NCBI GenBank assembly: GCA_902509905.1
Contig: CABWZI010000003.1
Span: forward strand, 1-64,000
Direction of reading: 5' to 3'
Source of the DNA: an uncultured Gammaproteobacteria bacterium
GTDB lineage: Bacteria; Pseudomonadota; Gammaproteobacteria; PS1; Pseudothioglobaceae
Length of the DNA stretch: 64,000 nucleotides
Position numbers and translations under genes: made by a program. The notes below the pieces were generated by a model. It was not told the origin of the DNA and ran no database searches. It saw nothing but the letters and a program-made list of their open reading frames with translations. Below are positions 1 to 64,000 of the stretch, piece after piece. Numbering within the stretch: position 1 is the first letter of the stretch; every line of letters begins with the position of its first letter.

Positions 1-828
1 AACATCGTCGGTAATGTTTAGATGACCCACAATACCTACAGCGCCTCCAATCATGCATCTTTTACCAATTTTTGTTGATCCAGCAATACCTGTTTTTGCA
101 GCAATAGCGGTATCTTCTCCAATAATCACATTGTGGGCAATGTGAATCAGGTTATCAATCTTTACACCATCATGAATTTCAGTATTTGACATAGAACCTC
201 TGTCAATAGTTGTATTGGCACCAATTGATACATTGTTTCCAATGAATACATTTCCCAAGTGAGCTATGGAGTTCCATTTTTTGTTATTTCTTGCATTTCC
301 AAAACCTTCTGAGCCTATTACAGCTCCCGGAGATATGATGCAATTATCTCCAATAATACTGCCACGTTGAATTATAACGTTTGATTCAATCAGACAACCT
401 TGACCAATATTGGTGTCGTCTTCTATAACACAATTGTGATGAATGATTGTTTCAGGGCCAATCTCAACATTTTTCCCAATTAAAGAGCTCGAAGCAATTT
501 CGGTATTTGGATAACTGACTTCATTTCCAAAAGATAAATCATCAATATCTTGAGTTTGTTTAAACTTATGAGAAAGTAATGAATATGCTAGATAAACATT
601 TTTAACAATAATTGCATTAGTTTTACAATAACCTTTAAGCTCCTGGTTAACTATAATTGCCCCAGCTTGTGAGTTAATCATAGCGTCTTTGTACTTTTCA
701 CTTACGGTATATGAAATCTCATTTATGTCTGCATTTACTAGAGAGTTGAGTCCATAGATTTCTTTAGTGTTGTCACCTTCGATTGAGCCTTCAATCAAAT
801 TAGCAATTTCTTCTAGTGTAAGTTTCAT
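1..828 (-). CDS. lpxD: UDP-3-O-(3-hydroxyacyl)glucosamine N-acyltransferase LpxD, 3' end outside window
   Basis: LpxD adds the second hydroxyacyl chain, from acyl-ACP, to UDP-3-O-acylglucosamine in lipid A synthesis at the cytoplasmic face. The reading frame is open from the ATG at 828 to the window edge (276 codons). It shows an N-terminal domain of about 100 residues followed by imperfect hexapeptide repeats (left-handed beta helix), seen as recurrent I/V-G-x-x-x motifs. The IDNLIHIAHN segment carries the His expected to be the catalytic base. The start codon overlaps the skp stop in an ATGA, so the two are translationally coupled. The order bamA-skp-lpxD is the classic one. The last part of the protein is cut off by the window edge. 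Confidence 0.95.
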   Translation of the reverse strand, partial: MKLTLEEIANLIEGSIEGDNTKEIYGLNSLVNADINEISYTVSEKYKDAMINSQAGAIIVNQELKGYCKTNAIIVKNVYLAYSLLSHKFKQTQDIDDLSFGNEVSYPNTEIASSSLIGKNVEIGPETIIHHNCVIEDDTNIGQGCLIESNVIIQRGSIIGDNCIISPGAVIGSEGFGNARNNKKWNSIAHLGNVFIGNNVSIGANTTIDRGSMSNTEIHDGVKIDNLIHIAHNVIIGEDTAIAAKTGIAGSTKIGKRCMIGGAVGIVGHLNITDDV

Positions 829-1316
829 AGTTTTTCAATTTCAGCAATTATTTCTTTTGATATGTCTACCTTGTCACTTACAAAAGCTATATTTTCATAA
901 AGAATGAGATCATAATTCTCTCTCTTTGCATATTCATTAATCGTTTGATTTACAAGAATTTCAATTTCTTTAAGTAAAGCAATTTTTTTATTATTCATGG
1001 TATTTTGCCAAAACTCCGTTTCCTTCCTAAAGCTTTGCTCTAAGTTTGAAAGTTTTGCTAATTCATCTTCAATAGATTTGTTTGAATCAGATTTTAGAAT
1101 TTCATCAATTTTTGTTCTAACTAATTCAATATGATTATATAAATCTAATAGCTCCTGTTTCTTAGGTTCAAATTCACTTGAAATTTGATCAAGGCTTGTT
1201 TTGTATTGAGATAAGCTAGTTACAACTTGATTAGTATCAATAAAACCAATTTTGATATTTTCAGCATTGGTCGATAAGCACAGAAAACAAAAAAACAGTA
1301 TTACTAAAACCTTCAT
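825..1316 (-). CDS. skp: OmpH/Skp-family periplasmic chaperone
   Basis: Skp binds unfolded outer-membrane proteins in the periplasm and delivers them to the BAM complex. The 163-residue protein begins with a hydrophobic signal peptide ending near STNA (about residue 18). It continues with the family's KIGFIDTNQVV-like beta strand and a long charged, coiled-coil-rich middle (about residues 45-125) that would form the tentacles of the trimer, then a C-terminal strand. The length is normal for the family. It lies 7 bp downstream of bamA and its stop overlaps the lpxD start. Function is assigned from family features and operon position. Confidence 0.9.
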   Translation of the reverse strand: MKVLVILFFCFLCLSTNAENIKIGFIDTNQVVTSLSQYKTSLDQISSEFEPKKQELLDLYNHIELVRTKIDEILKSDSNKSIEDELAKLSNLEQSFRKETEFWQNTMNNKKIALLKEIEILVNQTINEYAKRENYDLILYENIAFVSDKVDISKEIIAEIEKL

Positions 1317-1323
1317 AGAGGTA

Positions 1324-3639
1324 TTAGAAGCCAGTTCCTAGTGAGAAACCAAAATCTTCAATAATATCACCATCTTTTTTAAGTATTGGTGTAGAAATAA
1401 ATGCACCAATAGAACCAATTGGGCTTAGATAAGCAAATCCAAGGCCGGTAGACATTCTTAAATCATCAAGCTTAATATTTGAACTTTTTTCAAAAATATT
1501 ACCTGCATCAATAAAAGCACTCATTCTCATTTTTTCATTATTATCAAAAAAGAATGCTGGCGTAATTAAGTTAGCACTGCCAAGTATTGAAATTTCACCA
1601 CCTTTAGCCTTACCATTGGGATACAAAGGGCCCAATGTTTTGTTACCAAAGCCTCTGACAGAGCCACTACCTCCTCCAAAATGCCTTTTGTGAAATGGCA
1701 GTTCTTCGCCACTATAACCTTTAGATAAATTAATATTGCCTGTAAGCTTTAAAGTGACAGTATCGTTTAAAGGTCTATAGCTCTTGTGATCAGCATTCAC
1801 ATTGAAGTATTTGTAATCTCCAGGTGGAACGGAAACGCTAGCTGATAATGAGTTGTTTACACCATTAGTTGGATATAGGTAATCATTTAGCGTATTTCTA
1901 CTCCAATTAGCATTAACCTTAAACTCATCTCTTTCTTTGTTGGAGCACTGAATAGATTCATATCCAGAGCCAGAGAAAAGTGTGCTACATTTGATTTCAT
2001 TACTAGAGTATTCAAATTCAGTATTGATTCTTGAATCGTTACTTAGCGGAATTCCATAGCCAAAAGAAAATCCAGTTGTATCAATTTCGTATGAATCCGT
2101 AGCTATATCATCATCATTGATTTCACTTTTAAAAGCTCCTAAACTAACACTATGGCCTTGATCATTGTAATTAGGATTCATAAAGTAAAAACTAACCCTG
2201 TTGTAGGATTCAGAAACATTTAAGTTGGCATTTAAAGTATTTCCTGAGCCAAAAATATTTTTCTCTTCAATGCCTGCACCAAAGGAAATACCATAATTGT
2301 TGCTATGCGAAACTGAAAAACTAACTGAGCCAGTTTGAGTTTCTTCAACTTCAAAGCTTATATCAATTTTATCAGGCATGCCTTTAACCTCAGATGTGGC
2401 AATCTGCACATCAGAGAAATAGCCAAGTCTTCTTAGTTTAATTAATGAATTTCTAAGGATGCTTCTTGAGTACAAACCTCCTTCAGATATTCCAATTTCT
2501 CTTCTAACTACCTCATCTTGAGTGCGAGTATTGCCTGAAATAGAAATACGGTTTATATAAACCTTTTTATTTAATGAAATATCAAAATTAATATTTACAG
2601 AATTTAAAAACTCAGAGGTAACAGGACTAATGTTCACAAAAGCATAACCTTTGTCAGCAAACAAATCAGTTAATATTTGAATATTTTTAATGACTAAATT
2701 ACGATTAAAAACATCTCCCTCATTCATACTGATGGCATTTTCTAAAACTTCAATACCAATAACTTCAGTCTCACCTTCAAAAGTGATTTTTCCTAATTGA
2801 TACTGTATACCTTCAGAAACACTAATATCAATTGAAATTTTTTCTTTATTGTCATTTAGTTTAGAGTCTACATTGAGAATTTGAAAGTCCAAGTAGCCCG
2901 AATCAAAATAGGCATTAGTCATTAAGTCTATTCCTTGCTTGAATTCGGCCTCCGTAAATAGGTCTTTATTTGTGAAGTAATTCATTATGAACATGTCAGC
3001 TTCACCAATTTTGAATAATTTTAATAATGATGCCTCAGAAAGTTTCTCAGTACCTGAGATTTTAAAACTCTCAATTTTAACTCTATCGCCTTGTTGGATA
3101 GAGAGATCTATACCAGCACGGTTTTGGGGGTCAACAACAACATTAGGACTTATTTTCGCATTGTAATAGCCAGATTCTGCATACTTTGATTCAAGCATAA
3201 GAATAAAATTATCAAGCTTTCTTTGAGTATATGGGTTTCCAGCAGAAAGCATATTGTTGATAAGCTTTTCGTCAAGGAGGTCTTTGCTCATTAGCATTTT
3301 TTCGCCTTTAAGCCAATTTGTAAAGCCTGAGCCTGAGTCTAGACTAATATCAACGTACTTAATTATTGGATTTTCTTTTAGAGTTATATTTAAGCTATTT
3401 TCATTATTAGAGATAGTTATGTCAGAAAAAAGCCCAGTTTCAAAGAGAGATTCTATAATGTCATCGCTTAAATCACTCGTATATTCTTGGCCAGCTTTAA
3501 AAGGAATTAATTGCAAAAGAGACTCTTCAGGTGCATTATTTAGTCCAATAAAATTAATTTTGCTAATTGGGTTTGAGAGGGACTGTGAAGTAAAAAAGAA
3601 GAAAAGAAGGGTAAATAGAAGTCTTAATATGTTTTTCAT
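1324..3639 (-). CDS. bamA: Outer membrane protein assembly factor BamA
   Basis: BamA is the Omp85 core of the beta-barrel assembly machinery in the outer membrane. The 771-residue protein has a signal peptide (cleavage near residue 22), a stretch of POTRA repeats to about residue 420, and a C-terminal 16-stranded barrel. The barrel contains the diagnostic VRGF motif near residue 660 and ends in an aromatic residue (GTGF), as expected for a BAM-recognised beta signal. An AGGTG ribosome-binding site precedes the ATG. It leads the bamA-skp-lpxD operon. The rseP gene that normally lies directly upstream is absent here; a divergently unrelated DUF971 gene is found instead. The partner lipoprotein BamD is at 32294. 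Confidence 0.97.
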   Translation of the reverse strand: MKNILRLLFTLLFFFFTSQSLSNPISKINFIGLNNAPEESLLQLIPFKAGQEYTSDLSDDIIESLFETGLFSDITISNNENSLNITLKENPIIKYVDISLDSGSGFTNWLKGEKMLMSKDLLDEKLINNMLSAGNPYTQRKLDNFILMLESKYAESGYYNAKISPNVVVDPQNRAGIDLSIQQGDRVKIESFKISGTEKLSEASLLKLFKIGEADMFIMNYFTNKDLFTEAEFKQGIDLMTNAYFDSGYLDFQILNVDSKLNDNKEKISIDISVSEGIQYQLGKITFEGETEVIGIEVLENAISMNEGDVFNRNLVIKNIQILTDLFADKGYAFVNISPVTSEFLNSVNINFDISLNKKVYINRISISGNTRTQDEVVRREIGISEGGLYSRSILRNSLIKLRRLGYFSDVQIATSEVKGMPDKIDISFEVEETQTGSVSFSVSHSNNYGISFGAGIEEKNIFGSGNTLNANLNVSESYNRVSFYFMNPNYNDQGHSVSLGAFKSEINDDDIATDSYEIDTTGFSFGYGIPLSNDSRINTEFEYSSNEIKCSTLFSGSGYESIQCSNKERDEFKVNANWSRNTLNDYLYPTNGVNNSLSASVSVPPGDYKYFNVNADHKSYRPLNDTVTLKLTGNINLSKGYSGEELPFHKRHFGGGSGSVRGFGNKTLGPLYPNGKAKGGEISILGSANLITPAFFFDNNEKMRMSAFIDAGNIFEKSSNIKLDDLRMSTGLGFAYLSPIGSIGAFISTPILKKDGDIIEDFGFSLGTGF

Positions 3640-3778
3640 TTTTTCACCTATAGTAGTTAATTTTTTTAATCCAAAAAAACCATTAATACAATTAACTGAA
3701 GAAGTTTATGTGCATTTTAACAAAATAAATTCATTAGTTGTTGAACTAACAATAAATAATACTCTTTCGATAATAAAT

Positions 3779-4147
3779 TTAAATAGAAACTTCATGGAAG
3801 TTTTGCTTTTTAACATTATTTTTTTCTACGCGGTCACAGTAATCTTTCCAAAGCTCTTCTTTGTCATTACCTAGGTGATGAAGATAACTCCAAGAATAAA
3901 TGCCAGTTGTGTGACCATCACTAAAATGAATTGCTACCGCATAGTTTCCCATTGGCACAAGAGAACTGATAGTAACGTCTTGTTTATTTAATTGAAGAGT
4001 TTCCTGGCCAGGACCATGTCCTCTAACTTCTGCAGATGGTGAATAAACTCTCAAGTATTCACTGCTAAGAGCAAAATCATTTTTTTCAAATGATACTGTG
4101 AGTAATTTTTTATCTTTGCTTAATGTTATATTTGTTGGAGGTGTCAT
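3779..4147 (-). CDS. DUF971 / GBBH-like N-terminal domain protein
   Basis: This 122-residue protein is a stand-alone copy of the small domain found at the N terminus of gamma-butyrobetaine hydroxylase (DUF971). The typical core is visible: a tandem beta section ending in a FSDGH-TGIYSW-YLHHLG stretch (about residues 76-92). The C-terminal tail is short and basic. Stand-alone DUF971 proteins are common in proteobacteria; roles in Fe-S or cofactor assembly have been proposed for homologues, but none can be read from this sequence. It lies upstream of bamA on the same strand, separated by 139 bp of very AT-rich DNA, and divergent from dapF. I would not assign a function. Confidence 0.85.
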   Translation of the reverse strand: MTPPTNITLSKDKKLLTVSFEKNDFALSSEYLRVYSPSAEVRGHGPGQETLQLNKQDVTISSLVPMGNYAVAIHFSDGHTTGIYSWSYLHHLGNDKEELWKDYCDRVEKNNVKKQNFHEVSI

Positions 4148-4230
4148 TTAGAGTTCAGATTTATTGATTTGATAAATTTTAACATATCAGTAATTAGATA
4201 AAGCCATACACTAAAGGTTAAAATGTACTA

Positions 4231-5049
4231 ATGATTAATTTTACAAAAATGCATGGACTAGGTAATGACTTTGTTGTTATGAATAACATAGATGGAGACA
4301 TTTCTTTATCTATTGATGAAATTCGTAAACTTTCAGACCGTCGCTTTGGTATTGGCTTTGATCAATTATTGATGGTTGAAAGCGCAATCTCTAAAGAGGC
4401 TGATTTCCGCTACGTAATATTTAATGCCGATGGTTCAGAAGTGAGTCAATGCGGTAATGGAGCAAGATGCTTTGCACTCTATATTCAAAAGAAAAATCTT
4501 TCATATAAGAACACCTTGACTGTTGAAACAAATGCTGGCGTATTGACTCTAAATATTAATAGAAATGGCTCGGTGACTGTAGATATGGGGGCTCCTAACT
4601 TTGAACCTTCAAAAATACCGTTAAACTTTGAAAATGAGTCATCAGAATATTTGGTTGAAGAACTTAAAGTCGGCTCTTTGTCGATTGGAAATCCGCACGC
4701 TATAGTAATTCAGGATGAAATCAAAGATATTGAGCAAGCTGCCTCAAAGATTCAGTCCAGTGACGCCTTTCCTGAAGGTGTGAATGTTGGCTTTATGCAG
4801 ATAATAAATAGAGAAGAAATCAAGTTAAGAGTGGTTGAAAGAGGAGTTGGTGAAACGCTTGCATGTGGCTCTGGAGCATGCGCTGCAGTAATTTATGGTA
4901 TAAAGAGAGGGCATCTTGATTCTAAGGTAATTGTCCATCTAAATGGCGGTGATGCAGTCGTAGACTATGATGGGAATAATGTTTTTTTGACAGGTCCTGG
5001 TGAATTTGTTTATGAGGGCTCTATAAATCTAAGGAGCGGCTCTTCTTAG
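4231..5049 (+). CDS. dapF: Diaminopimelate epimerase
   Basis: DapF interconverts LL- and meso-diaminopimelate, the last step before peptidoglycan cross-link precursor and lysine synthesis. The 272-residue protein shows the two catalytic cysteines in their signature contexts: Cys74 in QCGNGARC and Cys212 in ACGSGACAA. The N-terminal KMHGLGNDF motif is also typical. Length is normal. The gene's last 4 bp overlap the end of the convergent apaH, leaving no room for a conventional terminator between them. Confidence 0.97.
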   Translation: MINFTKMHGLGNDFVVMNNIDGDISLSIDEIRKLSDRRFGIGFDQLLMVESAISKEADFRYVIFNADGSEVSQCGNGARCFALYIQKKNLSYKNTLTVETNAGVLTLNINRNGSVTVDMGAPNFEPSKIPLNFENESSEYLVEELKVGSLSIGNPHAIVIQDEIKDIEQAASKIQSSDAFPEGVNVGFMQIINREEIKLRVVERGVGETLACGSGACAAVIYGIKRGHLDSKVIVHLNGGDAVVDYDGNNVFLTGPGEFVYEGSINLRSGSS

Positions 5050-5849
5050 GATTCTAAGGATTGCTGAGAGATAATTTCATTTTTGGTTAAATTATAGGCA
5101 GAAAGCTTCCCTCCCCAGATGCAGCCATGATCCATAGGATAAATATTCTCCTTTTTTACATTTTGAAGAGTAGACCAGTGTCCAAAAAAAATCTTGTGAT
5201 TTTCCATCTCTCTTTTTGAGTGAAGAAACCATGCCCTATAGCCTTTAGGATTTTTGTCAGTATTAAGCTTATGATTAAATTCAAGCTCACCATTTTCTTT
5301 GCAAAAACGCATACGCATTAGGGCGTTTATAGCGTAGCGTGATTTTTCTTCATTTGAGTGCTTTTCATCCCAAATATAAGGACTATCTCCATACATCTTA
5401 GATAAAAAAATAGGAGCATCTGCTGACTGAAGATTCTTTTCAACTAATTTACTATTCTCTAAAACATCAGTCATGCCCCATTTTGGTGGAGCACCAGCAT
5501 GAACAAGCAGGGCGTTTTTATAATCTATTGCAAGCGGCCTTTGAAGAAGATAGTCAAGCATTACAACTTTATCAGGGGCTTCTAGTATGTCTTGAAATGT
5601 ATCTTTTTTGTTTGGGTTTCTTTCTGTTAGAGCGCAAACAAGAAGATGAAAATCATGGTTCCCTAAAACCATTTTCATGTTGTCTCTATTTGAGTAGATT
5701 AACTTCAGAACATCAAGGGAATTACTTCCTCGATTAACAACGTCTCCAAGAAAATAAATGCGATCCTTATCAGGGTTAAACTTAATTTTAGTGAGTAAAG
5801 CTACTAGAGTTTTAAAGCAACCCTGGACGTCACCAATTGCATAATCCAT
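5046..5849 (-). CDS. apaH: Symmetrical bis(5'-nucleosyl)-tetraphosphatase ApaH
   Basis: ApaH hydrolyses Ap4A and related dinucleotides symmetrically to two ADP, and can remove Np4A caps from RNA. The 267-residue protein has the metallophosphatase signatures GDVQGC (residues 6-11), GDVVNRG (35-41) and GNHD (63-66). It lies 9 bp downstream of apaG, within the apaG-apaH and rsmA-pdxA block known from Enterobacteria, here in the order pdxA-rsmA-apaG-apaH. The 3' end overlaps the convergent dapF by 4 bp. Confidence 0.95.
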   Translation of the reverse strand: MDYAIGDVQGCFKTLVALLTKIKFNPDKDRIYFLGDVVNRGSNSLDVLKLIYSNRDNMKMVLGNHDFHLLVCALTERNPNKKDTFQDILEAPDKVVMLDYLLQRPLAIDYKNALLVHAGAPPKWGMTDVLENSKLVEKNLQSADAPIFLSKMYGDSPYIWDEKHSNEEKSRYAINALMRMRFCKENGELEFNHKLNTDKNPKGYRAWFLHSKREMENHKIFFGHWSTLQNVKKENIYPMDHGCIWGGKLSAYNLTKNEIISQQSLES

Positions 5850-5858
5850 CGGGTTTGA

Positions 5859-6236
5859 TCAATGCAGAGTTCGAGGCTCACTCAGAGTAAATTCTGGGAT
5901 ATCTGCATCGAATCTGTGACCTAAGTCACTAATCATCCCATAAGAGCCTTTCATAGTACCAGTTTCAGTATTAATGATTGCTCCTGAGCTATACTGAAAA
6001 CTCTCACCGGGCGAAAGGTGAGGCTGTTGACCAATGACTCCTTCTCCAATCACCTCTTCAGTTTGGCCAGACTCGTCTTGAATAAGCCAACGCCTAGTTC
6101 TTAGTTGGGCTCCTACGTCGCCCTGATTGGTTATTGTAATAGTATAGGCGTAAGCATATTGCTTGTTAATTATGTCTGATTGATCAGACAGATAGGTGAC
6201 CTCGACATTAATTTCTATATTGTTTTTCATAATCAT
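5859..6236 (-). CDS. apaG: ApaG / CorD family protein
   Basis: ApaG is a small immunoglobulin-fold protein of about 125 residues whose biochemical role is unsettled; family members bind metal or phosphate ligands. Typical features are the TITNQGDVGAQLRTRRW stretch (about residues 34-50), the GEGV.G..P.L.PGESF..S section and the MKGSYGM motif. The first 29 bp overlap the end of rsmA, so the two are likely translationally coupled. Two closely spaced start codons exist (ATG at 6236 and 6230); the choice changes only two residues. Confidence 0.93.
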   Translation of the reverse strand: MIMKNNIEINVEVTYLSDQSDIINKQYAYAYTITITNQGDVGAQLRTRRWLIQDESGQTEEVIGEGVIGQQPHLSPGESFQYSSGAIINTETGTMKGSYGMISDLGHRFDADIPEFTLSEPRTLH

Positions 6237-6969
6237 TCATCAGGGTTACAAAATTATCAAGACTTAGCATCTCGGCTCGCTGCGATAAATCAATATCGGT
6301 TTGTGATTGATCAAGCACAGATTTTAAACAATTTTTTAATGTTTTTCTTCTTTGCGAAAAGGCTAATTTAACTATTTCTTCAAGCGGCTTTAGATCTTGC
6401 ACTAAAGGCCTACTTTTTGTTTTCAAATAAAGTATAGCAGATTCGATTTTAGGCTGAGGATTGAAAGACTCTTTTGGCACAATAAACATGAGTTCGGTGT
6501 CAAAGAAAGCCTGAATTACAACACTAAGCCTTCCATATGTCTTGTTTCCTGGTGGGGCCACAATGCGCTCAACAACTTCTTTTTGAAGCATAAATGTCAT
6601 GTCAATTATATTTTCTCTATATTTAAGTAGATGAAATAGCAAAGGTGATGAAATATTGTAAGGCAGGTTACCAACAATTCTTATTTTTTTTGAAAAGTGA
6701 TTAAAGTCAAATTCTAGAGCGTCAGCATTAAAAATAGTAATTTTTGTATTGTTTTGAGAACTCAGAATTGAAATTAAATCACGATCGATTTCAATCACGT
6801 TAAGATTATTGAGATATACAGCAAGTGGAAAAGTCAAGGCGCCTTTTCCTGGGCCTATTTCAACAATACTATCATCACTCTTTGGAGCTATAGTAGAGAT
6901 AATTTGATTTATAACTTGATCATCAATCAGAAAGTTCTGACCAAATCTCTTTCTAGGCGTGTGAGCCAT
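6208..6969 (-). CDS. rsmA: 16S rRNA (adenine1518/1519-N6)-dimethyltransferase RsmA/KsgA
   Basis: RsmA dimethylates two adjacent adenines in helix 45 of 16S rRNA during late 30S assembly. From the ATG at 6969 the protein begins MAHTPRKRFGQNFL, the standard N terminus; a GTG at 7002 would add 11 residues with no family match, so I prefer 6969. The SAM-binding motif EIGPGKGALT and the catalytic NLPYNISSPL motif are intact. The start lies inside the last codons of pdxA and the end overlaps apaG, so pdxA-rsmA-apaG-apaH is one coupled operon. Confidence 0.95.
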   Translation of the reverse strand: MAHTPRKRFGQNFLIDDQVINQIISTIAPKSDDSIVEIGPGKGALTFPLAVYLNNLNVIEIDRDLISILSSQNNTKITIFNADALEFDFNHFSKKIRIVGNLPYNISSPLLFHLLKYRENIIDMTFMLQKEVVERIVAPPGNKTYGRLSVVIQAFFDTELMFIVPKESFNPQPKIESAILYLKTKSRPLVQDLKPLEEIVKLAFSQRRKTLKNCLKSVLDQSQTDIDLSQRAEMLSLDNFVTLMNDYEKQYRN

Positions 6970-7915
6970 TTTTACTAATTTTTTCAAAAAAAGATAACGC
7001 ACAGTAAAAGCTGCCTAAATCAATTTTGCCCGTTCCAGCTAGTTCAAGCGCAGTCCCATGATCTACAGAGGTGCGAATAAATGGAAGACCAAGAGTAATG
7101 TTAGCAGCATTTTTAAAGCCTTTTGCTTTAAGAACGGGCAGACCTTGGTCGTGATACATAGCAAGAACAACATCGATATTCTCTAAAGAATCAGGGGTAA
7201 AGGCTGTATCAGCAGGAACTGGTCCAAAGAGGCTAAAGCCATTTTGATTCAAATAATCAATCACAGGGCCAATTGTTGTAATTTCCTCATCTCCAAGATA
7301 TCCATTTTCACCTGCATGAGGGTTAAGCCCGCAAACCAAAATATTTGGTTTTTTGGTGCCAAAAAATTCAAAGTCATTATTGATAATTGAAATTACCTCA
7401 ATAAGAGATTCTCTGGTAATGTTTTTAGGGACATCTTTCAGCGCAAGGTGAGTTGTTGCAAGAGCAACCTTGAGGCCTGAAGTTGCCAGCACCATTACAG
7501 TTTTAGAGCTTTTTGATAGTTCTGCAAAATATTCAGTGTGGCCACTAAATTCAATCCCAGCGTCATTAATAACTGATTTGTTAATTGGGCCAGTCAGAAT
7601 ACCTTTTGAGCGATTTTCTAAACTGTGTTTAGTGGCTTTCTTTAAGAGTGAAAGTACATATTCAGCATTGTCTGGATTAAGTTTTCCGGGCATTACTTTA
7701 TGTGAGGTTTTCACAGGAAAGATTGACAATTCGCCTGAGCTCTTTGTTGAGTTTTCAGTTAAAGTGAGAGGCAAGTTTAGAATTTTAGCCCGATTTATTA
7801 AGACATCAGGATCGCAATAAACTTGCAGATTTTCAGTTCTTTCTTTCTGTGCATAGATGATAGCAATGTCTGGACCAATTCCAGACGGTTCGCCAGAGGT
7901 ATATGCAATAGACAT
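6953..7915 (-). CDS. pdxA: 4-hydroxythreonine-4-phosphate dehydrogenase
   Basis: PdxA oxidises 4-phosphohydroxy-L-threonine in the DXP-dependent pyridoxal phosphate pathway; the product is used by PdxJ, which is also in this window (35134). The 320-residue protein starts with the family's GEPSGIGPD motif. It has the metal-binding histidines in FSGHTEYFA (His126), NPHAGENG and MYHDQGLPVLK. It heads the coupled pdxA-rsmA-apaG-apaH operon and overlaps rsmA. Confidence 0.96.
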   Translation of the reverse strand: MSIAYTSGEPSGIGPDIAIIYAQKERTENLQVYCDPDVLINRAKILNLPLTLTENSTKSSGELSIFPVKTSHKVMPGKLNPDNAEYVLSLLKKATKHSLENRSKGILTGPINKSVINDAGIEFSGHTEYFAELSKSSKTVMVLATSGLKVALATTHLALKDVPKNITRESLIEVISIINNDFEFFGTKKPNILVCGLNPHAGENGYLGDEEITTIGPVIDYLNQNGFSLFGPVPADTAFTPDSLENIDVVLAMYHDQGLPVLKAKGFKNAANITLGLPFIRTSVDHGTALELAGTGKIDLGSFYCALSFFEKISKNGSHA

Positions 7916-7925
7916 AAAGTAATTT

Positions 7926-8309
7926 TTAGTTAATTTTATTGATAGTGAATACGGTTAAAGCAGCTACAGATCCTGAAAGAAACATGCCCCAAAGAATGTC
8001 AGCAATGACCAGCTTTAAACTAAAAATATTCATAGATGCATAAACAGTTAAATCATAGGTTCCATAAGTAACTAGACCAAAAAAAGCACCAATTAAAAAG
8101 ACGTTAAAAAGGGTATTACTCTGGTTAGGATTAATTACAAAAAAGATTAGGCCGAGCAAGAAAACAACATAGAAAATAAGGGCTGGTGGAACTTTGAGCT
8201 CCATTAGTGAGCCAACCTCCTGCTTGTACATCGGCGTTGCTACAAAATAAATCCAAAAAACGTCAATAATGAAAAAGAATAGAAGGGCGATAAAGAAAGT
8301 TTTAATCAT
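7926..8309 (-). CDS. DUF2177 family inner-membrane protein
   Basis: This 127-residue protein is almost entirely hydrophobic, with about four transmembrane segments. It matches the DUF2177 pattern: an N-terminal FFIIDVFWIYFVA.P.Y..E segment and a central GLVTYGTYDLT motif followed by IADILWG. The function of the family is not established; members are often found near metabolic or light-responsive genes, but nothing here indicates a role. It lies 10 bp upstream of pdxA on the same strand, so it is probably co-transcribed. Confidence 0.8.
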   Translation of the reverse strand: MIKTFFIALLFFFIIDVFWIYFVATPMYKQEVGSLMELKVPPALIFYVVFLLGLIFFVINPNQSNTLFNVFLIGAFFGLVTYGTYDLTVYASMNIFSLKLVIADILWGMFLSGSVAALTVFTINKIN

Positions 8310-8374
8310 AACGTTTGGCTGCCTTTTTATTTTTGTTGAAGAATATTTTATCTATGATACTTTAAAAGTTTGAT

Positions 8375-9322
8375 TTAATTTACTAGCTCACCCTTGGCTT
8401 GAAGATCAGCGTGGTAAGAAGACCTAACCATTGGACCGCTAGCAACTTGAGAAAAGCCTAGATCAATCGCAATCATCTTATATTTTTCAAACTGTTCAGG
8501 AGTGATGTATTCTTCAACTGCAAGGTGGTGTCGACTGGGCTGTAAATACTGCCCTAGAGTTAGCATATCTACTTGATGTTCTCTAAGATCTTTAAGCACA
8601 TTAATGACCTGAGTATTCGTCTCACCAACCCCAAGCATCAGTCCAGATTTAGTTTTAACATGTGGGTGCCTCTCTTTGAAGCTTTTTAGCAAATCAAGTG
8701 ACTGCTCATAATCTGACCCCGGTCTCACCTTAGGGTAAAGGCTCGGAACAGTCTCTAAATTATGATTAAAAACATCTGGCGCACAATCATCAAAAATGTT
8801 GAGTGCTTTATCTACTCGACCCCTGAAATCAGGGGTCAATACCTCAATTTTTACAAGAGGAGTTTTTTTTCTAATGTTGTCGATGCAGTCTTTAAAGTGG
8901 CTTGCCCCTCCGTCTCTCAAATCGTCTCTGTCAACAGAAGTTATGACGACATACTTTAGGGCCATTTTTGCAATTGTATCTGCCAAGTGTCCAGGTTCAT
9001 TTTTATCTAAAGGCTTCGGCCGGCCATGAGCTACGTCACAAAAAGGACATCTTCGAGTGCAGATTTGACCCATAATCATAAAGGTTGCAGTTCCATGATT
9101 AAAGCACTCGCTCAGGTTGGGACACTGCGCCTCTTCACAGACTGTAAAAAGGTCTTGACTTCTGAGTGTTTTTTTTAATTCATTGACCTTGCTTGAATTT
9201 GCGTGCCTAATTCGTATCCAGTTGGGTTTCTTTATTGGTTTTCTCTCTGAATCAGGCCTAATCTTGAGTCGACTAACCTTAGACTCGCCTTTAAGGGTCT
9301 TTATTTCAACTTCTTGAGACAT
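8375..9322 (-). CDS. lipA: Lipoyl synthase
   Basis: LipA is a radical-SAM enzyme that inserts two sulfur atoms into protein-bound octanoyl groups to make lipoate. The 315-residue protein carries both clusters' ligands: the auxiliary-cluster motif C-x4-C-x5-C ([12 protein letters not shown]) and the radical-SAM motif C-x3-C-x2-C (CTRRCPFC). The C-terminal VRSSYHA segment holds the serine ligand. It overlaps the end of lipB by 17 bp, so lipB-lipA are coupled, supplying octanoylation and sulfur insertion in sequence. Confidence 0.97.
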
Positions 9323-9917
9323 ATTTAGTGAGATTTTTAGTTAATTGTTTTTTAATTTTATCTAAATCAGGTTTATTATCCGTGAGATTAGACATTTGGG
9401 TTATCTTTAAATCCTTGTATCCACAGGGGTTAATAAGGCTATAGGGTGAAAGATTCATGTCGACATTTAGACTGAGGCCGTGATAGGTTTTGCCACGCTT
9501 GACTTTTAGCCCCAGTGCGGCAATTTTAGATCCATCCACATATACCCCTGGCGCGCCAGGAATCTTATGAGACGAGATTGAGTAATCGCTCAATAGATCT
9601 ATAATGGACTTTTCAATAATGCTCACCATTTGTTTGACTCCGATACCGAGTCTTTTAATATCAATCAAGCAATAAACTATCAATTGACCAGGGCCATGAT
9701 AGGTAATTTGACCACCTCTGTCGGACTTAATGACCTCTATCTCAGTATCTTTGAGTAGGTGCTCTGGCTTTCCACTGAGCCCCTGAGTGAAAACACTCCT
9801 ATGCTCTAGAGTCCATAACTCATCTTCAGTATGATTGTTTCTTTTCTCAGTGAAAGAGACCATCTCCTGCCAAGTTGAGTTGTAATCTTGAAGACCCTTT
9901 TCTTTTATTTTCATCAT
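9306..9917 (-). CDS. lipB: Octanoyltransferase LipB
   Basis: LipB transfers octanoate from acyl carrier protein to lipoyl domains of 2-oxoacid dehydrogenases and the glycine cleavage H protein. The 203-residue protein has the motifs [12 protein letters not shown], the catalytic lysine in ALGLKVKRG and the catalytic cysteine in INPCGY. It lies 6 bp downstream of the DUF493 gene and overlaps lipA, reproducing the ybeD-lipB-lipA order of Escherichia coli. Confidence 0.96.
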
Positions 9918-9923
9918 CAGGAT

Positions 9924-10193
9924 TTATAAAAGGTAAGACACTAGAGGGGATTTTTGAAGATCGGCGTTTATTGAGTCTAATTGTTGGCGACTAGTCGCAA
10001 TAATTCTAATGGTGATCGAAATATATTTTCCTTTAGAGCTATTCTTGATTGAAACTTGATTTTTGTGAAGTTTCCCCACATAGTTTTCTATAATTGAGCA
10101 GACTGATTCTTCGATTTTGGGTTGATTTAAACCGAAAACTTTTATTGGGTATTCGCAGGGGAATTTGAAGATGTCGTCATTACTTTCACTCAC
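9924..10193 (-). CDS. DUF493 (YbeD-like) protein
   Basis: This 89-residue protein belongs to the DUF493/YbeD family, recognised from the FPCEYPIKVFG start and the SI.IRI.A.S..QLD.I...L...P.V...L ending. The fold of the family resembles the ACT-like regulatory domain of amino-acid enzymes. In E. coli ybeD lies next to lipB, and the same arrangement is seen here, so a link with lipoate attachment is plausible but unproven. It is the first gene of the lip block. Confidence 0.9.
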   Translation of the reverse strand: MSESNDDIFKFPCEYPIKVFGLNQPKIEESVCSIIENYVGKLHKNQVSIKNSSKGKYISITIRIIATSRQQLDSINADLQKSPLVSYLL

Positions 10194-10272
10194 AAACTAA
10201 ATTTTACCCATTAAACTTACTCATTAGCAATTGTTAATAATAAAATACAGTTTTTAATAATGAATTTAGAAG

Positions 10273-10590
10273 ATGTTAGAAGACCTTAATCCTCAAGAAT
10301 TTCAAGATAATTTAACCAAAGATGGCAACACACTGATTGATGTCAGAGAAAAATGGGAGCTCGATATCTGCAAAATTGAGGGTGCGGTCAATATGCCTAT
10401 GAGCTCGATTATGGAAACATTTTCTGAACTAGATCCAGAATCAAGCTATTCTATCTATTGCCATCATGGAATGCGCTCGATGCAGGTGGCAAACTTCCTG
10501 TTATCTAATGGCTTTCAATCTCTTTTTAACCTGCGAGGTGGAATAGATGCCTGGTCCAGAGAGATAGATGACTTAGTTGAAAGGTATTAA
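10273..10590 (+). CDS. Single-domain rhodanese (sulfurtransferase-like)
   Basis: This 105-residue protein is one rhodanese domain. It has the N-terminal LIDVREKWE motif and an active-site loop with Cys63 in YCHHGMRS, so it is probably catalytically competent for persulfide transfer. It is not fused to anything. It lies rightward ahead of the dUTPase and selD-mnmH; the mnmH product has its own rhodanese domain, so this one could hand sulfur or selenium to another partner, but that is only a neighbourhood guess. Confidence 0.9.
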   Translation: MLEDLNPQEFQDNLTKDGNTLIDVREKWELDICKIEGAVNMPMSSIMETFSELDPESSYSIYCHHGMRSMQVANFLLSNGFQSLFNLRGGIDAWSREIDDLVERY

Positions 10591-10651
10591 GTTCTATTTC
10601 TAGTTTTTACATTATCTCTACAATTTTGAATTTTTCTAAAAAAATAATCAA

Positions 10652-11305
10652 ATGAATCAAATTGAACAAATGTTTGCCCTCCAAAAGCAGTTAAATGACC
10701 AGACCAATGGGGAAATTTGGATAACAGGAGTCACAAAAGAGAATAGAAAAATTTCTTGGTATAGAGGAATATATATGGAGGTTGCTGAGGCCATTGACTC
10801 CTTTAATTGGAAACATTGGAAAAATATTAATGATCAGTCAGATTGGGATAACATCAAAGTTGAATTGGTTGATATTTGGCACTTTATTATGTCTGAGTCC
10901 ATTCGAATTGATGACCAGGCCTATGCAAATAAGCATCTTGAGATAACTGCAAAGGGAGGCTTTGATAGTAATATATTGGTTTCATTGCTCGAAAACATGC
11001 TCCAATTAGCAGTCACCTCAAACATTAATCCAGAGATCAGTAATATTAGGCAAATTACAGATCTCTTTTTTGAAATTATTTCTCATTTGGGTATTGATGT
11101 TGAAGATTTATATAAGCGATATGTTGTCAAGAATCAATTAAATACTTTCAGACAAAAAAATGGTTATAAAGATGGAACTTATAGAAAGAATTGGGGCGGC
11201 GTTGAAGATAATGTAGTTGCTTTTAAAATTATGGATAACAACCCTAGAATCTCTCCTGATGACTTATACAGAGAACTTAGCTCTGAGTACTCTAATTTTA
11301 AATAA
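10652..11305 (+). CDS. Dimeric all-alpha dUTP diphosphatase (dUTPase_2/MazG-like)
   Basis: The enzyme would hydrolyse dUTP (and often dUDP) to dUMP, keeping uracil out of DNA and feeding ThyA (38100). The 217-residue protein matches the dimeric, all-alpha dUTPase family rather than the trimeric Dut family. It shows the WYRGIYMEVAEAIDSFNWKHWK segment, and acidic metal ligands E43, E46, E71 and D74 in the E-x2-E...E-x2-D arrangement; K and W residues after the first motif are typical of this group. No trimeric dut is seen in the window. It lies 5 bp before selD. Confidence 0.88.
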   Translation: MNQIEQMFALQKQLNDQTNGEIWITGVTKENRKISWYRGIYMEVAEAIDSFNWKHWKNINDQSDWDNIKVELVDIWHFIMSESIRIDDQAYANKHLEITAKGGFDSNILVSLLENMLQLAVTSNINPEISNIRQITDLFFEIISHLGIDVEDLYKRYVVKNQLNTFRQKNGYKDGTYRKNWGGVEDNVVAFKIMDNNPRISPDDLYRELSSEYSNFK

Positions 11306-11310
11306 ACCTG

Positions 11311-12351
11311 ATGAGTATTAATGATATTAAATTAACTGAATTTAGCCATGGTGCTGGCTGTGGATGCAAAATATCTCCTAAAGTTTTAAAAGAAATTCTA
11401 GGAAGTAGTTACGAAAATTTAGATTCAAAACTGCTGGTGGGGCATGAGTCTAGTGATGACGCTGCTGTCTATGACCTTGGAGATGGAAGGGCTCTGATCA
11501 GCACTACAGATTTCTTTATGCCAATCGTTGATGACCCGTTTCACTTTGGAATGATAGCTGGCAGTAATGCGCTAAGTGATGTATATGCAATGGGCGGAAA
11601 GCCACTCATGGCGATCTCAATATTTGGATGGCCTATAAATATGCTTTCGGCTGAAATTGGAGCTAAAGTAATCAATGGAGGCCGTGAAATCTGCTCTCGT
11701 GCAGGCATTACACTTGCCGGAGGGCATAGCATTGATTCTCCAGAGCCAATTTTTGGTCTTTCGGTTTCTGGCATAGTTGAAATAAAAAATCTTAAAAAAA
11801 ATATTGGTGCCCAGCCTGGTGACACTTTATTCCTGACTAAACCCCTAGGAATAGGGGTTCTATCCACCGCACAAAAAAAGAAAGTTGTCACTGAAAGTGA
11901 CCATAATCGTGCAGTAAATCAAATGTGTGCACTAAATGATATTGGCTCCAAGCTTTCCACTATTAGTTCCGTAAATGCGGTCACTGACGTTACAGGTTTT
12001 GGCTTAGCGGGGCATCTCTTGGAGGTTTGCAAGGGGAGTGAAGTGTCTGCTGAGATTTATTTTGAAAGTTTACCTTTATTACCTAACATCCTTAAATATA
12101 TTGAAAATGACTGTGTTCCAGGGGGTACTGATAGAAACTTTGAGAGTTATGGTAGTCATCTAAACGATTTATCAGAAATTGAAAAATCTATTGTTTGTGA
12201 TCCTCAGACCAGTGGTGGGCTTCTTGTTTCAGTTTCTGGCGAAGGCTTGAAAGACTTTTATGAACTTATGAGATCTAATTCTTTTGATCTCAAACCTATT
12301 GGAAAAATTTTAGATCGTTCAAATGAAAGTAAAACTATTGTCATTAAATGA
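11311..12351 (+). CDS. selD: Selenide, water dikinase (selenophosphate synthase)
   Basis: SelD makes selenophosphate from selenide and ATP. The 346-residue protein has the catalytic Cys17 and Lys20 in GAGCGCK; the position often occupied by selenocysteine is a normal Cys codon here. The glycine-rich AIR-synthase-like motifs and the DVTGFGLAGH and CDPQTSGGLL segments are intact. Its stop overlaps the start of mnmH (ATGA), so the selenium is most probably destined for tRNA selenouridine. No selA, selB or selC is present in this window. Confidence 0.96.
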   Translation: MSINDIKLTEFSHGAGCGCKISPKVLKEILGSSYENLDSKLLVGHESSDDAAVYDLGDGRALISTTDFFMPIVDDPFHFGMIAGSNALSDVYAMGGKPLMAISIFGWPINMLSAEIGAKVINGGREICSRAGITLAGGHSIDSPEPIFGLSVSGIVEIKNLKKNIGAQPGDTLFLTKPLGIGVLSTAQKKKVVTESDHNRAVNQMCALNDIGSKLSTISSVNAVTDVTGFGLAGHLLEVCKGSEVSAEIYFESLPLLPNILKYIENDCVPGGTDRNFESYGSHLNDLSEIEKSIVCDPQTSGGLLVSVSGEGLKDFYELMRSNSFDLKPIGKILDRSNESKTIVIK

Positions 12352-13442
12352 ATCGTTTAAAAGAAATCGATAATTTTTCAGAAATCTTTAAATCAAATAT
12401 TCCATTACTTGATTTAAGGGCACCAATAGAGTTCAAAGAAGGCTCCTTTCCTCATGCTTATAACTATCCAATAATGAGTGATAGTGAAAGGCATCAAATT
12501 GGTATCTGCTACAAAGAGCATGGTCAAAACTCTGCAATTAGCCTTGGTCATGAGCTGGTCAGTGGAAAAACTAAAGCAAAAAGGATTGATCAGTGGTCTA
12601 AGTTCGTTAAAAAATACCCAAATGGAGCGCTTTTTTGTTTTAGAGGGGGTCTACGTTCAAAGATATCTCAAGAGTGGATTTATGAGCATTCTGGTGTTTC
12701 CTACCCAAGAATTAAAGGAGGATACAAAGCGCTTAGAAGTTTTCTTCTGAGCGAAATCGAACGTATTTCTTCCAAAATGAATTTCTTAGTTATTGGAGGT
12801 CAAACAGGTTGCGGAAAAACCATTTTGTTAAATAAGTTTGACAACAGTTTGGACCTTGAGAGTTATGCGAATCACAGAGGTTCCGCCTTTGGAAATAATG
12901 TCACACCGCAGCCAAAGCAAATTGATTTTGAGAACCATCTGATTGTAGACTTGATAAAAAAAGAACACAACGAAAATCTATTGATTGAAGATGAGGGTAA
13001 CAATATAGGAACAATCTATATTCCTGAAGTGATTAAAGCTAAAGCCAAGGAATCAAAAATTATTATTCTAAGAGCCTCAATTGAAGAGAGAGTTCAAATT
13101 AGTCTGAAGGCTTATGTCATTGATATGATTAAAAGATTTACCGATCAAGACCCAATAAATGGTGCTGATAATTTTTCAAACTACTGGCTTGGCAGTCTTT
13201 TCAAAATCAAGAAAAGACTTGGCGGGGTGCGCTACGATTTGCTGTTAGATCAGTTAAATATTGCGCTTAAAAATCATAAAGAAAACAATGAGTTAAGTGA
13301 CTTTTTTCCACTGATTGAGTCTCTCCTTGTTGATTACTACGATCCTATGTATGACTTTCAAATTAGTAATAAAAAACATAGAGTTATATATGAAGGTAAC
13401 TTCCATGAGGTTACGAATTTTTTGCAGGAATTTAAATCTTAG
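12348..13442 (+). CDS. mnmH: tRNA 2-selenouridine synthase MnmH/SelU
   Basis: MnmH replaces the sulfur of 2-thiouridine at the tRNA wobble position with selenium from selenophosphate, through a geranylated intermediate. The 364-residue protein has an N-terminal rhodanese domain with active-site Cys97 in FCFRGGLRS. A P-loop domain follows, with Walker A GGQTGCGKT at residues 150-158. The ATG overlaps the selD stop. Its last 11 bp overlap the end of the convergent ferredoxin gene. Confidence 0.95.
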   Translation: MNRLKEIDNFSEIFKSNIPLLDLRAPIEFKEGSFPHAYNYPIMSDSERHQIGICYKEHGQNSAISLGHELVSGKTKAKRIDQWSKFVKKYPNGALFCFRGGLRSKISQEWIYEHSGVSYPRIKGGYKALRSFLLSEIERISSKMNFLVIGGQTGCGKTILLNKFDNSLDLESYANHRGSAFGNNVTPQPKQIDFENHLIVDLIKKEHNENLLIEDEGNNIGTIYIPEVIKAKAKESKIIILRASIEERVQISLKAYVIDMIKRFTDQDPINGADNFSNYWLGSLFKIKKRLGGVRYDLLLDQLNIALKNHKENNELSDFFPLIESLLVDYYDPMYDFQISNKKHRVIYEGNFHEVTNFLQEFKS

Positions 13443-13695
13443 TTGTTATCTCAATGTCTGAGACTGGTCTCGATTGACATGCCAGGATTTCCCCTTGAGA
13501 TAAGGGCACTAGACACTCCTGATGAATCACATCTCCCTTGACGAGTTTTAAAATGCAACTACCGCAATGCCCCTGTCTACAGCTATGATTGACCAGTACA
13601 TTGTTGGCCTCAAGTTCGCTCAGTATAGAGGCTTCACCATAAACATAGAGTGACTCTGTTTTACCGTTAATATTATCAACATCAATCTTGAACAT
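13432..13695 (-). CDS. yfaE: 2Fe-2S ferredoxin, YfaE-like, ribonucleotide reductase maintenance
   Basis: This 87-residue plant-type ferredoxin has cysteine ligands at 39, 44, 47 and 73 (C-x4-C-x2-C...C) in NHSCRQGHCGSC and LACQSRP. It lies 14 bp after nrdB on the same strand. In E. coli the equivalent protein YfaE reduces the diferric centre of NrdB during cofactor assembly and repair, and the same role is likely here. A fifth Cys (61) is not a normal ligand. The 3' end overlaps mnmH. Confidence 0.9.
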   Translation of the reverse strand: MFKIDVDNINGKTESLYVYGEASILSELEANNVLVNHSCRQGHCGSCILKLVKGDVIHQECLVPLSQGEILACQSRPVSDIEITTKI

Positions 13696-13709
13696 TTGAC
13701 GCTAAGCAA

Positions 13710-14846
13710 CTAGAGCTTAAAATCACTAAAATCTTCGTCTTCAGAGTCAATTGTATTGTCGATAGCGCTCACTAGATAAGAAGTAATTTCAGTTTCTTGT
13801 GGAGCAACTTGAACGTTATCTGAATCAAGCCAATGATTCAACCATGGCAGCGGGTTAGTAGTCTGTTCAAATATTGGCTGCATATTTAATGCGGACATAC
13901 GAATATTTGTAATGTATTCAAGATATTGCTTTAAGATTTGAGCATTTAAACCAATCATTGATCCATCTTTAAACAGGTATTCAGCCCATTCCTTCTCTTG
14001 CTCTGCTGCATCTTTGAACATCTGAATAACTTCTGCTTCACACTCAATAGCAATTGCTTGCATATCAGGATCATCCTTACCATCACGCATCAAATTGAGC
14101 ATATGCTGAGTACCAGTCAGGTGAAGTGCTTCATCTCTAGCAATTAGCTTAATAATCTTAGCATTACCCTCCATCACTTTTCTTTCTGCAAATGCAAACG
14201 AACAGGCAAAGCTGACATAGAACCGGATTGCTTCTAGTATATTGACAGACATTAAAGTTAAATAAAGCAATCTCTTGAGAGAGTACATATTGATGATGAG
14301 AATTTTTCCATCGATTTTGTGCTCACCCTCGCCATTTAAGAGGTATGCTTGAGTATGCTTAATTAACTTGTCATAGTGCTTTGAAACGCTAGTAGCTCTC
14401 TGAATAATTTCTTCAGTTTTCATAATTTCATCAAAAACAACACCAGGCTCATTAACAATAGCCCTAATAATATGGGTGTATGAGCGAGAATGAATTGTTT
14501 CTGAGAAAGCCCAAGTTTCAACCCAATTTTCTAGCTCAGGTAGAGATACAATCGGGAGAAAAGCAATGTTAGGCGAGCGGCCTTGTACAGAATCTAATAA
14601 AATTTGATATTGCAAGTTGGAAACAAAGATATGTTTTTCATTTGGCAGTAGTTTTCCAAAATCAATCTTATCTTTTGATACATCAATTTCTTCTGGTCTC
14701 CAAAAAAATGAAAGCTGTTTTTCAGTAAGCTTTTCAAACATTTCAAATTTCTGTTGATCAAAGCGAGCAACATTCACTGAGTCACCAAAGAACATAGGCT
14801 CTTTGAGAGTGTCATTTATTTCTTGATTAAATATACTATAGGCCAT
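13710..14846 (-). CDS. nrdB: Class Ia ribonucleoside-diphosphate reductase beta subunit
   Basis: NrdB houses the diiron-tyrosyl radical cofactor that starts ribonucleotide reduction in NrdA. The 378-residue protein shows the radical-bearing and iron-ligand segments of class I beta subunits: the [12 protein letters not shown] motif with E and H ligands, and the [12 protein letters not shown] motif with E and H ligands. The acidic, Phe-containing C-terminal tail is the part that docks to NrdA. It sits 13 bp downstream of nrdA and upstream of the dedicated ferredoxin, which supports a class Ia assignment. Confidence 0.97.
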
Positions 14847-14859
14847 AATTAGTTACAAA

Positions 14860-17175
14860 TTAAAGTTTACAAACTCCATCTTCACAATCATCATCCCCTT
14901 TCTTTTCAACGCTCTGATCATCGCTAGCTCCATCTCTAGTTGTATGGTAATAAAGTGTTTTGATGCCATACTTATAAGCCTTTAGAAGGTCCATAAGGAA
15001 GAGCTTCATTGGAACTCTATTTCCATCGTATTGAGAAGGGTCATAGTGAGTATTAGTCGAAATAGACTGATCAACAAATTTTTGCATAATCGCACACAAT
15101 TGCAGATAGCCTTCGTTGTCCTTTATATCCCAAAGAAGCTCATATTTTTTATGTAGCTTTTCGTACTCTGGGACTACTTGTTTAAGTATGCCATCTTTGG
15201 ATTGTTTAACAGATATAAAGCCTCTTGGCGGCTCAATACCGTTAGTAGAATTAGAGATTTGAGACGAGCTTTCGCAAGGCATAAGTGCTGTTAAAGTAGA
15301 GTTTCTAAGTCCCTTCTCTTGAATATTTTTTCTCAAAGTATCCCAGTCAAGTTCAAGCTTTGTATCACAAAAATCATCAATATCTTTTTTGTAGCTATCA
15401 ATTGGCATTATTCCTTTTGCATACTGTGTTTCTGAGAAAAGAGGGCAGGGGCCAAACTCTTGAGCAATCTCATTGGAAGCCTTTAATGAATAGTATTGAA
15501 GTGCTTCAAAAGTTTTATGAATCAAATCATTTCCTGAGCTATCTGAATATTTGACATCATTCTTAGCCAAGTAATAAGCTAAGTTAGTTATACCGATGCC
15601 CAATGTTCTTCTGTTATTACTTGTAATTTCAGCAGATTTCAAAGGGTAGTCCTGATAATCTAACAATGAATCTAGCGATCGAACAATAATATCTGTAATA
15701 TCCTCTAACTCATCGAGACTATCTAGAGCGCCTAAGTTTACCGCTGAAAGGGTGCATAAAGCAACCTCGCCAGCATCATCTTGCACGGAATAAAGCGGCT
15801 TTGTTGGAAGCGTAATTTCCATACATAAATTGGACTGTTTGATTGGAGCTTGTTCAGGGTCAAAAGCACCATGTGTATTGCAATGGTCAACATTTTGAAG
15901 ATAAATACGGCCTGTATTAGCCCTTTCTTTCATAAATAATGCGAATAGTTCACGCGCATTGATGCGTTGCTTTCGAATAGAGTCATCTTTCTCATATTTT
16001 TCGTAAAGCTTCTTAAATTTAGGCTGGTCTGCGAAAAAAGCATCATAAAGTCCAGGGGCATCATTTGGAGAGAACAGAGTAATATATTCATCTTTTAAAA
16101 AACGTTCATACATTAGACCATTGAACTGAACACCATAATCTAAATGCCTGATTCTATTTTCGTCAGTACCTGTGTTGTTCTTTAAGACTAATAAGCTTTC
16201 TACCTCTAGATGCCACAGAGGATAGAATAGGGTAGCAGCTCCCCCACGAACACCTCCCTGGGAGCACGATTTAACAGCTGTATGGAAGTGTTTAAAGAAT
16301 GGAATACATCCAGTATGTGTTGCCTCACCACCCCTAATTGGGCTTCCTAAAGCGCGAATCTTTCCAGCATTGATTCCAATTCCAGCACGTTGTGAAACGT
16401 ATTTGACAATAGCACCTGATGCTGCACTAATAGAGTCTAAATCATCATCAGTTTCAATTAATACACAAGACGAGAATTGTCGAGTAGGGGTTCTAACACC
16501 AGCCATAATTGGTGTAGGCAAAGAAATTTTAAAGTTTGATGCTGCGTCATAGAAACGCTTAACAATATTTAATCTAGACTTACCCTTGTACTCTTGAAAT
16601 AAGCACATACCAACGAGCATATAGAGCATTTGAGGTGATTCATGAATTTCACCAGTAACCCGGTTTTGAACCAAATACTTGCCTTCAAGTTGTTTAACCG
16701 CTGCGTAAGAGAAGTTCATATCACGCCAGTGATCAATATAATTATCTAGCTCTATAAATTCAGATTCTTTGTATTTCTTGAGAATGTCTTTATCATAAAT
16801 GCCTAAATCGGTTAGTTTTTTAACATGATCAATTAGTGGAGGCGGTGTAAAAGATTTAAACGCTTTCTTTCTTAAATGAAAAATCGCTAATCGAGCAGCT
16901 AAATATTGATAATCAGGCACATCAGTTGAAATCAAATCTGCAGCAGATTTAATGATGGTTTCATGAATATCTTCAGTCTTAATGCCATCAAAAAAAGCAA
17001 GTTGGGCATTAATCTCAACCTGAGATACGGAAATATTTTCGAGATCTTGAGAGGCCCAGTGGACAACACGGTGAATTTTTTCTAAGTCAATTGACTCTTT
17101 CGAACCATCTCTTTTGGTTACTAAAATTTCTTGATCGACAGCATTGTCTTTTACTGTCTGTATTTCCTGGTTCAA
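14860..17175 (-). CDS. nrdA: Class Ia ribonucleoside-diphosphate reductase alpha subunit (TTG start)
   Basis: NrdA reduces ribonucleoside diphosphates to deoxyribonucleotides in the cytoplasm. The 771-residue protein has an N-terminal ATP-cone (about residues 15-105) for dATP inhibition. The catalytic barrel has the NLCMEITLP and MPCESSSQISNSTNG segments, and a C-terminal C-x4-C pair (CEDGVC) shuttles electrons from thioredoxin or glutaredoxin. No ATG fits; translation most likely starts at a TTG (17173-17175), preceded by AGGAG six bases upstream. It heads nrdA-nrdB-ferredoxin under a promoter covered by two NrdR boxes. Confidence 0.97.
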   Translation of the reverse strand: MNQEIQTVKDNAVDQEILVTKRDGSKESIDLEKIHRVVHWASQDLENISVSQVEINAQLAFFDGIKTEDIHETIIKSAADLISTDVPDYQYLAARLAIFHLRKKAFKSFTPPPLIDHVKKLTDLGIYDKDILKKYKESEFIELDNYIDHWRDMNFSYAAVKQLEGKYLVQNRVTGEIHESPQMLYMLVGMCLFQEYKGKSRLNIVKRFYDAASNFKISLPTPIMAGVRTPTRQFSSCVLIETDDDLDSISAASGAIVKYVSQRAGIGINAGKIRALGSPIRGGEATHTGCIPFFKHFHTAVKSCSQGGVRGGAATLFYPLWHLEVESLLVLKNNTGTDENRIRHLDYGVQFNGLMYERFLKDEYITLFSPNDAPGLYDAFFADQPKFKKLYEKYEKDDSIRKQRINARELFALFMKERANTGRIYLQNVDHCNTHGAFDPEQAPIKQSNLCMEITLPTKPLYSVQDDAGEVALCTLSAVNLGALDSLDELEDITDIIVRSLDSLLDYQDYPLKSAEITSNNRRTLGIGITNLAYYLAKNDVKYSDSSGNDLIHKTFEALQYYSLKASNEIAQEFGPCPLFSETQYAKGIMPIDSYKKDIDDFCDTKLELDWDTLRKNIQEKGLRNSTLTALMPCESSSQISNSTNGIEPPRGFISVKQSKDGILKQVVPEYEKLHKKYELLWDIKDNEGYLQLCAIMQKFVDQSISTNTHYDPSQYDGNRVPMKLFLMDLLKAYKYGIKTLYYHTTRDGASDDQSVEKKGDDDCEDGVCKL

Positions 17176-17192
17176 ACCCGACTCCTAAAATT

Positions 17193-17208
17193 ACACTACA
17201 TTTAGTGC
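17193..17208 (-). promoter_or_regulatory. NrdR box 1 (proximal)
   Basis: The 16-bp ACACTACATTTAGTGC is a near-perfect dyad and a close match to the NrdR-box pattern (ACAC-A/T-rich-GTGT type). It lies between the -10 element and the nrdA start. Its first base is exactly 32 bp (three helical turns) from the first base of box 2, the spacing expected for cooperative NrdR binding. The repressor gene nrdR is in this window at 61243. Confidence 0.85.
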
Positions 17209-17224
17209 TTCCGTAGGTAAATAT

Positions 17225-17240
17225 ACACTAAATATAGAAT
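17225..17240 (-). promoter_or_regulatory. NrdR box 2 (over the -10)
   Basis: The 16-bp ACACTAAATATAGAAT has a conserved ACACTA half and a weaker second half. It covers the predicted -10 hexamer of nrdA, so NrdR binding would block RNA polymerase directly. The pairing and phasing with box 1 raise confidence over either box alone. Confidence 0.8.
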
Positions 17241-17259
17241 ATAATTAAATTAGATGCAA
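17231..17259 (-). promoter_or_regulatory. Predicted sigma-70 promoter of nrdA
   Basis: On the minus strand TTGCAT (17259-17254) is followed, after a 17-bp spacer, by TATATT (17236-17231). The -10 lies inside NrdR box 2. Transcription would start roughly 50 bp before the nrdA start codon. Confidence 0.65.
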
Positions 17260-17341
17260 TTGTAATTTTAAAACCTTATTGGAAATTGAGTCTAACCAAT
17301 TGAAAAAAAAGGAGAATTTAATTAAATTTTTTTTTAATTTT

Positions 17342-18211
17342 TTAGGAATTTTTACGCGAAATAAAAATTCCAGAAATGATAAAAATCAAAGCTATAATAT
17401 TTTGAATAAGTATCTCTTCTCCGAGCAATATTGCACCAAGAAAAAAAGCAACCACAGGAATTAAATAATTAATATTAGCTAAAAAAGTGGCACCAGCTGA
17501 ATTAATAATTATGAAATAAATAAAAGCCGCAATACCTGTTGGTAAAACTCCCAGCAAGATTATAGAAGATAAGCTAATTAGTGGGATATGATTAAAAGCT
17601 ATAGATAAAGATTCAGGCCAAATTAGAAAAGAAAATAAAGAAGCTAATATTAAGACACAAGTGCTTGATACAATAGGGTCATAAGAGGTTAATCGTGCAG
17701 CAACAATAGTATTTACAGAATAAGAACAAGCAGCAGCTAGAACAAGAAGAATACCAAAGGTAGAGTTAGAACCATTGTTAATAGAGGGGGCAAGTATAAA
17801 AAGAACTCCCGAGATACCGAGAATAAAACCAAGGATTTTGTAAACATTGAGCTTATCATTTGGTAGAAAGAAATGAGCTAAAAGTAAAGTAACTAAGGGC
17901 ATTACTGCCATTAGTAAGCCTGCCATACCAGAAGTAATCGACATTTGACCAGTGGATATAAGCAGGTAGGGCAAGATGTTGCCAATGACAGCATAAAAGC
18001 TAAAATGAAACCAGGGACGAATAGAAACAAATAATCGTTTACGATAAATTAAAGAAATAAGCAGCATCGATAAAGCACCTATGGTTAATCTATAAGTAAC
18101 AACTTGTTCTGGTGAGAAAAATAGTAAAGAACGATCAGTGAGAACAAATGAAGACCCCCAGATCATAATTAAAGAAGCAAGCAGCAGGTAATTTCTTTTG
18201 ATATCGGTCAT
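17342..18211 (-). CDS. EamA/DMT-family transporter
   Basis: The 289-residue protein has about ten transmembrane helices in two repeated EamA halves, with the typical start MIWGSSFVL. The second half has the YSVNTIVA...D....T segment and ends ILGEEI..QN..ALIFIISGI. Members export amino acids, metabolites or drugs; the substrate cannot be read from sequence. It is monocistronic, downstream of nrdA in opposite expression context but on the same strand, with a dyad-symmetric leader just before its start codon (18218-18249). Confidence 0.9.
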   Translation of the reverse strand: MTDIKRNYLLLASLIMIWGSSFVLTDRSLLFFSPEQVVTYRLTIGALSMLLISLIYRKRLFVSIRPWFHFSFYAVIGNILPYLLISTGQMSITSGMAGLLMAVMPLVTLLLAHFFLPNDKLNVYKILGFILGISGVLFILAPSINNGSNSTFGILLVLAAACSYSVNTIVAARLTSYDPIVSSTCVLILASLFSFLIWPESLSIAFNHIPLISLSSIILLGVLPTGIAAFIYFIIINSAGATFLANINYLIPVVAFFLGAILLGEEILIQNIIALIFIISGIFISRKNS

Positions 18212-18558
18212 ATTAGATTATTGGGACCAAGTAAATAAAGACCCAATAAATAACAAAATAGGGCGGGACTAAGAATTATATTATCCATAGATTAACGAAA
18301 ATGATTATAAATCATAAATATTATTATTTAACATAATATAAATTATACGAATTAAATAATGCTAAAAACTGTTAAAATAGTAAATAAACCTATATAAAAC
18401 AATGACTTACATATTGAACTCGAAATTCTTTGATTTAGCGATTATTAATGATATATCTTAATACTTTGTAGCAAAAATTGAGAAGGTCGCTTAAATCTAA
18501 AATTTAAAGTAAATGAGTATTTTATGGCTAATAATTACTAGAATTGAGTTTATTAGGG
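18212..18558. other. 347-bp AT-rich intergenic region
   Basis: This stretch lies between the EamA gene and the orphan winged-helix gene, both read leftward. It is very AT-rich. Apart from the dyad next to the EamA start I see no tRNA, riboswitch, long inverted repeat or open frame with family-like sequence. Confidence 0.5.
18218..18249 (-). promoter_or_regulatory. Dyad/hairpin in the EamA gene leader
   Basis: TTATTGGG (18218-18225) and CCCAATAA (18242-18249) form perfect 8-bp inverted arms around a 16-bp spacer. The left arm ends 6 bp from the EamA start codon, where no Shine-Dalgarno is visible. It may be an operator or an RNA hairpin affecting initiation. Either reading is an inference. 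Confidence 0.4.
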
Positions 18559-18963
18559 TTAGTCTTTTGATCTTCTTCTTACAAATTTACCTGTAAGCCT
18601 GTATTTTTGGCTTGGACTTCTTGGGCTTCCAGGAATTGTAAGTTCTAGAAACCGATGATCAATTAGTGGATTAATAATTGCTGTTTTAAATTTAGATTTA
18701 TTTGTGCGCTTTAAAATTTTCATTAACTCTAACGCCGAACTTTCTTCTTTGCAATTTTTTAGAATTTTAAGATGGTCCCCACTTAGTCCCTTCTTAGTCC
18801 CTATATCTTCATTTATACCTTCAGAATCATATAAGAATGATAATTGTTCAACCTCATTACCAATCCTTTTGCTTCGTTTAATATCTTTTGTCCAATCGTC
18901 TGATGAAGTGACTTTTTCTTGTTTTACTTCTTGTGTAGATTCTTTTTTTAAGAATTTAAACAT
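18559..18963 (-). CDS. Small protein with winged-helix domain like that of Fic/RecG-like regulators
   Basis: This 134-residue protein has a charged, probably flexible N-terminal half (residues 1-60). The C-terminal half resembles the winged-helix found at the end of Fic-family and AlbA_2/RecG-like ATP-binding regulators. The segment ALELMKILKRTNKSKF followed by INPLIDHRFLELTIPGSPRSPSQKYRLT has the family's helix, recognition helix and P-S-KYRLT wing pattern. The usual N-terminal catalytic part is absent, so this is either a free-standing DNA-binding protein or a remnant. It has no operon partner; aapP ends 100 bp to its right. Confidence 0.65.
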   Translation of the reverse strand: MFKFLKKESTQEVKQEKVTSSDDWTKDIKRSKRIGNEVEQLSFLYDSEGINEDIGTKKGLSGDHLKILKNCKEESSALELMKILKRTNKSKFKTAIINPLIDHRFLELTIPGSPRSPSQKYRLTGKFVRRRSKD

Positions 18964-19065
18964 TTGAGTTATATGATAATTGACACACTAAATTATAAAT
19001 TAATTCAGAATCTTGTATTAGTGATTCTTCAATTTAACCATTCAAACAAGCTATTAACATATCTT

Positions 19066-19824
19066 TTAATGCGTTAATATTTGATTTAAGAACAGCTGTA
19101 ACCTATCTGATTCTGCATTATTAAAGAAATTTTCTGGATCATTTTCTTCGACAATTTGCCCATCGTCCATAAATATAATTCTATTCGCAACTTTTCTTGC
19201 AAATCCCATTTCATGTGTCACACAAATCATTGTAATGCCTTCCCTAGCTAGCTCTATCATTACATCTAGGACCTCCGATATCATCTCTGGATCAAGTGCT
19301 GAGGTGGGCTCATCAAAAAGCATTATCTTTGGATTCGTGCACAGTGATCTTGCTATTGCAACCCTTTGCTGTTGGCCACCACTAAGTTGATTTGGATACT
19401 TCTCAGCCTGGTCTTTAATACCTACCCTGTCTAGTAGTTTTAACGCCTTCTCTCTGGCCTCTTGCTTTGTTTCATTGTGGACCCATATTGGAGCCAGGGT
19501 TAAATTATCTACAATTGTTAGGTGAGGAAACAAATTAAAGTGCTGAAAGACCATGGAGACTTCACTTCTGATCTTTCTAATCTTCTGGGCATCGTCTGTC
19601 AGCTCTGTTCCTGAGACTAAAATTGACCCTTCTTGGAACTTCTCAAGAAAGTTAACACAGCGTATCAGTGTGGACTTTCCGCTTCCTGATGGTCCACATA
19701 CAACGATTATTTCACCCTCTTTAATATTTAAATTAATATTTTTAAGTGCATGGAAGTCGCCATACCACTTATTTAATTCTGATATTTCAATGATATTTGT
19801 TTTTTTACCACTCATATTTAACAA
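19066..19824 (-). CDS. aapP: General amino-acid ABC transporter ATP-binding protein
   Basis: This 252-residue ABC ATPase energises the adjacent AapQM permeases. Walker A (GPSGSGKST), the Q-loop region, the LSGGQQQRVAIAR signature, Walker B (IMLFDEPTSALD) and the switch His (CVTHEMGF) are all intact. It belongs to the polar amino-acid (GlnQ/AapP) type. It is the last gene of aapJ-aapQ-aapM-aapP, 3 bp after aapM. Confidence 0.95.
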   Translation of the reverse strand: MLNMSGKKTNIIEISELNKWYGDFHALKNINLNIKEGEIIVVCGPSGSGKSTLIRCVNFLEKFQEGSILVSGTELTDDAQKIRKIRSEVSMVFQHFNLFPHLTIVDNLTLAPIWVHNETKQEAREKALKLLDRVGIKDQAEKYPNQLSGGQQQRVAIARSLCTNPKIMLFDEPTSALDPEMISEVLDVMIELAREGITMICVTHEMGFARKVANRIIFMDDGQIVEENDPENFFNNAESDRLQLFLNQILTH

Positions 19825-19827
19825 CCT

Positions 19828-20976
19828 TTAGTTTTTGTTTTCCGTATTAAAGCGTAACTCTAATTTCCTTGAATAACGGGACATTGTATATAGTATAGCC
19901 CACATAACCATTGTTACAAAGACAAAGCCCTCTGTTTCTCTACCAAGCCAGTATGGGTCATTACTTGTTAGATTAACCATTGCTAGCATATCAAATAGTC
20001 CAATAATAAGTACAAGTGTTGTATCTTTAAATAATGAAATTGAGGATCCAACAATATTAGGTATCGATATTTTCAAAGCTTGAGGCAGGATTATTAGAAC
20101 ATTTTTTTGAAAATAACTCAGCCCTATTGCATCTGCAGCCTCGTATTGCCCCCTAGGGATTGCTTGTAATCCTCCTCTAACAACTTCCGCGAAATATGCG
20201 GCCTGAAAAAGTGCTATTCCTATGAGTGCCCGTAAGAGTTTATCAAAATAATTACCTGATTCTAAAAACAGCGGCAAAACAAAAGACGCCATAAATAGGA
20301 TTGTAATTAATGGAACTGCTCTAATAAACTCAATAAAAAGAGTTGAAAAGAGTTTAATTACTTTAAGGTTTGACTGTCTTCCAAGCGCCAAAAGAACGCC
20401 AATAGGAAAAGAAACGATAATCCCAACTGAAGCAATAATCAATGTAAGCAATAAACCTCCCCATTGGTCAGTTGCAACCGGTGTCAATAGTCCAAACCCT
20501 CCTGCAATTAAAACATAGGAAATGAGTGGGTATAGAATGATTAGAGACAAGGTCACCCTATTCTTGTATTTATAGTTTTTAACAAGTGGAACTATAACAA
20601 ACAGAAGCCCAGTTAAAGCGAATACCGTGTTAGGTCTCCAGGTCTCTGTTCTTGGATAAAAACCATAGGTATACATGTATAGCTTTTCATAGATATACGG
20701 CCAACAAGCGCCCACCCTACCGCAATTATCATTTGTTGCCATTTCTTCACTAAACTTTATTTCAAAGCCAAAGAAATTAATAGTACCAAAGCTAAAGCTT
20801 GCATCAAATATCATCCAATTCAGCAACGGTGGAATCATGATATAAAGTAAATAGAGAGAAGCAAAAGTAAGGATAGAATTAATCCAGCTTGAAAAGAGGT
20901 TTGTTTTAAGCCAAAGTACAGCCCCAATTTGAGATATTGGTGGCTTCCTAGTTTCTTGTTGATCGAATACTGGCAT
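19828..20976 (-). CDS. aapM: General L-amino acid ABC transporter permease AapM
   Basis: This 382-residue inner-membrane permease forms a heterodimer with AapQ. It has an N-terminal extension with several transmembrane helices and a periplasmic loop (residues 1-170). The conserved C-terminal permease domain (about 180-375) contains the EAA loop around EAADAIGLSYFQKNVLIILPQALKI. The long N terminus distinguishes AapM from simple HisM-type permeases. It is 2 bp from aapQ. Confidence 0.94.
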   Translation of the reverse strand: MPVFDQQETRKPPISQIGAVLWLKTNLFSSWINSILTFASLYLLYIMIPPLLNWMIFDASFSFGTINFFGFEIKFSEEMATNDNCGRVGACWPYIYEKLYMYTYGFYPRTETWRPNTVFALTGLLFVIVPLVKNYKYKNRVTLSLIILYPLISYVLIAGGFGLLTPVATDQWGGLLLTLIIASVGIIVSFPIGVLLALGRQSNLKVIKLFSTLFIEFIRAVPLITILFMASFVLPLFLESGNYFDKLLRALIGIALFQAAYFAEVVRGGLQAIPRGQYEAADAIGLSYFQKNVLIILPQALKISIPNIVGSSISLFKDTTLVLIIGLFDMLAMVNLTSNDPYWLGRETEGFVFVTMVMWAILYTMSRYSRKLELRFNTENKN

Positions 20977-20978
20977 AG

Positions 20979-22199
20979 TTATCTTCCCTGGATGGCCATT
21001 TTATTATTTACATAGTTTAGTAACAAGGATATAAAGAGTGATATCACAAGATAAACTAACATAGCCATTGCTAAAATTTCAACAGCCTGACCAACTTGAT
21101 TAAGAACTGTCCCTCCAAATGCACTCATTAGCTCTGGATAACCAATAGCGGTAGCTAGGGATGAATTCTTTGTTAAATTCAGATACTGATTAATTGTTGG
21201 AGGTATTGCCACTCTAAGGGCTTGCGGCAGAATAATTAACTTTAGTGATTGCGTTGGTGTAAGTCCAATTGCAGCTGCGGCCTCTTTTTGACCCTTGTCT
21301 ACTGCCTCAATGCCTGATCTAATTGCTTCTGCAATATAAGTTGCAGTGTAAACGCTTAGGGCAAAGGTTAATGCCAAGAATTCTGGGACAACATTCATCC
21401 CTCCTCTTAGGTTAAATTTTCCTAGGACTGCGATATCAAACTGAAGTGGAGATCCTAAAACTAGAAAAATGATAATTGGGAGCCCAAGAATCAGAGCTAC
21501 TGAGAACGGCCAAGTACTAGTATGAATCCCAGTCAACTCATGCTTCTTTTTGTAATGTTGTTTAACAAAATAAGAAGCGATAATGCCTACTAACAAAGAA
21601 AGTGCAACCAGCAAGAAGCCGTCTTCAGGGATAGGCTTTGGTAGATAAAGTCCTCTTTGATTAAGGAACATTATGTCAAAGAAAGCAAAACTCTGTTTAG
21701 GGTGAGGAAAAAGATTAATAAATAAGTTGTACCAAAAAAGAATTTGAAGAAGTATAGGTACATTTCTAAAAAGTTCTATATATCCACCTGCAAGCTTTGC
21801 AACAAGATAATTATTTGAAAGTCTAGCAATACCAATGAAGAGACCGATAAGGGTAGACAAAATAATGCCAACAAATGCCACTACAAGGGTATTGATCAGT
21901 CCGACGTAAAAAACGCTAAAATTGGAGGATTCAGGGGTGTAGTCAACAACATAGTTGCCAAGAAATGGCAGAATATCAAATCCAGCTCTATTTTTAAGAA
22001 ACGTGAAGCCCGTGTTAATTCCTCTCTCTTCAATATTCTGAAAGAGGTTTCCAATAGCGGTATAGAAAAGCCCTACTACCAGGACAAAGGTAACAATTTG
22101 GAAGAAAAATGCTCTTGCCTCGTTGTTATAAAGCATGTCACGAAAGTTTAACCCTCTGTGTTGAGATTTACCTAAAGAGTCGAGGATAATTTTTTTCAT
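20979..22199 (-). CDS. aapQ: General L-amino acid ABC transporter permease AapQ
   Basis: This 406-residue permease partner of AapM has the EAA loop EAAAAIGLTPTQSLKLIILPQALRV. The typical AapQ ending SLFISLLLNYVNNKMAIQGR is also present. A large loop region (about residues 150-240) is normal for AapQ. It is separated from aapJ by 122 bp containing a terminator-like hairpin, so its expression is probably lower than that of the binding protein. Confidence 0.94.
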   Translation of the reverse strand: MKKIILDSLGKSQHRGLNFRDMLYNNEARAFFFQIVTFVLVVGLFYTAIGNLFQNIEERGINTGFTFLKNRAGFDILPFLGNYVVDYTPESSNFSVFYVGLINTLVVAFVGIILSTLIGLFIGIARLSNNYLVAKLAGGYIELFRNVPILLQILFWYNLFINLFPHPKQSFAFFDIMFLNQRGLYLPKPIPEDGFLLVALSLLVGIIASYFVKQHYKKKHELTGIHTSTWPFSVALILGLPIIIFLVLGSPLQFDIAVLGKFNLRGGMNVVPEFLALTFALSVYTATYIAEAIRSGIEAVDKGQKEAAAAIGLTPTQSLKLIILPQALRVAIPPTINQYLNLTKNSSLATAIGYPELMSAFGGTVLNQVGQAVEILAMAMLVYLVISLFISLLLNYVNNKMAIQGR

Positions 22200-22270
22200 A
22201 AAGATATAAAAATACTAATCAACTTATTTTACTAAAAATGAGCTTTTGAGAATAAAAAAAAGTATAAAAA

Positions 22271-22300
22271 AAACCAGCCTGCTTTAAGGCAGGCTGGTTT
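22271..22300 (-). terminator. Hairpin attenuator between aapJ and aapQ
   Basis: A perfect 12-bp inverted repeat, AAACCAGCCTGC and GCAGGCTGGTTT around a 6-base loop, is followed on the minus strand by a T-rich run. It fits a rho-independent terminator placed 21 bp after aapJ. Because aapQMP follow on the same strand with no other clear promoter, it probably acts as a partial terminator and mRNA 3'-end stabiliser for abundant aapJ. Confidence 0.85.
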
Positions 22301-22321
22301 AAGATCTGACAAGATAATTGT

Positions 22322-23329
22322 TTATCTAAATGGAGGTGAGTATAAGATACCGCCGTCAGTCCATAGTGCATTAACACCACGAGCAATACCAATTGGAGTA
22401 TTGATACCAATATTACGCTCAAAGCTTTCAGAATAGTTACCTACTTGCTTAACGATTTGGTAAGTCCAATCTGGAGTCAGACCGACATACTCATGAGTAC
22501 TGCCAGAACGACCCATTAAGCGCTCACGCTCAGGGTTGTTAGTAACTTCGTCAACAGTCGCACTAGTCACACCAAGCTCTTCAGCAGTAATCATAGCATT
22601 AAGAGACCATCTTACGATGTTGAACCATTGGTCGTCACCTTGACGCACAACAGGACCTAAAGGCTCTTTAGAAATAATTTCTGGAAGTACCACGTGCTCA
22701 GAAGGATCTGATGCAGCAGCACGCATTGAATATAGTCCAGAAGCGTCAGTTGTTAAAACATCACAACGTCCAGCATCATAGTTAGTTAGAGTTTGAGCAT
22801 TTGTGTCAGAAACAACTGAGTTGTATTCGATACCATTTGCTTTACCCCAATCCGCTAGGTTTAATTCAGTAGTTGTACCTGCTTGAATACATACAGCAGC
22901 ACCACTTAATTCCATAGCACTAGATACGCCAAGTGAAGACTTAACCATAAATCCTTGACCATCGTAGTAGTTAACACCAGCGAAGTTCAATCCTAAAGAG
23001 GCATCACGAGTAATTGTCCAAGTAGTATTTCTTGACAACATATCGATCTCACCAGATTGAAGCGCAGTAAATCTTTCTTTAGCTGTTAAAGGTACAAATT
23101 TAACCTTTTGTGCGTCGCCAAGCGTTGCAGCTGCAACAGCACGACATACGTCAACGTCTACACCAGTCCAAGTACCAGAAGAGTCGGCAGATGAAAATCC
23201 TGCAAGACCTTTAGATACGCCACAAGAAACGTAGCCTTTTGCTTGAACGTCGCCTAAAGTAGAAGCCTGGACACTAAGAGCGCCAACAACTAACAATGAA
23301 GCAGCAGACAATTTTAATAATTGTTTCAT
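22322..23329 (-). CDS. aapJ: General L-amino acid ABC transporter periplasmic binding protein AapJ
   Basis: AapJ captures amino acids in the periplasm for AapQMP. From the ATG at 23329 the protein starts with the signal peptide MKQLLKLSAASLLVVGALSVQA, preceded by AGGAG at good distance. An upstream in-frame extension to 23371 lacks both features, so I chose 23329. The mature protein starts STLGDVQAKGYVSCGV, the AapJ/BztA type, and ends in the conserved YEVG-like/GRxGSTHEYVGL...GIARGVN...WTDGGILYSPP region. Length (335 residues) is normal. Confidence 0.96.
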   Translation of the reverse strand: MKQLLKLSAASLLVVGALSVQASTLGDVQAKGYVSCGVSKGLAGFSSADSSGTWTGVDVDVCRAVAAATLGDAQKVKFVPLTAKERFTALQSGEIDMLSRNTTWTITRDASLGLNFAGVNYYDGQGFMVKSSLGVSSAMELSGAAVCIQAGTTTELNLADWGKANGIEYNSVVSDTNAQTLTNYDAGRCDVLTTDASGLYSMRAAASDPSEHVVLPEIISKEPLGPVVRQGDDQWFNIVRWSLNAMITAEELGVTSATVDEVTNNPERERLMGRSGSTHEYVGLTPDWTYQIVKQVGNYSESFERNIGINTPIGIARGVNALWTDGGILYSPPFR

Positions 23330-23755
23330 ATATATCTCCTTAATGAGTTTCAAAGTATAACAATCCTTCACAATTGAATGAGGATTACAGAAATTTTATC
23401 ACTAGTTCAATAAAGAATACTAATTAATTTATAAAAAATAATTTAAATCAATTCAACCTTCTAAGAATAACTTATCCTAACAATACAATATATTTCGGGT
23501 ATTTACTCTAACCTTAGTTGAATTAGATTCAACTTACTATTTTTTAAATATAGATTAATATTAGGAATTAAAGTTACGAATAGCAAGATCAAAATACAAT
23601 AGTTTAACAATTCTGATAATTGTTTTTATTGTTTTAAATCAATAAGTTAAACAGTTTATAGTTATTTATTACATGTATTTATTTCTTTTACAATCGTAAT
23701 ATTTAGTTATTTTTTACCTGTAGTGGTATAAAATAACTAATATTGAGTTAAATTA
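23330..23755. other. Divergent regulatory region between aapJ and the nadE fusion
   Basis: This 426-bp AT-rich stretch separates two divergently transcribed genes. It holds the aapJ leader, with a TATACT-like -10 on the minus strand at 23354-23359 next to an imperfect palindrome (23362-23386). On the right is the long nadE palindrome with its extended -10. In between I see no gene, tRNA or known riboswitch. A further half-site resembling the nadE palindrome arm occurs at 23659-23672. Confidence 0.6.
23703..23740 (+). promoter_or_regulatory. 38-bp palindrome with extended -10 promoter ahead of the HTH-NadE gene
   Basis: Two 16-bp arms (23703-23718 and 23725-23740) match as inverted repeats with one mismatch around a 6-bp centre; the left arm core reads TAGTTATTTT-T-TACC. 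The right arm includes TGGTATAAA (23724-23732), an extended -10 element, so the dyad covers the promoter of the gene starting at 23756. This is the layout of an autoregulatory operator. The protein downstream begins with an HTH domain. Confidence 0.7.
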
Positions 23756-25639
23756 ATGAAGTTTATGTATATAAAAACAACCGAATACCTAGCTATGGTG
23801 CGAAATAAAACTGGTTTTTCTGATTATAAGATCTCTAAAGAGTATGAGATTAATCAGTCAAATCTCAGTAAATATAGCTCTGGTAAGGCTGCTTTGAGTG
23901 AAACGCATGCCTGGCTCTTTGCGAATATACTTGATATTGATCCTGCTGAAATTGTTGCCAATACTAAATTAGAGCATGCAATTTCTACGGGAAATAATTC
24001 GAAGGCGAAATTTTGGCAAGAACAGCTAGATAAAATATTTTCTGAATCTTTACCAATTAAAATCCAAATCGCCCAAATTAACCCTATTGTTGGAGATATA
24101 AAATCAAATGCGGAAAAAATTATTGCTTTGTCTATCGAGGCTAATGAAAATGGTGCACATCTTGTTGTTTTTCCAGAGCTTGCATTAACTGGTTACCCTC
24201 CAGAGGACCTTTTATTGAGAAATGGATTTATTGATCAAGTTAAAAACGAAATCAATATTTTATGTGAATTGATTCCCTCTAATATTTTTGTTCTTTTTGG
24301 TGCGCCTAGCCAAATTGATAAAAATTTATATAACAGTGCTTATTTAATCCATGATAACAAAATTCAAAACATTTATAACAAGCAAGAACTTCCTAACTAT
24401 GGTGTATTTGATGAAAAGAGGTATTTCACTTGCGGTATAGAATCTTTTTCTTTTGAATGTCAAAATACTAGGATTGGAGTGCTAATTTGTGAGGACCAAT
24501 GGGTTGAGGGGCCTATCAATCAGGTTTGTCAGGGAAATGTTGACATGGTCATTTCTCTTAATGCATCGCCCTTTCAGCTTAATAAGCAATCTGAAAGAAT
24601 GTCTATTTGCCAAAAATATGCTCTTAAATTTGGTATTTCATTCATTTACATTAATATGGTTGGTGGTCAAGATGAGGTAGTCTTTGATGGAAACTCATTT
24701 GTTGTAGATAAACAAGGCGAATTGATTTTTGAAATGCCTGCTTTTGAAGAGATTTCCATGTCTTATAGTGATTCTAACCTAAAGCCAGTCGTTACAAGTG
24801 ATGAGTCCTCTATCTATTCAGCTTTAGTATTAGCTACAAGGGACTATATCAATAAAAATTCTTTTAGTGGCGCCTTAATAGGGCTATCTGGTGGTATCGA
24901 TTCAGCCTTAACTCTTGCCATAGCTGTTGACGCAATTGGTGAAGAGAATGTACATGCTGTAATGATGCCTTATCAATATACATCTGAAATTAGCTTGACT
25001 GATGCTGAGATGCAAGCAAGAACTCAAGGTGTCCATTTTTCAAGTATCGATATCCATAAGATGGTTGATTCTTTTAATGCTTCTTTGTCTGATGTATTCG
25101 AAAATAATTCTATTGATACGACTGAAGAGAATATTCAGTCACGGGTTAGAGGGACTTTACTCATGGCTCTCTCCAATAAACATCATAAAATTGTTCTCGC
25201 AACTGGAAATAAGTCTGAAATGGCTGTGGGATATGCCACACTTTATGGAGACATGTGTGGAGGTTTTGCTCCTCTCAAGGATATTTCTAAAACTATGGTT
25301 TATAAACTTTCTAGATATCGTAATACTTTATCAGAAGTTATCCCTTCAAGAGTTATTGCCAGACCCCCTTCCGCCGAACTTGCTCCTGATCAGGTTGATC
25401 AAGACTCTCTTCCGCCTTATGACATACTGGATGATATTTTAAAAAGATTTGTTGAGGAAAAACAGTCTGTTGATTCAATTATTTTACAGGGACATACTTC
25501 AGAGGACGTCAATAAAATCACCTCTTTGATTCTTAAGAATGAATATAAAAGGCGCCAATCAGCTCCTGGTCCTAAGGTTAGTGGTAACGCCTTTGGAAGG
25601 GAGAGACGATATCCTATGACCTCAAAGTTCAAGCCATAA
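23756..25639 (+). CDS. nadE: Glutamine-dependent NAD+ synthetase with N-terminal HTH (DUF3693-like) domain
   Basis: NadE makes NAD+ from deamido-NAD, ATP and glutamine. The 627-residue protein has three parts. Residues 1-95 resemble the phage-type DUF3693/Cro-like HTH family: a helix pair, a predicted recognition helix around NQSNLSKYSSGKA (33-46), the IDPAEIVA turn and a FWQEQL tail. Residues about 101-345 are a nitrilase-like glutaminase with the triad Glu141, Lys209 and Cys245 (LICEDQW). Residues about 350-627 are the synthetase with the PPi loop SGGIDS (378-383). No Met lies at the usual NadE start (LPIKIQIAQINP), so the HTH is part of one continuous frame. Ordinary two-domain NadE has about 540 residues. 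The HTH may let the enzyme repress its own promoter. It is convergent with pabB. Confidence 0.93.
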   Translation: MKFMYIKTTEYLAMVRNKTGFSDYKISKEYEINQSNLSKYSSGKAALSETHAWLFANILDIDPAEIVANTKLEHAISTGNNSKAKFWQEQLDKIFSESLPIKIQIAQINPIVGDIKSNAEKIIALSIEANENGAHLVVFPELALTGYPPEDLLLRNGFIDQVKNEINILCELIPSNIFVLFGAPSQIDKNLYNSAYLIHDNKIQNIYNKQELPNYGVFDEKRYFTCGIESFSFECQNTRIGVLICEDQWVEGPINQVCQGNVDMVISLNASPFQLNKQSERMSICQKYALKFGISFIYINMVGGQDEVVFDGNSFVVDKQGELIFEMPAFEEISMSYSDSNLKPVVTSDESSIYSALVLATRDYINKNSFSGALIGLSGGIDSALTLAIAVDAIGEENVHAVMMPYQYTSEISLTDAEMQARTQGVHFSSIDIHKMVDSFNASLSDVFENNSIDTTEENIQSRVRGTLLMALSNKHHKIVLATGNKSEMAVGYATLYGDMCGGFAPLKDISKTMVYKLSRYRNTLSEVIPSRVIARPPSAELAPDQVDQDSLPPYDILDDILKRFVEEKQSVDSIILQGHTSEDVNKITSLILKNEYKRRQSAPGPKVSGNAFGRERRYPMTSKFKP

Positions 25640-25644
25640 ATAGC

Positions 25645-26937
25645 CTATTCTTGAAAAACTTTTATGAGGCCTTGGGCTTTATGTCTTGTCTCTGCCAGCT
25701 CATTTTCTGGATCAGAGTCATAGACAATACCTGCTCCTGCCCTAAATGAAAGAGTTTTGTCTTGTTGAATAAAGCTTCTAATGAGGATGTTGAAGTCCAT
25801 TTTTCCATTGTTGCTCATATAGCCTACTGAGCCTGTGTATGCCTCTCTTGGCATTTGCTCAAGCTCACTGATTATTTCCATACACCTGACTTTGGGGCAT
25901 CCTGTTATCGTCCCACCAGGAAATAAGGCTTTAACAATTCCTTTAATGCCAATATTATCTCGAAGATTACCCTTTATATTCGACACAATATGGTGAACAT
26001 AAGGGTATGTCTCTAATGTCATGATTTCATTAACATAAACACTACCATATTCACAAACCCTTCCCATATCGTTTCTTTCAAGGTCTAAAAGCATAACGTG
26101 TTCAGCAATTTCTTTAGGGTGACTAATTAAATTTTCCTTTTGAGTTTTGTCAGAATCCCCTTTCCCTCTTGGATGGGTTCCAGCAATTGGTCTAGTTTCT
26201 AGGACGCCTTCACTGAGACTAAAAAGCCTCTCTGGAGATGATGAGATAATGCTGAAATCATTGTATTGGATAAGCGCTGAAAATGGCGCTGGATTAGCTT
26301 TTTTAAGTTTGCTATAAATAATCGAAGAATCAAGGTTTGAGTCAAGGTAATAATTCCATTTTCTTGATAAATTTACCTGAAATACATCTCCAGCAAAAAT
26401 ATAGTCTAGGCTACTTTTAACTCCTTCAATAAACTTCTCTTCCTTTTCTTCCTGAATCTTACCCTTAATAGGCTGACTTGGTGCGCTTTCTAGGGTATTT
26501 ATGTCATTTAATATGTGATTGATACGAGATTGGTCATCTTCCTCATCATATAGGAAAGTCTTTCCTAATTTATGGTCAGTATAAATTACTGTGGGCACTC
26601 TTACAGCATAGGCAATTGGCAGATTAGAATGATGATTTATAGGTGCCAATATTGGCTCAATTTGACCAATCAATTCGTAAGAAAGATAAATAAACCAACC
26701 ACCAGTAAAAGGAAGCTCTGGGTTGATATTGTTTTGAATAGAAAGATTATTGAGCTTACTTAGGAAATCAAAGTCCGAAAGATTATTTAAAACTACTTTT
26801 TCCCCCGGAAAGGCAAACAATAAAGAGTATCTGTTATTTTCGTTATGATTAACGCTTTCTAACAAAAATGGGTATCTATCTTTATTCTTGTAACAAAAAG
26901 AAGCCAAGTCAACTTTTTGTATCTCATGAACTACCAC
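25645..26937 (-). CDS. pabB: Aminodeoxychorismate synthase component I (PabB-like)
   Basis: PabB converts chorismate and glutamine-derived ammonia to 4-amino-4-deoxychorismate for folate. The 430-residue protein is a chorismate-binding enzyme with the Mg/chorismate motifs DLERNDMGRV, FPGGTITGCPK and YTGSVGY. The length and N terminus favour PabB over TrpE. At the diagnostic position it has Ala252 (PIAGTHPRG) rather than the Lys of E. coli PabB, so an anthranilate-synthase-like activity cannot be excluded. No glutaminase partner (pabA/trpG) is nearby. It starts 4 bp after cpoB, so it is probably read from the tol-pal operon. Confidence 0.8.
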   Translation of the reverse strand: MVVHEIQKVDLASFCYKNKDRYPFLLESVNHNENNRYSLLFAFPGEKVVLNNLSDFDFLSKLNNLSIQNNINPELPFTGGWFIYLSYELIGQIEPILAPINHHSNLPIAYAVRVPTVIYTDHKLGKTFLYDEEDDQSRINHILNDINTLESAPSQPIKGKIQEEKEEKFIEGVKSSLDYIFAGDVFQVNLSRKWNYYLDSNLDSSIIYSKLKKANPAPFSALIQYNDFSIISSSPERLFSLSEGVLETRPIAGTHPRGKGDSDKTQKENLISHPKEIAEHVMLLDLERNDMGRVCEYGSVYVNEIMTLETYPYVHHIVSNIKGNLRDNIGIKGIVKALFPGGTITGCPKVRCMEIISELEQMPREAYTGSVGYMSNNGKMDFNILIRSFIQQDKTLSFRAGAGIVYDSDPENELAETRHKAQGLIKVFQE

Positions 26938-26940
26938 TTT

Positions 26941-27591
26941 TTAAAGGTTTTGAAGCAATGCAGAAGCTTTACTTAATAGAGGATGGTCTGGATATTCAGT
27001 AATCAATTCATTCAATAATAGTTTTGCCTGATCGCCCTCATCTAGCTTCATGAGAACTTTAGACAACTCGTATAGAGAGTCAGCAAACTTGGGGTGATCT
27101 TGACCCATTGATTGATATTCCAGATAAGATACTTTGGAGTCTAAAAAAGATTCACTATAAAAATATGCCCTTCCAAGCCAAAGCATAGTGTCTGTTATGC
27201 TCAAAGAGCTTGGAGAGGTTTTAAGATGATCTAAAAAGAGTTCAATTGATTTTTCATAATTGCCAAGGACAAATGCATTTTTACCATCACTAAAGAATCT
27301 AGAAGATTTGGTGAATTGCTCTATTGAATTTGATTGAACTGATTTTGTATTTCCAGATTGATTTATTTCAATCATTTGAAGTAGTTCAGTAATTTTTTCT
27401 GTGTTTATTCTTTGATTTTCTCTTAATAGCTCAATCTCGTCTCTTAACGAAAGAATTTCATTATTAAGTGATTTTACTTCTTGATTAATCTTGAGAATTG
27501 CCAAATCAAGATTTAACCCTTCATTGGCAATTACATTAAAGCTAAATAAAAGAGGTAATATAAAAGTATATCTAGAAAATGTCTTTATCAT
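26941..27591 (-). CDS. cpoB: Cell division coordinator CpoB (tol-pal system protein YbgF)
   Basis: CpoB is a periplasmic TPR protein that links the Tol machine with PBP1B-dependent septal wall synthesis. From the ATG at 27591 the protein has a signal peptide ending near NVIA. A coiled coil of about 50 residues (SLNNEILSLRDEIELLREN region) and C-terminal TPR repeats follow. A TTG twelve bases upstream gives a less likely start. It directly follows pal. Confidence 0.92.
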   Translation of the reverse strand: MIKTFSRYTFILPLLFSFNVIANEGLNLDLAILKINQEVKSLNNEILSLRDEIELLRENQRINTEKITELLQMIEINQSGNTKSVQSNSIEQFTKSSRFFSDGKNAFVLGNYEKSIELFLDHLKTSPSSLSITDTMLWLGRAYFYSESFLDSKVSYLEYQSMGQDHPKFADSLYELSKVLMKLDEGDQAKLLLNELITEYPDHPLLSKASALLQNL

Positions 27592-27638
27592 TAGGCGACA
27601 CAAAAAAATAATTTATAAAGCAGCCTAAAGCCTATTAT

Positions 27639-28487
27639 CTAGTAATAGACGAATTCTACCCTTCTATTTTTTTCCCAGGCTTCTTCATTACTTCCGGTGA
27701 GAATTGGTTGTTCTTCACCATAGCTCACTACAATGATTCTATCGTCAAGGTTGTATAGACCCAGTACTTCTTTAACACTTAGAGCGCGATTTTCACCAAG
27801 AGCTAAATTATATTCCCTAGTTCCTCTTTCATCAGCATGCCCTTCTAGGCGAAGGTTAACTGATGGATTGCTTTGCATGAAGTTTGCATGTTGAATAATA
27901 ATTCTTGTTGCAACTTCATCAATCTCAGTGTCATCATAAGCAAAATAGAGTGTAAATGAATCGGCATTATTACCAAATTCACTAATTGCAGCTTCTGTTG
28001 CAGCAGCGTTTTCAACCAAGGCTTCTATAAGCTCATCCCTGTTAGCTAGGTTACCATCTGCATCAAGCACAATCTCTTCACTAAGTCCTTTAGCAACTGC
28101 AACTTCAATTAATTCATCATCAGACATTGATTCAAGTTCATCAGATTTACTTTCAAGAAGAGCGGCACTTTCTACTATAGCATTGATAATTTGATCCCTA
28201 TTTAGAAGATTTCCGTCTTCATCAAGTAAGATGAGGTCTTCAAGCCCTTTTTCCTGAGCAATTGCTATGAGCTCATCATTAGATAGTGCCTCTAGCTCAT
28301 CAATGGTAAAGCCTCCAGTTTGATCCATTGCAACCAAGGTTTCTTCTCCACCAAGAACCGCTTCTTCTGTTGCAGCATCTGAAGGATTGATTAAGTCTAG
28401 AAATTTATCTCCAAGTTCAGAAATGTTTGTTGTTGCACAAGAACTGAGAAAAATTACACTCGACAATAATAGAATTTTTTTTGACAT
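27639..28487 (-). CDS. pal: Peptidoglycan-associated lipoprotein Pal with a duplicated acidic linker
   Basis: Pal anchors the outer membrane to peptidoglycan and works with TolB. The lipobox LSSC places the lipidated Cys at 17. The C-terminal OmpA-like domain (about residues 176-282) has the LEGHADERGTREYNLALGENRA motif. Pal is normally about 150-180 residues; this one has 282. The extra length is two tandem acidic modules (about 63-113 and 116-166), each DELE..S.DELI...A.KGL...I.LD.DGNL.NRD..I.A.VE..A, with about 30 of 51 positions identical by hand count. They resemble SAP/HeH-type helix pairs and carry a D-x-DGN loop that partly recalls an EF-hand. Confidence 0.93.
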   Translation of the reverse strand: MSKKILLLSSVIFLSSCATTNISELGDKFLDLINPSDAATEEAVLGGEETLVAMDQTGGFTIDELEALSNDELIAIAQEKGLEDLILLDEDGNLLNRDQIINAIVESAALLESKSDELESMSDDELIEVAVAKGLSEEIVLDADGNLANRDELIEALVENAAATEAAISEFGNNADSFTLYFAYDDTEIDEVATRIIIQHANFMQSNPSVNLRLEGHADERGTREYNLALGENRALSVKEVLGLYNLDDRIIVVSYGEEQPILTGSNEEAWEKNRRVEFVYY

Positions 28488-28498
28488 TTTTGATTTCC

Positions 28499-29776
28499 TT
28501 AATTTGAATAGTTTGACCAGCTTGGCTCTCTAACTTCACCTTCTTTTTGCATCAATTCTACAACTTGATTGTTATGAAGTGAAATTATAGACAAAATTCC
28601 TTTGTTATCTCTGTTAGTTGAGTAAATAATCATACCACCATTTGGAGAAAAATAGGGTGACTCATCAGATTTATTTTGAGTCATTACAGTTAGATCTCTT
28701 GATGCAATATCTAAAAGAGCAAGTCGATAGTCTTTTCCAACGCGATGGATTAATGCTAGATCTTTTCCATCGGGAGAGAAAACTGGTTTTGCATTATACC
28801 TTCCTTCAAAGGTGGCTCTAGAAATTTTGCCTGATTTTAAGTCTTTAATGTAAACCTGAACCTGACCCGTTCTGTTTGATGTGAATGCTATTTTATTTCC
28901 ATCAGGAGAAAAACTGGCCTCTGTATCGATTGAAATATTCTTAGTTAGTCTTTCTAATTTCTTTGATTGAAAGTCATAAAGATAAATATCTTTATTGCCT
29001 TGCTTAGAGATTGTTAAAGCAATACTTTCTCCACTTGGATGCCATGTTGGAGAAGAAGCAATCCCATCAAATTTTGGTAATTTGATTGGAACAGTTTTCA
29101 TAAATGGCGTCATTACAAAAACCTCTGATCTATTATTCTTAAATGATACATAAGCTAATTTTTGTTGGTCTTTTGACCATGCAGGAGATAGAATTGGGTT
29201 TGAAGATCTAACAACTGTTTGAGGGTTGAATCCGTCAGAGTCAGAAATTTGAAGTTTATACGTTCTTCCACCAGAACTATTATCTGATACTGTTACATAA
29301 GAGAGTCTGGTGTCAAATGACCCTTTTTGCCCAAGAAGTACATAGTAAATCTTATCACTTAAGAAATGTGCTATTCTTCTAAATCCACTGTTATGAACTC
29401 TGATTTTCTTTTGATAGAGGCTTTTTTCTGAAAACACATCGTAGATATAGATGTAAACATTGTAGACGTTAGTGCTAACCTGCTCAATTTTTCCAAAAAC
29501 AACAGCATCTTTTTTATGCTCTTGCCAAAAATTAAAGTCAATTTGATTCGTTATAAGGGCTTCAGTACTTAAAGCATTGAATTGACCAGAGCGATTTAGG
29601 TTATTTCTAATAATCTTTGCTATATCTACTTCATTTGAACTTCCTACTACTTCAAAGGGGGCTATGACAATTGGAAATGCAGCCTCACGTGTTTTAATAA
29701 TATTAACCTCGAGAAGCGCATGAGCTGAATAGGCAATAAAAACAGAGAGAAGTATCGATAATTTAATTAATTTCAT
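28499..29776 (-). CDS. tolB: Tol-Pal system protein TolB
   Basis: TolB is the periplasmic beta-propeller that binds Pal and is released by TolA. The 425-residue protein has a signal peptide (to about residue 20), an N-terminal alpha/beta domain, and WD40-like PD40 repeats with recurrent SPDG.KIAF.S/SPAWSKDQQKLAYVS motifs. It overlaps iscX by 4 bp and is followed 11 bp later by pal. The inner-membrane partners TolQ, TolR and TolA are not adjacent. Confidence 0.96.
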   Translation of the reverse strand: MKLIKLSILLSVFIAYSAHALLEVNIIKTREAAFPIVIAPFEVVGSSNEVDIAKIIRNNLNRSGQFNALSTEALITNQIDFNFWQEHKKDAVVFGKIEQVSTNVYNVYIYIYDVFSEKSLYQKKIRVHNSGFRRIAHFLSDKIYYVLLGQKGSFDTRLSYVTVSDNSSGGRTYKLQISDSDGFNPQTVVRSSNPILSPAWSKDQQKLAYVSFKNNRSEVFVMTPFMKTVPIKLPKFDGIASSPTWHPSGESIALTISKQGNKDIYLYDFQSKKLERLTKNISIDTEASFSPDGNKIAFTSNRTGQVQVYIKDLKSGKISRATFEGRYNAKPVFSPDGKDLALIHRVGKDYRLALLDIASRDLTVMTQNKSDESPYFSPNGGMIIYSTNRDNKGILSIISLHNNQVVELMQKEGEVREPSWSNYSN

Positions 29777-29976
29777 TCTACCTCTTCAATCCAGTTCATT
29801 TGAATTGCCTCAAGAACCCTTTCTCCACATTTACTATCACCTTCTTCGAATTCATCAAGTTGCATCACCATGTTTCTTAAGTCAACAAAGTTGATAGTCT
29901 TTGGGTCTATGTCAGGGTATTTGTCAGATAGATTGATTGCTATTTCTAAAGTGTCGGTCCAACAAATCATTATCAA
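29773..29976 (-). CDS. iscX: IscX (YfhJ) family Fe-S assembly regulator
   Basis: This 67-residue acidic protein matches IscX: WTDTLEIAINLSDKYPDIDPKTINFVDLR near the start and the ending LEAIQMNWIEEV. IscX binds IscS and Fe and tunes the rate of Fe-S cluster assembly. In most proteobacteria it ends the isc operon after fdx; here it is the first gene of iscX-tolB-pal-cpoB-pabB, with its stop overlapping the tolB start. A second ATG two codons in (29970) is an equally possible start. Confidence 0.88.
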   Translation of the reverse strand: MIMICWTDTLEIAINLSDKYPDIDPKTINFVDLRNMVMQLDEFEEGDSKCGERVLEAIQMNWIEEVE

Positions 29977-30045
29977 AATAGGTCAGTTATTTTAATGGTC
30001 TAATTTTAATCAATTCAGTGGCTTGAATTAAACAATTTTTTTTAA

Positions 30046-32151
30046 TTAAAGTCTTCCAGCTGATATTACATGTGGAAGGTTGTTTAACTTGTCTAGAACA
30101 TTATTTAATTCAATGATATTTGTCACGGCAACGACTATATGAAAAAGTCTTGATGAATCTGGTCTACTCTGTTGTTCAATGTTTTCAATATTGACTCCAA
30201 GATTAGCTACAGTATTTGCTATTGCAGCCAATCTTCCGCTTCGATTTTCGACTAAACAACTAATTCCTACCTCAAATTGCTCATTTTCATCAGAATGCCA
30301 ATCAACCTCCATCCACTGAGCATTTTTTTCCTTTATGTGCTCTAGCTGAGTGCAATTAGATCGATGAAGTACTAAGCCCCTCATAGAGGTCAAAACACCA
30401 GTAACTTCGTCTCCAGGAATAGGGTAACAGCAGTGAGCAAAATTAATTGCCATGCCTTTAGTTTGGCCAATAGTCAAAGTATTGACTGTTTCATTGTTGA
30501 TGTCTTGTAATAACTTATTAACAACTACGGCAACAAAAATCTCTGATAACCCGACTTTGATATACAAATCTTGAAAATCAGCACAATTAAGCTCTCTAAA
30601 GCATTTATTCCATTTATCTAAAGGAACATCATTAATTTTTATTTTTTGAAATTTGAGAGCGTCTGATATTAAAAGCTTTCCTAGTCTTGCTAGTTCAACC
30701 TTAGAGTTGTCTTTTAAGTGGGCTTTAATGGCAGTTTTAGCTTTAGAAGTCACTACAATGTCAAGCCATCCAGGCTTAGGTTTGACAAATCTACCAGTTA
30801 TAATTTCAACGGTTTGACCTGACTTGAGACGTGTAGAAAGTTCTGATTCATTCCCATTAATTGTTGCTTTTTGAGCTTTTTTACCAATATTTGTATGGAC
30901 TGCATAAGCAAAATCGAGCACTGTTGATCTGAGAGGGAGTTGAATAATTTTCCCAGCCGGAGTAAAAACAAAGACCTCGTCTGAGAATAAGTCTGACTTT
31001 GTGCTTTCTAAAAAGTCAATTGAAGTATCTGTATTCTGCTGAATATCTAGCAATGACCCCATCCAGTTTCTAGCAAGTTTTTTAGATGGCTTATCGGTAT
31101 TTTTGTAATGCCAGTGAGCTGCAATACCATATTCTGAAATAAAGTCCATTTCTTGAGATCTAATTTGAACCTCAATAAACATGTTTCTTGGCCCAATTAA
31201 AACAGTATGAAGTGATTGATATCCATTGGGTTTTGGTGCAGAAATGTAATCCTTGAACTTAAGAGGTATTGGTTTATATAGGCTATGGATATGACCTAAA
31301 GCCTGATAACATGCATTGGTATTCTCAACAACAACTCGGAAAGCATGCATATCAAGAACTTCAGAAAACTTACGTGATTTGATTTTCATTTTGTTATAGA
31401 TGCTTGAAGGTTGCTTTTGCCTTCCATCAACTGTTGCAAAGATCTGTTCAAACTTTAATCTATTTTCTATTTCAGTTTTGATAAGGTTTATTGTTTTCTT
31501 TTGGTTTCCATACTGCTTTTTTATTTTTCTTTCAATCACTAAATGCTTTCTTGGGTGAAGTGTTTTAAAGCACAGATCATCAAGCTCTACACCAATGCTA
31601 TGAAGCCCTAATCTTCTAGCAATTGGCGCATGAAGCTCAGAAGTTTCCTTGGCCTTAAGAAGCTTTTTCTCTTCGCTCATTGAGTCGATAGTTCTCATAT
31701 TGTGCAGCCTATCAGCAAGTTTTATAATCATGACTCTCATGTCTTTTGACATGGCAAGAATGAGTTTTTGAAAATTTTCAGCTTGTTTCTGTGAGCTAGA
31801 AGTAAATTCAAGGTTTGTAAGCTTTGATACTCCTTCAACTATATGAGCAACCTGTTCTCCAAATTGGTTTTTAACATCATCTTTTGTGACTGAAGTATCT
31901 TCTATACAATCATGAAGAATAGCTGCGACAATACATAAATAGTCTAGCTTTAGTTCGGCAATTATTAAGGCAACTGATAGTGGATGACTGATATAGGGCT
32001 CACCTGATTTCCTGAATTGACCAGAATGCGCTTTATCGGCAATCTTGTATGCTTTTTTAACTAATTCAATCTCATCATCAGACATGTATTCCTCTAAAAC
32101 ACCGCAAAGATAGGATATTTGAGACTTAATTTGAAATAAGTTTGTTGCCAT
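30046..32151 (-). CDS. spoT: Bifunctional (p)ppGpp synthetase/hydrolase (SpoT/Rel)
   Basis: The protein makes and degrades the alarmone (p)ppGpp. The 701 residues comprise an HD hydrolase domain with His56 and the HD pair 80-81 (ILHDCIEDT), so hydrolysis should be intact. A RelA-type synthetase domain (about 230-355) has KFKDYI.APKPNGYQSLHT and EVQIRSQEMDF; a TGS domain (about 385-450) and a C-terminal ACT domain (about 630-700) follow. The KFKD version of the motif is typical of bifunctional enzymes. The usual neighbours rpoZ and gmk are absent. No second relA is seen in the window. Confidence 0.94.
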   Translation of the reverse strand: MATNLFQIKSQISYLCGVLEEYMSDDEIELVKKAYKIADKAHSGQFRKSGEPYISHPLSVALIIAELKLDYLCIVAAILHDCIEDTSVTKDDVKNQFGEQVAHIVEGVSKLTNLEFTSSSQKQAENFQKLILAMSKDMRVMIIKLADRLHNMRTIDSMSEEKKLLKAKETSELHAPIARRLGLHSIGVELDDLCFKTLHPRKHLVIERKIKKQYGNQKKTINLIKTEIENRLKFEQIFATVDGRQKQPSSIYNKMKIKSRKFSEVLDMHAFRVVVENTNACYQALGHIHSLYKPIPLKFKDYISAPKPNGYQSLHTVLIGPRNMFIEVQIRSQEMDFISEYGIAAHWHYKNTDKPSKKLARNWMGSLLDIQQNTDTSIDFLESTKSDLFSDEVFVFTPAGKIIQLPLRSTVLDFAYAVHTNIGKKAQKATINGNESELSTRLKSGQTVEIITGRFVKPKPGWLDIVVTSKAKTAIKAHLKDNSKVELARLGKLLISDALKFQKIKINDVPLDKWNKCFRELNCADFQDLYIKVGLSEIFVAVVVNKLLQDINNETVNTLTIGQTKGMAINFAHCCYPIPGDEVTGVLTSMRGLVLHRSNCTQLEHIKEKNAQWMEVDWHSDENEQFEVGISCLVENRSGRLAAIANTVANLGVNIENIEQQSRPDSSRLFHIVVAVTNIIELNNVLDKLNNLPHVISAGRL

Positions 32152-32234
32152 TAATGTTTATTAGTCAGTTTTATAAAAAATATTTATAATTATATAATCA
32201 TGCTGATGCTACCTTTAAGTTCTTTATATAAAGG

Positions 32235-32263
32235 TTTCCAGACAAAGTGCACGATAGTATAAT
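32235..32263 (+). promoter_or_regulatory. Predicted promoter of bamD
   Basis: TTTCCA (32235-32240), a 17-bp spacer and a perfect TATAAT (32258-32263). Transcription would begin near 32270, which rules out an alternative in-frame TTG at 32264 and supports the bamD start at 32294. A 7-bp hairpin (ACCTTTA/TAAAGGT, 32211-32235) lies just upstream. Confidence 0.65.
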
Positions 32264-32293
32264 TTGCTTCCTAGTTATAAATCAGAACTTAAA

Positions 32294-33064
32294 ATGAAAT
32301 TTAGATTACTCTTTGCTTTTTCTTTAGTATGTTTTTTGTCAGGCTGTTCGGTTTTTGGGGGCAACAAAGATACTAAAAATCTAGTTGCCGATGGCTTAAC
32401 ACCAAAAGAACTTTACGAGCAAGCTGAAGATAAGGTTGATGCAGGATCAATTGAGCAAGCAATTGATCAGTATGAAATGATTTTATCTTCCTATCCTGGA
32501 TCAAAGTATGCAATTCAAGCCAGACTTGATATAGCCTTCAATCTTCTTAAGCAAAAAAAATACAATCGATCAATAACTACACTTAATCAATTTATTAATA
32601 AATATCCTGATATTCCTGCTACACCCTATGCCTACTACCTCAGAGGTGTTGCTGCAGAAAAAAAATCAAGCTCAATTCTTGATAAACTAATAACTGATAG
32701 TGCACAAAGAGACGTCGAGAGTGTCAGAGATGCATATGGGTATTTTGTTGAACTGATAGAGACTTTCCCTAACTCAAAGTATGCTGAGGACGCTAAATTA
32801 AAGTTAGCAGTCTTAAGAAATACACTTGCCAGACATGAATTTTATGTTGCTCTATACTATACTGATATAAACTCTAATGTTGCAGCCATTAATCGCTGCA
32901 AATATATCATTGAAAATTATCCAAATAGTGCGCCAATACCAGATGCGCTCCATCTTATGGCGTTCAACTACAACCTAATTAATGCTAATGATCTAGCAAC
33001 TGATGCTATGGAGATATTAAACTCGAGTTATCCAAACTACTCTCCTAACTACTCTCTTAAATAG
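32294..33064 (+). CDS. bamD: Outer membrane assembly lipoprotein BamD
   Basis: BamD is the essential lipoprotein partner of BamA (1324) in the BAM complex. From the ATG at 32294 the protein has a signal peptide with lipobox LSGC. TPR repeats follow, with the family's LYEQAED..D.G....AI..YE.IL..YP.S.YA pattern and the QAR..IA...YKQ-like second repeat. The 256-residue length is normal. It stands divergent from spoT and upstream of an MFS gene and ssb. Confidence 0.95.
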   Translation: MKFRLLFAFSLVCFLSGCSVFGGNKDTKNLVADGLTPKELYEQAEDKVDAGSIEQAIDQYEMILSSYPGSKYAIQARLDIAFNLLKQKKYNRSITTLNQFINKYPDIPATPYAYYLRGVAAEKKSSSILDKLITDSAQRDVESVRDAYGYFVELIETFPNSKYAEDAKLKLAVLRNTLARHEFYVALYYTDINSNVAAINRCKYIIENYPNSAPIPDALHLMAFNYNLINANDLATDAMEILNSSYPNYSPNYSLK

Positions 33065-33084
33065 ACAGTTTAAGCATTTAATCT

Positions 33085-34254
33085 ATGAATTCTGTAGAGA
33101 GGATTTTTGCTTTAAAGGTATCCCTAGTCATGTCAGTTAGAATGCTGGGGTTGTTTATGCTGTTCCCTGTCATGAGCGTTTATGCAGCTGAATATGAGAA
33201 CGCTTCAGCTTTGCTAATAGGCATGGCAATTGGTATTTATGGATTAACTCAAGCGCTTTTACAAATTCCTTTTGGTTATCTTTCTGATCGATTTGGAAGA
33301 AAACCAATTTTAATCATCGGTATTGCAATCTTTTTTTTAGGGAGTGTTCTGGCAGCGAATACTTCAAATTTAATCATAGTTGTTTTAGGAAGAGCGCTTC
33401 AAGGAGGAGGGGCAATATCTGCCGTTCTGATGGCATTTCTTGCTGATTCGGTACATGAAGAAAATAGAGCAAAGGCAAATGCTTTTGTTGGTTTTCAGAT
33501 AGGAGTAGCTTTTATGCTTTCTTTATTGATTGGACCAATAATAAGCTCTAGAGTAGGTCTTGAAGGAGTTTTTTGGACAATTGCTTTTTTGTCTTTATTA
33601 GCAATGCTCATTGTGTTTTCTCTTGAACAATCAAAACCTATTACATACTACAAGCTTTCTTTTAAGTCTCTTAAAGAGTCTTTAACAAAAGAATTAATAA
33701 CATTAGATGTAAGTATTTTTAGCCTTCATTTAATTCTTGCAGCTGGATTTATTGTTATGCCAATTTTGATAGTAGAAAATCAGATTGTAAGCATGATTGA
33801 TAACTGGCACCTCTATCTTCCAGCTATTTTTCTATCTTTTTTAGGAATGATTCCACTAATTGTAGTTTCAGAAAAATTTAATAAAACAAAATACATTTTA
33901 TTGCTTTGTATTCTTTTATTGATTGTGAGTCAGTTTGTTTTTTTAAATGCCTCATTAAACTTTCAAATATTTCTAATTACACTAACAATTTTTTTTATTG
34001 CATTTAATTCAATTGAAGCACTTTTGCCCTCACTATTATCCAGAACAGCAGATGCTGAAAAGAGAGGATTAGCTATGGGTATTTTCTCCACATCTCAATT
34101 TTTAGGGACTTTTTTTGGAGGGGCAATTGGGGGTTTGATTTACGACATTTACGATCTAAATAGTGTATTCTTATTCACAATATTTGTTGCATTAATCTGG
34201 TTGATTTTGATACTCTTAATGCCACTGAAAACTATAACATTAAAGGAGAGATAA
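33085..34254 (+). CDS. MFS transporter (YajR-like, without C-terminal domain)
   Basis: The 389-residue protein has 12 predicted transmembrane helices and the MFS motif [12 protein letters not shown] between helices 2 and 3. The start, with [20 protein letters not shown], is like that of YajR, but the soluble C-terminal domain of YajR is missing. The substrate is unknown. It lies 6 bp before ssb; an MFS gene next to ssb is a recurring gammaproteobacterial arrangement. Confidence 0.9.
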
Positions 34255-34259
34255 TTACA

Positions 34260-34727
34260 ATGGCAGGGATAAATAAAGTAATTTTGGTAGGGAATTTAGG
34301 CGCTAAACCAGAAATTAAATATGCATCAAATGGAAACGCTATTAGTAATTTATCCATTGCAACAAGTGAATCTTGGACTGACAAAAGCACAGGTCAAAAA
34401 CAGGAGAGAACTGAATGGCATAGAGTCAGTCTATTTGGTAAAGTGGCTGAAATTGCTGGACAGTATCTAGATAAAGGCTCTAAGGTCTATGTAGAAGGCA
34501 AGCTTCAAACACGAAAATGGCAAGACCAGAATGGTCAAGATCGCTATACAACTGAGGTTGTAATTAGTGGCTATAGTGGAACTCTGCAAATGTTAGATCG
34601 TCGTGATGATATGAATTCAAATACTGTTTCTCAGCAAGCACAGCCTCAAACTCAAAATTCAAATCAACCGGCCCCAGCCATCACACCTGTTGCTTCCGAT
34701 GATTTCGAGGATGATATTCCCTTCTAA
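34260..34727 (+). CDS. ssb: Single-stranded DNA-binding protein
   Basis: SSB coats single-stranded DNA during replication, recombination and repair. The 155-residue protein has an N-terminal OB-fold (residues 1-110: [14 protein letters not shown] and [11 protein letters not shown] motifs). A Gln/Pro-rich linker and the acidic partner-binding tip DDIPF follow. A GGAGAG stretch just upstream provides the ribosome-binding site. It converges on acpS with a 14-bp gap. Confidence 0.97.
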
Positions 34728-34741
34728 CTGAATTAAAAAGA

Positions 34742-35137
34742 TTATTCTTTAGTAATATCTTCAGTTTCTAGAACAACAAAAGCTAGTGCATTTGAGCTCT
34801 CGTCAGAGATACTTAAATGTCCTTGCTTTATTCCCTTTTCCTGAAGATATAATCTTAGCTTTTCACTCGGCATAAAGTAAGGCTTGCCATTTTCATTGTT
34901 TCTTACCGTCAAGTCCTGAAAGCTTACAACCCTTCCAATGCCAGTCCCCAAAGCCTTAGAAAATGCCTCTTTGGCCGCAAACCTCTTGGCACAGAAAGCT
35001 GCACTGTCAGCTTTGTTTGCAAATAGAGCTCTCTCATGTTGAGTTAAAACTCGATTGATAAACCCATCCCTATTTTTTTTAAGGATTTCTTGAACCCTTT
35101 CGATGTTTACTATATCTGTACCAATACCATAAATCAC
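34742..35137 (-). CDS. acpS: Holo-[acyl-carrier-protein] synthase
   Basis: AcpS transfers phosphopantetheine from CoA to apo-ACP. The 131-residue protein has the two signatures: [14 protein letters not shown] with the Mg-binding Asp near residue 8, and [16 protein letters not shown]. It is the last gene of rnc-era-recO-pdxJ-acpS and overlaps pdxJ by 4 bp. Confidence 0.96.
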
Positions 35138-35865
35138 AAGTTTCTTGCCTCTTGGAGGAGTTTTTTCATTTCTGACGTCGCTTTTGCAAGACCAACAAAT
35201 AAAGATCTAGCAATGATTGAGTGTCCAATATTAAGCTCAACCATGGTATCAATAGAAGCAATTGCTTTTGTATTTTCTAGGGTTAATCCATGACCAGCAT
35301 TCACCTGTAATCCCAGGCTATGTGCATACTCACTTGCAGTGATAATTTTTTTAAGCTCAGCATCTATCTGTTCAATATTAGAAGCATTTGCGTAGTGCCC
35401 AGTGTGAATTTCGATGATTGGTGCGCCGCTCTCAACACTGGCATCAATTTGATCTTTGTCGGCATCAATAAATAAAGAGGTTTTAATGTTTTTTGAGCTA
35501 AGTTCAGCACATACTTCTTTCATTCTGGGTAGCTGTGATACAACGTCTAGCCCCCCTTCTGTAGTCAGTTCTTGTCTTTTTTCTGGAACAAGGCAGCAGT
35601 CCTCTGGTGATATATTAGAAGCTATTTTGAGCATTTCATCTGTAGCCGCCATTTCAAGATTCATTTTTGTTGTGAGTGAATGCTTTAAAGCCTCAACATC
35701 ATAGTCCTGAATATGTCTTCTATCTTCTCGCAAGTGAAGCGTGATGCTGTCAGCACCTGAATCTTCACAAATTCTAGCTGCTTCTATTAAGCTTGGATAT
35801 TTGGTACCCCTGGCTTGTCTTAATGTAGCTATATGATCAATATTTACACCTAAAAATATACTCAT
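35134..35865 (-). CDS. pdxJ: Pyridoxine 5'-phosphate synthase
   Basis: PdxJ condenses 1-deoxyxylulose-5-phosphate with the PdxA product to give pyridoxine 5'-phosphate. The 243-residue TIM-barrel protein has [35 protein letters not shown] and VNAGHGL.LEN motifs, all typical. It overlaps acpS, as in many gammaproteobacteria. Confidence 0.97.
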
Positions 35866-35873
35866 AAATATTC

Positions 35874-36557
35874 CTATTTAACAAAAAATAACTCTTTACT
35901 TTTGAGTGGCTTGTCTCCAAGGAGTGATTTTAGTCTTTTTCGATTCATTTTTTTTAAAATAGTTAACTGAATTGGATCAGTAATTGTTTCCTGTTTTGAA
36001 AGGCTGACAAGAGTTTTTCCTGAAACCACCCCATTACTGTTTTTATTAAAGCCTTGATGCTCAATAAATTCATACTGCAGGTTTTCTTTTATGTGCTCAT
36101 CATTGATATCAAAACTAAAATCTAAACCGTATCCCAAATCTTCCAGCATTTGGTTTTCAAAGTTTCGAAGCGCGTATTCTTTTTCGCTGGAATCTAAAGC
36201 ATTCAGATTTGCTAAGAAAGCCCAATATGAATTAAAAGTCTCTGGATACTCATCATTTTCTGGAAGAAGTCTAAGAATGAGTTCGTTTGCATACATTGCT
36301 AAAATTAAGTCATCCCCAAGTAATCGCCTTGGTTGGTCATCTACTTCCCATTGTGAAAGGCTTTTTAGCTCACCCTTCCCTTTGAATGAGATACTTAGGC
36401 ATTGGAACATTTGTAATGATGTTTTACTTTTCCTTGCGCCTCTAGCAATGAGTCTCAATCTTCCAGAGTCTTTTGTAAAAAAGTCCAGTAGCAGAGAGCT
36501 TCCCTGGTACATCCTGCGATGAATCAAAAAAGCTTGAGTATTGTCAACTCTAGTCAT
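35874..36557 (-). CDS. recO: DNA repair protein RecO
   Basis: RecO works with RecR to load RecA on SSB-coated gaps. The 227-residue protein has an N-terminal OB-fold ([35 protein letters not shown] region) and a helical C-terminal domain. No zinc-finger cysteines are visible, as in other gammaproteobacterial RecO. It overlaps the end of era by 8 bp. Confidence 0.93.
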
Positions 36558-37434
36558 AGCCTAGAGACGCTAAAGCTCTCTTGTCATCAGACCATCCTTG
36601 CCTGACTTTGACCCATAGCTCTAAAAAAACTTTTGCCTCTAAAAATCCCTCAATTGTCTGCCTTGATTCCTGACCAATTTTCTTGAGCATTTCTCCATTT
36701 TGACCAATAACGATGCTTTTTTGAGACGCTTTGTCAACAAAAATGCGCGCAGCAATTCTGTAAAGCTTGCCGTCAAGCTCAAACTTTTCAATTTCAACGG
36801 TGATATCGTACGGCAACTCATTTGATAAGTTTCTCATGAGTTTTTCTCGGATAAATTCAGAGATGACAAACTTTTGAGATCTGTCTGTTATGTAATCTTC
36901 ATCATAAATTGCCTCTTGCTGGGGTAAATATTGGAGTATTAACCCTCTCAACTTTTTGATATCTTGTCGATCAAAAGCCGACAGTGGAAAGACTTCATTT
37001 GCTTTAAATTTCTCACCTAAAGATTCAAGAAAAGGGAGGATTTTTTCGACTGAACTAGCCTTATCTATCTTATTAATGCACAATAAAACTGGAATATTTA
37101 CCTTGCTGAGATGTTCTAAGACTCTTGCATCCTCTTTAGTCCATTTAAAGACTTCAACAATCCAAATAATTATATCAACCTCACTAAAGCTTGAGCTAGC
37201 CGCCCTATTCATGTAAGAATTGATAGCTTTGTTGTTTCCAATGTGGATTCCGGGTGTATCTACAAAGACCATTTGATAGGACTCTTGAGTATCAATTGCA
37301 TTGATACGGTGTCTGGTTGTTTGAGGACGATGTGAGGTAATGGATAGTTTCTGACCAATTAATTCATTTACGAGTGTTGATTTTCCAACGTTTGGACGAC
37401 CTACAACTGCAATAGAGCCAGATTGAAAATTCAT
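36550..37434 (-). CDS. era: GTPase Era
   Basis: Era is a ribosome-assembly GTPase that binds the 3' end of 16S rRNA, close to the site of RsmA action. From the ATG at 37434 the protein starts MNFQSGSIAVVGRPNVGKST. G1, G3 (DTPGIH) and G4 (NKID) motifs are present, followed by a C-terminal KH domain (GQNGEMLKKIG). The start overlaps the rnc stop by one base (TAATG); an upstream in-frame extension to 37470 lies inside rnc and has no family match. Confidence 0.96.
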   Translation of the reverse strand: MNFQSGSIAVVGRPNVGKSTLVNELIGQKLSITSHRPQTTRHRINAIDTQESYQMVFVDTPGIHIGNNKAINSYMNRAASSSFSEVDIIIWIVEVFKWTKEDARVLEHLSKVNIPVLLCINKIDKASSVEKILPFLESLGEKFKANEVFPLSAFDRQDIKKLRGLILQYLPQQEAIYDEDYITDRSQKFVISEFIREKLMRNLSNELPYDITVEIEKFELDGKLYRIAARIFVDKASQKSIVIGQNGEMLKKIGQESRQTIEGFLEAKVFLELWVKVRQGWSDDKRALASLGYD

Positions 37435-38096
37435 TAGCTTTTGATCTCTTCTAAAATTGACTGAGCACAAGCCTGCTCTGCTCTCTTAATACTTTTTGCA
37501 TTTCTCTCTACCATGATTTTTAGTTCTTCAATGTGACAGCTGACATAGAAGACAGCATTATGATCTTTGCCCTTGGTTTGCAATAGTTCGTATTTTGGCA
37601 GAGAATAACCTTTTTTTTGAAGTAACTCCTGAAGCTGAGTTTTAAAGTCCTTAAGTGAGTCTTCTGATTTAGCCTCATTTAAAAGATCACTAAACAGTAA
37701 CAAAGTAACCTTTTTAACGGTCAAATAATCGGAATCTAAAAAAATCGCCCCTAAGATCGCCTCAAATGTATCAGCCAAGATTGATTCACGTCTAAATCCG
37801 CCACTTTTAAGCTCACCTTGGCCTAGTCTAAGGTTTTCAGCAATATTTAGTTTTTTAGCTAAATTTGCCAAGGTGTTGCCTCTAACTAAATGTGATCGAA
37901 GTCTTGATAATTGCCCTTCATCGATGTTTGCATGCCGGGAGTAGAGCTCTTCAGAGATGATAGAGCCTAAAACGCTATCACCTAGAAACTCAAGTCGCTC
38001 ATTATTACTTTTGCTAACGCTTCGATGTGTTAGCGCTTTTTTAAGCAAATCAATGTCACTAAATTGATAAGAAAGATTTTTTTGAAGTTTGTCCAT
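37434..38096 (-). CDS. rnc: Ribonuclease III
   Basis: RNase III cleaves double-stranded RNA, including the rRNA precursor. The 220-residue protein has the catalytic signature NERLEFLGDSVLG, the second acidic cluster ADTFEAILGAIFLD, and a C-terminal dsRNA-binding domain (about residues 150-218). It is coupled to era. The gene usually upstream, lepB, is displaced to 51888; thyA occupies its place. Confidence 0.97.
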   Translation of the reverse strand: MDKLQKNLSYQFSDIDLLKKALTHRSVSKSNNERLEFLGDSVLGSIISEELYSRHANIDEGQLSRLRSHLVRGNTLANLAKKLNIAENLRLGQGELKSGGFRRESILADTFEAILGAIFLDSDYLTVKKVTLLLFSDLLNEAKSEDSLKDFKTQLQELLQKKGYSLPKYELLQTKGKDHNAVFYVSCHIEELKIMVERNAKSIKRAEQACAQSILEEIKS

Positions 38097-38099
38097 TAA

Positions 38100-38894
38100 T
38101 TAAACTGCAACTGGAGCTTTGATAGGGTCATCATGTACATAGTCAATGAGCTCAAAATCTTCAAATGTATAGTCAAAAATACTGTTGGGTTTTCTCTTAA
38201 TTGATAGAGTTGGGAGTTTTTTTGGTGTCCTTGTAAGCTGCGTATCAACCTGTGTAAAGTGGTTAGTATAAATATGACAATCACCGCCACTCCAAACAAA
38301 ATCACCAACACCTAAGTTGCATTGCTGAGCAATCATGTGTGTGAGAAGCGCATAGGATGCTATATTAAAGGGCACACCTAGAAAAATATCGGCACTTCTC
38401 TGATATAGCTGACAGGAAAGCTTGCCATCAGCAACATAAAACTGAAAAAGTGCATGACAAGGCTGAAGAGCCATACTTCCAAGCTCACCAACATTCCAGC
38501 TTGACACAATAATTCTCCTCGAGTCTGGAGCGTTGTTGATGAGATTAATGGCCTGCTTAATTTGGTCAATTTCATCACCATCAGCATTTTTCCACTTTCT
38601 CCACTGGGCACCATAAACTGGCCCTAAATCACCATTTTTATCAGCCCATTCATTCCAAATATTAACTTTATTTTCAGTGAGATATTTAATATTAGTATCT
38701 CCTTTTAAAAACCAAAGAAGTTCATGAATAACAGAGGGAACATGCACCCTCTTCGTTGTAACAATTGGAAAACCTTCTGAGAGTTTAAAGCGCATTTGGT
38801 GACCAAAAATACTTTTGGTGCCAGTGCCAGTTCTGTCCATTTTTTCTGACCCGTTATCTTTAACAAGTTTTAAAAAATCTAGGTATTGCCTCAT
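38100..38894 (-). CDS. thyA: Thymidylate synthase
   Basis: ThyA methylates dUMP to dTMP using methylenetetrahydrofolate. The 264-residue protein has the catalytic Cys146 in QPCHALFQF, the [11 protein letters not shown] phosphate-binding segment and the [20 protein letters not shown] motif. It overlaps the end of lgt by 4 bp and precedes rnc by 3 bp. Its substrate supply includes the dUTPase at 10652, and glyA (61701) supplies the folate one-carbon unit. Confidence 0.98.
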
Positions 38895-39679
38895 GTTTTT
38901 CCTTCTAATCGATAAGATTTAAATAAAAAATAAATTCCAACGATAACCATTGGAAGACTCAGCAGCTGTCCCATAGTAAGCCAATCAAATGCAAGGTATC
39001 CAATATGAGAGTCCGGAGCCCTAACAAATTCAATTATAAATCTAAAAGCACCATAAAAAATTAGGAATAACGAGGATATTGCCATGAGTGGTCGCTTTCT
39101 ATTGCTAAAGAGCCATAATATAAAAAATAATACCAAACCCTCCAAGAAAGCCTCATACAGCTGGGATGGGAAGCGTTTTTCCCAAAACCCACTCTGATCA
39201 GGCGCAAATACGCCCCACGCACTCTCAGTAACCCTTCCCCAGAGCTCACCATTAATATAATTACCTATCCTTCCAAACCCAAGACCTAGAGGAATCAGAG
39301 GGGCTATAAAATCTGTAGTCTGAAAGAAAGTAAACTGATGCTTCTTATTAAAAGCCATCATGGCTATTAAAACACCTAGAAATCCTCCATGAAATGACAT
39401 TCCACCATTTTGAAAATTGAAAAAAGTTAATGGATTGGATATAAAGATTGACCAGTTATAAAACACTAAATACCCAAACCTGCCTCCCAGAACTGCTCCT
39501 AAGGCGCCATAAAAAATAAGGTCATCGACATGCTTGATATTCCATAAAGATTCTGACTTAATTCGATATCTTGCAAGCAAGTATGCAGAGAGAAAAGCTA
39601 GAAGATACATCACTCCATACCAATACACTTTAACAAAACCTAAGTCAGCTATTATTGGGTCAATAACAATGTATTTCAT
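38891..39679 (-). CDS. lgt: Phosphatidylglycerol-prolipoprotein diacylglyceryl transferase
   Basis: Lgt attaches diacylglycerol to the lipobox cysteine of prolipoproteins such as BamD and Pal in this window. The 262-residue protein has seven transmembrane segments. The Lgt motifs are [21 protein letters not shown], and the signature [14 protein letters not shown]. It is coupled to thyA, a widespread pairing. Confidence 0.97.
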
Positions 39680-39792
39680 AGATTAAAGATTGACACTAAT
39701 TTTAAGTTGATAAATCAGATGTTTAAGGATTAATAAATTATATGCATTATTATTAAATTAATGTACCTAACTCAATAGATATAGATAATTAA

Positions 39793-40269
39793 TCAAATAC
39801 TATAAGGTTTTGGTTTGATGTCTTTTTTTTGATAGAGCGGATGTGCTGGTTGCCCAGTTTTATTAATTTTAAGGCACATTGGATTAGAAATTATTTCTAG
39901 TACCTCTTGGTCCCTATTGTAAAGATCTCCATCATTACCCCATGCTGCTATAGTCATTGAAGCATCTTTGTGAGCATGAATAATAAACTGATTATTGTCC
40001 CTGCCTACTGGATGCTTTGAATTTTTTAAATCTTTTGGCAGAGTTGCCCTAAAAGCAAATAAATTGACCATGATCAAACCCCCAAACCCCCATCTAGATG
40101 AGTAGAAGAGGCATCTTCTAATGGTTGGGTCGTCATATGTCTCATCTGCCGTTGAAGGATTTAAACCAATAAATAAAATTATTTTTTGATTGATATCCCA
40201 TGTTCTTGATAGAGAATATCTGTATTTCCGACAGGGTGAGAAAACGGCACTTTTTATAATATTTTTCAT
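39793..40269 (-). CDS. DUF1643 family protein
   Basis: This 158-residue protein belongs to DUF1643, recognised from the CRKYRYSLSR start, the LFIGLNPSTADE..DDPTIRRC core, the GGLIMVNLFAFRAT segment and the AAWGN..DL motif. The function is unknown; members occur sporadically in bacteria and phages, and the core suggests a nucleotide-related enzyme. It is monocistronic and divergent from the PLP enzyme at 40332. Confidence 0.88.
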   Translation of the reverse strand: MKNIIKSAVFSPCRKYRYSLSRTWDINQKIILFIGLNPSTADETYDDPTIRRCLFYSSRWGFGGLIMVNLFAFRATLPKDLKNSKHPVGRDNNQFIIHAHKDASMTIAAWGNDGDLYNRDQEVLEIISNPMCLKINKTGQPAHPLYQKKDIKPKPYSI

Positions 40270-40331
40270 TTATTAAAAAGTTTAACTATAAAATCAATTT
40301 AAAAAATAGTTATTCCAAAGAGTCTCTTAAT

Positions 40332-41315
40332 ATGATTGAAAATTTTCAAAGAGTAAACCTAGGGCACTTCCCCACTCCAATTGAGCATTTAAAGAGTATT
40401 TCTGCCTTTCTAGGCGGGCCTCAGATATATATCAAAAGAGATGACTGTACTGGCCTGGCAACTGGTGGAAACAAGACAAGAAAACTTGAATTTATCCTTG
40501 CTGATGCTCTTGATAAGAATGCTGATCTTGTTGTGACCGTTGGAGCAATTCAGTCAAACCATGCTAGACAAACAGCGGCTGCATGCGCAAAGCTAGGTCT
40601 AAGGTGTCTTATAATCCTTGAACACAGGCTAAAAGGCGCTCCAGAAATTTATAACAACTCTGGAAATGTCTTCTTAAATAAAGTTTTTGGATCAGAGATG
40701 ATTATGTGCCCAAAGAATAGAGTTATCGAAGACTATGCAGATGAAATTATTGAAGAAAGAAGACAAAGTGGCGAAAACCCTTATTTTATTCCAGTAGGTG
40801 GAAGCAATCATCTTGGAGAGCTTGGCTATATTGAATGCTTCCGAGAAATTACTAATGATCAAAATTCAGAGTCGTTTAGTCACATCATATTGGCAACCGG
40901 AAGTGGCGGAACTCATGCTGGTCTAATTGCAGGTAAAACAATTTTTAAAAGCGATATAGAGGTAATTGGAATAAGCATTAAAGGTACTAAAAAAGAGCAA
41001 GAAGAGAAAGTCTTTCAATTAGCTATTAATTCTCTAGAATACGTTAGTGGCCCCTCCCCTTCTAAAGAGGATGTTATTATCATGGATGAATTCGTTGGTC
41101 CTGGGTATGCAGAGCCTACGGACGGCATGAGAAAAGCGCTCAGTTTGATGGCAACCAAAGAAGGGATATTATTGGACCCTGTATACTCTGGCAAAGCTTT
41201 CGATGGGGTTATTGGATTAATCAAGTCAAACTTCTTTCAGCCTTCTGACAAGGTTCTGTTTCTTCATACTGGAGGATCTGCCGCGATTCCAGCATTTGAA
41301 TGGGCTTTTGAATAA
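40332..41315 (+). CDS. D-cysteine desulfhydrase / L-cysteate sulfo-lyase family PLP enzyme
   Basis: The 327-residue fold-type II PLP enzyme belongs to the ACC deaminase/D-cysteine desulfhydrase family. The PLP lysine is in TGGNKTRKLEF and the adjacent QSNHARQTAA segment binds the cofactor. PVYSGKAFDG and HTGGSAA near the end are typical. Sequence style fits both DcyD (D-cysteine to pyruvate, sulfide and ammonia) and CuyA (L-cysteate to pyruvate, sulfite and ammonia). The two cannot be separated by eye. It converges on a betaine-type ABC transporter with an 9-bp gap. Confidence 0.85.
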   Translation: MIENFQRVNLGHFPTPIEHLKSISAFLGGPQIYIKRDDCTGLATGGNKTRKLEFILADALDKNADLVVTVGAIQSNHARQTAAACAKLGLRCLIILEHRLKGAPEIYNNSGNVFLNKVFGSEMIMCPKNRVIEDYADEIIEERRQSGENPYFIPVGGSNHLGELGYIECFREITNDQNSESFSHIILATGSGGTHAGLIAGKTIFKSDIEVIGISIKGTKKEQEEKVFQLAINSLEYVSGPSPSKEDVIIMDEFVGPGYAEPTDGMRKALSLMATKEGILLDPVYSGKAFDGVIGLIKSNFFQPSDKVLFLHTGGSAAIPAFEWAFE

Positions 41316-41324
41316 GAAATTAAC

Positions 41325-42821
41325 TTAGTCCTTTTTCTTTCCTTGTATCACTCTATCAAGTATTAAAGCGCAAAATAAGATTGCAATCCCAGCCAGGATT
41401 CCTTGGCCAACATTGGCGTACTGAAGGGCTTCTAAGACATCCTGGCCTAAGCCTTTGGCGCCAATTAGTGAAGCAACTACGACCATCGCAAGGCTCAGCA
41501 TTACGGTTTGATTAACTCCTGCGAGAATAGTAGGCATTGCTAAAGGCAAGTCAACCTTGGTTAGTAAATACCATTTAGAGGCGCCATAAGCAATTGCAGC
41601 CTCCCTAATTGACTCGGGAACTCCTTTCAATCCAAGTACAGTAAGTCTCACAACTGGAGTTCCTCCGAAGATCATCGTAATAATGACTGCAGATACCTTT
41701 CCAGTTCCAAAAAAAGCAATCACTGGAATCATAAATACAAACGCAGGCATTGTTTGCATAAAGTCCATAATCGGCCTAATAAAAGCATAAAACCTTGGTC
41801 TTGTAGAGCAATAGATCCCCAATGGTATTCCTATGGATATGCTAAGGATTGCTGCTGTACCTAAAAGAGCAAGTGTGGTCATTGCTTTAATCCAGAAGCC
41901 TAAAAAACCCATGTAGGCTAAAAATGATAGAGAGTAAAGTGCTGCTCGAGGTCCAGCCGAAAGCCCTGTCATCAAAACAATTGCACTTATTACTACAATC
42001 CACGGAGTTGTAACAAAGAGCATTTCTAGAGAGTCAAGAACTGAGCGAATACCAACAGTTATTGCACTAAAGAGGACATCACCCTTGATAACTGCGTAAT
42101 CAAAAGTCCTTTCAACTCCATCAATGGATGCAAGCCTAATATCGGGATGTGTTGGGAAGTCAGCAAACATTTGAATGAGTGTGGGAAAGCTATAGTGAAT
42201 GGCTGAAAAAACAATAATAATTAGAGCAAAAGAGATACTCAATAAATAATTCTTAAACTGCATTCCAGGACTAATTAATTTATTAGACAGCCACTCAGAG
42301 AACCGTTTTTCTAAAATTGAATTAGCAAGTATGCCCTGAGCAAACCTAATCAATAGAAACAATACAATACCACTTATTGCAATCCAAACACCAGAGGCTT
42401 CAATAGCCTGTGCTTCCTGCAAATACCCGTCAATAGAGTCTTCAAGAGACTTAATAGTTCTCTTAAACATTTCAACTTTGTCTGAGTTCTTTTCAATTGC
42501 TGCTTGAAGCTGCTTTTCACGAAAATCTATTGTCGATTGAATCTTTTCTATTTTGATGTAGGCCTCTGCACTAATATTGCCAAAGAAACCTCGAACTATT
42601 TGAACGATAGCAAATGTTTCAATAATGAGGAATGCTAGGGCCCAGTTCCAGATGTTTCTAATACCAAACCAGATAGAGCCAAACAAGAACGCAAAAAGAT
42701 TGAAAGATAAGACAAACTTAGAGTTATTGTTTATTTTCTCAAATTCATGGATATAGTAATCATGACTTGTTTTTACAAAGCTTTTAATTTGATCAGAATT
42801 GATATATTTGTCTTTATTCAT
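41325..42821 (-). CDS. Betaine/proline-type ABC transporter permease with N-terminal membrane extension
   Basis: This 498-residue protein is the permease of an OpuA/ProU-type importer. The C-terminal domain (about residues 300-490) has the permease core and an EAA loop, EAAIAYGASKWYLLTKVDLP. The N-terminal 250 residues are extra. They contain a soluble start, two helices with FLFGSIWFGIRN (DUF2628-like), a coiled coil (about 95-140) and further helices. Long-N-terminus permeases of this kind occur in marine osmolyte systems, including TMAO transporters, so the substrate is open. It overlaps the ATPase gene by 8 bp. Confidence 0.9.
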   Translation of the reverse strand: MNKDKYINSDQIKSFVKTSHDYYIHEFEKINNNSKFVLSFNLFAFLFGSIWFGIRNIWNWALAFLIIETFAIVQIVRGFFGNISAEAYIKIEKIQSTIDFREKQLQAAIEKNSDKVEMFKRTIKSLEDSIDGYLQEAQAIEASGVWIAISGIVLFLLIRFAQGILANSILEKRFSEWLSNKLISPGMQFKNYLLSISFALIIIVFSAIHYSFPTLIQMFADFPTHPDIRLASIDGVERTFDYAVIKGDVLFSAITVGIRSVLDSLEMLFVTTPWIVVISAIVLMTGLSAGPRAALYSLSFLAYMGFLGFWIKAMTTLALLGTAAILSISIGIPLGIYCSTRPRFYAFIRPIMDFMQTMPAFVFMIPVIAFFGTGKVSAVIITMIFGGTPVVRLTVLGLKGVPESIREAAIAYGASKWYLLTKVDLPLAMPTILAGVNQTVMLSLAMVVVASLIGAKGLGQDVLEALQYANVGQGILAGIAILFCALILDRVIQGKKKD

Positions 42822-43878
42822 CTTGACCCTCTACTATTGATACAAGGAGGTCTTTTTGGGTAACCACGCCCAACTCATTACCTTTTTTGTTACAAATGAC
42901 TATAGGTTTATTACTAGATACGGAATGCTCTATAAGACTACTTAAATCATCATTTTCATTCATCCTTACAGCATCAGATGGAATCTCACCGTTATCATTA
43001 GTAAACTCAACAATTGACTTCATAATTGATTTTGCTTTAACTACCTCAAGCCTTGAGATGCCTTTAACGAAGTCAGCAACATAGTCATCCTCAGGGTTCA
43101 TAACTATCTCTTCAGGAGTTCCAACCTGAATAACCATGCCATCTCTCATGATAGCTATTCGGTGACCCACCTTTACAGCCTCATCTAAATCATGAGTAAT
43201 AAATACCGTTGTCTTCTTTAGTTGTTTTGATAATTTAATGAACTCTTTTTGAAGCTGTCTTCTTATTAGTGGATCAAGGGCACTAAAGGGCTCGTCCATC
43301 AATAAGATTTCTGGATCCGCGGCAAGAGCCCTTGCCAAGCCAACGCGTTGCTGCATTCCTCCAGACAGCTCATGTGCATACTTATTTCCCCAGCCCTGCA
43401 ACTCAACAATATTTAATATTTCGTTAGCCTTGCCGTATCTATTGTTTTTATTGATACCCCTAATTTCAAGTGGCATAGCGATATTATCTATCACAGACCT
43501 ATGAGGCATCAATGCAAAGTTTTGGAAAACCATACCTATCTTTTTGTTTCTGAAATCTTGAAGGTCTTGTTTTTCAAGCGCCATTACATCCTGTCCATCA
43601 ATGAGAATCTTTCCCATAGTCGGCTCTAAGAGTCTGTTGATATGCCTTACAAGGGTTGATTTTCCACTTCCAGAAAGACCCATAACACAGAAAATTTCGC
43701 CAGGATTAATGTCAAATGAAACGTCAGAAACACCAATTACTGAGTTGTATTTTTCTAAAGCCTCTTGCTTAGTAACAAGCTTATTTTTAATAGCATCTAG
43801 TGCTTCTTTAGAGGTATTTCCAAAGATCTTTGAAACGTTTTGAATCTGTATAGAGCTACCTGAATTTTCTGTAGACAT
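42814..43878 (-). CDS. Betaine/proline-type ABC transporter ATP-binding protein with CBS-like tail
   Basis: The 354-residue ATPase resembles ProV/OpuAA. Walker A GLSGSGKST, the signature LSGGMQQRVGLARAL, Walker B ILLMDEPFSALDP and the switch His FITHDLDEA are intact. The N terminus has the OpuAA-type extension (SKIFGN...ALD...K). The C terminus (about 300-350) has CBS-like sequence (IVICNKKGNELGVVTQKDLL), which in OpuA senses ionic strength. Gating by osmotic stress is therefore plausible. Confidence 0.93.
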   Translation of the reverse strand: MSTENSGSSIQIQNVSKIFGNTSKEALDAIKNKLVTKQEALEKYNSVIGVSDVSFDINPGEIFCVMGLSGSGKSTLVRHINRLLEPTMGKILIDGQDVMALEKQDLQDFRNKKIGMVFQNFALMPHRSVIDNIAMPLEIRGINKNNRYGKANEILNIVELQGWGNKYAHELSGGMQQRVGLARALAADPEILLMDEPFSALDPLIRRQLQKEFIKLSKQLKKTTVFITHDLDEAVKVGHRIAIMRDGMVIQVGTPEEIVMNPEDDYVADFVKGISRLEVVKAKSIMKSIVEFTNDNGEIPSDAVRMNENDDLSSLIEHSVSSNKPIVICNKKGNELGVVTQKDLLVSIVEGQDE

Positions 43879-43901
43879 GGTAAATTAATTATTTGAAAAA
43901 A

Positions 43902-43928
43902 AACCGGCGCCTAAAAAAAACGCCGGTT
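43902..43928 (-). terminator. Hairpin attenuator between the betaine-binding protein and the ATPase genes
   Basis: AACCGGCG (43902-43909) pairs perfectly with CGCCGGTT (43921-43928) around an 11-base A-rich loop, followed on the minus strand by a T run. It lies 20 bp after the binding-protein stop and 24 bp before the ATPase start. This is the same arrangement as after aapJ. Confidence 0.85.
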
Positions 43929-43947
43929 CTAGGATGTACTAGTTAGA

Positions 43948-44910
43948 TTATAGTCCTAACCAGCCATCAACTGTTTCTTCATTCTGAGACATCCAGTCTC
44001 TAGCTACTTCAGCAGGATCTCTTTGATTAACTGATACTTCATAAGCTAACCAAGATACGTCGTCAGACGTCAACTGAAAATTGTTAAAGAATTCAACAAT
44101 TGCTGGTGACTTGCCTTCAAGTGAAGTGCCCCATCCAATCTGAATGTTCTTTAATGCGTCTTTAGATGCAACATAAGATTTCTCGTACCAGTCAGCGTCT
44201 TCTGAAGGTTGAATCATCTTATATGCAGCTGGGTCATGAGTTGGTTCAGTTAGCATTACAACATCAGCCATACCCCAAATAGCGTGTGGCTTATAGCAAT
44301 AGAACGCATAACCTTCGCCTTTTTTGATAGAGTCAAGTACACGAGCATTCTTCACAGCTTCAGCAGCTCTAATTGGCTCAATACCGGCATCTAACAACTT
44401 ATAGTCTCTAACTTTTACTTCATTTACGTTTGCTGATGCCCATCCATCTGCACCAATCCAAAATTCGCCTTTTCCGTTACCATCACTATCCATAGCGGCA
44501 ACTACTTCAGGACGTCCAAGATCAAAAATTGATGTAATATTCATTTCGTTAGCAAAAGCTTGAGAAACGCAGTAACCTTGGTTACCCTCATAGCTCTTAT
44601 CACTAAGCTTTAAAGTTCCTTTAGGAACTAGATCATTTGTATAGGCTTGTTGATTGGGAAGCCAAATATCTGGATGGACTTCGATCTCACCTTTACTTCT
44701 GTCTATTGCTCCATAGATGGCTGTATTGTTACCAGGAACTAGGTCAACCTCACCACCCATTTTGTCTGTAATAACAGCAGAAAGTAGATTTGCAATTGCT
44801 GTTGCACCTGTCCAACCCGGATCGCCAATATTAACTTTTTCGGCATAGGTTGTCATTGAGGCAGAAAGAGCAACAACAGCTGCAATAGCTGTTTTTTTCA
44901 TTATTTTCAT
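43948..44910 (-). CDS. Glycine betaine/proline-type (OpuAC family) substrate-binding protein
   Basis: This periplasmic binding protein serves the adjacent permease and ATPase. From the ATG at 44910 it has a signal peptide MKIMKKTAIAAVVALSASMTTYA and an AGGAG six bases upstream. A longer frame to 44991 would include the promoter and is rejected. The mature part starts VNIGDPGWTGATAIANLL and has GNNTAIYGAIDRSKGEIEVHPDIWLPN. Trp residues that could form an aromatic cage for quaternary ammonium are conserved in style (W in DPGW, IWLP, GWAS). The precise osmolyte is uncertain. Confidence 0.92.
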   Translation of the reverse strand: MKIMKKTAIAAVVALSASMTTYAEKVNIGDPGWTGATAIANLLSAVITDKMGGEVDLVPGNNTAIYGAIDRSKGEIEVHPDIWLPNQQAYTNDLVPKGTLKLSDKSYEGNQGYCVSQAFANEMNITSIFDLGRPEVVAAMDSDGNGKGEFWIGADGWASANVNEVKVRDYKLLDAGIEPIRAAEAVKNARVLDSIKKGEGYAFYCYKPHAIWGMADVVMLTEPTHDPAAYKMIQPSEDADWYEKSYVASKDALKNIQIGWGTSLEGKSPAIVEFFNNFQLTSDDVSWLAYEVSVNQRDPAEVARDWMSQNEETVDGWLGL

Positions 44911-44979
44911 TATTTTCTCCTTTGATAAACGTAATTTTTCAACCTGAGTATCATAAAATTTTGCAGATTGAAGATATCG

Positions 44980-45009
44980 AGTATACATCAATTAATATAT
45001 ATGTTTCAA
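44980..45009 (-). promoter_or_regulatory. Predicted promoter of the betaine transporter operon
   Basis: On the minus strand TTGAAA (45009-45004), an 18-bp spacer and TATACT (44985-44980). Transcription would start near 44972, about 60 bp before the binding-protein ATG at 44910. Confidence 0.6.
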
Positions 45010-45065
45010 CACTATTTGTGCATTAAAAATCAAATGTAATTCAAAATGGAACTTATCTCAGGAAA

Positions 45066-45818
45066 TTACTCCAAAAGAAACTTTCTAATGGCATTATTGA
45101 CTAGTTGAGGTTTTTCCATATGAGCATTATGAGCACAACCCTCAATGATCTCTAGTCTTGAATTTTTAATTCCCTTATAAAGAATATCTTGCTGATTTTT
45201 ATCATAAGAGCGATCTCTGTTGGACCAGAGTATCAGTGTTGATGATTTTATATCTTTTAACTGCTCTCTCCCATCCCAGCAGTCCCATGCGTCAAGACTA
45301 GCAAGGGCAGCCTGTGTTGTAGCTTTGGCACCTTCCTCCAGACATAGCTGATATCCATCACCTATCTGGTGATCAATGAACCAAGTTTTCGCTATGTTCT
45401 CACGCGTTTTTTTTATACCTATAGTTCTGATTTTAGTTCTGGATTCTTCTATAGTTTCAAACCTATTTGGTAGGACGCCAATGGATCCTGTACCAAGACA
45501 GATTAACTTTTCAACTCTATTAGTGCTCATTGCTGCCATTTCTTGAACAATCATGCCGCCCATAGAATGACCAAGCAAATAAAAAGTATCAATATTTAAA
45601 TGATCAAGGAGATCAAATACTTGCTCAGCATTTTCCCTAATTGTTGAAGGGGCAGTCATTACAGCGCTCTCTCCATAACCTGCTAGGGAAGGCATAATTA
45701 ATTCAAAATTATTATTTAAGTCCTCTTGAAAACGCCACATGTGTTGTCCACCAAGATAGCCATGAACTAAAACAAATGGCTTGCCTTTTCCTATTTTTTT
45801 ATAAGATAAATATTTCAT
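45066..45818 (-). CDS. Alpha/beta-fold hydrolase
   Basis: The 250-residue protein has the alpha/beta hydrolase core: oxyanion loop LVHGYLGG, nucleophile elbow GHSMGGM with Ser85, and a C-terminal His in GCAHNAHMEKP. An acidic residue is expected in NRDRSYDKNQQ. The substrate cannot be inferred; similar proteins include esterases and ring-cleavage product hydrolases. It lies 33 bp after mutT on the same strand. Confidence 0.88.
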   Translation of the reverse strand: MKYLSYKKIGKGKPFVLVHGYLGGQHMWRFQEDLNNNFELIMPSLAGYGESAVMTAPSTIRENAEQVFDLLDHLNIDTFYLLGHSMGGMIVQEMAAMSTNRVEKLICLGTGSIGVLPNRFETIEESRTKIRTIGIKKTRENIAKTWFIDHQIGDGYQLCLEEGAKATTQAALASLDAWDCWDGREQLKDIKSSTLILWSNRDRSYDKNQQDILYKGIKNSRLEIIEGCAHNAHMEKPQLVNNAIRKFLLE

Positions 45819-45851
45819 AAGCTTAAATGATAAGGTATTTCAGGGAAAGAA

Positions 45852-46229
45852 TTATATAAGTGATGTAATGTCGCCATCTCCAGGCACAAATTCATACTTT
45901 AAAAAGTCTTGTTTTTTGACCCATTCAATTGCTTCATGCTCTGACAAAACAATATTGGTATCAATCAGTGTACAAAGATAGTAATGCAAAACAATATTTA
46001 TTTCCTCATCCTGATACCTCTCCTCTGCGACTTTATTATGAATCTCTATATTGACATTGAGCTCTTCAAGAATCTCTCTAGATAAGGCATCCTTAAAGGT
46101 TTCATTTTGCTCAACTTTGCCGCCAGGGAACTCCCATTTAAGTCCCATGTATTTTTCTTTACTCCTTTTAGCAAGGAGATAGTGGTCTCCCTTTTTAATA
46201 ATTGCAGCAACAACGTCGGTAGGATTCAT
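45852..46229 (-). CDS. mutT: MutT-like Nudix hydrolase (8-oxo-dGTP diphosphatase)
   Basis: The 125-residue protein has a complete Nudix box from Gly37 to Leu57, with Glu43, Arg51, Glu52, Glu55 and Glu56 in the GX5EX7REUXEE pattern. The start VVAAIIKKGDHYLLAKRS and the WEFPGGK segment fit MutT, which removes 8-oxo-dGTP from the nucleotide pool. The thiamine-phosphate domain seen in some fusions is absent. Confidence 0.88.
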   Translation of the reverse strand: MNPTDVVAAIIKKGDHYLLAKRSKEKYMGLKWEFPGGKVEQNETFKDALSREILEELNVNIEIHNKVAEERYQDEEINIVLHYYLCTLIDTNIVLSEHEAIEWVKKQDFLKYEFVPGDGDITSLI

Positions 46230-46258
46230 AAATTGATTAGAATATAAAGCTTATTGAG

Positions 46259-46780
46259 TTATTTTTCATGGCTTTTTTCCTTCAAAAATGGCACCATCGA
46301 AGACCATACTCCGTCATTTTTTAAGCGGTGAAAGATCGCAGCCAAAATATGCAAACCAATAAGCCAATAGATAACAGAGACTGAAAACTCATGAACTTCC
46401 ACCACTGTGTTAATTAAAAAGCCATCTTCAAATCCAAGCCAAAATAGCAAACCAATTAATAACCCAGTTAAAGGAATTAATGCAAGACAAGCATACATTC
46501 CGTAATGAACAACTCTAGCAGCTAAAAGTTGTGACTTTGGAGTAGAATCAGGAAGTGATGATTTTTGTGTTTTTTTCATGTAAATAAATCGAATCAAAAG
46601 CAATAACACAAAAACTGTGGCAAAAATTACTTCAAATTGAAGAAGTGCTTTGTCTTCTAATTGATTAAGTTCATCTATCTGCTTAAGTAAACCATAGATA
46701 AACAAAAGCACAAAACCCCAGTGCATGAACTTAGCTATAGAGCTAAAATTCGATTTGCTATCTAGATTTGTATTATTCAT
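46259..46780 (-). CDS. Cytochrome b561 family protein
   Basis: This 173-residue inner-membrane protein has four transmembrane helices and the spaced histidines of the cytochrome b561/CybB type (KFMHWGFVL, RVVHYGMYACL, VEVHEFSVS and IGLHILAAIFHRL). It therefore probably binds two haems and moves electrons across the membrane, with superoxide or quinone as possible partners. It lies next to the tRNA-Arg gene and upstream of mutT. Confidence 0.9.
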   Translation of the reverse strand: MNNTNLDSKSNFSSIAKFMHWGFVLLFIYGLLKQIDELNQLEDKALLQFEVIFATVFVLLLLIRFIYMKKTQKSSLPDSTPKSQLLAARVVHYGMYACLALIPLTGLLIGLLFWLGFEDGFLINTVVEVHEFSVSVIYWLIGLHILAAIFHRLKNDGVWSSMVPFLKEKSHEK

Positions 46781-46805
46781 AGTCTATTAAACTAATCTTA
46801 AAAAA

Positions 46806-46882
46806 TGGTGCGCCCGAGGTGATTCGAACACCCGACATTCGGCTTCGGAGGCCGACACTCTATCCAGCTGAGCTACGAGCGC
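46806..46882 (-). tRNA. tRNA-Arg (anticodon CCG)
   Basis: The 77-nt minus-strand sequence folds as a normal tRNA: acceptor GCGCTCG with CGGGCGC partner region, D-loop TAGCTCAGCTGGATAGAG, and an anticodon stem TCGGC/GCCGA with loop CTCCGAA. The T-loop GTTCGAATC and an encoded 3' CCA are present. The anticodon CCG reads the Arg codon CGG. A T run follows directly and could end transcription. Confidence 0.97.
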
Positions 46883-46955
46883 AATGTTTAGTTGATTCGC
46901 CGCAGTTCAATTGTTATCAAGTAATTTCTCTCAATTTCTAATGCTCTATTCATAT

Positions 46956-47402
46956 TTAATGACAAGCTATGCCATACTTCTTTAAGCGCCAGTAGTTGTA
47001 TGGCAGAGGTGTAACAAATCCAGCCAATAGCATAAAAGGAATCACCCACCAAGTGAGCACTGCACCACCTGTAAGCAGAATATCTGTCAAATTCATTGCA
47101 AGTTCCATAGCAATCATTGAAATAAAACTCATGCCGATAGCTGTTTTAAACGCCAATCTAATTGCCATTTGTTTACTAAGAATTACGGTCTCTAATGCAA
47201 TACTTGTAATCAACCCGTTAACTATTGCGAGTGCCATTACTTGCCAAACTGACCAGCTATGCTCAATATTCTGAAAAGCAAAGATAGTTCCAAAATCACC
47301 AATTGAGCAGCCAAGCAGGCACCACAATGTATTTACTCTGCTTCGTTTCCAGGTATGCTTACAAAGCCAAAAACCATCATTAATTGCTGGAATGAATTGC
47401 AT
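46956..47402 (-). CDS. DUF4396 family membrane protein
   Basis: The 148-residue protein has about four transmembrane helices and matches DUF4396. Recognisable parts are WLCKHTWKRSRVNTLWCLLGCSIGDFGTI near the start, SIALETVIL, MSFISMIAMELAMN, and the ending PLPYNYWRLKK-G-CH. The conserved His, Cys and Met residues could bind metal, but the function is not established. It follows a cytochrome c lipoprotein gene by 8 bp, so the two are likely co-transcribed. Confidence 0.85.
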   Translation of the reverse strand: MQFIPAINDGFWLCKHTWKRSRVNTLWCLLGCSIGDFGTIFAFQNIEHSWSVWQVMALAIVNGLITSIALETVILSKQMAIRLAFKTAIGMSFISMIAMELAMNLTDILLTGGAVLTWWVIPFMLLAGFVTPLPYNYWRLKKYGIACH

Positions 47403-47410
47403 TTTGCCTC

Positions 47411-47839
47411 CTATTTGAATTTCTGATCATATCTTGTTTGAATTTCTTTTGGCCACAGATTATACATATAGTCAATTAAAGCCTGCTTTTCTTCTTTCGA
47501 CAACCTCTTTTCAAATGCAGGCATTTGTCCACCCATTTCAGTTCCACCCTTATTAATGGTATAAAGCAACTGTTCAGGCGAATGATGCCAAGTATGAGCA
47601 GTGCCATTAAGTGGTGGTGGAGGATAGTTACCATTTGCATCTTTAACCTTCCAGTCTTCAGCAAGGCCTTGGCCATTAGGGCCGTGACAACCTATACAGT
47701 TTTTTTCATAAACGCTCTCACCTAAGGAAGCCATAGAGTTTGAATTTTTATTTTTTTCTTCAGGACTACAACCTACCAATAAAATTAATGTGGATAAGAG
47801 TAATAGTTTATTCAATGACAGAAGTCTTGATTGAATCAC
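47411..47839 (-). CDS. Cytochrome c lipoprotein
   Basis: The 142-residue protein has a lipobox LVGC (lipidated Cys24), so it is anchored to a membrane facing the periplasm. A single haem site CIGCH lies at 48-52, with a probable axial Met in GGQMPAF near residue 107. The PPPPLNGTAHTWHHS segment is a feature of a subgroup of small periplasmic cytochromes. The start is a GTG overlapping the stop of the upstream gene. Partners are unknown; the neighbour is DUF4396. Confidence 0.9.
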   Translation of the reverse strand: MIQSRLLSLNKLLLLSTLILLVGCSPEEKNKNSNSMASLGESVYEKNCIGCHGPNGQGLAEDWKVKDANGNYPPPPLNGTAHTWHHSPEQLLYTINKGGTEMGGQMPAFEKRLSKEEKQALIDYMYNLWPKEIQTRYDQKFK

Positions 47840-48429
47840 TATGAGCTAGAGGGGCAAAGGTTTGGGTCCCAATATTCATCTTCGATATCCCCCATCGAAA
47901 ACAACAGTCCAACAATATCAGTAAATGAGAACTTTTCAATATCTCCAACAGCCATAATATATTGCCCTGTGTTAGACTCATTAAAGACTCTTATGAAGTA
48001 TGTTCCTGCATCATAAACTCGATTAGACAGGAAGTTTTCACCAATTTCTGGGCCGTTCCAATACCACTGCTTTCCATACTCTTCATACCAAGGAGTCCAC
48101 TCAAAGTTTTCACCATCAGCAAGACTTATTCTATGAAACTCAGAATCCAAGACTTCAAATGAAAACGTTTGCTCTAAAGCACATTCTCCAACTTTAGCAG
48201 CCAGGATTCCCGCATAGAAGTCAAAATCTATTTCAGATTGAATTCGATAGTAGTGAGGATCACCAGTCAGGGTTGAGTAAATTGCTTTTGAAATTTCAGG
48301 CTCCTCAATTTCATAAGGCGCATCTGCAGGATAGGTAGAATTTTCATTAAGAACCGGCTTATGTGCAAAGGTATGCGTAATAAAAATAGAACAAAATAGA
48401 AAAGTAATGATTCGTCTCATAAGTTTCAT
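47839..48429 (-). CDS. Secreted beta-rich protein of unknown function (PPC-like)
   Basis: From the ATG at 48429 the protein has a signal peptide, MKLMRRIITFLFCSIFITHTFA, with a TAGGT ribosome-binding site upstream; a longer frame to 48501 is less likely. The mature 170-odd residues are rich in aromatic and acidic residues. The GTYFIRVFNESNTGQYIMAVGDIE end resembles bacterial pre-peptidase C-terminal (PPC) beta-sandwich domains. Two Cys may form a disulfide. The stop touches the cytochrome c start, so both products are probably made together in the periplasm. No function is assigned. Confidence 0.75.
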   Translation of the reverse strand: MKLMRRIITFLFCSIFITHTFAHKPVLNENSTYPADAPYEIEEPEISKAIYSTLTGDPHYYRIQSEIDFDFYAGILAAKVGECALEQTFSFEVLDSEFHRISLADGENFEWTPWYEEYGKQWYWNGPEIGENFLSNRVYDAGTYFIRVFNESNTGQYIMAVGDIEKFSFTDIVGLLFSMGDIEDEYWDPNLCPSSS

Positions 48430-48497
48430 AATAGACCTAAATAATGCAGATATTCCATATTTTAATAAGAGTTCTATTTGGTAAAGTTTAAAAAAAC

Positions 48498-48689
48498 TCA
48501 TTCGTTTCCATCACTAACATGCGTGATTGAGATTTCGCCATCAAAAGCTTCGTAATCTAACTTATTTGGGTTGCAACAAATCTCGCAATCATAAATTTCG
48601 GTATTGTTCCCAGCAAAAGATGAATCAACTTCTAATGAAACCTCAAACTCTTCAAAGCAAAAGAAGCATGTAATAAATTTATAGTTCAT
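48498..48689 (-). CDS. CPXCG-motif cysteine-rich protein
   Basis: This 63-residue protein has two Cys pairs, CFFC and CEICCNP, which would make a small zinc ribbon. It matches the CPXCG-type cysteine-rich family found in marine gammaproteobacteria, although the first motif here is CFFC rather than CPxCG. The function is unknown. It overlaps the upstream end of the frame around the PPC-like gene and is on the same strand. Confidence 0.75.
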   Translation of the reverse strand: MNYKFITCFFCFEEFEVSLEVDSSFAGNNTEIYDCEICCNPNKLDYEAFDGEISITHVSDGNE

Positions 48690-48765
48690 CTTTCAAAAGA
48701 CCTGAATGTGCTTTTAATGTTGTCTATGAATTTTTTCATGATTAATAAAATTCTTTTCATAATAT

Positions 48766-49053
48766 TTAAGACAAACAAGTCTCTTCATTCTCGCAGCTAA
48801 ATACATATATTTCACCCTGATTTTCTATTTTTATGCTGTTAATGTCACAAAAACTAAATGAATGAAATTTAATGTAATCAGCGTCATGGCAAAACTCTTC
48901 TATGTTATCTTGCATATTGCTGGCAAAGTAATTGTTTTTCAGGCTGCCTATGAAAAGGAATAAAGCAACAATGACTGGCAAGAGAATAAACAGAGCTTTC
49001 TTCTGCTTTGTAACAGATAGTTTTGTTTGCTCTTCTGTCCAGTATCTATTCAT
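48766..49053 (-). CDS. Small single-pass membrane protein, unknown
   Basis: This 95-residue protein has a basic cytoplasmic start, one transmembrane helix (about residues 23-41) and an outward domain with four Cys (FCHDAD, FSFCD, FSCENEETC). That pattern suggests two disulfides in the periplasm. I do not recognise a family. It lies between a TolA-like domain gene and a CPXCG gene, all leftward. Real coding status is likely from its codon use and topology, but not certain. Confidence 0.6.
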   Translation of the reverse strand: MNRYWTEEQTKLSVTKQKKALFILLPVIVALFLFIGSLKNNYFASNMQDNIEEFCHDADYIKFHSFSFCDINSIKIENQGEIYVFSCENEETCLS

Positions 49054-49112
49054 TAATAAATTGTATTTTATGCATTATGTCAAGGTAATAATCTGAAGAT
49101 TTATTTCTTAAG

Positions 49113-49895
49113 TCAATCTAAAGTAAATCTAATCATTAACTCATTATCGAACAAAGCCTCATCTGGTGGCAAAGGAATGGGAGACGATCTAAAGACAGCT
49201 CTTCTAATCGAATTACCAAAGGGTTGAGCCACACTTTTGGGCATTACTTTATTTGAACTGTTACCTGAGCCACAGCCTAAAATCTTAACCGCTTCTACTG
49301 CACCATTGTTAGCCTGATTAATTAAAACATCACAAAACCAGGATTCATCAGCATCTTCATAACTCCAAAACGACTTAACTTTTTCTTGAACAGTATTGAT
49401 ATAATCTGATTTGAGCGCTTTTAATTCAGGAGTGATCTCTGCATTTTTTGTCTGAATTACACTCAGGCCACTCTCTTTTTCAAGGGCTTCATTTCTTTTT
49501 GTTAATGACTCAATCCGTTGGCTTTTCTCTTCTGAATCAAGCCTTGACATTTGGCAAATAAAGTTCAGCAGAACCTCGAAACCAGTATTGGGCTGGTAGT
49601 ACTCCCAAGCGCCATTAATTTCTCTCTCTACACCCTCTCCCTCACCCATTGGAAAGGAATATCGAATGCGTCTTTCAACTCTGAAGCCTTTCAAGTTGCA
49701 GTCACCTTGAGCATACGTTTTTTCACTCCCCTTTCCCCAAGAATCTATATACCACCAAAAAATATACCCATCCTTTTCAATGAGCGTATCGAAGTCGATA
49801 TATAGGGAGGCATTATTACCTGGAAGGACTTTGGTCCAATCGGCATAAGCGTTGAAAGATATCAATAAAGAAACGAATAGTAATATTTTTTTCAT
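49113..49895 (-). CDS. Secreted protein with adhesin-E-like domain and TolA-like C-terminal domain
   Basis: The 260-residue protein has a signal peptide (cleavage near A18). Residues about 19-116 resemble the surface-adhesin E-like fold (WTKVLPGNN...YIDFDTL...GYIFWWYIDSW and a paired Cys). A short coiled-coil region covers about 118-165. Residues about 165-258 match the TolA C-terminal domain: Y...VQEKVKSFW, a C188...C208 pair, IRRAVFRSSPIPLPPDEALF and a hydrophobic last strand. It has no membrane anchor, so it is not a normal TolA. The SNase gene is one base upstream. Confidence 0.78.
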   Translation of the reverse strand: MKKILLFVSLLISFNAYADWTKVLPGNNASLYIDFDTLIEKDGYIFWWYIDSWGKGSEKTYAQGDCNLKGFRVERRIRYSFPMGEGEGVEREINGAWEYYQPNTGFEVLLNFICQMSRLDSEEKSQRIESLTKRNEALEKESGLSVIQTKNAEITPELKALKSDYINTVQEKVKSFWSYEDADESWFCDVLINQANNGAVEAVKILGCGSGNSSNKVMPKSVAQPFGNSIRRAVFRSSPIPLPPDEALFDNELMIRFTLD

Positions 49896-49896
49896 T

Positions 49897-50328
49897 TTAT
49901 TTGCACCAACTTGTTTTTTTGCCGCCGTTATATCTGTATGCTAGTTCATTTTCTAGGAGCTCTTTTTCAAGGCTCACTCCATCAACAAATACCTTGGCGA
50001 CAACTCGAAAGTATTTACCTCTTTGGATATCATTCAGTTTAATTTCTTTGGCGTTCCTCAGTTTATCTCTAACAAAATCCCTTGCTAAAAGTGCCAAATC
50101 ATTCTCATATTGACACTGGCCTTTAATTTCAGGCGTATCAACCCCTTCTAGCCTGATGGCTATATTCTTGCCAACAATGGGTGAGAGCGAATCAATATCA
50201 ACTCTAAAAGTATCACCATCATAGACACTTATAACTCTAGAAACGATTACAGATCCGTATTGAGTTGCAGACAGAGTGGACTGCCCAAAAAGAAGTAAAG
50301 CTATCAATATCGAAATTTTTCTAATCAT
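49897..50328 (-). CDS. Secreted thermonuclease-family (SNase-like) nuclease
   Basis: This 143-residue protein has a signal peptide (to about residue 21) and a staphylococcal-nuclease fold. The key segments are VYDGDTFRVDI, IRLEGVDTPEI with the catalytic Asp/Glu, and RGKYFRVVAKVFVDG with the catalytic Arg. It should be an active periplasmic or secreted nuclease that could salvage nucleotides from DNA/RNA. It is the first gene of the leftward set 46956-50328. Confidence 0.9.
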   Translation of the reverse strand: MIRKISILIALLLFGQSTLSATQYGSVIVSRVISVYDGDTFRVDIDSLSPIVGKNIAIRLEGVDTPEIKGQCQYENDLALLARDFVRDKLRNAKEIKLNDIQRGKYFRVVAKVFVDGVSLEKELLENELAYRYNGGKKTSWCK

Positions 50329-50480
50329 TCATCTATTTAAAAAATATTTTGATTTTTGTGATTTTATCCAACTCTATAAAAGTTACAATGCTCTTCATAA
50401 AAACTCTATTATTTCTTCATAATTGAGAAATAATATATTATTACAATTCACACTTAATTAATAAACTTATCAATCATCAG

Positions 50481-51851
50481 ATGAATCATTTAAAGTCAAT
50501 TTCCAAAATATTATGTTTTGCCTTAAGTTCACTCTTGTTACTTTCTTCACCATCCCTAGCAGATGAAGACAACTACTCCCCTCTAGATTCTCCCTCTTTC
50601 TTCGAAGGGCTAAATACTTTTACTGCTGTTTTTTCACAAATTAAACAGATGTATGTTGACGAAATCGATGATGAAACTTTATTTAATAACGCTATAAGAG
50701 GTCTCATTGAGGGTTTAGATCCTCATTCCAGCTATCTTGAACCTGTGGATCAATCCAAGGTAAGTGAGAGCACCATGGGCAAATTTGGAGGTCTTGGCAT
50801 AGTAATTGGAACCAAAGGCGATTATATCGAGGTAGTTTCTCCTATAGATGATACTCCAGCATATAGAGCTGGTCTGAAAGCAGGAGACATTATCTTACAA
50901 ATTGGCGATCAAAATGTGAGTCAAATTAATCTTGAAGAAGGCGTAAAGTTAATGAGAGGAGCGCCAGGAACAACAATTAAACTGACCATAGGAAGGCCAA
51001 ATATTGCTCCATTTGTTGTTGAAATCACGCGTGAGATAATCACGGTTACTTCTGCAAAGGGGCTTCTCCTTGAGGATGGTATTGGCTACCTTAGAATTGC
51101 TCAGTTCCAAAGACCTACAGCTGAGGTGGTAGAAAAGATTATTGGAGATTTAGTTGAGAAGAATGAATCAGACCTAGATTCACTTATTATTGATTTGCGA
51201 AATAACCCTGGAGGTTTATTAGATTCTTCAATCGACATATCGAACCTGTTTATCGATGAGCCGGGTATCGTAGTTTATACTGAAGGCAGAACCCCTAGCT
51301 CAAACATGTCGTTCCCAACCAAACCTGGAGATATTTTGAATGGTGCACCTATTGTGGTGCTTATGAACGTAGGCTCTGCATCTGCTTCAGAGATTGTAGC
51401 AGGCGCCCTTCAGGACCATAAACGTGCAATTATTATTGGAGAGGAGTCTTTTGGTAAAGGGTCTGTCCAGTCAATGATGGGCCTTCAAGATGGTTATGGC
51501 CTTAAATTAACCACAGCAAGATACTTTACTCCTTCTGGAAGGTCAATCCAAGCCAAAGGAATTTCACCTGACATTGCGCTTGATAATATATCTCTAAAGA
51601 GCGAGGATGAGGAAGAGTCAATTGATTTCAGCTCCCAGGAGAAAGACCTCAAGAATTCATTATCAGCTCAGGATGAAGAAGAGACAACTTCGGAAGACCC
51701 AACTGAACTTACTCCAGAAGAAATTTTAAAGTCTCAAGATGAGATTACGGATGCACGTGACCAGGAGTATGTAGACTTGTTAATGGAAGATTACTATGTT
51801 CACGAAGCGGTCAACGTACTGAAAGCTTTAAAGATATATAAAAAGAATTAA
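50481..51851 (+). CDS. ctpA: Carboxy-terminal processing protease (S41 family)
   Basis: The 456-residue periplasmic protease has a signal peptide (to about residue 27), a PDZ domain (about 95-170) and the S41 catalytic core. The dyad is Ser301 in VGSASASEIV and Lys326 in ESFGKGSVQ. The EDPTELTPEEILKSQDEIT tail is acidic. Typical substrates are misfolded or tagged envelope proteins and peptidoglycan hydrolases. It is monocistronic and converges on lepB. Confidence 0.95.
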   Translation: MNHLKSISKILCFALSSLLLLSSPSLADEDNYSPLDSPSFFEGLNTFTAVFSQIKQMYVDEIDDETLFNNAIRGLIEGLDPHSSYLEPVDQSKVSESTMGKFGGLGIVIGTKGDYIEVVSPIDDTPAYRAGLKAGDIILQIGDQNVSQINLEEGVKLMRGAPGTTIKLTIGRPNIAPFVVEITREIITVTSAKGLLLEDGIGYLRIAQFQRPTAEVVEKIIGDLVEKNESDLDSLIIDLRNNPGGLLDSSIDISNLFIDEPGIVVYTEGRTPSSNMSFPTKPGDILNGAPIVVLMNVGSASASEIVAGALQDHKRAIIIGEESFGKGSVQSMMGLQDGYGLKLTTARYFTPSGRSIQAKGISPDIALDNISLKSEDEEESIDFSSQEKDLKNSLSAQDEEETTSEDPTELTPEEILKSQDEITDARDQEYVDLLMEDYYVHEAVNVLKALKIYKKN

Positions 51852-51858
51852 CATCAAA

Positions 51859-51883
51859 GCCCTCTAACTAATAAGTGGAGGGC
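51859..51883. terminator. Hairpin between convergent ctpA and lepB
   Basis: GCCCTC (51859-51864) and GAGGGC (51878-51883) form a 6-bp GC-rich stem, extended by one wobble and one A-T pair, with a short pyrimidine run after it on the plus strand. It most likely ends ctpA transcription and may work in both directions. Confidence 0.6.
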
Positions 51884-51887
51884 CTTC

Positions 51888-52802
51888 TTAATTGAATCCA
51901 CCTATTCTGCTAAACTGCATAGTGTTGTAATTCCAGTCCCAGTGCATCCAAATTCCGATTGCTCTTCCAATAATATATTCCTCTGGGACAAACCCCCAAA
52001 AACGAGAATCACTGCTGTGTGCGCGATTATCACCCATGACAAAATAATGACCTTCTGGAATTGTAATTTCAGGAATGCCTTTTGAGTGACCTTTTGGATT
52101 GATCAGTATTTGATGAGGCGTGGATTCATTAAATTCCTCAACAAGCAAATAATTGTTCATTGCTTTCCCTGAGTCAACCCCAAGATATTTACCCATACTT
52201 TTAATATTTAATGGCTCACCATTAACTACCAGTTGGTCATTACTATAAGAAATAATATCACCCGGAGATGCTACAATGCGCTTAATAAAATCGACCCCTG
52301 AGTACCCAGGATTTTTTTCATAATTAGGATATCTAAAGACAATGACATCTCCTCTACTTGGTTTTGAGAATTCAACAAGCTTGGTGTTTGTAATTGGGAG
52401 TCTAAAGCCATAGTCAAATTTATTAACGACAATAAAGTCGCCAGTCAAAAGTGTAGGCATCATAGAGTTTGATGGAACGCGAAAAGGCTCAAAAATAAAG
52501 CCCCTAAAAACAAATACCAAAAGCAGAACTGGAAACAGCTCAATCGACCACTGGACAAGCTTGGGTCTGTGATTGTATTTTTCTGCTTTAGAAAACTTTA
52601 AAAAAATTATAAAGTAGGCTATTTTTCTAAATTTTGATTTTTCTTCAATGACATCTGAAGACGAATCTATATTTTCTTTAGATAAAAAAAGGTCAATTAA
52701 AACAATTAAAATTGCAAGAATCATCGCAATAAAGAGCCAAGATAGTACGTCCCAGGCGAAGAAAGGCTCTGCGTTTTTTAATACTGCTTCGTATATAGAC
52801 AT
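51888..52802 (-). CDS. lepB: Signal peptidase I
   Basis: LepB cleaves signal peptides of exported proteins. The 304-residue protein has two N-terminal transmembrane segments (about 17-40 and 85-105). The catalytic Ser113 is in VPSNSMMPTL and Lys174 in FIKRIVASPGD; MGDNRAHSSDSRFWG is also conserved. Its usual rnc-era neighbours lie 14 kb away (37434); here it follows aroA by 64 bp. Confidence 0.96.
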   Translation of the reverse strand: MSIYEAVLKNAEPFFAWDVLSWLFIAMILAILIVLIDLFLSKENIDSSSDVIEEKSKFRKIAYFIIFLKFSKAEKYNHRPKLVQWSIELFPVLLLVFVFRGFIFEPFRVPSNSMMPTLLTGDFIVVNKFDYGFRLPITNTKLVEFSKPSRGDVIVFRYPNYEKNPGYSGVDFIKRIVASPGDIISYSNDQLVVNGEPLNIKSMGKYLGVDSGKAMNNYLLVEEFNESTPHQILINPKGHSKGIPEITIPEGHYFVMGDNRAHSSDSRFWGFVPEEYIIGRAIGIWMHWDWNYNTMQFSRIGGFN

Positions 52803-52866
52803 AAATTAGTGTTTTTTTAAAGGGCGTATTATAACAACCTGGTGATTTTACTGCTTGCTATAGTAT

Positions 52867-54171
52867 TTAACCTTCTTGCTTAATCTTCATTCCAATTGAG
52901 TTTGCTAATTCAACAAAGTTTGGAAAAGAGGTTTTAACGTTATCAACTCCTTCAATCTCAATATCAAAATTAGATCTGACAGAAGCAATTGCAAAGGCCA
53001 TAGAAATACGGTGATCGTGATGAGACAGGATTGAAGAGGTTTGTTTGGTGAATTCACCACCTGTTATTCGAATGCCATCTTCTAGAACTTCATTCTTAAT
53101 CCCCAATGAATTGAGCCCATCAGCCATAACTTGTATTCGATCCGATTCCTTAACTCTGAGTTCTTTTGCGCCAGTAAGGACTGTTTCGCCATCTGCACAG
53201 CTTGCAGCAATGAACAGAACAGGGAACTCATCAATCGCAAGTGGAACAAGGCTTTCAGGGATTTGAATTCCTTTAAGGTTTGAGGAGGATACCTTGATAT
53301 CTGCAATCAACTCACCAGCTTGAAGTCTTTGATTAAGTAGTTGAATATTTCCACCCATTAATTTCAGAATATCAATGACACCAGTTCTCGTGGGATTAAT
53401 ATTGACTGAATTAAGAATTATGCTAGAGTTTTTAGAGATACAACCGGCAACCATGAAAAATGCTGCAGAAGAAATATCACTCGGCACTTCAATGTTACAT
53501 CCCTTAAGCGAGCCACCCCCCAATACAGAAATTTTATTGTTTGATGTTGTAACATCATACCCAAAGCCTTTAAGCATTCTTTCTGTATGATCACGCGATA
53601 TACCGTTTTCGATAATCGAAGTCATCCCCTCACTGTATAGACCAGCTAATAATAGGCAAGACTTAATTTGAGCAGAAACCACAGGCAAGGTGTATTCAAT
53701 AGCGGTTAACTGCTTACCACCTATAATAGTTAAAGGGGGCTTTGAGTCATTTCCAGAAATATCTGCCCCCATCTCTCGAAGCGGATTAATGACCCTTCCC
53801 ATTGGCCTGGTGGATAAAGACTCATCACCGCATAGCTCTGAGTCAAACTCTTGGGCACTTAGTAATCCAGACATCAAGCGAATTGAGGTTCCAGAATTAC
53901 CCAGATTAATAGGGTTATTAGGCTTCTTTAGACCCCTCATACCAACACCATGAATCACAACACTGGGGCCATCTCTTTCAATCTTAACTCCCATTTCTTT
54001 AAAGGCATTTAATGTTGCAAGGCTGTCCTCACCCTCTAAGAATCCTGAAACTCTGGTTACACCATCCGCAATAGAACCAAGCATGATTGACCTATGGGAA
54101 ATTGACTTATCGCCAGGAACCTTAATCGTTCCTCTTAAGGGGTCAGAGTTTGACGTTACAAAGTTTGACAT
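52867..54171 (-). CDS. aroA: 3-phosphoshikimate 1-carboxyvinyltransferase (EPSP synthase)
   Basis: AroA joins phosphoenolpyruvate to shikimate-3-phosphate in chorismate synthesis. The 434-residue protein has PGDKSISHR near the start, LGNSGTSIRLM and the RVKESDRI motif, all characteristic. The sequence resembles the class II-like type common outside enterobacteria. It ends the coupled pheA-hisC-tyrA-aroA operon and starts 8 bp after tyrA. Confidence 0.96.
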   Translation of the reverse strand: MSNFVTSNSDPLRGTIKVPGDKSISHRSIMLGSIADGVTRVSGFLEGEDSLATLNAFKEMGVKIERDGPSVVIHGVGMRGLKKPNNPINLGNSGTSIRLMSGLLSAQEFDSELCGDESLSTRPMGRVINPLREMGADISGNDSKPPLTIIGGKQLTAIEYTLPVVSAQIKSCLLLAGLYSEGMTSIIENGISRDHTERMLKGFGYDVTTSNNKISVLGGGSLKGCNIEVPSDISSAAFFMVAGCISKNSSIILNSVNINPTRTGVIDILKLMGGNIQLLNQRLQAGELIADIKVSSSNLKGIQIPESLVPLAIDEFPVLFIAASCADGETVLTGAKELRVKESDRIQVMADGLNSLGIKNEVLEDGIRITGGEFTKQTSSILSHHDHRISMAFAIASVRSNFDIEIEGVDNVKTSFPNFVELANSIGMKIKQEG

Positions 54172-54178
54172 TCGAGAG

Positions 54179-55030
54179 TTATCCTAACCATGAATCTCGG
54201 GTTTTTTTAGCTGTAGTGAATAATTGACCTAACTTTTCACTATCCTCATCATTTATAGCCTCTAGCAAGTCATCTAGTGTTGACTGATAGCCTTTTAAGT
54301 GGCCCATGATTTGATTTTTATTCTGTAGACAAATATCTCTCCACATGACCGCATCACCTGAGGCAATTCTTGAAAAATCTTTGAATCCTCCACCTGCATA
54401 AATCGATGCATTCGGATTTTGATCTACAAGATAATTTACCAAAGAAAATGCCAGCATATGAGGGAGGTGTGACGTCATTCCAAGTAAGTTGTCGTGAGAC
54501 TCTGCACTCATAAAATCTACATCTGCACCTACATTTTTCCACATCTGATCTATCACATCGATAGATTCAGGCGAATTCATTTCTTGTGGAGTTATGATGA
54601 CTTTCTTTCCATCATAGAGCTTTGAATCACTAACTTCAAAGCCACTTCTTTCCTTTCCAGCAATTGGGTGCGCTGGAATAAAGCAGCTTGACTTATCTCT
54701 CAAAACATCATTAACAATATTAACAATATCTGATTTAGTACTACCTACATCAGTAATAATGACATTGCTTGAGATTAACGGTTCAATTTGATCAAGAATG
54801 TCCTTAAATGTACCCACTGGTGTTGCAATGACAACAATATTAGCCTCATCGATAGCCTCTTTAATATTAGTTGAGAACGCATCAATTACGTTTGATTTTT
54901 GAGCTTCTTCAAGACGTGATTGGTCTCTACCATAACCAAAGACAACTTTAGCTAAATTCCTCTCTTTGAGAGCTAGTGCAAGTGAGCCACCGATTAGTCC
55001 AACACCTATAATTGTAATTTTGTTAATCAT
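54179..55030 (-). CDS. tyrA: Prephenate dehydrogenase
   Basis: TyrA oxidatively decarboxylates prephenate (or arogenate) in tyrosine synthesis. The 283-residue protein has the NAD-binding GVGLIGGSLALAL motif, DVGSTKSDIV, HPIAGKERSG and LPHMLAFSL, all typical. It has no fused chorismate mutase, which is supplied by pheA. Its start overlaps the hisC stop by 4 bp. Confidence 0.95.
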   Translation of the reverse strand: MINKITIIGVGLIGGSLALALKERNLAKVVFGYGRDQSRLEEAQKSNVIDAFSTNIKEAIDEANIVVIATPVGTFKDILDQIEPLISSNVIITDVGSTKSDIVNIVNDVLRDKSSCFIPAHPIAGKERSGFEVSDSKLYDGKKVIITPQEMNSPESIDVIDQMWKNVGADVDFMSAESHDNLLGMTSHLPHMLAFSLVNYLVDQNPNASIYAGGGFKDFSRIASGDAVMWRDICLQNKNQIMGHLKGYQSTLDDLLEAINDEDSEKLGQLFTTAKKTRDSWLG

Positions 55031-56091
55031 AGGACTTTTCCAAGCGCTTCAAGCAAATGATCATTTTCATTTGGCGTACCAATAGAGATTCTGAGGTAAT
55101 TCTCCATTTCAACCGGTCGAACTATAACCCCTTCTTTGAGAAGATTGTTATAAGTACTCATGGCGTCTTTAAACTCTACTGCTATAAAGTTTGCATAAGA
55201 AGGGATATAGTTTAATTTGAACGCCTCAAAGCCTTTCACTAGTTGGCTATAGCCATCAGAATTCATTTTTACTGAATCTAAAAGGTATTTACCATCACCA
55301 AGTGCAGCGATTGCAGCCATTTGGGCCGTGTGATTGACATTAAATGGCTCCCGCACTCTGTTTATGTAGTCTGCAATTAGGGCGCTACAAATTGAGTATC
55401 CTACGCGAAGACCAGCGAGACCATAAGCCTTTGAAAAGGTTCGAGAGATAATAAGATTTTCAAACTCTTTGAGCCAGCCAATGGCTTGATCATCTATATT
55501 CAAGTATTCAAAATAGGCTTGATCTAGAACGACCGGAATATTGCTAGGAACTTGTTTTAGGAAGCTATAAACATCATCATCACTTAAAAGTGTACCGGTT
55601 GGATTGTTAGGATTAGCAACAAAAATAAGCTTTGTTTGATTAGATATTAGGCTCAGCATTGCATCTAAATCATGGCCAAATTCCTTTGCTGGAGAAACTA
55701 CAGCAGTTGCCCCTAGGGCTTGAGTCACTAGAGGGTATACAACGAATGCATATTGAGAAAAAATGACCTCATCACTATGCTCTGAAACAAACACCCTCGC
55801 TATGAGCTCCAAAAGCTCATTTGAGCCATTCCCTAAAGAGACCATGCTTGATGAAACTCCATGTTTTTTAGCAATTGCTTCTTTTAGCTCAAAGCAGTTA
55901 CCATCTGGGTAGCGGTTTAGATTGGACAAAGACTCATTGATAGCTTTCTGCACTTTCTCACTAACACCTAGTGGATTTTCATTGGAGGCCAATTTTGAAA
56001 TTTTTGAAAGACCAAGCTCCCTAGCAAGCTCTTCTATCGGCTTTCCTCCTTGATATGGACTCAAGCCAAGGATTGATTCACAGGCGTTCAT
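55027..56091 (-). CDS. hisC: Histidinol-phosphate/aromatic aminotransferase HisC
   Basis: HisC transaminates histidinol phosphate and, in this operon position, probably phenylpyruvate or prephenate as well. The 354-residue fold-type I PLP enzyme has the PLP lysine in RTFSKAYGLAGLRVGY and the NPNNPTG motif. The pheA-hisC-tyrA-aroA order is the classic aromatic supraoperon. It overlaps pheA and tyrA by 4 bp each. Confidence 0.94.
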   Translation of the reverse strand: MNACESILGLSPYQGGKPIEELARELGLSKISKLASNENPLGVSEKVQKAINESLSNLNRYPDGNCFELKEAIAKKHGVSSSMVSLGNGSNELLELIARVFVSEHSDEVIFSQYAFVVYPLVTQALGATAVVSPAKEFGHDLDAMLSLISNQTKLIFVANPNNPTGTLLSDDDVYSFLKQVPSNIPVVLDQAYFEYLNIDDQAIGWLKEFENLIISRTFSKAYGLAGLRVGYSICSALIADYINRVREPFNVNHTAQMAAIAALGDGKYLLDSVKMNSDGYSQLVKGFEAFKLNYIPSYANFIAVEFKDAMSTYNNLLKEGVIVRPVEMENYLRISIGTPNENDHLLEALGKVL

Positions 56092-57167
56092 AAAACAGCA
56101 ACCGGGTAGGACCCAAGTATCTCCAGCTTAGAAACTTTAGATTCAATTTTTGTGATGGCATGTTTGACGTTATCTTCGTCTTGATGCCCTTCTATATCAA
56201 TGAAAAAAAGGTACTCCCATTTGACTCCTGGGATTGGATGCCTTGCCAATTGAAGCATATTAATCTTGTTTTCTTTAAAGGGTTCCAATAAATCAAAAAG
56301 CGCGCCTGACTCATGTTTTGTAACTACTAGCAAAGAGGTTTTGTCATTGCCACCTTTTGGAACTTCGTCCTTACCAATAACTATAAATCGAGTCACGTTC
56401 CCTGCATTATCCTCAATGTTTTTGGCAACCCTCTGAAGTCCATAAATATTTAAAGCCACTTTTGATGCAATAGCAGCTGCATTGGGCTCATCCTTAACCA
56501 TTCTGGCTGCTAATGCATTAGATGCTACAGGCCTGAGTTCAGTATTTGGGTAGTGATTAGCAAGCCACCTGTGACATTGATCTAGAGCTTGCTGATGAGC
56601 ATAGATTACTTGAATCTCCTTTGATTGATCTTGCATCATCAAGTGATGTGCTACAGCAATCTCTACTTCACCACAAATATTTAAATCATGACTATAGAGC
56701 ATATCAAGAGAGGTTCCAATCACGCCATTAGAAGAGTTCTCTATAGGAACAACACCGTATTGAGCGTTATCTGTTTCAACCTGATGAAAAATCTCATCGA
56801 TTGTCCCGCAATCTAATGGTGAGACACCGTGTCCAAAGTGCTTAAGAGCAGCTTCTTGTGTAAATGTTCCTTCCGGACCAAGAAAAGCAATTTTTAATGG
56901 CTGCTCTAGTGCAAGACAGGCTGACATAATTTCTCTAAAGATGAGCGCAATATCTTTGTCCTTTAGTAAGCTTTTGTTTCTCTCAATGACTCTACTTAAA
57001 ACCTCAGCCTCCCTCTCAGGGCGATAAAAAGCAGTTTGAGTGTTTGATTCTTGCTTAACTAGAGCAACTTGTGCAGCAAGATCAGCACGCTCAGAAATTA
57101 GAAGCTGAATCTTTTGGTCCAGTTCATCAATCTGTAATCTCAAGTTTTCAAGCGAATTACCTTTCAT
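56088..57167 (-). CDS. pheA: Bifunctional chorismate mutase/prephenate dehydratase (P-protein)
   Basis: PheA converts chorismate to phenylpyruvate. The 359-residue protein has an AroQ-type chorismate mutase domain (about residues 5-90). A prephenate dehydratase domain with FLGPEGTFTQEAA, GVVPIENSSNGV and NVTRFIVIG (about 93-275) follows. The C-terminal ACT domain (about 282-355) has the KTSLLVVTKHESGAL and ESRP-like positions that mediate phenylalanine feedback. It leads the operon; serC is not upstream, where a cobalamin-controlled gene lies instead. Confidence 0.96.
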   Translation of the reverse strand: MKGNSLENLRLQIDELDQKIQLLISERADLAAQVALVKQESNTQTAFYRPEREAEVLSRVIERNKSLLKDKDIALIFREIMSACLALEQPLKIAFLGPEGTFTQEAALKHFGHGVSPLDCGTIDEIFHQVETDNAQYGVVPIENSSNGVIGTSLDMLYSHDLNICGEVEIAVAHHLMMQDQSKEIQVIYAHQQALDQCHRWLANHYPNTELRPVASNALAARMVKDEPNAAAIASKVALNIYGLQRVAKNIEDNAGNVTRFIVIGKDEVPKGGNDKTSLLVVTKHESGALFDLLEPFKENKINMLQLARHPIPGVKWEYLFFIDIEGHQDEDNVKHAITKIESKVSKLEILGSYPVAVL

Positions 57168-57279
57168 AAGTGTAGAGTTAACCCAATCTTTTTGGCATAT
57201 TTTACCTAAGACTTATTGCCCTTTAAGTATTGTTAATGTTAAGTTTCTGGAAGATCAATTAGAATTTAAGAATTAACTA

Positions 57280-57307
57280 TTGTACAGTTAGCAAAAAAAG
57301 ATATAAT
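57280..57307 (+). promoter_or_regulatory. Predicted promoter of the cobalamin-controlled operon
   Basis: TTGTAC (57280-57285), a 16-bp spacer and a perfect TATAAT (57302-57307). Transcription would start about 57314, just at the 5' edge of the riboswitch. Confidence 0.6.
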
Positions 57308-57311
57308 TCAT

Positions 57312-57440
57312 TCGAATTTGAAGATGGAAGTTGGTGTGAGTCCAACGCTGCCCTCGCAACGGTATTTCTCTTGATTAGTCCGATACATCACAAATTTGTT
57401 GTTACTTAATACTACGATGGGTGGTGAGTTATAGGACCTT
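57312..57440 (+). promoter_or_regulatory. Cobalamin (B12) riboswitch
   Basis: The conserved core reads GGAAGTTGGTGTGAGTCC, AACGCTGCCCTCGCAACGGTA (the B12-box form) and GTCCGATA further on. AATTTG (57315-57320) pairs with CAAATT (57391-57396) to close the receptor stem. The element lies in the right place before a btuB-like gene, between its promoter and the AGGGGT ribosome-binding site. In this class adenosylcobalamin shuts off expression. The right boundary is approximate. The rest of the 57168-57498 gap contains the promoter and the pheA leader. Confidence 0.9.
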
Positions 57441-57498
57441 ATGTGCGAATTCCTTTTCTCTAAATCCCTCTTTTAATTTTATTTATTAGGGGTTAAAA

Positions 57499-59253
57499 AT
57501 GTCTTTTAAAAAATCAATTTTTGTTGCTGCCTTGTCAGTGATCTTTATTTCCAATTCTGCTAGCGCCGTAATTGGACCAATCAAAATTACATTAAATAAC
57601 GAATATAAAACTGCGTCTCCAATAATAGGGGCTGTTGCTACTTCAATCAAACTTGACAAATCAGATATTAAAAAAACTGGTGCTTCAACTTTTGTTGAGT
57701 TATTGGAAAGTATTCCGTCAATTAGTTTTGAGGGTGGTACAGGTAATATGGCTTCTGTTCGTTTAAGAGGAAACGAATCATCACATACACTACTCTTAAT
57801 TGATGGCCAAAAAGTAAATATTACTGGTGGTCAGCCGAATTTTAAAATGATTCCTCTTAATCAAGTTAGTAGCATTGAAATTTTAAAAGGGCCCTTTTCT
57901 TCTTTATATGGACCTGGCGCTATAGGTGGAGTGATTAATGTTTTTACTGATAAAGATTCCAACGCTATTACAAGTAATACGATTGATACATCATATGGCT
58001 CAAAAGGAACGAAGCAATCAAGTTTTAATTCATATTATAAAAATGAAAATAGTTATATTGATTTTACTTTTTCAGACTTTATAACAGATGGTATTGATGC
58101 TAAAGGTGATGGAGATTTAGACCCAAGTGATAGGCAGTCATTTGGTTTAAATATTGGTGGAGATATTGGTGAAAAAACATCCGTAAGTCTTAATTTGATT
58201 GACTCAAAAGCCAATATTATGTATGACAACCCCTACCCTGCTGATAAATATGAAAATGATTTAAGACAGATAGGATTGGGTGTAACTCAAAAATTTAGCG
58301 ATAGAATTCAGACAAGAGTTGATATTAATGACCAAAATATTCTTCGTCATGGAAGTAAGTATGAATTAAACACAATGTCGATTATCAATGAGATTGATTT
58401 TGATTCAAGCAAATTATCAGTGGGGTTAATGAATTCGATTGACAAAGATTTAGGAAATTTAAAAGAAATTAAACATACTGATATATTTAGTCAATGGCAA
58501 GGGTTAATCTTGGACAATGAGTTATCGATAGGAGTAAGAGTTATCGATCATGATAAATTTAGTTCTCATACAACTTATAACTTTAATTGGGCTAAGGACT
58601 TAAGTGCCAATTTAAGAATAAATGGATCCTATGGTACGGCTACAAACTTACCAAATCATTATGCGAATAATGCCAATGTTAAAGCTGGAAAAACTGCTCT
58701 AAAGCCGGAATTATCTCAAAACATGGAGTTAGGTTTGAATTCATCAAATAATTGGGGAAATATTGAGTTAAAAATTTACAAAAGCAAACTCAAAGATGCA
58801 TTTAAATATAATGGAGATAATTATCCTTTAGATTATTATGAAAATGATGGAGTTGTCAATATCCAAGGTGCTGAAATAGTTTTAGAAACTGATTTTATGG
58901 GATGGGATATTGATAGTACTCTCAACTTTAATAAAGCAATTGCAAAATCTTCAGGTTTGCAAAAGGGAAGAAGGCCTAATCGTTCAATTGCATTAAATCT
59001 TTCTAAATCTTCAGGCAAGTGGGAACGAAATATTAACTGGACAGCAAGATCTTGGGCCTGGGATAAAGACGATCACTCAAATGGAAAAAATGGTGGCTAC
59101 GGCTTACTTAACCTAAGTACTAGTTATAATTTTACTGAAAACTTGAGTGTTTATTTGAATAGGAATAACGCTTTAGATAAAAAATATGAGATGGCTAAAG
59201 GCTACAATACTCTTGGAAAAACTTCAACTCTAGGGTTAACATATAATTTTTAG
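57499..59253 (+). CDS. btuB: TonB-dependent vitamin B12 receptor, BtuB-like
   Basis: This outer-membrane receptor imports cobalamin with energy from TonB. The 584-residue protein has a signal peptide ending near SNSASA. The plug domain (about residues 55-150) has VELLESIPSISFEGG, VRLRGNESSHTLLLIDG and SSLYGPGAIGGVINVFT; a 22-strand barrel follows, ending LGLTYNF with terminal Phe. The upstream cobalamin riboswitch fixes the substrate. The inner-membrane BtuCDF system is not in the window. Confidence 0.93.
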   Translation: MSFKKSIFVAALSVIFISNSASAVIGPIKITLNNEYKTASPIIGAVATSIKLDKSDIKKTGASTFVELLESIPSISFEGGTGNMASVRLRGNESSHTLLLIDGQKVNITGGQPNFKMIPLNQVSSIEILKGPFSSLYGPGAIGGVINVFTDKDSNAITSNTIDTSYGSKGTKQSSFNSYYKNENSYIDFTFSDFITDGIDAKGDGDLDPSDRQSFGLNIGGDIGEKTSVSLNLIDSKANIMYDNPYPADKYENDLRQIGLGVTQKFSDRIQTRVDINDQNILRHGSKYELNTMSIINEIDFDSSKLSVGLMNSIDKDLGNLKEIKHTDIFSQWQGLILDNELSIGVRVIDHDKFSSHTTYNFNWAKDLSANLRINGSYGTATNLPNHYANNANVKAGKTALKPELSQNMELGLNSSNNWGNIELKIYKSKLKDAFKYNGDNYPLDYYENDGVVNIQGAEIVLETDFMGWDIDSTLNFNKAIAKSSGLQKGRRPNRSIALNLSKSSGKWERNINWTARSWAWDKDDHSNGKNGGYGLLNLSTSYNFTENLSVYLNRNNALDKKYEMAKGYNTLGKTSTLGLTYNF

Positions 59254-59281
59254 AGTGCAATCATAAGGCAAAACATTCAGT

Positions 59282-59872
59282 ATGGGCATTACATATAAAA
59301 AACGCATGCAGCGCAAAAAGGAATATATTGATTCTAGAATCGATGCTGCAAATATTGATAAAGGTATTACTGTTCTATTAACTGGAAATGGAAAAGGCAA
59401 ATCATCCTCAGCAATGGGGATGATTTGTAGAGCCTTAGGATATGATATGAATGTTGGCCTTGTTCGTTTCTTGAAAGGAGATCAGCAAACAGGGGAGGAT
59501 CTTTTTTTAGAGGGGCACCCAAATATTGTATCCGCCCATATGGAAAGTGGCTTTACTTGGGATACACAGGATAAGGAACAAGACAAGATAAAAGCTACTG
59601 CGACTTGGCATGAAGCAAAGCAATTTCTATCTAATCCAGAAATTGCAGTTATAGTTCTTGATGAGATTACTTACATGATTAACTATAAATATCTTGAAGA
59701 ATCTGATGTATTGGAAGCCTTACATAATAGGCCAGAAAATCAACACGTTGTTATCACTGGTAGAGCTGCCAGTCAGGGCTTAATTGATATTTCAGATACA
59801 GTGAGCGAGGTTGAAGATATAAAGCACGCTTTTAGAGCTAACATCAGAGCTCAAAAAGGAATTGATCTATAG
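59282..59872 (+). CDS. cobO: Cob(I)yrinic acid a,c-diamide adenosyltransferase (CobO/BtuR)
   Basis: CobO adenosylates the corrin cobalt. The 196-residue protein is the CobA/CobO P-loop family with the nucleotide motif TGNGKGKSS (34-42). KRMQRKKEYID at the start, VLDEIT.MINY and GRAAS are also characteristic. It lies 28 bp after btuB and is presumably under the same riboswitch; together they suggest salvage of external cobalamin rather than de novo synthesis. Confidence 0.94.
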   Translation: MGITYKKRMQRKKEYIDSRIDAANIDKGITVLLTGNGKGKSSSAMGMICRALGYDMNVGLVRFLKGDQQTGEDLFLEGHPNIVSAHMESGFTWDTQDKEQDKIKATATWHEAKQFLSNPEIAVIVLDEITYMINYKYLEESDVLEALHNRPENQHVVITGRAASQGLIDISDTVSEVEDIKHAFRANIRAQKGIDL

Positions 59873-59876
59873 ATAA

Positions 59877-61238
59877 TTAGCTATTTTCAAGCAAATATTG
59901 AATAGCCTGATATAAGTAACCTATCGGTACAATTTTCATTCCTTTTAAGTTATTCTTTGGCGCGTTACCCTTAGGAATAATTGCAACCTCGAATCCTTGC
60001 TTTTGAGCTTCAGAGAGCCTTTCTTGTGCGTTATAGACTGGCCTTACTTCGCCGGTCAACCCTACTTCACCAAACGCAATCCAATTACTCGGAATTACTT
60101 TATCTCTTAGGCTTGAAACAATAGCAAGCATAACAACCAGGTCTGATGCAGTCTCGCTTACTTTAATTCCTCCAACCACATTAATAAAGACGTCTTGGTC
60201 AAATGTTGAAATTCCAGAATGTTTATGAAGAATAGCTAGCTGCAGAGCCAGTCTGTTCTGATCAAGACCCACACTGACTCGCTTAGGAGTGCCGTTAGAT
60301 TGGTCAACAAGGGCTTGAATTTCAATTAAAAGTGGTCTTGTGGCCTCTCTTGTGACCATCACCATAGATCCTGAGGATGGATTTTCTTGATTTGATAAAA
60401 AAATTGAGGATGGATTGCTCACTTGCTGAAGCCCTTTCTCACCCATCGCGAATACGCTGATTTCATTCACTGCACCAAAGCGATTTTTTACTGCTCTAAT
60501 GATTCGATATCGACCACCTGCATCCCCCTCAAAATAAAGAACTGCATCAACCATATGCTCCAGTATTCTTGGTCCCGCAAGCGCCCCACCCTTTGTTACA
60601 TGGCCAATCATGAGTAATACCGTATTAGTTTGCTTAGCGTATTGAGTGAGCTGTGCTGCACAGTCTCTAACCTGAGTTACTGACCCAGGGGCTGAGGTAG
60701 ATAAATCAGTGACCATGGTTTGAATAGAGTCAATAACAATAACTTTAGGCTGAACATCTTTCGAAAGTTTAAGAATTTTTTCTAAATGCGTTTCACCAAT
60801 AAAAAGAACATCTTCCTTGATTCCAAGTCTAACTGCCCTCTCACTCACCTGTTCTGCAGATTCTTCTCCGCTCACATAGAGTGTTGTGTTTTCTTTATTT
60901 AGGGTTGATAAGGCTTGAAGAATCAATGTCGATTTGCCAATTCCAGGGTCACCACCAATAAGTACAACTGATCCATCAACGAGTCCTCCTCCAAGAGTTC
61001 GATCTAGCTCAGTGAGCCCTGTTGATAGTCTGTCTTTGTTTTGAGATTTAATTTCTGACAGGTGCTGGACTTTAGATGCTGGAAGATCTTTAAGACTCTC
61101 AGGCTTAGAAGCTGTTGCCTGGGATATAACAATCTCTTCAAGCGTGTTCCATGCTTTGCAATCTAGACACTGACCAGCCCATTGATGATGAGAAGCACCA
61201 CACTCTCGACATACAAACTCGACTTTAGTTTTTGCCAT
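59877..61238 (-). CDS. radA: DNA repair protein RadA
   Basis: RadA is a RecA-like branch-migration helicase. The 453-residue protein has an N-terminal zinc finger with Cys10, Cys13, Cys24 and Cys27, and Walker A GGDPGIGKST (95-104). The family-defining KNRFGAVNEI motif and a C-terminal Lon-like domain are also present. It follows nrdR by 4 bp. It converges with cobO. Confidence 0.97.
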   Translation of the reverse strand: MAKTKVEFVCRECGASHHQWAGQCLDCKAWNTLEEIVISQATASKPESLKDLPASKVQHLSEIKSQNKDRLSTGLTELDRTLGGGLVDGSVVLIGGDPGIGKSTLILQALSTLNKENTTLYVSGEESAEQVSERAVRLGIKEDVLFIGETHLEKILKLSKDVQPKVIVIDSIQTMVTDLSTSAPGSVTQVRDCAAQLTQYAKQTNTVLLMIGHVTKGGALAGPRILEHMVDAVLYFEGDAGGRYRIIRAVKNRFGAVNEISVFAMGEKGLQQVSNPSSIFLSNQENPSSGSMVMVTREATRPLLIEIQALVDQSNGTPKRVSVGLDQNRLALQLAILHKHSGISTFDQDVFINVVGGIKVSETASDLVVMLAIVSSLRDKVIPSNWIAFGEVGLTGEVRPVYNAQERLSEAQKQGFEVAIIPKGNAPKNNLKGMKIVPIGYLYQAIQYLLENS

Positions 61239-61242
61239 AAGA

Positions 61243-61695
61243 TTACTTATTCATTAATTTGTCAATTTCACTCTTGAACGCCTCAATATCTTGGAATTGT
61301 CTATAAACTGATGCAAAACGAATGTATGCAACTTCATCGAGTGCTCTGAGCTCCTCCATAACCCATTCACCCAAAATTGACGACGGCACTTCTCTGTCAT
61401 TTTGTGCCATTAATCTTCTTTGAATTTTTTGGATTGCAGTCTCTATTTTTGAAATTTCTACAGGTCTTTTTTCAAGGGCCTTCAAGAGTCCCAAGCGAAG
61501 CTTGTCTTCACTAAAGGTTTGCCTTGAATCATCACTCTTAATGAGTCTAGGAAGGTTTAAATCAACTATCTCTCTCGTAGAATGCCTTTCTCCACAAGCA
61601 ATACACTCTCTTCTTCTTCGAACCTGAGAGCCATCATCAAGTAGCCTTGTATCTAAAACCTTGGTGTCATCAGATTGACAAAAAGGACAGCGCAT
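61243..61695 (-). CDS. nrdR: Transcriptional repressor NrdR
   Basis: NrdR represses ribonucleotide reductase genes when (d)ATP is abundant. The 150-residue protein has the zinc-ribbon Cys3, Cys6, Cys31 and Cys34, with VRRRREC for DNA binding. An ATP-cone (about 47-137) follows, like that of NrdA. Its likely target lies in this window: the two boxes at 17193 and 17225 upstream of nrdA. The glyA-nrdR pair is a standard gammaproteobacterial arrangement. Confidence 0.97.
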   Translation of the reverse strand: MRCPFCQSDDTKVLDTRLLDDGSQVRRRRECIACGERHSTREIVDLNLPRLIKSDDSRQTFSEDKLRLGLLKALEKRPVEISKIETAIQKIQRRLMAQNDREVPSSILGEWVMEELRALDEVAYIRFASVYRQFQDIEAFKSEIDKLMNK

Positions 61696-61700
61696 TTAGA

Positions 61701-62954
61701 TTATTTATAGACTGGAAATCTTGAACAAAGTTCTTCAACTTTAGCTCTAACTTCGTTAACAACAGCTGGATTTTCGATGTCATCACAAATATCACATATC
61801 CAATGAGTAATATCTTTACACTCACTCTCGCCAAAACCACGAGTAGTAGCTGCAGGTGTTCCAATCCTGATGCCGCTTGTAACGAAGGGAGATTGAGGAT
61901 CGTTAGGTACAGAGTTTTTGTTGACTGTTATGTGGGCTGAGCCTAAGGTTGCATCAACTGCTTTTCCTGTAAGTCCTTGCTCAATAAAGCTAACAAGAAA
62001 TACGTGGTTGTCCGTACCACCAGAGACTACATCGTACCCCCTTTCCATAAAGACACTAGCCATTGCTCTTGCATTTTTAACTACTTGCTTTTGGTATAAC
62101 TTAAAGTCGTCACTCATTGCTTCTTTAAAAGCAACCGCTTTTGCTGCAATAATATGCATCAATGGGCCTCCCTGAATACCAGGAAAAATAGCAGAATTTA
62201 ATTTTTTTTCAATTTCCTCATTCGCCCTTGCAACGATTAATCCACCTCTTGGTCCCCTGAGAGTCTTGTGAGTGGTTGTCGTGCATACATCAGCAATTTG
62301 AATAGGTGATGGATAGTCTCCAGTAGCTATAAGACCCGCTACATGAGCCATATCAACAAGAAGATAGGCTCCAACCATATCAGCAATATCTCTAAAGCGC
62401 TGCCAATCAATAATTCTTGAATAAGCAGAGAATCCAGCAATCACCATCTTTGGTTTATGTTCTAGTGCTAATCTCTCAACCTCGTCATAATCAATTTCGC
62501 CCGTATCCTCATCAAGACCATACTGAAAAGCCTTGTAATGCTTACCTGAAAAGGATGGTCCTGCGCCATGCGTCAAGTGGCCTCCATGTGCAAGACTCAT
62601 TCCTAAAATAGTATCGCCAGGAACTAATAGTGCTTGAAATACAGCTGCGTTAGCAGTTGATCCAGAATGGGGTTGAACATTGGCATAGGCTGCGCCAAAA
62701 AGCTCTTTTGCACGGCTTATTGCCAGGTCTTCAGCAACATCAACGTGTTCGCAACCTCCATAGTATCTCTTTGAAGGATAACCTTCTGCATATTTATTAG
62801 TAAGCTGAGATCCTTGTAAAGACATGACTGCAGGTGAAGTATAGTTTTCAGATGCAATTAATTCGATATGCGCTTCTTGTCTTGCTTCCTCTGCCGCAAC
62901 AACATTTGCTATGTCAGAATCTACGTCATTTAGTGTGAGATTTTTATTAAACAT
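61701..62954 (-). CDS. glyA: Serine hydroxymethyltransferase
   Basis: GlyA converts serine and tetrahydrofolate to glycine and methylenetetrahydrofolate, feeding thymidylate (thyA) and purine synthesis. The 417-residue protein has the PLP lysine in [14 protein letters not shown] and the [13 protein letters not shown] start. A ribosome-binding site AGGAAG lies upstream of the ATG at 62954. It heads glyA-nrdR-radA. Confidence 0.98.
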
Positions 62955-63011
62955 GGAGACTTCCTAGAAAAGATAAAAAATGGTATTTCAATGTAAATTT
63001 TTTTTAGCAAG

Positions 63012-63041
63012 AATATACCTTATAGTTACTCTCATTCTAAA
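63012..63041 (-). promoter_or_regulatory. Predicted promoter of glyA
   Basis: On the minus strand TTTAGA (63041-63036), an 18-bp spacer and TATATT (63017-63012). It would give a leader of about 50 bases. The wider 268-bp gap to dadA is very AT-rich, and I see no glycine or SAM riboswitch in it. Confidence 0.4.
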
Positions 63042-63222
63042 TGATTTTGGATGATAATTCTATGGTTTTATTTAATTTTTTTTGAATAATAAAAATCATC
63101 TTTCAATCGCATCACTGATAAGAAGAAATTAAAAAATATCATCTATTATTTAAGAAGATTTATAAGAATAAAATAAATCATTTGAGGTGGTAAAATTTGC
63201 GCTTTAACCTAGTATATATTTG

Positions 63223-64000
63223 ATGAAAGTAGTTGTTTTGGGTGCTGGAGTAATCGGCACCACATCCGCTTATTTTTTAGCAAAACAGGGGCATGAAGTC
63301 ACTGTTATTGAACGCCAGAATAGCGTTGCAATGGAGACTAGTCATGCCAATGCTGGCTGCCTATCTTACGGCTTCACTTCGCCTTGGGCTGGCCCTGGAC
63401 TTCCATTAAGTATCTTGAAATGGACTCTAACTGGTCGCTCTCCACTCATCATTAATCCAAACATGAGTATTGAGACTATCAAGTTTTTATATCGCATGTA
63501 TAAAAACTGCAACGCTCGAAGCTACGAAGTTAATAAAAGTCGTATGCTTAGAATGGCTAAATACTCACAAAAAGCATTAATCGAGATTGAATCCGATTTT
63601 GATTTTAATTATGAGCAAAGAAAGCAAGGGTCTCTTCAACTTTTTTGGGATACAAAAGAGATTGAGAAATCAAACAGAGATATTGCAATTTTAGAAAAGT
63701 TCAATATCAAATCTGAACTCCTGAGTACTGAAGACTGTGTCAAAACTGAACCTGGTCTCAAGTATGTAAAAAATAAGCTTGCAGGTGGTATACATTTCAA
63801 GGACGACTTCACCGGAAATTGTTACATGTTCTCTAATGAAATCTATAAAAAATGCGTTGAAATAGGTGTTAATTTTGAGTTCAATACGGATATTAAATCG
63901 ATACAAATTAACAACAATAAGGTTTCTTCAGTTTCAACAAACCGAGGCGAATTTAATGCAGATGCCTACTCAGTTTCACTCGGAAGCTACTCTTCAAGAA
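63223..64000 (+). CDS. dadA: D-amino acid dehydrogenase (DadA-like), 3' end outside window
   Basis: This FAD enzyme oxidatively deaminates D-amino acids, passing electrons to quinones. The 259 codons in view start MKVVVLGAGVIGTTSAYFLA, with the dinucleotide-binding GxGxxG motif. They continue with the DadA-type ERQNSVAMETSHANAG and SYGFTSPWAGPG segments. The ATG at 63223 is the only plausible start. Divergent from glyA. The C-terminal half is beyond the window edge. Confidence 0.92.
   Translation, partial: MKVVVLGAGVIGTTSAYFLAKQGHEVTVIERQNSVAMETSHANAGCLSYGFTSPWAGPGLPLSILKWTLTGRSPLIINPNMSIETIKFLYRMYKNCNARSYEVNKSRMLRMAKYSQKALIEIESDFDFNYEQRKQGSLQLFWDTKEIEKSNRDIAILEKFNIKSELLSTEDCVKTEPGLKYVKNKLAGGIHFKDDFTGNCYMFSNEIYKKCVEIGVNFEFNTDIKSIQINNNKVSSVSTNRGEFNADAYSVSLGSYSSR

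Follow-up and report, generated by a model that had tools for sequence, protein, structure and literature searches.

DUF4396 and its neighbours: a gene trio that looks like a copper-detoxification module

The gene trio described here looks like a copper-detoxification module centred on DUF4396, a little-studied membrane protein family which seems to replace the ATP-driven copper pump in many marine bacteria. We favour, at a probability of roughly 0.55, a copper-handling system with DUF4396 in the functional place of CopA; it would be an inner-membrane protein doing the job performed elsewhere by this Cu(I)-exporting P1B ATPase. The components of this reading differ in strength: a copper function is highly probable, an export-like role of DUF4396 falls a little short of even odds, and redox coupling is rather doubtful. 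The link to copper is evident in the gene context and CueR operator of relatives, in fusions, in invariant potential ligands and in the scarcity of P1B ATPases. An earlier note on this DNA had suggested a periplasmic redox or metal function, possibly involving copper; a copper-linked function is well supported, by the gene context, operators and fusions of relatives rather than by the window, as we term the whole 64,000-nucleotide stretch under analysis.

The window belongs to an assembly of 1.52 Mb in 46 contigs (89.57% complete). All four open reading frames (ORFs) claimed earlier at 46956-48689 are present, on the minus strand. The first (46956..47402) encodes the DUF4396 protein, a candidate Cu(I)-handling protein of 148 residues with four predicted membrane helices; PF14342 (2e-36; 125.9 bits against a Pfam gathering score of 27) is its sole Pfam match, and no E1-E2 ATPase domain was found in it. 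Eight base pairs separate it from a cytochrome c gene (47411..47839, minus strand; 142 residues, GTG start), whose product may be its redox partner and is placed by its tree as native to the family. This protein matches PF13442 (3.1e-15) and PF00034 (4.2e-12), with a profile score of 56.7 bits against a gathering score of 27, carries a CXXCH-type haem motif, CIGCH, at about 47684-47698 and, judged by eye, has a lipobox-like LVGC after its hydrophobic N-terminus. Its start codon has one base in common with the stop of the third gene (TAGTG), which encodes a secreted beta protein of about 193 residues (47839..48420, minus strand; longest ORF 47839-48501). Most homologues of the latter start at Met28 (about 48420); its overlap with the fourth gene is therefore probably an effect of taking the longest ORF, with about 77 bp between the two genes when counted from Met28. 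Thus, of the tight spacing reported previously, the 8-bp gap and the TAGTG overlap hold in the sequence, and the CPXCG overlap derives from the longest ORF only. The fourth gene (48498..48689, minus strand; PF14255, 2.1e-8), encoding a small cysteine-rich CPXCG protein, is adjacent and of doubtful membership: the ORF list holds no CPXCG-sized frame beside the equivalent cassettes of two relatives (G003 and G006), and it looks like a bystander. The PPC-like label of the secreted protein has weak fold support. Its best Foldseek matches are PPC/collagen-binding domains (5iku, E 6.7e-4; 5sv5, E 6.7e-3) from a model with a pLDDT of 62, a Pfam scan returned no match, and a conserved AHKP is placed after the signal peptide. 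Elsewhere in the window, a single ORF at 49113-49895 has Adhesin_E and TonB C-terminal matches, and a cytochrome b561-family gene (46259-46780) lies downstream of the cassette, past a tRNA-Arg.

The function of DUF4396 is best approached through its neighbours. A scan of named genomes retained 80 loci of the window-type subfamily from 578 relatives, 58 of them non-redundant at 90%, and core copper genes (CueR, CopC, CopD, multicopper oxidase, SCO1 and cupredoxin) were counted up to three genes from DUF4396. At least one was present at 25 of the 58 loci. Where a control was possible, the count was 23/54; random centres placed five or more genes away gave 3.3 on average and never more than 8. 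CueR was found at 14 of the 58 loci, cytochrome c at 10, multicopper oxidase at 7, CopC and CopD at 6 each, SCO1 (divergent) and cytochrome c' at 3 each and cupredoxin at 2, representatives of the copper neighbour genes being confirmed by Pfam. A Pfam tally of 150 of the 211 near genes was headed by MerR and cytochrome c (11 each); neither was among the 25 families listed, of 211, for 150 of the 478 far genes. In several Alphaproteobacteria DUF4396 is followed by CopC-CopD and multicopper oxidase. Against the favoured reading, a core copper gene is missing from this three-gene range at 33 of the 58 loci; many of these belong to the Bacteroidota, which hold the closest relatives of the window's DUF4396 copy.

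Fusions occur at three of 20 wider, more distant DUF4396 loci. Two (L262 and L263) are single-ORF fusions of DUF4396 to a multicopper oxidase, joined by a linker rich in His and Met plus an additional hydrophobic stretch, with a P1B ATPase and a CueR match both nearby; the third (L270) is a single-ORF cytochrome c-DUF4396 fusion in the gene order of the window. At a fourth locus, L276, a multicopper oxidase lies two genes from DUF4396. The other 16 of the 20 have neither a fusion nor a nearby multicopper oxidase, which again counts against the module; one of them, L273, has a MerR match some 2 kb distant. When 116 neighbours of the wider loci were tallied by Pfam, multicopper oxidase (two genes) was the sole copper family among the 25 listed of 172.

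Regulation provides a second line of evidence. At 24 of the 80 loci a CueR gene is divergent from and adjacent to DUF4396, and all 25 members of the CueR cluster contain C-X7-C. A cultured carrier with CueR next to DUF4396 is Amylibacter marinus. Upstream of the CueR-adjacent loci we noted the motif CTTTAC...TTCC...GGA...TTTATA, its dyad lying between -35-like and -10-like elements. An initial matrix built from five sites was poorly anchored and was replaced. In a first operator test, the upstream sequence outscored all 100 shuffles at 23 of 24 CueR-adjacent loci and at 14 of 53 others, three loci having too little upstream sequence. In a second, covering 250 bases at a threshold of 18 of 25 consensus positions, a CueR-type box was found upstream of DUF4396 at 38/80 loci and in 5/505 control upstreams, two of the latter belonging to CopC genes. 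The earlier note's proposal to look for metal-responsive operators is thus borne out in alphaproteobacterial relatives and fails in the window, where the cassette's best box reaches 16/25, shuffled upstreams of the loci having maxima of 15-19. The window's best matrix score, 11.9 compared with 20.5-40.3 at the sites behind the matrix, falls outside the cassette, and promoter-like sites of the sigma-70 type are no commoner around the cassette than in shuffles. A CueR search was positive in 13 of 58 genomes, one of which (G033) belongs to the window's family, and in none of 29 genomes of its genus. The lack of a CueR box in the window and of CueR in the genus speaks against the module.

The DUF4396 protein itself contains plausible ligands. 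Nine residues (C28, C32, M91, M96, M99, E100, M103, D107 and C147) are invariant across 63 subfamily rows, in which C14 and H148 are kept in 62 and H16 in 50; among 18 distant rows C28 is kept in 16, and C32 and M103 in 15 each. The model (pLDDT 86.9, pTM 0.80) has helices at 17-45, 52-76, 81-89, 91-111, 121-130 and 133-143, which we interpret as four membrane helices. The distribution of positive charge (close to the N-terminus, in loop two and at the C-terminus) suggests a cytoplasmic location of both ends, which would fit the extra hydrophobic stretch preceding the multicopper oxidase in the fusions. Foldseek gave no match at E <= 0.001 and no transporter fold, a further point against the module, and the best VIA match had a Z of 7.6, in a range counted as common. 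Ctr1 is not among the Foldseek and VIA matches listed, an absence that excludes nothing. A sequence search of solved structures yielded no credible relative of DUF4396 or of the PPC-like protein, and a plasmid search with the DUF4396 protein returned one record, from Streptomyces, at 26.8% identity.

These observations bear on the rival which survives best, namely that DUF4396 acts in the membrane as a chaperone for copper, or as an assembly factor, feeding a multicopper oxidase or cytochrome oxidase and transports nothing. The proximity of multicopper oxidase (7/58) and divergent SCO1 (3/58), as well as the multicopper oxidase fusions, would suit such a role; the available portion of PMC8456105 ties multicopper oxidase maturation to CopA and describes that of Rhodobacter capsulatus CutO as needing CutF, linked to CopZ-CopA. 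We nevertheless consider this somewhat unlikely, as a nearby multicopper oxidase is missing in the window and at many loci, the prediction of four helices with internal Cys and Met exceeds the needs of an anchored chaperone, and CueR control points to excess copper.

The placement of DUF4396 in the position of CopA relies largely on the distribution of P1B ATPases. With a CopA query at E <= 1e-40, a match was found in six of 79 distinct carrier genomes (3/35 and 3/45 in the two sets behind the 80 loci), at 29-34% identity, and none in the other 73. The same query proved sensitive, matching 21 of 23 genomes from a phylum search, most of which carry other DUF4396 branches; of the two with window-type DUF4396, G413 gave no P1B match and G372, whose protein is 64% identical, gave one, so that both occur together there, contrary to the module. 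Typing of the matches in all six carriers is uncertain: by NCBIfam score the match in G486 looks CopA-like and one of two in G567 ZntA-like, and scores of the remaining matches are close to the general cut-offs. Within the window's family (37 genomes), DUF4396 is present in 22, a P1B ATPase in 8, both in none and neither in 7; the probability of such non-overlap arising by chance is P = 1.7e-4, with no correction for descent. For the genus only (DUF4396 in 21/29, P1B in 2/29) it is P = 0.07, likewise uncorrected, which, together with the incompleteness of many genomes in these comparisons, weighs against the module. Six of the seven family genomes with neither are at most 75% complete, and the seventh, G031, is 99% complete. 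Since G031 and some SAR116 genomes possess neither, loss of P1B does not require DUF4396. In the SAR116 family of G460, P1B was found in 0/58 genomes and DUF4396 in 38/58, and this family therefore offers no contrast for exclusion. Carriers of 4.4-4.8 Mb with no P1B match (G471, G565 and G571) make genome streamlining less convincing as the sole cause of P1B loss; one or two matches are present in G486 (4.0 Mb) and G567 (4.2 Mb).

This exclusion is left unexplained if DUF4396 is instead a copper-induced membrane redox protein, relaying electrons among cytochrome c, multicopper oxidase and the quinone pool and carrying no copper. A relay would agree with the fusions and pairings of DUF4396 with proteins that themselves transfer electrons, namely cytochrome c and multicopper oxidase. 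We found no conserved haem or iron-sulphur motif in DUF4396, the conserved residues being Cys, Met, Trp and acidic, and such a function appears highly improbable.

As to the integrity of the cluster, the cytochrome c-DUF4396 pair recurs in relatives, and the four-gene system envisaged by the earlier note does not. Across 58 relatives (the window's genome, G000, included) we detected DUF4396 in 23, the cytochrome in 32, many weakly, and the PPC-like protein in 17, all within the window's genus. The neighbourhood check suggested earlier found the pair conserved, with the identical 8-bp gap in G003 and G006 and abutting in G001, G020 and G026. The PPC-like gene is no standing partner: among the 17 matching genomes it joins the pair only in G000, G003 and G006, with differing flanks. 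It mostly has a site of its own, and in the other genomes the 1.5 kb on either side (less at contig ends) showed no cytochrome c relative.

The usual site of DUF4396 in the genus is a slot between two genes which, from their sequences, we take to be hemW and argB. In G001, G020 and G026 the slot also houses the cytochrome c; in sister genera it contains cytochrome c with a P1B ATPase (G032), with multicopper oxidase pieces and a P1B ATPase (G029), with a multicopper oxidase (G031) or alone (G030). That a P1B ATPase or multicopper oxidase can occupy the site of DUF4396 beside cytochrome c in G029, G031 and G032 supports the module. In the window's genome the slot is empty (91 bp between both genes), and in G003 it holds a broken, apparently decaying DUF4396 (L076:7413-7839, two overlapping fragments) in addition to the intact cassette copy (L075:7216-7662). 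Across L078, L083, L089, L090, L091, L092 and L096 the interval varies from empty to cytochrome c, DUF4396, both, or multicopper oxidase and/or P1B ATPase, resembling a copper-gene hot spot. Outside the slot, a second DUF4396 of G001 overlaps the start of a multicopper oxidase ORF (L080:5873-7898).

In a tree of 91 DUF4396 sequences, the copies of the window, G003, G006 and G011 fall in a 20-row clade (97/98) otherwise composed of marine Bacteroidota, Marinimicrobia and one unclassified bacterium, and the slot copies of the genus lie on other branches. Within the cytochromes of the family, those of the cassettes form a group with the G002 sequence (83/97, not a starred fork). Few columns underlie either tree, and many of the forks are unsure; the simplest account is that the window's DUF4396 was acquired laterally and joined a native cytochrome, the native DUF4396 being lost or decaying. 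The cassette of G006 (L077, L086) lies near gene clusters c26, c35, c36 and c37, which also neighbour the lone cytochrome gene of G028, a common neighbourhood that hints at the place of assembly. The differing flanks of the cassette prompted us to consider a mobile element. DUF4396 is paired with cytochrome c in three settings (slot, cassette and Alphaproteobacteria), and the alphaproteobacterial paired cytochromes form a separate branch of their tree. That the cluster is a chance or weakly linked assemblage whose window copy has no copper role, as the missing operator, differing flanks and usually unlinked PPC-like gene might imply, is very unlikely given that the trio is kept intact in G000, G003 and G006 despite those flanks and that the DUF4396-cytochrome pairing recurs in other settings.

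Returning to the copper-handling module, we infer copper binding, transport, its direction and electron transfer along the following lines. Cu(I) would be picked up by DUF4396 at the cytoplasmic side by C14, C147 and H148, would move via C28/C32 and the third-helix Met residues, and would be handed to a periplasmic oxidant, cytochrome c in the window and multicopper oxidase in relatives. The cytochrome c, a putative lipoprotein, may contribute to redox reactions of the copper once exported, the simplest being oxidation of Cu(I) to Cu(II). In its fullest form, which we consider unlikely, DUF4396 would be an exit channel for Cu(I), independent of ATP and given its direction by periplasmic oxidation of Cu(I) to Cu(II) by the neighbouring or fused cytochrome c or multicopper oxidase, and would have taken over from CopA in SAR116, Thioglobus-like, some Pelagibacteraceae-labelled and marine Bacteroidota lineages. 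In the accessible part of PMC4771312, SAR11 is reported to have no copA, present in 98% of Roseobacter genomes, which raises the question of how marine bacteria lacking this pump dispose of Cu(I); DUF4396 offers a concrete candidate whose promoter, partners and residues can be tested. In the open literature searched we found no mention of its Pfam or InterPro accessions and met its name only in the accessible section of PMC7760498, where DUF4396 genes flank a metal-resistance cluster; other print may differ.

Among known systems, one close parallel is the CueR regulon of CopA and a CueO-type multicopper oxidase, copA and cueO being under CueR control in the available portion of PMC10141476, from which the term DUF is absent. 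Relatives of the window share a divergent C-X7-C CueR, a dyad operator and often a nearby multicopper oxidase; however, the CueR-controlled membrane gene is DUF4396 rather than a P1B ATPase, and the window has neither CueR nor operator. The resemblance to CopA is one of position, the P1B ATPase of G032 sitting in the same hemW-argB slot beside cytochrome c, and of proposed job, whereas DUF4396 has no ATPase domain, 148 as opposed to about 740 residues, and an unrelated sequence. The alphaproteobacterial loci in which CopC-CopD and multicopper oxidase follow DUF4396 recall Cop/Pco clusters, but none of these three genes accompanies the window cassette. Finally, Ctr1 has a Met-X3-Met pair in a membrane helix and a Cys-His C-terminus. 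DUF4396 resembles it, by analogy only, in the Met-X3-Met of M99/M103 in a helix and in its own Cys-His C-terminus, and differs from it in having four predicted helices.
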